A DNA stretch of 8,343 nucleotides from Candidatus Zhuqueibacterota bacterium. GTDB lineage: Bacteria > BS750m-G25. Position 1 is the first letter of the stretch. The number at the start of each line of letters is the position of its first letter. Where the stretch lies: assembly GCA_016783505.1 (NCBI GenBank), contig JADHWK010000078.1, forward strand, positions 1-8,343, read 5' to 3'. The notes beneath the pieces were generated by a model that was given only the letters and a program-made list of their open reading frames with translations, searched no databases and was not told the origin of the DNA. Positions 1 to 8,343 of this stretch are shown here, in pieces. The position numbers were made by a program, and so were the translations under genes.

Positions 1-111
1 GTGATCTTCGGAGAGGCGCTGGCCAAATTCGTCCCCGAATTTTATCTTAAAAAGGCGGTGGCTTTGATTTTCATCGGCGTCGGGATCATTATTTTTCTGG
101 GGAAATATTGA
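1..111 (+). CDS. C-terminal end of a GDT1/UPF0016-type membrane transporter (partial)
   Basis: The reading frame is open from the first base and ends with TGA at 109-111, leaving 36 residues. The fragment reads as a short amphipathic stretch (GEALAKFVPEFYLKKA) followed by one hydrophobic helix (VALIFIGVGIIIFLGKY) ending at the membrane. This pattern, a Gly/Ala/Leu-rich segment, then a Pro in a loop, then a last helix with a Phe-x-x-x-Gly core, matches the end of the GDT1/TMEM165 (UPF0016) family, whose members are proposed to move Mn2+ or Ca2+ across membranes. The diagnostic Glu-x-Gly-Asp motifs of that family would lie upstream and cannot be seen. That it is the end of a polytopic membrane protein is fairly safe; the family is an inference from a short stretch. 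Confidence 0.55.
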   Translation: MIFGEALAKFVPEFYLKKAVALIFIGVGIIIFLGKY

Positions 112-171
112 TCAATACCAGAGAACAGCCTAAGCTGACAGGAATAACGGTAAAAAGGGATAAATGATTTA

Positions 172-239
172 GGAGTTACCGCTTCAGCGGTTTATATAAA
201 CCCGTCCATACGGATCCGTCTGGATAAACGGGTAACTCC
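172..239. repeat. Compact multi-branched palindromic element upstream of the pspC-like gene
   Basis: A perfect 9-base inverted repeat (GGAGTTACC at 172-180, GGTAACTCC at 231-239) encloses three further palindromes that abut each other: CCGCTTCAGCGG (179-190), GTTTATATAAAC (190-201), and a 20-base palindrome at 205-224 with one mismatched pair (T209/C220) centred on ACGGATCCGT. CCCGT (201-205) also pairs with ACGGG (228-232), lengthening the last arm. Nearly every base is in some arm, so the element can fold as a small cloverleaf on either strand. It ends about 24 bases before the start codon of the next gene and leaves that gene's ribosome binding site outside. It may be a dispersed repeat or a structured 5' leader; no known riboswitch class was recognised. 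Confidence 0.7.
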
Positions 240-263
240 GAAGGGTCTAAAAGGAGAAAACTA

Positions 264-908
264 ATGGAGGAGAAGTTTCCCAAAAAGAGGTTGTACAAAT
301 CCCGAAAGGACCGTATCATTGATGGGGTGTGCGGCGGGGTGGCCGAGTATTTCGGTGTTGATACTACCTTAGTCAGGGTATTATGGGCCCTGTCCGTCTT
401 TTTCGGCGGCGCTGGAGTAGTGGCTTATTTAGTAGCTATGATCATTGTCCCCACGAATCCGGAAGATACGGCAGATGAAAAACCTCCCAGAACAAAACAG
501 GACCACCGTATGTTGTGGGGCATTATATTGATCGTCATAGGCTTGTGGTTTTTAGCTCAGAACCTCCATATCTTTCCCTTCTTCATTATTCCCTGGGGCA
601 TCCTATGGCCGGTCGCTATCGTCATCTTCGGCATTTTCCTCATTCTTTATGGTGTTTCCCGGCGGCGGGAGCCTGTTCATAAAGACATCGAATCGGGGAT
701 TCCCAGACGCCGATTTTTCCGTTCCGCCGATGATCGGATGATCTTCGGGGTGTGCGGGGGTCTGGCTAAAACCTTCAACGTGGACCCCACTCTGGTGAGG
801 CTGGCCTGGGTCATCGGAACGCTGGTCTCGGTGGGGATCGGGGTACTGGCCTATCTGATCATGGGGCTGGTGGTGCCGGTGGAAGCCGAAAGAACCAATC
901 ATGAATGA
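264..908 (+). CDS. Membrane protein with two PspC domains
   Basis: The 214-residue protein has a PspC domain at each end. The first spans about residues 8-67 (Arg-rich start, then DGVCGGVAEYFGVDTTLVR, then a hydrophobic helix ending IIVPTNPE). The second spans about 148-208 (FGVCGGLAKTFNVDPTLVR, then a helix ending LVVPVEAE). Between them, residues 82-131 form two hydrophobic segments (LWGIILIVIGLWFLAQN and a WP-containing one), like the LiaI/LiaF-type membrane region. PspC domains occur in the phage shock response, where PspC senses envelope stress and binds PspA or PspB; no pspA is visible here, so a link to that response is inference. The ATG at 264 is supported by AAAAGGAGAAAACTA just upstream. 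No clear terminator follows. The two domains differ enough to be an old duplication. Soluble versus membrane orientation cannot be judged. Confidence 0.9.
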   Translation: MEEKFPKKRLYKSRKDRIIDGVCGGVAEYFGVDTTLVRVLWALSVFFGGAGVVAYLVAMIIVPTNPEDTADEKPPRTKQDHRMLWGIILIVIGLWFLAQNLHIFPFFIIPWGILWPVAIVIFGIFLILYGVSRRREPVHKDIESGIPRRRFFRSADDRMIFGVCGGLAKTFNVDPTLVRLAWVIGTLVSVGIGVLAYLIMGLVVPVEAERTNHE

Positions 909-975
909 TGCGTTTCCTGGGTTGGTGTGGATAAGCATAGTTGATTTGCTGTTGCATAATAAAGGATAAATTCCA

Positions 976-1322
976 TCCCGAAGTTTCGGGACCAAGCAAC
1001 AAATTCCCCTGGCCGGGCAGGCAAACAATATTAAATGACCAATCCCGAAGCTTCGGGACAAATCCAAAACAGTTCGTTTTAGAAGAAAATAATTTCGATT
1101 CGCTGAGCGATGCAGAGATTCTGTTGAGAAATTACACAAAACTATTGCAAATATTGAGTTATGGAAAACAGCTGATGTGATCATCAGAGAATTAGTTAGG
1201 AAGATAGGTTTTGTTCCTTCACCCATCCAACTGAATCTGTTGACAAGGGTGAATAGGTTTGGAATTTTGATATTGGTCCCGAAGTTTCGGGATGTTTGGA
1301 ATTTGTTCCCGAGTCTTCGGGA
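976..1322. repeat. Four dispersed copies of a 16-base palindrome (TCCCGAAGTTTCGGGA type)
   Basis: Copies lie at 976-991 (TCCCGAAGTTTCGGGA), 1043-1058 (TCCCGAAGCTTCGGGA, a fully perfect palindrome), 1277-1292 (same as the first) and 1307-1322 (TCCCGAGTCTTCGGGA, degenerate in the middle). Each can form a 6-8 bp hairpin with almost no loop. Distances between copies are irregular (51, 218 and 14 bases), so this is not a CRISPR array. None is followed by a T-run, so they are not ordinary terminators. No copy was seen elsewhere in the window. They look like a small dispersed intergenic palindrome family inserted or amplified in non-coding DNA. Confidence 0.85.
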
Positions 1323-1357
1323 TGGGATTTTTAATAACATGGAAGGGCATTTTTATA

Positions 1358-1384
1358 TTGATTTTTCTGTCTGCCCACTATAAT
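1358..1384 (+). promoter_or_regulatory. Possible sigma-70-type promoter for mutL
   Basis: A perfect -10 hexamer TATAAT (1379-1384) is preceded by TTGATT (1358-1363). The spacer is only 15 bases, shorter than the preferred 17, so the -35 assignment is weak. Transcription would begin near 1391, which places the upstream GTG start (1387) outside the message and favours the ATG at 1417 as the mutL start. Confidence 0.4.
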
Positions 1385-1416
1385 CCGTGAAGAACAAAAA
1401 TGATAAAGTCCCTAAT

Positions 1417-3138
1417 ATGATCAATAAAATAAAAATTCTCCCGGAACACATCGTCAACAAGATCGCCGCCGGCGAGGTGGTGGAAAGACCGGCCTCAGTG
1501 ATCAAAGAGTTGGTGGAAAACGCCCTGGATGCGGGGGCCAAGAGGATAGAAATTATCATCGGGGAGGGAGGGAAAGATAACATCCAGGTGGTGGACGACG
1601 GCGCGGGGATGACAGAAACAGATCTTTTACTCGCCTTTGAAAGACACGCTACCTCAAAGATCACCTCCATGGAAGATCTACAAAGGATTGATTCTTTAGG
1701 TTTTAGGGGGGAGGCATTGGCCTCCATCGCCGCCGTGTCCCGGATTGAAGTAACCTCTGCGGCTGGTTCCGGCGGTGAGGGCACCCGGGTGAAGATCGAG
1801 GGGGGGATCGTCAGGTCGGTGGGAAAGACCGGCCGAACCCAGGGGACTACGGTTGTGGTGAAAAACCTGTTCTACAACGTTCCCGCCCGGCGAAAATTCT
1901 TAAGGTCCACCACCAGCGAGTTCCGGCATATCTACCGTATGGTGAAAAAATTTGCATTAGCCTTTCCCCGGGTTTCCTTCCGCCTCATTCATAACGATGG
2001 GGAAACCATGAGGCTGGAAAAGGGGGACCTTAAGACCCGGATGAGGGATCTTTTCGGTCCCCGGGAATGGGATAGGCTGATCGGCTTTGAGGAGCGCTCG
2101 GGCGCGGTTGGACTTCGAGGGTATCTGGGAAAATTAGATCTGCTGCGAAAGTCCCGGGGAGAACAATATCTCTTCTTGAACAACCGGCCAATTATTGACC
2201 GAAGGTTGAACCACGCCGTGTTTTCCGCCTACGGCCGCGCCTTGGACCCAGGTTGCTTTCCCTTCTTCGTCCTGTTTCTCAAAATCCCCCCGGATCAGGT
2301 GGATGTGAACATCCATCCCACCAAGCGGGAGGTCAAATTCCGGGATGAGTATGGGATTTATCAACTGGTGCGCTCTGCCGCCAAAAAGGCCCTGGCCTCC
2401 GATGAATCCTTGTTTTCGTCCTTGGAAGCCAAGGTAGAACAACCACGCCCAATCCCCGGGATGGGGCCCCAACCTGTTACCCCCATTATGGCTTTTCCGG
2501 GGGTGCCGGAGGGGGAAGAGGTTAATAAAGGAACTGGAGGACCGTCGGGGGAAGAAAAAAGGGGAGAAGTAGGGACGGTTTCCATCTGGCAGTTGCACCA
2601 GAGGTATATTGTCTCCCAGATCAAGAGCGGACTGGCCATCATTGACCAGCACGCCGCCCACGAACGCATCTTATTCGAACGGGCCATGCGCAGTTTTCAT
2701 CGGGAGAGGCTTCCCTCACAGCAGTTGCTGTTTCCCCAGCAGGTGGAACTGTCCGCCGAAGATCTCTTGGTGTTAAAGGAGATCGGGGATTATCTGGAGA
2801 AAGTGGGTTTTGTGATCCGGGAGTTCGGCCCCCGGACGGTGGCCATTGAGGCGGTGCCGGCCATCCTGAAGGCGGTGGATGGGGCCCGGGTCCTCAAGGA
2901 TGTCCTGGACGAATATCGGGAGAACAAACTGGAGCATATGGAGAAGCTGGAGAACATCGCCCATTCCTTCGCCTGCCATGCTGCCATCCGGGCCGGGGAT
3001 AAACTGAACCCGGAGGAGATGCAGGCTTTGGTGGACCAGCTTTTTGCCTGCCAGTTTCCCTTCACCTGCCCCCACGGCCGCCCCACGGTCATAAATCTGT
3101 CCTTAAACGAATTGGATAAACGGTTTAAGAGGACTTGA
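1417..3138 (+). CDS. mutL: DNA mismatch repair protein MutL
   Basis: MutL couples mismatch recognition by MutS to strand removal. Numbered from the ATG at 1417 (573 residues), the N-terminal GHKL ATPase shows the start INKIKILPEHIVNKIAAGEVV, the metal-binding ENALDAGA (34-41), DDGAGM (60-65), GFRGEAL (95-101), then NNRPI (255-259) and the catalytic-lysine region HPTKREVKF (300-308). A low-complexity Pro/Gly/Glu linker covers about 330-385. The C-terminal dimerisation domain carries DQHAAHERILFE (410-421), which fits the DQHA(X)2E(X)4E endonuclease motif, plus ACHAAIRA (519-526) and CPHGRP (551-556). So this is a nicking MutL, of the type in bacteria lacking MutH. The frame extends to a GTG at 1387, but family members begin at the Met used here and the candidate -10 box overlaps that region. 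No clear Shine-Dalgarno precedes either start. miaA follows on the same strand after a 680-base gap. Confidence 0.97.
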   Translation: MINKIKILPEHIVNKIAAGEVVERPASVIKELVENALDAGAKRIEIIIGEGGKDNIQVVDDGAGMTETDLLLAFERHATSKITSMEDLQRIDSLGFRGEALASIAAVSRIEVTSAAGSGGEGTRVKIEGGIVRSVGKTGRTQGTTVVVKNLFYNVPARRKFLRSTTSEFRHIYRMVKKFALAFPRVSFRLIHNDGETMRLEKGDLKTRMRDLFGPREWDRLIGFEERSGAVGLRGYLGKLDLLRKSRGEQYLFLNNRPIIDRRLNHAVFSAYGRALDPGCFPFFVLFLKIPPDQVDVNIHPTKREVKFRDEYGIYQLVRSAAKKALASDESLFSSLEAKVEQPRPIPGMGPQPVTPIMAFPGVPEGEEVNKGTGGPSGEEKRGEVGTVSIWQLHQRYIVSQIKSGLAIIDQHAAHERILFERAMRSFHRERLPSQQLLFPQQVELSAEDLLVLKEIGDYLEKVGFVIREFGPRTVAIEAVPAILKAVDGARVLKDVLDEYRENKLEHMEKLENIAHSFACHAAIRAGDKLNPEEMQALVDQLFACQFPFTCPHGRPTVINLSLNELDKRFKRT

Positions 3139-3155
3139 GTCCCAAACTTGATAGT

Positions 3156-3219
3156 TGGAAGAATGGAAGGATGGAAGAATTGATGGGTGGATGAATGGAT
3201 AATTGGATAGATGGATTGA
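3156..3219. repeat. Eight-unit degenerate 8-base tandem repeat (TGGAWRRA)
   Basis: Read in steps of eight from 3156 the sequence is TGGAAGAA, TGGAAGGA, TGGAAGAA, TTGATGGG, TGGATGAA, TGGATAAT, TGGATAGA, TGGATTGA. Seven of the eight units begin TGGA. The tract starts 17 bases after the mutL stop codon. It has no coding content and looks like a microsatellite that has drifted. Confidence 0.8.
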
Positions 3220-3280
3220 TAACTAACCCGACTTGGGCCCAACAGGGGCTCGGGGCGGCAGTATCTTCCTTTTCTTAAAT

Positions 3281-3587
3281 TTATCTGACTGGTTGGAGTA
3301 TTTTGTTGAAAGGGTAAATGTAAGTATCGAGGCCGTTAAAGTAGAGAGTAATAAAACTTAGCAGCGAAAGATTGAGAAAGGTAAAAATGAGGACAGATTG
3401 CTTTATTTGAGAGACAAATGCAGATAGTGGAACATATCAATTTGAACGGTAAAATCACCAATAAAGATATAAGAAATATGTTCAAAATATCTCCACAAAC
3501 ATCACATTAAGAATTTAAAAGTTGATGAAACTCGAAGTTGTTAAACCTATCGGTAAAGGTAGAGGGCTTTATTATGACCTATCATAA
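3281..3587 (+). pseudogene. Remnant of a Fic-family protein C-terminal region with winged-helix domain
   Basis: Three frames together give a recognisable protein tail. Frame 2 from 3281 reads LSDWLEYFVERVNVSIEAV, typical of the helix after the Fic core, then meets TAG at 3359 and continues NEDRLLYLR. The sense shifts to the frame of 3412 (RQMQIVEHINLNGKITNKD, then IRNMFKISPQTSH), meets TAA at 3508-3510, then shifts again to the frame of 3519 (KLMKLEVVKPIGKGRGLYY, then DLS) and stops at 3585-3587. The RQ-ITN-S-T-KL-GKGR-YY spacing is the winged-helix DNA-binding domain found at the end of many Fic proteins and of AlbA_2-type ATP-binding regulators. The catalytic HPFxxGNGR part is absent, so at least two frameshifts, two stops and loss of the 5' half have destroyed the gene. 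The Fic assignment rests on the DWLEYF segment; the winged helix is the safer part. Confidence 0.65.
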
Positions 3588-3588
3588 G

Positions 3589-3624
3589 GTTGATGATTTG
3601 GTTGATGATTTGGTTGATGATTCA
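3589..3624 (+). repeat. Three-unit 12-base tandem repeat GTTGATGATTTG
   Basis: Units at 3589-3600 and 3601-3612 are identical; the third (3613-3624) ends CA in place of TG. A single related unit (GTTGATGATTTC) occurs at 3748-3759 in the second copy of the duplication, so the expansion happened after or independently of that duplication. It lies just after the stop codon of the Fic-like remnant. Confidence 0.85.
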
Positions 3625-3698
3625 ATAAAAATGATAATTTTATTTTCGCACAAATATTAACACGTGGGTTCGGAATTAGGTTCGGGGTCAGGATCGGG

Positions 3699-3746
3699 AT
3701 TAAACTTGTTGGTAAAAATAGATGGCTTTATTATGACCTTGTATAA
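3699..3746 (+). pseudogene. Second remnant of the same winged-helix tail
   Basis: Fifteen codons read IKLVGKNRWLYYDLV followed by TAA at 3744-3746, parallel to VKPIGKGRGLYYDLS at the end of the remnant 160 bases upstream. Nothing recognisable precedes it except a G/T-rich GGTTCGG/GGATCGG stretch (3668-3698). It is either a relic of a second, related gene once in tandem or a by-product of a local duplication. Confidence 0.55.
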
Positions 3747-3820
3747 TGTTGATGATTTCATATATTCTAATATTCCCTTTCCGCCCGATCTGGACTTTAT
3801 TATTTCTAGCAAATTAATAA

Positions 3821-4756
3821 ATGGAAAAAAGACCGAAGGTTCTGGTTATCGTAGGACCGACCGGGGTGGGTAAGACCGAAGTCTCCATTCGGGTGGCCGA
3901 AAGGGTGGGGGGAGAGATCGTCTCCGCCGATTCCCGTCAGCTCTACCGATTAATGAACATCGGCACCGCCAAGCCTTCCCCGGACGAGCTCAAGAGAGTT
4001 CCCCATCATTTCATTGACTTTTTAAATCCCGGTGAGCCCTTCAGTGCCGGGGAGTTCGGCCGGCTGGGACGGGAAAAAATTGCAGACATTCTGGGACGGG
4101 GAAAAACCCCGGTGGTGGTCGGGGGATCCGGGCTCTATATCCGGGCGCTGATTGACGGCCTGGGGGAAAATCTGCCCTCTGACCGGCAAATCCGGCGCCG
4201 GATAGACCGGCGGATTGACAGGGAAGGTTTGAGGAAGGTGTATGATTCCCTGGTTAAGGTAGATCCCGAATACGCCACCCTCATCAGTCCCCACGACCGT
4301 AAGCGCATTCAACGGGCCTTAGAGGTCTACGAGATTACCGGGAAACCCTTCAGCCAACATCACCACGAACCTTCCCCCGCGGTTTTCTTTCAACCCCTGT
4401 TTTTTGGCCTCACCATGGACCGGGAGGGATTATACCTTCGCATTAACCAGCGGGTGGAACAGATGATTGAAGGGGGGCTGGTTGACGAGGTTAAAAGGTT
4501 AATCCGGCTCGGGTATGGGCCCGGGCTCAACGCCCTGCAAACGGTAGGCTATCAGGAAGTTTTTGATTATCTGGAAGAAAAACTTACCTTCTTTTCCATG
4601 CTGGACGAGATCAAAAAGAATTCCAGGCGCTACGCCAAGCGTCAGCTTACCTGGTTTAGGGCCGACCCCAGAATCCAGTGGCTGGCCGTGGATAGAATGA
4701 ATTCGGTTGAGATTATCGTTGACGTCATCGTAGAGAAATTTAACCGAATACAATGA
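3821..4756 (+). CDS. miaA: tRNA dimethylallyltransferase MiaA
   Basis: MiaA transfers a dimethylallyl group from DMAPP to N6 of adenosine 37 in tRNAs that read codons starting with U. The 311-residue protein is full length. It shows the P-loop GPTGVGKT (12-19), the catalytic-base motif ADSRQLYR (36-43), IGTAKP (47-52), the PHHFID segment (61-66), VGGSGLYIRAL (100-110), RIQRALEVYEITGKP (162-176), LQTVGYQE (239-246) and YAKRQLTWFR (271-280), all in family order. The ATG at 3821 gives the usual distance to the P-loop, but no Shine-Dalgarno is visible in TTTCTAGCAAATTAATAA before it. Mut-L/miaA adjacency is common in Gram-negative bacteria, yet here 680 bases of repeats and pseudogene separate the two, so co-transcription is uncertain. 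No hfq follows. Confidence 0.97.
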   Translation: MEKRPKVLVIVGPTGVGKTEVSIRVAERVGGEIVSADSRQLYRLMNIGTAKPSPDELKRVPHHFIDFLNPGEPFSAGEFGRLGREKIADILGRGKTPVVVGGSGLYIRALIDGLGENLPSDRQIRRRIDRRIDREGLRKVYDSLVKVDPEYATLISPHDRKRIQRALEVYEITGKPFSQHHHEPSPAVFFQPLFFGLTMDREGLYLRINQRVEQMIEGGLVDEVKRLIRLGYGPGLNALQTVGYQEVFDYLEEKLTFFSMLDEIKKNSRRYAKRQLTWFRADPRIQWLAVDRMNSVEIIVDVIVEKFNRIQ

Positions 4757-4776
4757 TAAGAATTTGAAAAAATTCC

Positions 4777-4805
4777 TTGACTTTAAAAAATAAAATTAAT
4801 ATATT
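4777..4805 (+). promoter_or_regulatory. Sigma-70-type promoter for the acidic-tail membrane protein
   Basis: TTGACT (4777-4782) and TATATT (4800-4805) each match five of six consensus bases and are separated by exactly 17 bases of A/T-rich sequence. Transcription would begin near 4812, giving a leader of about 70 bases. The site lies in the gap after miaA, so the membrane protein gene probably has its own transcript. Confidence 0.65.
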
Positions 4806-4880
4806 AACCTAACAACCTGAAACTGGGTCTGGATATGGTAAATATTAGTCAAGATACACTAAATTAAGGAGGAGGAGGAA

Positions 4881-6089
4881 ATGGTCTCGTTACACTTTAA
4901 TTTCAAGGACATCTTTCGGTCGGCCAGACTGGCATTCAGCCTGCAGCGGGTCTGGATCCAGTTCGTGGGGCTGCTGGTGGGCTATGTCATCTACTGGGTG
5001 TTGACCTACGTCAGTTACTTAGTCACCGGGCTGGAATTCTTGACCATGTGGGATCGGTACGGACTGCTGCCCTGTCTGTTCGGGATCGAGGCCCCCTGGT
5101 ATAGCTGGATTATCTACATCGTGGGATTGGTCCTATTGGTGGTCGCCTATCTGTTTTCCAGTGCGGCGGTGGCTCGGGCGACCTATCTGGAGCTGAAGGG
5201 GGAAACATTTTTTACCTGGAAAGAAGCCTATCAGGTGGCCTTCAAGAACTGGAAGGCGATCATCTTTTCGCCGGTGACCATCTTAGGGATCATCCTGTTT
5301 TTGTTCGTCAGCGGCGTCATCGTGGGCCTTTTGGGCCAGATCCCCTATGTGGGAGAGCTGGGCATCGGGTTTTTCTCCTTCTTCTGGATGATCGCTTGCT
5401 TTTTCATCTTTTTCCTGCTGTTGATCCTGGGCGTTTCCCTGCTCTTGGTGCCCGCTATCGTGGCCACCACCAAGGAGGACGTGTTTGAAGCCGTTTCCGA
5501 ATCCTTTTCCACGGCCACCGCCCAGCCCTGGCGGCTGGTGCTCTACGAGGTTCTCCAGGGGTTGGTCACCGGGGTCGGGTTTCTCATCCTGGCATTTGCG
5601 GTGAAAAAAGGTTTTTTCATCCTGCGCTGGATCTTGGACCTCGCCATGGGGGATAAGTTTTATGAGTTAATCAACAATAGCCTCTACTTTTTCCAGAAGG
5701 CGTTTGTTGGGGTAGAGCGCGTCTGCAGTACTGCCTGCGTGGAGAAATATGGCCCATACGTCACCTGGGTAAAGGATTATTACGGCTATGATCTCCCCGT
5801 AGTCATGAACATTTCTGCCTATCTTTTCACCATTTGGCTGGTGATTATAGCCGGACTGGTGGTCTCCTATGGTGTCTCCACCTTAAGCGCCGGGCAGGCA
5901 TTAATCTACATTGTCCTCAAGAAAAAGAAGGATGACGAAAACCTGCTGGAGCGCAAAGAGGAGGAGGAAGAAGAGGAAGAGGAGAAGATAGAGGAAGAAG
6001 AAGAGAAGGAAGAAAAAGCCGAGAAGGAGAAGGAAGAGGGTGAGGAGGAATCCAAACCTGAGGAAGGGGAGGAGAAGAAAGAAGAATAA
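4881..6089 (+). CDS. Multi-spanning membrane protein with acidic Glu/Lys tail, unknown function
   Basis: I do not recognise a named family in this 402-residue protein. Hydrophobic segments lie near residues 23-47, 74-98, 127-151, 162-192, 217-243 and 308-345, suggesting about six membrane helices. Segment 190-220 (PAIVATTKEDVFEAVSESF, then PWRLVLYEVL) resembles the loop in DUF975-, YciC- and GPDase-membrane-type proteins, where a Pro-led helix end is followed by an amphipathic Glu/Ala/Ser helix and a W-R pair; that likeness is by shape only. Residues 280 and 285 in the 244-307 loop are Cys. Residues 350-402 are almost only Glu, Lys, Asp and Gly and are probably cytosolic and disordered or coiled. 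The start is fixed by a strong Shine-Dalgarno (AAGGAGG, 4866-4872) eight bases before ATG. A promoter precedes it and a terminator follows, so it is likely a one-gene transcript. Confidence 0.85.
   Translation: MVSLHFNFKDIFRSARLAFSLQRVWIQFVGLLVGYVIYWVLTYVSYLVTGLEFLTMWDRYGLLPCLFGIEAPWYSWIIYIVGLVLLVVAYLFSSAAVARATYLELKGETFFTWKEAYQVAFKNWKAIIFSPVTILGIILFLFVSGVIVGLLGQIPYVGELGIGFFSFFWMIACFFIFFLLLILGVSLLLVPAIVATTKEDVFEAVSESFSTATAQPWRLVLYEVLQGLVTGVGFLILAFAVKKGFFILRWILDLAMGDKFYELINNSLYFFQKAFVGVERVCSTACVEKYGPYVTWVKDYYGYDLPVVMNISAYLFTIWLVIIAGLVVSYGVSTLSAGQALIYIVLKKKKDDENLLERKEEEEEEEEEKIEEEEEKEEKAEKEKEEGEEESKPEEGEEKKEE
5955..6086 (+). repeat. Purine-rich low-complexity tract encoding the acidic tail
   Basis: The coding strand is almost only A and G, with unbroken purine runs at 5955-5988 and 5990-6018 built from GAG, GAA, AAG and AAA codons. 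It is in frame and gives the Glu/Lys tail. Such tracts vary in length easily between strains and can adopt triplex structures. Confidence 0.75.
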
Positions 6090-6119
6090 TATCTAATTAC
6101 AACATAGAAAAAATATGGG

Positions 6120-6151
6120 AAAGCCCCATTGGAAACGGTGGGGCTTTTTTT
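6120..6151 (+). terminator. Rho-independent terminator after the membrane protein gene
   Basis: AAAGCCCCA (6120-6128) pairs perfectly with TGGGGCTTT (6139-6147) around a 10-base loop, and the second arm runs into seven T residues (6145-6151). It begins 31 bases after the stop codon at 6087-6089. Read from the other strand the stem is followed by TCCCATATTTTTTC, a poor T-run, so it would serve the converging regulator gene weakly at best. Confidence 0.9.
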
Positions 6152-6224
6152 AATGCCCGTGATTATGGAGGAGCTTTTGGGGTTGTATCAGAACTATCGT
6201 ATCGGTCAGGTCAGTCAGGCGCCC

Positions 6225-6394
6225 GGGCCTGTGGCACAACTCTGAAATCGCTGTTTCCCCCTTTGCGTGATAATAAATTATCACGCCATCTCAAAGAAAG
6301 TCCATTAAAATGGACTAATAACAGTATGTTTCAACATACTTTCTTAGAGTTAGCATAGGAATTTATTCCTATGCGATAGTTCTGCAACAGGCCC
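6225..6394. mobile_element. MITE-like 170-base element with four nested perfect hairpins
   Basis: The ends are inverted repeats: GGGCCTGTGGCACAACT (6225-6241) against the complement of AGTTCTGCAACAGGCCC (6378-6394), matching at 15 of 17. GCCC lies directly outside each end (6221-6224 and 6395-6398), a possible 4-base target duplication. Inside are four perfect palindromes, each with two unpaired central bases: 6265-6286 (10-bp arms), 6299-6316 (8), 6323-6340 (8) and 6353-6374 (10). Spacers are 12, 6 and 12. CTCAAAGAAAG (6290-6300) and CTTTCTTAGAG (6339-6349) pair with one mismatch and enclose the middle two. All 36 hairpin pairs are Watson-Crick with no G-U, which suits a DNA-level structure, though a structured RNA is possible. 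There is no open frame, so any transposase would act in trans. The GGCCTGTTGCA-like end recalls IS5- and IS1182-type ends, unverified. It fills the gap between converging genes, where an insertion is harmless. Confidence 0.7.
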
Positions 6395-6472
6395 GCCCGA
6401 CTGATTAGAATAGATTCCTATATTGTCTTTAAAGCGGACCACTGTAGAAAAACACATTTTAAGTACCCAAAA

Positions 6473-7858
6473 TTACAATTCACATCTCTTCATCATTTTA
6501 TGAAAATTCGTACGGTTTATGCCAGCATGTACAGCCGCTCTGGAAACATTCCCATTAAACCTTTTCAGTAAATTTGTGAGGAAAAGTTTCTCAATTGCTC
6601 TACTGGCTTTGTCCGCAGCCTCTTTTCGCAGCATATCCATCTCGCTCAAGGTTTCAGGAATTTTATTAATACTGATAGGTGTACCTTCTGCAATTTCAAT
6701 TAATTTTGGCTCTAAATGTGTGGGTTGAACCACTTCTTCTTTGCTAAGAATCACAGCTCTAGTTATGTAATTACGTAATTCTCGAACATTTCCTGGCCAA
6801 TCATAATTCATAAAGATTTCAATTGCCTCAGGAGAAAACTTTTTAACTGGGATCTTAATTTCTGTACATACTATCTGCAAAAAATGGTCAATTAGTAAGG
6901 GAATATCTTCTTTTCTTTCACGCAGGGGAGGAACTCTAATAGGCAAAACGTCGAGTCTATAAAATAAATCCTCACGAAATAGCCCTTTTCTCATCCGATC
7001 TTCTAAATCTCTATTAGTAGCAGCAATTATTTTAGCATCTGTTTTTATGGTCGTATTTCCACCCACACGTTCAAACTCTTTTTCTTGTAGTACTCTTAGC
7101 AACTTTACTTGTGCGTTTAGATCAAGTTCGGAAATCTCGTCGAAGAAAATGATACCTTCAGATGCAATTTCAAACTTACCGATTTTTCTTTTGTTCGCAC
7201 CGGTAAAAGCTCCCTTTTCATGACCGAAAAGTTCGCTTTCTAAAAGTTCTTTTGGAATTGCAGCGCAGTTTACAGGAACGAACGATTTATTTTTTCTATC
7301 GCTTTTGAGGTGAATTTGTCTGGCTACCAATTCTTTACCAACGCCGCTTTCACCCGTAATTATCACTGTATTAAGACTCTGCGCACAAAGCGCTATTTTC
7401 TCACAAAGATTTCTAATTGCCGGTCCATCACCAACAATCGTGTGAAATGATTCCCTGATCTCTTGCTGAAGTGACTGTGTCTGGAATTTAATTGACCGCT
7501 GTTTGAGTGATTTTTCTATAATGACTTTCAATTCCTCAATATTTGGCGTTTTGGGAATGTAGTCAAATGCACCGAATCGCATCGCTTCAACAGCTGTATC
7601 GATAGAGCCATAATCGGTAATTATAATAACCGGTAGATTATCGTCTTCTTGGCGGATTCTGGAAAGTACATCAAGCCCATTCATATCCTCTCCCAGCATC
7701 AGATCGAGTAAAACCACATCGGGATTCTTCTCAATCGCATATCTTATACCTTCCCTGCCGTTCAATGCAGAAATACAGTTGAAATCTTTTTCTAACAGAA
7801 GAGTGAAATCGTTTATAAACTCCTTGTCGTCATCAATAATCAGCAATAAAGGCTTCAT
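6473..7858 (-). CDS. Sigma-54-dependent response regulator of the NtrC type
   Basis: A phosphorylation-controlled activator that remodels sigma-54 RNA polymerase with ATP. The 461 residues form three parts. The receiver (1-118) has acidic residues D9-D11, phosphoacceptor D52, T81 and K103. The AAA+ domain (about 140-370) has Walker A GESGVGKE (169-176), the sigma-54 contact loop GAFTGA (216-221), Walker B IIFFDE (236-241), the arginine-finger region FREDLFYRLDV (294-304) and sensor II WPGNVREL (354-361). A Fis-type helix-turn-helix lies near 424-458 (NGNVSRAAVHAGINRTNFHK). All key residues are present, so it should be functional and sigma-54 dependent. AGGAG sits nine bases before ATG, and the start overlaps the kinase stop by 4 bases (ATGA), so the two are translated together. 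It is A/T-richer than mutL and miaA. Target genes are unknown. Confidence 0.96.
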   Translation of the reverse strand: MKPLLLIIDDDKEFINDFTLLLEKDFNCISALNGREGIRYAIEKNPDVVLLDLMLGEDMNGLDVLSRIRQEDDNLPVIIITDYGSIDTAVEAMRFGAFDYIPKTPNIEELKVIIEKSLKQRSIKFQTQSLQQEIRESFHTIVGDGPAIRNLCEKIALCAQSLNTVIITGESGVGKELVARQIHLKSDRKNKSFVPVNCAAIPKELLESELFGHEKGAFTGANKRKIGKFEIASEGIIFFDEISELDLNAQVKLLRVLQEKEFERVGGNTTIKTDAKIIAATNRDLEDRMRKGLFREDLFYRLDVLPIRVPPLRERKEDIPLLIDHFLQIVCTEIKIPVKKFSPEAIEIFMNYDWPGNVRELRNYITRAVILSKEEVVQPTHLEPKLIEIAEGTPISINKIPETLSEMDMLRKEAADKASRAIEKLFLTNLLKRFNGNVSRAAVHAGINRTNFHKMMKRCEL

Positions 7859-8343
7859 TTTTTCTCTCCTGCATTTAGGTCAATGGTGAAAGTTGTGCCT
7901 ATACCCAATTGGCTCTCCTTGATATATAAACGGCCTCCGTATTTCTTTAATATCTCCCATGCCTGGAAGAGCCCAGTACCTGTGCCGCCGTGTTCGGAAT
8001 ATCCGCTTTCAAAGACTTTTTCCCACCTTTCTTGAGCAATCCCGCAGCCATTATCTTTGATGTCAATGTGAATTTTAGGAGCAGATCTATAGACCGATAT
8101 TTCTATCAACCTCTTGCTTTTATTGCTCAGGGCTCGTACCGAATTCCGCAAGCAGTTATCTAAAATATCCGCCAATTCATGATTTGTGATAAGAACCTGT
8201 GCATTTTCAATGTCAATCTTTACCCGGCGAATTTCAATCTTATTCTCACGAAACAGTTCCTCTAATGCATTCGTTGTATTAGCAATAACGTTGATAGCGT
8301 CTGTTGAATATATTCCGTAAATAGTATTTTTTATTTCAGTCAA
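7855..8343 (-). CDS. Sensor histidine kinase, C-terminal ATP-binding part (partial)
   Basis: The frame is open to the window edge, so only the last 162 residues are seen and the TTG at the edge should not be taken as the start. The HATPase_c domain is complete in its main motifs: N-box ELADILDNCLRNSVRAL (56-72), G1 box DNGCGI (97-102) and G2 box GGTGTGL (119-125). The final strand motif GIGTTFTIDL is typical. The sensor region and the phosphorylated histidine lie beyond 8343. The 4-base overlap with the regulator downstream makes that protein its obvious partner. The signal sensed cannot be told from this part. Confidence 0.92.
   Translation of the reverse strand: MTEIKNTIYGIYSTDAINVIANTTNALEELFRENKIEIRRVKIDIENAQVLITNHELADILDNCLRNSVRALSNKSKRLIEISVYRSAPKIHIDIKDNGCGIAQERWEKVFESGYSEHGGTGTGLFQAWEILKKYGGRLYIKESQLGIGTTFTIDLNAGEKK

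Follow-up and report, generated by a model that had tools for sequence, protein, structure and literature searches.

A four-hairpin array of a Candidatus Zhuqueibacterota bacterium is probably an ORF-less IS200-like miniature nested in other mobile repeats

The PATEs of Haloquadratum walsbyi are short, ORF-less and palindrome-bearing ends of IS605-type transposons, some of which arose when the core was deleted; their palindromes serve as insertion sites for other mobile repeats, and they also contain nested MITEs (PMC3119063). The TnpA_Y1 proteins of subclass 1.2 carry the motif Y---Q--HH and are generally without terminal secondary structures or IS properties, and REPs and REPINs follow the rule that a GTAG or GTGG tetranucleotide lies 0-2 nt 5' of the stem (PMC6006769). 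In the TIRYT/TIRtrons, Y1 genes lie between double palindromes, some of which recur in the genome, and the insertion of REPs into dispersed palindromes is known as well (PMC3733652), as are insertion sequences landing in REP repeats (PMC1525189).

The locus described here lies in a window of 8,343 nt (the whole stretch of DNA that was analysed) from a Candidatus Zhuqueibacterota bacterium, the assembly of which comprises 2.5 Mb in 89 contigs and is about 60% complete. Statements on the whole genome are based on pattern, blastn and covariance-model searches. The element sits between two convergent genes, and its features are listed in Table 1. At its center are four palindromes of 22, 18, 18 and 22 nt, separated by spacers of 12, 6 and 12 nt, with two-base centres and a total of 36 pairs with 0 mismatches; coordinates and arms are as given in a preliminary description of this DNA. 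An extra stem around the inner hairpin pair, also claimed there, is indeed formed by the spacers CTCAAAGAA/TTCTTAGAG, but it is imperfect. Four hairpins with arms of at least 8 and a loop of 2 fall within 110 nt of the window, compared to a mean of 0.17 per window in 1000 dinucleotide shuffles of the whole window, and even two such hairpins within 130 nt were seen in 0 of the 1000. The fold energy of the single strand is -45.2 kcal/mol, compared to -16.7 ± 3.1 in shuffles (z -9.3), and the cluster is beyond chance, as had been asserted. With a length of 110 nt, the array is below the size needed to encode a transposase, and no ORF of 60 aa is present within 6225-6394.

Table 1. Features of the nested element, in window positions.
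Feature	Position	Strand	Sequence or remark
Outer half-unit of 20-bp repeat, nested copy	6202..6210	+	TCGGTCAGG
Left part of interrupted 20-bp repeat	6211..6224	+	TCAGTCAGGC + GCCC; GCCC 6221-6224 is the left target duplication
Left terminal inverted repeat	6225..6241	+	GGGCCTGTGGCACAACT
Four-hairpin array	6265..6374	.	Matched by covariance model without family A, E 1.6e-10
Outer hairpin 1	6265..6286	.	GCGTGATAAT.aa.ATTATCACGC
Inner hairpin 2	6299..6316	.	AGTCCATT.aa.AATGGACT
Inner hairpin 3	6323..6340	.	AGTATGTT.tc.AACATACT
Outer hairpin 4	6353..6374	.	GCATAGGAAT.tt.ATTCCTATGC; same palindrome type also outside TIR elements
Right terminal inverted repeat	6378..6394	+	AGTTCTGCAACAGGCCC
Right target duplication and remainder of 20-bp repeat	6395..6404	+	GCCC (6395-6398) + GACTGA

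The array is framed by 17-base ends that were described as terminal inverted repeats (TIRs). They are inverted but not perfect, pairing at 15 of the 17 positions. The inverted match extends to 6215/6404 (27 nt, 81%), owing to the palindromic nature of the flanking 20-bp repeat. A 190-nt query gave 42 matches in the host genome, about ten of them over most of its length and many others comprising the ends only, and 27 copies have paired TIRs, around at least four types of interior (A, which is that of the window, B, C and D). All 27 lie within the 20-bp repeat TCNGTCAGGC-GCCN'-GACTGA, in either orientation. The bases GCCN' flank the TIR element on both sides, with identical tetramers in 22 of the 27 copies and six kinds of tetramer among the duplications (GCCC, GCCT, GGGC, ACCT, TCCC and AGGC). 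Because different copies carry different tetramers, the duplicated bases depend on the target variant, and the repeated tetramer is a 4-bp target duplication. With paired TIRs, many copies, no coding capacity and a target duplication of constant length, the frame is a MITE, one of the options that the preliminary description had put forward.

Among all matches to the 17-bp TIRs in the host assembly (60% complete), none belongs to a long (autonomous) element. A single DDE_Tnp_1 gene was found in the host, and it encodes an IS701-family transposase of 410 aa (L142:730-1962, C88 of the host assembly G000). Target duplications of IS701 are 4 bp long; nevertheless, L142 was rejected as the DDE mobiliser of the TIR frame, as its flanks carry no 17-bp TIR. 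In viral contigs, the TIR pattern has 7 single sites, one of them with a second site on the same strand, and 0 inverted pairs. Just upstream of the element, positions 6179-6205 of the window hold a decayed, right-TIR-like sequence with 78% complementarity to 6368-6394, perhaps the remnant of an older copy. In addition, the stretch at about 978-1325 of the window holds several short CCCGAAnnTTCGGG-type palindromes, the module of hairpin 2 in most type A copies.

The target of the MITE, TCNGTCAGGCGCCN'GACTGA, is a dispersed palindromic repeat with about 70-115 sites in the host (for example L041-L080 in G000); the pattern TNNGTCAGGNGCCNNACTGA has 70 zero-mismatch matches in the host, compared to 0 in the control. 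Positions 3 and 14 of this 20-mer covary though they are not palindrome partners: in a hand tally of pattern matches, they are complementary in 54 of 67 entries against a shuffle expectation of 27 of 67, and 0 of 20,000 shuffles are as high as 54. Comparison of the two loci L072 and L107 reveals a single 20-mer insertion, precisely 20 bp long, which separates an A from a T and has caused no duplication. Nested, onion-like copies (L062, L069 and L074) and tandem half-units (L053 and L055) were also observed.

Neither the element nor the 20-mer was found in the 115 other genomes searched, all of them unrelated beyond the domain level, and the 20-mer pattern has no match in viral contigs. The Neomarinimicrobiota MAG NIOZ-UU84 has 22 matches to the 20-mer with up to 1 mismatch, and MAGs of Zixibacteria, Caldithrix and Desulfobacterales contain it in few copies. 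Together with variants such as TCCGTCAGGAGCCGGACAGG, the 20-mer occurs beside similar flanks in NIOZ-UU84 and at one or two places in a Desulfobacterales MAG from that series (L099-L102, L104 and L096), which could reflect shared mobile DNA or a misbinned contig. Apart from a 3-mismatch site more than 1 kb from the ORF in L107, no 20-mer lies beside the three host Y1 transposase loci; the Y1 genes are therefore not evident mobilisers of the 20-mer.

The hairpin array is a dispersed family separate from the TIR frame. In the host genome, the palindrome of hairpin 4 recurs at about 14 places outside TIR elements, and about eight places (C5, C33, C59, C89, C2, C3, C65 and C35) have the 22-18-18-22 plan with no TIRs around it, either intact or in partial decay. 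A covariance model was built from eight arrays, five TIR-less and three of type B, whereas family A was left out because a MAFFT alignment of all arrays misplaced its hairpin 2. The model recovers the type A array of the window (Table 1) and further arrays at C2 and C35, and finds no match in the eight loci of named MAGs that bear the 20-mer. In an alignment of about 22 arrays, nearly all entered on both strands and thus with rows that are not independent, 95.0% of the cells are paired, compared to 28.6-45.9% with the partners slid; 30 of 32 pairs are changed on both sides, and the two-sided changed cells number 320, compared to 115 in shuffles. An element family had been expected to show many copies with variable hairpin sequence and kept pairing, which is what these alignments contain, and the array is not single-copy. 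The flanks of the TIR-less arrays have no common boundary, and no filled/empty pair of an array insertion was seen. Compact 22-14-22 arrays, in which two 22-nt hairpins surround a single CCCGAAACTTCGGG palindrome, occur in L128 (about 297-351) and L133 (about 301-356).

The separate distribution of the array bears on the explanation that all 170 bp form a single, ordinary DDE-type MITE, of which the hairpins are an incidental interior spread by the TIR transposase alone. This explanation accommodates the 27 copies with TIRs and 4-bp duplications, as well as the one frame common to interiors of different types. However, it does not account for the 22-18-18-22 plan outside the TIRs, and pairing kept through two-sided changes is not expected of an incidental interior; we thus regard it as unlikely. 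A still less likely explanation is a structured or cis-acting RNA with a host function, such as mRNA stability or attenuation, that was spread as a MITE. The strong fold, the pairing kept between families and the location between convergent genes agree with an RNA, but an Rfam search of the window gave no match at the gathering score, and the two strands of the array reach nearly equal scores with the covariance model, 74.8 and 72.5 bits, as DNA palindromes should. Copies also decay after insertion without compensation: single copies within family A bear uncompensated changes. The pairing is thus kept along source lineages and not after insertion, which fits a requirement of movement better than a host function. 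The structured RNA that the preliminary description had allowed for is unneeded, with no support beyond foldability.

The host assembly has three Y1 transposase genes (L106, L107 and L108), all IS200-like, and two of them, L107 and L106, stand between mirrored hairpins of the array's design. L107 (C32) shows the order CCCACGAATttATTCGTGGG - AACCGTTttAACGGTT - ORF - AACCGATgaATCGGTT - ACCCACGATTaaAATCGTGGGT, that is, outer-inner-ORF-inner-outer, with perfect arms and two-base centres in an element of about 570 nt. In L106 (C89), these hairpin types recur to the left and right of the gene, plus one further array per flank. At L108, the palindromes are like those of interior type C and the clean four-hairpin plan is missing. 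Directly repeated four-hairpin stretches on both sides of the Y1 gene in L106:1067-1880 (G000 C89) resemble junctions between a right and a left end. The proteins share the HUH and Y---Q--HH motifs (YIRKQEEHH, YIQNQDEHH and YVKNQRKHH). Against the IS200/IS605 model NF033573, with a cut-off of 55, L106 (68.6 bits) and L108 (71.5 bits) pass, and L107 (53.1 bits) lies just under; against the REP transposase (RAYT) model NF047646, with a cut-off of 80, they reach only 22.6-26.7 bits.

The L107 element recurs elsewhere in the genome as a second copy, L072:148-389 (G000 C51), which aligns with L107 at 81% over 99 nt and 77% over 234 nt on the two sides, including flanks beyond the outer hairpins. 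About 340 nt of the ORF that L107 has between its inner hairpins, or two thirds, are missing from L072, which keeps all four hairpins, one inner hairpin being split by the inserted 20-mer. Judged by this alignment, L072 is a direct intermediate from a full Y1 element to a four-hairpin array. The Y1 elements L106, L107 and L072 have the same architecture as the window array and different stem sequences; no Y1 gene between hairpins of the GGATAG/GCATAG type, the sequence of the window array, was found in the host assembly, which is about 60% complete.

The association of hairpins with Y1 genes was also seen at 22 Y1 loci for which sufficient flanking sequence was available, 21 of them from other genomes; these are a convenience set of best matches and not a survey. 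Hairpin density at these loci is 4.1/kb beside the Y1 genes compared to 0.68/kb farther out, a difference of about sixfold. Perfect hairpins on both sides are found in only 8 of the 22, host L107 being one, and the mirrored four-hairpin plan in 3 of the 21 loci from other genomes (L171, L186 and L194). Within an element, these three included, the gaps between outer and inner hairpins are nearly equal on the left and the right.

The same loci weigh on a third explanation, in which the array is a mosaic of independent REP-like palindromes inserting beside or into each other, with no tie to the ends of Y1 elements. Palindromic modules and nested insertions do abound in the genome, and the compact 22-14-22 versions in L128 and L133 could be read in this way. 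Yet a mosaic would hardly yield the fixed 22-18-18-22 order, in which the outer-inner gaps are of near-equal length, or the recurrence of this plan at Y1 genes, or an intermediate such as L072 with its deleted ORF, and we consider it about as unlikely as the RNA.

Altogether, we think it probable that the array is an ORF-less, PATE-like miniature derived from an IS200-like element whose ends each bear two hairpins, and that it was captured by a DDE-type MITE with a REP-like repeat as its target. Speaking against this reading, neither a Y1 gene between GGATAG/GCATAG-type hairpins nor a long element with the TIRs was found in the assembly of about 60% completeness, L108 is irregular, perfect hairpins occur on both sides of only 8 of 22 Y1 loci, no filled/empty pair of an array was seen, and family A bears uncompensated changes. 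Two options of the preliminary description, a MITE and a hairpin substrate of a REP-like transposase, thereby hold as nested layers, the latter insofar as the array appears to be built like a Y1-transposase element; both the TIR-less arrays and the 20-bp repeat used as target had been missed. In the mechanism that we infer, which extends to the transposition chemistry, the transposase for each layer and any current activity, the innermost layer would consist of the two double-hairpin ends (22 + 18 and 18 + 22) of an ORF-less IS200-like Y1 (HUH) element. The array might fold on the single-stranded lagging template in replication, where a Y1 transposase acting in trans would recognise the hairpins and excise a single-stranded circle, which would insert elsewhere without target duplication; the exact ends of the array are likewise putative. 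The middle layer is the MITE frame with its 17-bp inverted ends, which a putative DDE-type transposase would insert with a 4-bp target duplication, and the outer layer is the target of this MITE, the dispersed 20-bp REP-like palindrome, which in turn inserts into other palindromes.

More tentatively, and with somewhat less confidence than an even chance would warrant, we propose that TnpA_Y1 subclass 1.2, up to now described as an orphan class that generally lacks transposon ends, is a transposon family with mirrored ends of outer and inner perfect hairpins, in which loss of the ORF gives rise to independent elements of four hairpins; these would spread in several phyla and end up inside other mobile repeats. 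If true, this would provide candidate ends and substrates for a class of single-strand transposases that lacks an assigned function, and the activity of the transposase would be directly testable, by binding and cutting, on a four-hairpin DNA strand. It would also place a Haloquadratum-like nested economy of palindromic mobile repeats, with miniature elements, small repeats landing in hairpins and a MITE landing in small repeats, in a bacterium whose phylum is not otherwise represented in the searched collection.

Compared to the known systems, the array shares with REP/REPIN and RAYT the pairing of short palindromes with a Y1 transposase family, REPINs being ORF-less doublets. However, none of the window's four stems is adjoined by GTAG or GTGG, the hairpins are four instead of two, and the host proteins score below the REP transposase cut-off. 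The TIRYT/TIRtrons also have double palindromes flanking Y1 genes, but their proteins belong mostly to subclass 2.1 with extra domains (PMC6006769). As in insertion sequences that target REPs, a mobile element sits at a fixed place in a dispersed palindrome, whereas the visitor here is a MITE and the target is the 20-mer. The host Y1 proteins share HUH and Y---Q--HH with TnpA_Y1 subclass 1.2 (IS200/IS605), yet, unlike this subclass as described, their genes stand between paired hairpin ends, and a copy with a deletion exists. In the open-licence literature, we found no description of a mirrored double-hairpin end for this Y1 subclass or of a four-hairpin ORF-less form. By analogy, the closest precedent is the PATEs of Haloquadratum, which resemble the present system in their ORF-less palindromic ends, in the small repeats in hairpins and in the nested MITE; they differ in their archaeal host, whereas the array described here has two perfect hairpins per end in a mirror-symmetric plan.
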